Position numbers and translations under genes: made by a program. A DNA stretch of 5,172 nt from contig DUZB01000351.1 of the NCBI GenBank assembly GCA_013349725.1, positions 1 through 5,172 of the forward strand, in the 5' to 3' direction. Positions 1 to 5,172 of the stretch are shown here, one piece after another. Positions within the stretch are counted from its first letter, which is position 1; each line of letters begins with the position of its first letter. The notes under the pieces were generated by a model. It had not been told where the DNA came from, made no database searches, and was given only the letters and a program-made list of their open reading frames with translations. This DNA comes from Deltaproteobacteria bacterium (lineage in GTDB: Bacteria; Desulfobacterota; DSM-4660; Desulfatiglandales; Desulfatiglandaceae).

Positions 1-1
1 C

Positions 2-976
2 GAGCCGTTGGACGAGAAAAAACTGGAAGAGGCAAAGGTGGTCGTTGTGGGTGGGGCCGGCCTCGGAGATATGGAAGGTTTCGGACTTGTTCGAGAGCTT
101 GCCGCAGCAGTCGGGGGTGAAGCAGGGGCGACGAGGCCGCCTGTACTTGAACACTGGGTGGAGGAAGAACGCCTGATAGGACAGACGGGAAAAACGGTGA
201 AGCCGGACCTGCTCTTTTCCATCGGAACATCGGGTGCTGTTCAGTATACTGCGGGTATTGTGGATGCGAAAACCATTGTGGCGGTGAATCGTGATCCTCA
301 CGCGTCCATATTCCAAGTGGCCGATCTGGGGATTGTAGCGGATGCCAAGACGTTTCTTCCCCTGCTCACGGCCCGGATCAAGCAAAGCGTTATGCGCGAA
401 CTGGCGGATGTTCTGTCTGAAGACAGGGGGGCAGTATCCGGAAAAGGCCGTTTCGGTGAAAAAATCAGAAGTTTGCGAGAGGGGCATAACTGGACTGTGG
501 AAGCCCTTGCAAAAGCCACGGGGCAAACCCCGGAGTTTGTGGAGCAGGTGGAATCCGACGAGATGTCTCCACCGGTAAGTTTTCTTGTCAGCCTCTCGGG
601 AGCGCTGGGTATTGATTCCGGAACATTTCTTCATAAAGAGGAAAAGGCTGCCATCAGAGATCAGCGCGCAAAGGCCTTCTACAAGCGTACCTCAAACTAT
701 TCTTATGAGACCCTTACCCCCGGAGCGGAAAACAGCCATCTGCGTGCGTTCATGGTCACCATCGAATCCCAGCACGCCCACAAGCCGGTGGAATACAAGC
801 ATGAAGGGGAAGAGTTTATTTTCGTCATGGAAGGGGATCTTGAATTTACCCTTGGCGGGAAAGTGCACGTTCTGAAAGAAGGGGAATCCATCCATTTCAA
901 CTCGGATATCCCCCATAAACTCAAGAGCCTGTCCAATGATCCCACGAGATGTCTTGTGATGCTCTATACGGTGTAG
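2..976 (+). CDS. ETF alpha FAD-binding domain fused to XRE helix-turn-helix and cupin domain (5' partial)
   Basis: This is the C-terminal part of a fusion protein. Residues are counted from the TTG at 8; that TTG is probably internal, because the frame is open to the left edge and the ETF domain should begin upstream. Residues about 1-125 match the ETF alpha C-terminal FAD domain: VVVVGGAGLG (11-20), ATR (41-43), GQTGKTV (58-64), GTSGAVQY (73-80) and VADLGIVAD (104-112). A linker leads to an XRE-type HTH at about 148-208 (FGEKIRSLRE, then ALAKATGQTPEFVEQVE). A cupin_2 domain follows at about 245-320, with H265/E269, G276 and the second motif G292...P302-H303...N310. HTH plus cupin is a common cytoplasmic regulator architecture that binds small ligands. 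The ETF part normally holds FAD and takes electrons from acyl-CoA or other dehydrogenases. I infer a DNA-binding regulator that senses flavin, redox or a metabolite; the target is unknown. The stop is TAG at 974-976. The domain calls are firm; the combined role is not. Confidence 0.88.
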   Translation, partial: EPLDEKKLEEAKVVVVGGAGLGDMEGFGLVRELAAAVGGEAGATRPPVLEHWVEEERLIGQTGKTVKPDLLFSIGTSGAVQYTAGIVDAKTIVAVNRDPHASIFQVADLGIVADAKTFLPLLTARIKQSVMRELADVLSEDRGAVSGKGRFGEKIRSLREGHNWTVEALAKATGQTPEFVEQVESDEMSPPVSFLVSLSGALGIDSGTFLHKEEKAAIRDQRAKAFYKRTSNYSYETLTPGAENSHLRAFMVTIESQHAHKPVEYKHEGEEFIFVMEGDLEFTLGGKVHVLKEGESIHFNSDIPHKLKSLSNDPTRCLVMLYTV

Positions 977-1005
977 GGAATGGCTTTGAGGATAGAAGTC
1001 AGTCG

Positions 1006-1028
1006 TCGGAAGTCGGAAGTCGGAAGTC
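1006..1028. repeat. Heptamer tandem repeat (TCGGAAG)x3
   Basis: Three exact TCGGAAG units run from 1006 to 1026, followed by TC. The partial array is flanked by GAAGTCAG on both sides (995-1002 and 1023-1030). It starts 30 bases after the stop of the ETF/XRE/cupin gene. Seven-base arrays of this kind are typical of intergenic low-complexity repeats, and the period matches the array at 4973-5010. A minus-strand reading frame through this region is an artefact of the repeat. Confidence 0.85.
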
Positions 1029-1087
1029 AGGCGCCTGAATTCCTGGTGCAACGAAAAAAAGACCGTGAGATCCGAGCAACCTGCCTG

Positions 1088-1131
1088 CCCGTTAAATTGA
1101 CGGAGTCACGAGCGCAGCGTATTTAACCGGG
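1088..1131. repeat. Imperfect inverted repeat in the mltG leader
   Basis: The left arm CCCGTTAAAT (1088-1097) pairs with the right arm ATTTAACCGGG (1121-1131), leaving one bulged C. The 23-base interior contains a small TGAC-GGA-GTCA hairpin (1098-1108). The arms frame the promoter candidate, so this could be an operator, or one copy of a dispersed palindromic element. The pairing is seen directly; the function is inferred. Confidence 0.55.
1097..1125 (+). promoter_or_regulatory. Candidate sigma70-type promoter for mltG
   Basis: A TTGACG -35 box (1097-1102, five of six consensus bases) lies exactly 17 bases before TATTTA (1120-1125), which matches the -10 consensus weakly (three of six). Transcription would start near 1132 and give a leader of about 35 bases before mltG. 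It is the best candidate I found in the gap and would serve the downstream four-gene run. Confidence 0.4.
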
Positions 1132-1154
1132 ACAGCAAAAAAAACAAAGGTAAC

Positions 1155-1160
1155 AGGAGG
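1155..1160 (+). promoter_or_regulatory. Strong Shine-Dalgarno site for mltG
   Basis: A perfect AGGAGG lies 4 bases before GTG (1165) and 7 bases before TTG (1168). Both are in the mltG frame. The spacing slightly favours TTG at 1168. The nearby ATG at 1163 is out of frame. Confidence 0.75.
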
Positions 1161-1164
1161 GTAT

Positions 1165-2175
1165 GTGTTGGCAGGCGGGGCGGTAAAGAAATTCATATTG
1201 CTGTTCGTTCCAATCCTTTTCCTGTTTATGCTGATTTCCGGCGCCTGGTTTGCGCATGTTCTTTTGACTCCGAAAAAGGAAATGGGAGAAGATCAGCTCT
1301 TTATTGTGCGAGAAGGTTCTACCCTGAAAGAGGTGGTGGCGAGTCTCGAAAGAGATGGCCTTGTAAACGCACGTTTCCCCATGATCATATGGGGGAAGCT
1401 GCATGGGTATGACAGAAAGGTAAAAGCAGGGGAGTACAGGCTGAATGCCAATATGTCTCCCATGGAGATTTTGGAGAGGATGAGAAACGGGAATATCCTG
1501 ACCTATTCCGTGACAATCCCTGAAGGTTTTACCGTGAAACAGATTGCCGATCTTCTGCAGGAGAAAGGCTTGTGCGATAAAGAAGCGTTCCTGTCTTCGA
1601 TTCATGATGCTCCTGTGGGGAAAGACGGCGACATTCCGGTAACGGATCTGGAGGGATACCTGTATCCCGACACATACAAACTTGCTCGAGGGATTTCACC
1701 CATTTCCATCGTCCATGTGATGGTAGAGCGCTTCAGTGAGAAGACAGCGCCTCTCAGGGAAAAAGTAAAAGGATCAGGCATGACAATGAACGAAATTGTC
1801 ACGCTGGCATCCATCGTTGAAAAGGAAACCGGAAGTGCGGAGGAACGCCCTGTTATCGCGGGCGTTTTCTTAAACCGCTTGAAAAAAGGCATGCGGCTTG
1901 AAAGCGACCCTACGGTCATATACGGAATAGAAAATTTTAACGGAAATCTCACAAGAGAGGATTTGAACCGGCCCGGGCCCTATAACACCTATACGGAAAG
2001 AGGCCTCCCGGCAGGCCCCATTGCCAATCCGGGGATTGAGTCCATTCGGGCGGTTCTTTATCCATCCGAAACCGATTTTCTCTTTTTCGTGTCTAAGAAT
2101 GACGGTACGCATCATTTCTCAAAAACTTTGAGAGAACACAACAGGGCAGTTCAAACTTATCAGAAACGATCCTGA
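1165..2175 (+). CDS. mltG: Endolytic murein transglycosylase MltG (YceG family)
   Basis: MltG is an inner-membrane lytic transglycosylase that cuts nascent glycan strands and is thought to end their elongation during peptidoglycan synthesis. The 336-residue length is normal for the family. An N-terminal membrane anchor spans about residues 9-32 after a short basic segment (VKK). A LysM-like segment covers about 45-110 (REGSTLKEVV, KAGEYRL). The catalytic YceG domain follows, with EGYLYPDTY (163-171) and LASIVEKETG (214-223), where E219 aligns with the catalytic glutamate of E. coli MltG (E218). Further family motifs are LESDPTVIYG (245-254), GPYNTY (271-276), GLPAGPIANPG (280-290) and HHFSKTLREHN (316-326). 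All key motifs are intact, so the enzyme should be active. The start is GTG at 1165 or TTG at 1168, both served by AGGAGG. The following regulator begins 41 bases downstream, which suggests cotranscription. Confidence 0.96.
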   Translation: MLAGGAVKKFILLFVPILFLFMLISGAWFAHVLLTPKKEMGEDQLFIVREGSTLKEVVASLERDGLVNARFPMIIWGKLHGYDRKVKAGEYRLNANMSPMEILERMRNGNILTYSVTIPEGFTVKQIADLLQEKGLCDKEAFLSSIHDAPVGKDGDIPVTDLEGYLYPDTYKLARGISPISIVHVMVERFSEKTAPLREKVKGSGMTMNEIVTLASIVEKETGSAEERPVIAGVFLNRLKKGMRLESDPTVIYGIENFNGNLTREDLNRPGPYNTYTERGLPAGPIANPGIESIRAVLYPSETDFLFFVSKNDGTHHFSKTLREHNRAVQTYQKRS

Positions 2176-2216
2176 AAAAGGTCGGGCTGAGGACATGTAA
2201 CGGGGGGCTTACGGAG

Positions 2217-3140
2217 ATGGAAAACAGGATTTTTTTTACAACAAAAGAAGTATCTCAATTTTTAAAGATAAACGAAAAAATGGTGTACACGCTCGTGGCG
2301 GAAAAAGGACTGCCTGCCACGAAGGCGACGGGGAAATGGCTCTTTCCGAAACATCTTGTGGAACAGTGGCTGGAAAACCGTACGGTAAACTATCCTAAGA
2401 TGAGCGATTCTCTTCCATCCCATCATGACCTTCTCATCATATGTGGAAGCAATGATATCCTTTTAGACAGGGCCATGTCCCTTTTTAACCAGATCTTTGA
2501 AGACCCTGTTGCCGTTTTCGGGAACTTAGGGAGCCTTGGGGGGATTCGGACGCTCAGGGAAGGAAAATGCCACATGGCTTCCAGTCATCTTCTGCAGGAT
2601 AACGGGCAGGAGTACAATTTTGGATTTGCGGAAAATGAAATGGGACAGATGCCGGGCATCATCAATTTCTGCAAAAGAGAGCAGGGCCTTCTTGTGGCGA
2701 AGGGAAACCCCGGAAAAATTCAGAATGCGGCCGATCTTGCAAAACGGGGGGTAAAGGTGGTCAACCGACCGCTTGGCACGGGAACCCGCCTGTTGTTTGA
2801 TGGCGAATTGCAGAAGGCGGGCCTGGAAGGCTCGCGGATCAAAGGGTATGACCGGGAGGTGTCCCGCCATCTCGATGTGGGGCTGGAGGTGCTCTCCGGT
2901 CGCGCCGATGCCGGTCCCGGGATCCGGGCCGTCGCGGGGCTTCTTGACCTGGATTTTTTGCACCTTCGCTGGGAGCGTTTCGATTTTCTCATACAGAAGG
3001 CCAGGTTTTTTGAGAAAAGTGTGCAACTGTTTTTGAATTTCCTTTCGGATAAGGCCTTCAGAGCCATGGCTCAGGATCTGGAGGGATACGATCTGGAACT
3101 CTGCGGCAAGATGGTTTTCCCCATGGAGCCTGCCATATGA
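2217..3140 (+). CDS. One-component regulator: excisionase-type HTH plus PBP-like (molybdate-binding-like) domain
   Basis: This 307-residue protein has no signal peptide and is therefore cytoplasmic. Residues about 4-52 are a MerR/excisionase-type HTH (FFTTKEVSQFLKINEKMVYT, then ATGKWLFPKHLVEQWL). Residues about 71-297 match the PBP-like domain of PF12727/COG1910, a cytoplasmic relative of periplasmic molybdate-binding proteins also found attached to MoeA-like proteins. Family motifs seen are GSLGGI (105-110), HLLQDNGQEYN (124-134), REQGLLVAKGNP (154-165), NRPLGTGTR (183-191), GYDREVSRH (210-218) and SGRADAGPGI (227-236). I infer a ligand-responsive regulator; the ligand could be molybdate, tungstate or another small anion, and this is not settled by sequence. 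Its stop overlaps the MFS start, so it probably controls that transporter. ATG at 2217 is the only sensible start: GGAG abuts it with no spacer, and a G6 run (2202-2207) 9 bases upstream may serve as a poor ribosome site. A T8 tract (2230-2237) lies in codons 5-7. Confidence 0.87.
   Translation: MENRIFFTTKEVSQFLKINEKMVYTLVAEKGLPATKATGKWLFPKHLVEQWLENRTVNYPKMSDSLPSHHDLLIICGSNDILLDRAMSLFNQIFEDPVAVFGNLGSLGGIRTLREGKCHMASSHLLQDNGQEYNFGFAENEMGQMPGIINFCKREQGLLVAKGNPGKIQNAADLAKRGVKVVNRPLGTGTRLLFDGELQKAGLEGSRIKGYDREVSRHLDVGLEVLSGRADAGPGIRAVAGLLDLDFLHLRWERFDFLIQKARFFEKSVQLFLNFLSDKAFRAMAQDLEGYDLELCGKMVFPMEPAI
3125..3128 (+). promoter_or_regulatory. Shine-Dalgarno site inside the regulator gene, for the MFS gene
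   Basis: GGAG lies 8 bases before the ATG at 3137, inside the last codons of the regulator. Together with the ATGA overlap (3137-3140) it supports coupled translation of regulator and transporter, and it decides the start of the transporter. Confidence 0.6.
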
Positions 3141-4477
3141 GTGAGGCATCGAGGGAAAACCGTTATCCGCCGGCCTTTCAGTCCTGGCTGGTCTGGGGAC
3201 TTGGCGCCGCTTTCTATTGTTCCGGCTTTTACCAGCGGGTTGCTCCTGCCGTGATTACGGACCACCTGATGGCTGATTTCAGCATGGGGGCCGCTGAACT
3301 GGGCAGCTTTTCCGCCTTCTATTTCTACAGTTATTTCCTGATGCAGGTGCCCACAGGGATTTTAGCGGATCGATGGGGTCCCAGGAAGTTGCTTGCCGCG
3401 GGGGCTTTTGTTGCCGCGTTGGGGACCTTTTTCTTTGCTTTGGGGCAATCCATTTTTATGGCAAATCTGGGCAGGCTGCTCATTGGCGGTTCCGTGGGGG
3501 TTGCTTTCGTGTCGCTGTTGAAGCTTTCAACGCACTGGTTCCCCCCCCAGCGGTTTGCCATGACCAGTGGGTTGGCTCTGTGTTTCGGGCTTGTGGGCGC
3601 CGTTACGGCCGGAGCGCCGCTGAGGTTTCTGGTTGAGCAATTCGGGTGGCGATCGGTCATGTTTGTTTCCGCTGTTCTTGCTTCGGCGCTTACCGTGGCC
3701 ATCTGGGTGTACGTCAGGGATGATCCCGGGGAAAAAGGGTATAAAAGCTTTGTTTCGAAATCGGGTTCGGATCATCGCTCCGCGTCCCAGATCTTTTCCG
3801 GTCTGCTCACTGTCCTTAGATACAAAAATACCTGGGTGATATCCCTGGCGCCCTCGGGAATTGCCGGCCCTCTGTTAGCTTTTTCGGGTTTGTGGGGTGT
3901 TTCCTACCTGATAGCCCGGTATGGCCTGACGCACGCTGAGAGCGCTGGGATTACGTCTCTTCTCCTGGTGACCTGGGGCCTGGGAGGGCCTGTGTTAGGG
4001 GGGCTGTCCGACAGGCTGCGCAGGAGAAAAGCGCTATACCTTGCAGGACTCATCGTGTCATCGGCAGGATGGATCAGCATCATCTACCTTCCGGAACTGT
4101 CCGTCTGGGCCTTTACGGTCATCCTGGCCATTGTGGGGTTCGCTTCGGGATCCATGATTATCGGCTTTGCCTTTGCAAAGGAGTCCGTGCCTCCATCTCT
4201 GGCAGGAACGGTTTCAGGGGTCTGCAATATGGGTGTGATGCTGGGCCCCATGATTCTGCAACCCCTGATTGGCTGGGCGCTGGATCGAAACTGGACCGGA
4301 TTGACGGAGAATGGAATCAGGGTGTATGAAAGGGGCGCCTATGACTGGGCATTCGCACTGATGGTTGTCTGGTCTGTTTTAGGCTCGGTGTTGATGCTCT
4401 TCAGTACCGATACGCAGTGCAGACAGATGGTTCAGGAAGCACCGGTCCAACCGGAGTCGAAGGAAAAAGCAGGATAG
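3137..4477 (+). CDS. MFS transporter, 12 transmembrane helices
   Basis: This is an intact 446-residue major facilitator superfamily permease, in the usual length range. Predicted helices lie at about 15-35, 53-76, 85-104, 107-130, 140-163, 170-192, 233-260, 267-290, 298-316, 321-345, 352-383 and 402-423, with a cytoplasmic loop at about 193-230. MFS motif A is clear after helix 2 (GILADRWGPRK, 74-84) and recurs in the second half (GGLSDRLRRRK, 288-298). YFYSYFLMQVPTG (62-74) resembles permeases of the sugar-phosphate or organic-anion type, but the substrate cannot be named. The start overlaps the regulator stop by four bases (ATGA), which indicates translational coupling and a likely sensor/transporter pair. 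The YdjM-family gene starts 27 bases downstream. A C8 run at 3541-3548 (codons F135-P136-P137-Q138) stays in frame here. The C-terminal tail (about 424-446) is polar and cytoplasmic. Confidence 0.92.
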   Translation: MSEASRENRYPPAFQSWLVWGLGAAFYCSGFYQRVAPAVITDHLMADFSMGAAELGSFSAFYFYSYFLMQVPTGILADRWGPRKLLAAGAFVAALGTFFFALGQSIFMANLGRLLIGGSVGVAFVSLLKLSTHWFPPQRFAMTSGLALCFGLVGAVTAGAPLRFLVEQFGWRSVMFVSAVLASALTVAIWVYVRDDPGEKGYKSFVSKSGSDHRSASQIFSGLLTVLRYKNTWVISLAPSGIAGPLLAFSGLWGVSYLIARYGLTHAESAGITSLLLVTWGLGGPVLGGLSDRLRRRKALYLAGLIVSSAGWISIIYLPELSVWAFTVILAIVGFASGSMIIGFAFAKESVPPSLAGTVSGVCNMGVMLGPMILQPLIGWALDRNWTGLTENGIRVYERGAYDWAFALMVVWSVLGSVLMLFSTDTQCRQMVQEAPVQPESKEKAG

Positions 4478-4490
4478 GTACAAAGAAGAT

Positions 4491-4495
4491 GAGGA
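4491..4495 (+). promoter_or_regulatory. Shine-Dalgarno site deciding the TTG start of the YdjM-family gene
   Basis: GAGGA ends 9 bases before the TTG at 4505. The ATGs at 4489 and 4495 are in another frame. In the gene's own frame a TGA at 4490 closes the region upstream, so TTG is the only workable start that keeps the conserved N-terminal histidine. Confidence 0.6.
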
Positions 4496-4504
4496 TGTTT
4501 AGAT

Positions 4505-4957
4505 TTGGCCTCCTATAAGGTCCATTCTGCGGGGGGAGTGGCCGCGGTAGCTGTTTTTCTGGGTTGCCTCCACCATTTCTTTTCGTTTCAACTGGACTGG
4601 GTGGATATCCTGGTTTTTCTGGTAACAGGCCTTCTCGGCGCCTTGTTCCCGGACGTGGATACCAACAGCCGAGGCCAGGACATCTTTTATTCCTTGTTTT
4701 TCATCCTGGATTTCAGCCTTATAGCGCTAAAAAAATTCGAGTATGCCGCGCTTCTGGGACTGCTGGTGATCCTGCCCGTTCTGGGCAAGCACCGGGGGTG
4801 GACGCATACCTGGTGGGCCATGCTGATTGTCCCCTTTCCGATCATCCTGCTGCCGGTGGCATTTTTCAAAGCCGACCCCGTGCCGTTGATCCCCTATTAT
4901 CTTTGCGCCGTTTCCGGATATTTTTCACACCTGATCCTGGATTGGAAATTCAAGTAG
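4505..4957 (+). CDS. YdjM-family membrane-bound metal-dependent hydrolase
   Basis: This small (150-residue) integral membrane protein belongs to the YdjM/LexA-regulated hydrolase family (PF04307). Family metal-ligand motifs are all present: KVH with H7 at the N-terminus, ALFPDVD with D50 and D52, HRGWTH with H96 and H101, and GYFSHLILD with H142 and D146. Hydrophobic segments lie at about 11-28, 33-48, 60-75, 80-94, 104-121 and 126-145. The physiological substrate of the family is poorly known; some members are under SOS control, but I see no clear LexA box here. The protein ends only four residues after D146, shorter than many members, which continue with a T-P-G-like segment. The stop is doubled in frame (TAG TGA, 4955-4960). 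It starts with TTG and follows the MFS gene by 27 bases, so it probably shares its transcript; a functional link is not evident. Confidence 0.85.
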   Translation: MASYKVHSAGGVAAVAVFLGCLHHFFSFQLDWVDILVFLVTGLLGALFPDVDTNSRGQDIFYSLFFILDFSLIALKKFEYAALLGLLVILPVLGKHRGWTHTWWAMLIVPFPIILLPVAFFKADPVPLIPYYLCAVSGYFSHLILDWKFK

Positions 4958-4972
4958 TGATAACCGTTCACG

Positions 4973-5010
<38 letters not shown>

Positions 5011-5023
5011 ATAAAAACAGACG

Positions 5024-5049
5024 CCCTTGCTAAACGGGCATGGCAAGGG
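5024..5049 (-). terminator. Hairpin, possible terminator for leftward transcription
   Basis: CCCTTGC (5024-5030) pairs perfectly with GCAAGGG (5043-5049) around a 12-base loop. Read on the minus strand, the stem is followed after six bases by TTTTT (complement of AAAAA at 5013-5017), as in a loose intrinsic terminator. On the plus strand only a short TTT follows. No leftward gene is visible inside the window, so it would serve a gene beyond the right edge. The gap before the T run and the long loop keep confidence low. Confidence 0.3.
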
Positions 5050-5100
5050 ATTTGTCGCCGCCGCACGTTCAAATTGGGTCATTCCGGCCCGCCTGCCTCG

Positions 5101-5120
5101 CCTGTTACATACGTAACGGG
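5101..5120. repeat. Short hairpin CCTGTTAC/GTAACGGG
   Basis: Eight paired positions (one T-G wobble) flank the four-base loop ATAC at 5109-5112. It has no T run, so it is not a typical terminator. It may be part of a palindromic intergenic element together with the GCCCGCC/GGCGGGC arms at 5088-5094 and 5144-5150. Confidence 0.45.
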
Positions 5121-5141
5121 TGTGGGCTCAGGGAGTCGGCA

Positions 5142-5166
5142 ATGGCGGGCAGGGCGTGACCGCCAT
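5142..5166. repeat. Inverted repeat ATGGCGG/CCGCCAT
   Basis: Seven perfectly paired bases (5142-5148 with 5160-5166) enclose an 11-base loop and are followed by CTTCTT at the window edge. This could be a terminator or one arm of a larger repeat that continues past the window; the cut prevents a decision. Confidence 0.35.
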
Positions 5167-5172
5167 CTTCTT

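What the first reader, a model, noticed from the sequence alone, without database searches (positions are those of the whole stretch)
2..976. ETF alpha FAD domain fused to an XRE-cupin regulator: candidate flavin/redox-sensing transcription factor
One uninterrupted frame joins an electron-carrier FAD domain to a DNA-binding domain and a cupin sensor. ETF alpha normally works as an electron shuttle with ETF beta; XRE-cupin proteins are regulators of metabolic genes. The fusion suggests that the FAD redox state, or docking to a dehydrogenase or ETF beta, is read out as DNA binding, with the cupin adding a second metabolite input. The domains are seen in the sequence; the sensing role is inference.
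Basis: partly seen in the sequence, partly recalled or inferred. Interest (0 to 1): 0.75.

Follow-up and report, generated by a model that had tools for sequence, protein, structure and literature searches.

The report
Electron-transfer flavoprotein fused to gene regulator
In many sulfate-reducing and related bacteria, one subunit of an electron-carrying enzyme that sits in an operon with a fatty-acid-type dehydrogenase carries a DNA-binding and metabolite-sensing module in the same protein chain, so the enzyme may report its own activity to its genes; this is inferred from sequence and has not been tested.

Summary
The fusion is real. Window 2-976 is the last 324 residues of a ~540-residue protein: complete ETF alpha (N-domain plus FAD domain), XRE helix-turn-helix, cupin. 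It is a conserved family: the 120 listed homologues (of 2046) all carry the FAD and cupin domains, and 79 loci were fetched, two from records titled complete genomes. On the same strand, etfB lies within 1.5 kb upstream in 71 of 73 loci with enough DNA, an acyl-CoA dehydrogenase gene in 61 of 66: operon acd-etfB-etfA~XRE-cupin. The ETF part is closest to bifurcating ETFs; all 72 EtfB partners examined have D-x-D-x-x-[QH]-V-G. A near unfused XRE-cupin exists in 10 of 11 fusion-bearing genomes, mostly heading a second acd gene. I read it as a regulator of acyl-CoA dehydrogenase genes captured by EtfA, probably once, giving an electron carrier that also reports to DNA (PutA-like). Shown: fusion, operon, conservation. 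Inferred: electron transfer, DNA binding, signal, redox coupling. Against: the fused HTH is on average more acidic than the unfused one, and no operator was established.

The parts
2..976 (+). 3' end (324 codons plus stop) of the etfA~XRE-cupin gene; full protein about 539 aa
   Evidence: open frame; P0001 99% identical over 100% of the query, 539 aa
2..391 (+). FAD-binding (shuttle) domain of ETF alpha; the Tyr codon at 245-247 sits where four bifurcating ETFs of known structure have His
   Evidence: PF00766 at aa 7-86; Tyr in 69, Phe in 5 of 74 aligned fusions; His in 4kpu, 5ol2, 7koe, 6fah and Phe in 7qh2 in the alignments
392..451 (+). linker between FAD domain and HTH, the least conserved part; 18-23 residues in 67 of 74, 31-42 in 7 Desulfamplus loci
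   Evidence: mean frequency of the commonest residue 0.42, 0 of 20 positions at 95%; lengths
452..631 (+). XRE-type helix-turn-helix
   Evidence: HTH_3 PF01381; mean frequency of the commonest residue 0.66 in 74 rows
698..973 (+). cupin domain; conserved Tyr 794-796, His 800-802, Glu 812-814, His 914-916 (P0001 Y480, H482, E486, H520)

Best explanation
A bifunctional electron carrier and regulator. The protein is the alpha subunit of a bifurcating-type ETF that works with the EtfB and the short-chain-type acyl-CoA dehydrogenase encoded just before it. Its C-terminal XRE-cupin module descends from a regulator that normally controls acyl-CoA dehydrogenase genes. It probably feeds back on its own acd-etfB-etfA operon (and perhaps other acyl-CoA genes): a ligand of the cupin, and possibly the state of the ETF complex, set DNA binding. 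The module hangs by a short linker from the mobile FAD shuttle domain, so docking of that domain to EtfB or the dehydrogenase could expose or hide it. Shown by sequence: fusion, operon, conserved FAD-domain and cupin residues, unfused regulator-acd pairs, a tree compatible with one fusion. Inferred: activity as an ETF, metal and ligand binding, DNA binding, autoregulation, and any coupling to flavin state.
For: Operon: etfB in 71 of 73, acd in 61 of 66 loci with enough upstream DNA (list); in the 52 loci where gene calls show the three genes side by side the median gaps are 32 and 26 nt. EtfA part best in PDB to 4kpu, 5ol2, 7koe, 6fah (E 1.6e-49 to 1.5e-48), 7qh2 1.6e-38, human ETF 4.9e-28 (one query). 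EtfB of L009 best to 5ol2, 7qh2, 6fah, 7koe, 4kpu. Acd of L031 best to 5ol2_C of the C. difficile complex, but closely followed by ordinary short-chain dehydrogenases. EtfB motif D-x-D-x-x-[QH]-V-G in 72 of 72, Q in 57 and H in 15. T259, R260, Q276, T277, G278, S292, Q296 of the FAD domain in 74 of 74. Unfused XRE-cupin in 10 of 11 fusion-bearing genomes that I chose; acd downstream on the same strand in 9 of the 10 nearest and 8 of 8 in further genomes. Tree: 74 fused rows on one side of one branch, support 76/89, 71% of 200 bootstrap trees. Shuttle-domain movement with NAD(H) and reduction in T. maritima EtfAB: PMC10765413, abstract and passages.
Against: HTH net charge: fused mean -1.6 (n 74, range -6 to 5), unfused near relatives +1.0 (n 21, -6 to 6), more distant XRE-cupins +2.0 (n 8, 0 to 5); region 389-407: -3.1, -1.0, -1.4. 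The ranges overlap. Palindrome search upstream of 55 operons: above all three shuffles at widths 15, 18, 19, level at 22, not above at 14, with more starts given to the real set than to the shuffles, and sites scattered. The clearest shared element is a sigma-70-like promoter in 20 of 55. The variable linker argues against a rigid lever. The unfused XRE-cupin persists in 10 of 11 genomes, so the fusion did not replace it. No curated NCBIfam subunit model is reached for EtfA, EtfB or Acd, so the substrate is unknown.
Confidence: 0.5

Rival explanations
1. Working ETF alpha whose XRE-cupin tail no longer binds DNA and now serves as a ligand-binding, dimerising or docking domain of the enzyme complex (enzyme-level control or scaffolding).
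For: More acidic HTH on average than in unfused relatives; cupin more conserved than HTH, 0.78 against 0.66; no operator established.
Against: The HTH is not decaying: in the turn and recognition helix G389 is kept in 66, P392 in 69, E or D at 393 in 71 and F394 in 67 of 74. An acidic residue at 393 is also usual in the unfused relatives, 16 of 21, so it does not by itself mean loss of DNA binding.
Confidence: 0.27
2. Dedicated flavin/redox sensor: the ETF part has given up electron transfer and only senses.
For: The His at one flavin-site position is Tyr or Phe in 74 of 74, while the three unfused relatives examined keep His. L059 and L062 lack etfB nearby.
Against: Complete ETF alpha with invariant FAD-domain residues and conserved etfB and acd in the operon. 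Phe occurs at the same place in 7qh2, the lactate dehydrogenase ETF (alignment), so losing this His need not mean losing function.
Confidence: 0.1
3. The HTH-cupin tail is an enzyme, as in hydroxypropylphosphonate epoxidase (HppE), which has the same HTH plus cupin layout.
Against: Sequence similarity to HppE is weak (E about 0.004); unfused relatives precede acd genes like regulators; the same three residues are in 8 of 8 more distant XRE-cupins, and many plain cupins score as high by fold.
Confidence: 0.05

Closest known systems
Butyryl-CoA dehydrogenase/EtfAB complex of C. difficile (PDB 5ol2) and other bifurcating ETFs (4kpu, 6fah CarCDE, 7koe, 7qh2)
   Same: Gene set acd, etfB, etfA; best sequence matches in the PDB for the one EtfA, one EtfB and one Acd queried; EtfB motif close to theirs (alignments)
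   Different: Their EtfA chains are 331-418 residues and match only the ETF part of the query, so they have no XRE-cupin tail; Tyr/Phe instead of His at one flavin-site position, except 7qh2 (Phe)
XRE-cupin one-component regulators (PuuR-type; PDB 1y9q, 6b8w)
   Same: HTH plus C-terminal cupin in the same order; 1y9q is the best PDB match of this part by sequence
   Different: Fused to a full ETF alpha; PuuR model matched at 38-41 bits against a cut-off of 211, so not PuuR; HTH more acidic than in the unfused relatives
PutA (proline dehydrogenase and repressor of the put operon); 'trigger enzymes'
   Same: An enzyme that is also a direct transcriptional repressor (PutA passage in PMC6978683); that it is a flavoenzyme with a redox switch is recalled
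   Different: Folds unrelated (recalled); here the carrier subunit of a multi-subunit complex with an added cupin; regulation untested
BzdR of Azoarcus
   Same: A DNA-binding domain joined by a linker to an enzyme fold, controlling anaerobic benzoate genes (abstract of PMC3602430); that the domain is XRE-type is recalled
   Different: In BzdR the enzyme activity was lost (abstract); here the enzyme part keeps its conserved residues and operon partners

Membership tests
ETF alpha (PF01012 + PF00766) | both domains, in order | tested here: met
   P0001: PF01012 9-200 and PF00766 222-301, both above cut-off
ETF alpha (PF01012 + PF00766) | conserved FAD-domain residues | tested here: met
   T259, R260, Q276, T277, G278, S292, Q296 in 74 of 74; that they contact FAD is recalled. 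Exception: His to Tyr/Phe at 297 in 74 of 74
Bifurcating-type ETF/acyl-CoA dehydrogenase complex | etfB and acd genes with etfA, and the QVG-type EtfB motif of bifurcating ETFs | tested here: met
   etfB 71 of 73, acd 61 of 66; D-x-D-x-x-[QH]-V-G in 72 of 72, 15 of them with H. A first pattern that demanded Q matched 56 of 73. That canonical ETFs lack the motif is recalled, not tested
Bifurcating-type ETF/acyl-CoA dehydrogenase complex | NADH- and ferredoxin-linked bifurcation, two FADs | not testable with these tools
   needs the purified complex
XRE-cupin regulator | XRE HTH plus Cupin_2 above family cut-offs | tested here: met
   P0001: HTH_3 29.8 (cut-off 23), Cupin_2 60.4 (cut-off 27.2)
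XRE-cupin regulator | binds DNA and controls transcription | not testable with these tools
   indirect signs conflict: conserved recognition helix, more acidic HTH, no operator established
PuuR | NCBIfam NF007408 cut-off 211 bits | tested here: not met
   39.6 bits for the window; 37.9 for P0001 and 41.1 for P0044
HppE-like HTH-cupin enzyme | fold and metal-ligand residues | tested here: inconclusive
Trigger enzyme (PutA-like) | one chain with enzymatic and gene-regulatory activity | not testable with these tools
   domain content fits; neither activity tested

The most novel reading that the evidence does not exclude
An electron-bifurcating ETF complex that is itself a one-component transcription switch: the position of the mobile FAD shuttle domain (set by NADH/NAD+, flavin state and acyl-CoA supply) frees or hides the tethered XRE-cupin pairs, so the balance of electron flow through acyl-CoA metabolism is written directly onto promoters, with the cupin as a second metabolite input.
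Probability: 0.25. Interest if true: 0.88.

Novelty: new variant of a known kind. Interest (0 to 1): 0.62.

Why it matters
How anaerobes that oxidise fatty acids match acyl-CoA dehydrogenase and ETF levels to their redox state is poorly understood (my general knowledge). A carrier subunit with a built-in regulator module in the same operon would be a direct, testable link. Unfused regulator-acd pairs, unfused acd-etfB-etfA operons and the fusion all occur in genomes related to one another, a natural series for studying how an enzyme captures a regulator.

Tried and rejected
Assembly join or frameshift: rejected for the family. The four-domain content recurs in the listed homologues, the order in 25 and 74 aligned proteins, and L038 and L064 come from records titled complete genomes. 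Two single copies look interrupted: L057 (stops) and G146/L131, where the two etfA pieces overlap and lie in different frames.

Operator search: a free motif search gave a sigma-70-like element TTGACtC...TGATAG, 20 of 55 at width 28 (score 200 against 97 for one mononucleotide shuffle that was given fewer starts). Palindrome-constrained search: 38.8 at width 14 (shuffles 27.7-41.0), 47.8 at 15 (39.7-41.8), 55.9 at 18 (35.2-44.3), 51.5 at 19 (39.9-44.1), 56.5 at 22 (44.4-56.2); real data had 80 starts, shuffles 40. Six loci of 61 were dropped as redundant before both runs, and acd start codons were estimated. Not accepted as an operator.

Longest-ORF gene calling mis-called several GC-rich loci; counts were redone with tblastn.

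Downstream neighbours: no widely shared gene. The commonest cluster within 5 kb downstream is a PHP-domain gene, 10 places, the next 6; the window's four downstream genes share no cluster with the other loci.

Row drops: of 79 loci, L057 (stops) and 5 with under 480 residues were left out of the family alignment; 73 plus P0001 remain. Tree: the bootstrap had not settled (correlation 0.959), long branches meet and the near unfused group is unresolved, so one origin is likely, not proven.

Literature: searches joining ETF with cupin, XRE or HTH terms listed no paper, except one; one search listed two. These three were judged unrelated from title and start of abstract only. The library lacks most subscription journals. 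In PMC6085437 'cupin', 'fusion' and 'fused' occur zero times in the main text.

Structure: mean pLDDT 79.7 but pTM 0.44, so domain arrangement is not predicted; no complex was modelled.

Full report
What is in the window. Bases 2-976 on the + strand are one open frame of 324 codons plus stop that runs off the left edge. Pfam finds the ETF alpha FAD-binding domain, an XRE-type HTH and a Cupin_2 domain, each above its cut-off. A 99%-identical database protein, P0001, is 539 aa and adds the missing ETF alpha N-domain PF01012.

How common it is. The protein search gave 2046 hits at E <= 1e-3 among 7998 scored candidates. Only the best 120 are listed: all 120 carry PF00766 and PF07883, 118 an HTH family and 112 also PF01012 (the other 8 are 301-414 aa, my reading). 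A genome scan gave 219 confirmed stretches, of which 79 distinct loci were kept. Most are titled Deltaproteobacteria, Desulfobacterales, Desulfobacteraceae or a Desulfo- genus; a few are titled Myxococcota, Nitrospirota, Fibrobacterota or Proteobacteria, and some of these labels may be mis-binning. In 147 genomes sampled evenly from the class of G001, 27 matched at E <= 1e-60; by the match table 24 look like fusions (two of them through partial matches, one through two pieces of one frame) and 3 are unfused ETF alphas with frames of 336-356 aa at 37-38% identity. One of the 24, G146, has its ETF pieces in different frames.

Its operon. With more than 900 nt upstream, etfB is found within 1.5 kb on the same strand in 71 of 73 loci; with more than 2400 nt, an acyl-CoA dehydrogenase gene precedes in 61 of 66. 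Exceptions: no etfB for L059 and L062; no acd for L016, L020, L062, L066, L069. L016 has a masked run of N in its etfB. In the 52 loci where gene calls show all three side by side, the median gaps are 32 nt (acd-etfB, -26 to 356) and 26 nt (etfB-etfA, -5 to 277). The best PDB match of one EtfA, one EtfB and one Acd from the family is in each case a bifurcating ETF or its complex (4kpu and 5ol2 nearly tied for EtfA; 5ol2 for EtfB and Acd); for Acd, ordinary short-chain dehydrogenases follow closely. The EtfB motif that reads IDGDTAQVGP in 5ol2 is present as D-x-D-x-x-[QH]-V-G in 72 of 72 fusion-linked EtfB, with Q in 57 and H in 15. NCBIfam's best models (acryloyl-CoA reductase subunits for EtfA and Acd, NF040731 for EtfB) stay far below their cut-offs, so the substrate is open. 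Bifurcation itself is untested.

The flavin site. Seven positions of the FAD domain that I recall as part of the FAD site are invariant in 74 of 74 aligned fusions. The His that follows Gln296 in 4kpu, 5ol2, 7koe and 6fah (alignments) is Tyr in 69 and Phe in 5. The three unfused relatives examined keep His. 7qh2, a lactate dehydrogenase ETF, has Phe there, so the change is compatible with function; that it tunes the flavin is inference (the role of this His is recalled).

The XRE-cupin module. Its near relatives are unfused XRE-cupins with frames of 187-206 aa. Of 11 fusion-bearing genomes that I chose, 10 have one; G009 has only the fusion. Of the ten nearest, nine (L081-L089) are followed on the same strand, after 15 to 315 nt, by another acyl-CoA dehydrogenase gene; the tenth (L080, the same gene as in L058) points away from the fused cassette's own acd; a second, more distant copy in G008 (L091) has no acd in 3.5 kb. 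In 10 further genomes, 8 have such a gene at E <= 1e-30 and all 8 are followed by acd. Unfused copies beside fusions in L022 and L062 also precede an acd gene. In L129 an unfused acd-etfB-etfA operon lies back to back with an XRE-cupin-acd pair. This is the arrangement expected of a regulator of acyl-CoA dehydrogenase genes, and a plausible source of the fusion. The tree puts all 74 fused modules on one side of one branch (support 76/89; 71% of 200 bootstrap trees), but the bootstrap had not settled and long branches meet.

How it most likely works. The protein most likely carries electrons in an Acd-EtfAB complex and also feeds back on gene expression through its XRE-cupin tail. The tail is tied to the FAD shuttle domain, the part that moves between states; in T. 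maritima EtfAB that movement depends on NAD(H) and reduction (PMC10765413, abstract and passages). Whether the tail follows that movement is unknown, and the variable linker (18-23 residues in 67 of 74, 31-42 in 7) speaks for tethering rather than a rigid lever. The comparison with PutA rests on one passage in PMC6978683 and on recall; that with BzdR on the abstract of PMC3602430.

Verdict. A real, conserved fusion that I did not find described in the library searched (open-licence papers only). It is a new variant of a known kind, the enzyme with a built-in regulator, with the regulatory half still to be tested.

Noticed in passing
window 2217-3140 and 3137-4477: HTH_17 plus PBP_like (PF12727) regulator whose frame overlaps the start of an MFS transporter by 4 bases: a likely regulator-transporter pair.
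   Followed up: no
window 995-1030 and 4973-5010: Two short arrays of 7-base units outside the main genes, GTCGGAA (within 1005-1028) and GTTTCCA (5.4 copies).
   Followed up: no
L081-L089, L132-L139: Unfused XRE-cupin gene followed on the same strand by an acyl-CoA dehydrogenase gene in 17 of 17 of these loci: an apparently widespread regulator-enzyme pair.
   Followed up: partly
L129:3625-8655: Unfused acd-etfB-etfA operon back to back with an XRE-cupin-acd pair, an arrangement that could precede the fusion.
   Followed up: partly
EtfB of L007, L013, L016, L017, L024, L027, L060, L061, L063, L065, L066, L067, L068, L069, L078: The Gln of the EtfB QVGP motif is His in these 15; meaning unknown.
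   Followed up: no
L057:4063-5684: The fused frame stops after 507 codons, within the cupin part, so this copy may be truncated or mis-assembled.
   Followed up: no
L131:7193-8819 (G146): The two etfA pieces overlap and lie in different frames before the XRE-cupin part: an interrupted copy or an assembly error.
   Followed up: no
L016 (titled Nitrospirota): Its fused module pairs with a Desulfatiglandales sequence in the tree (99/64): transfer or a mis-binned contig.
   Followed up: no
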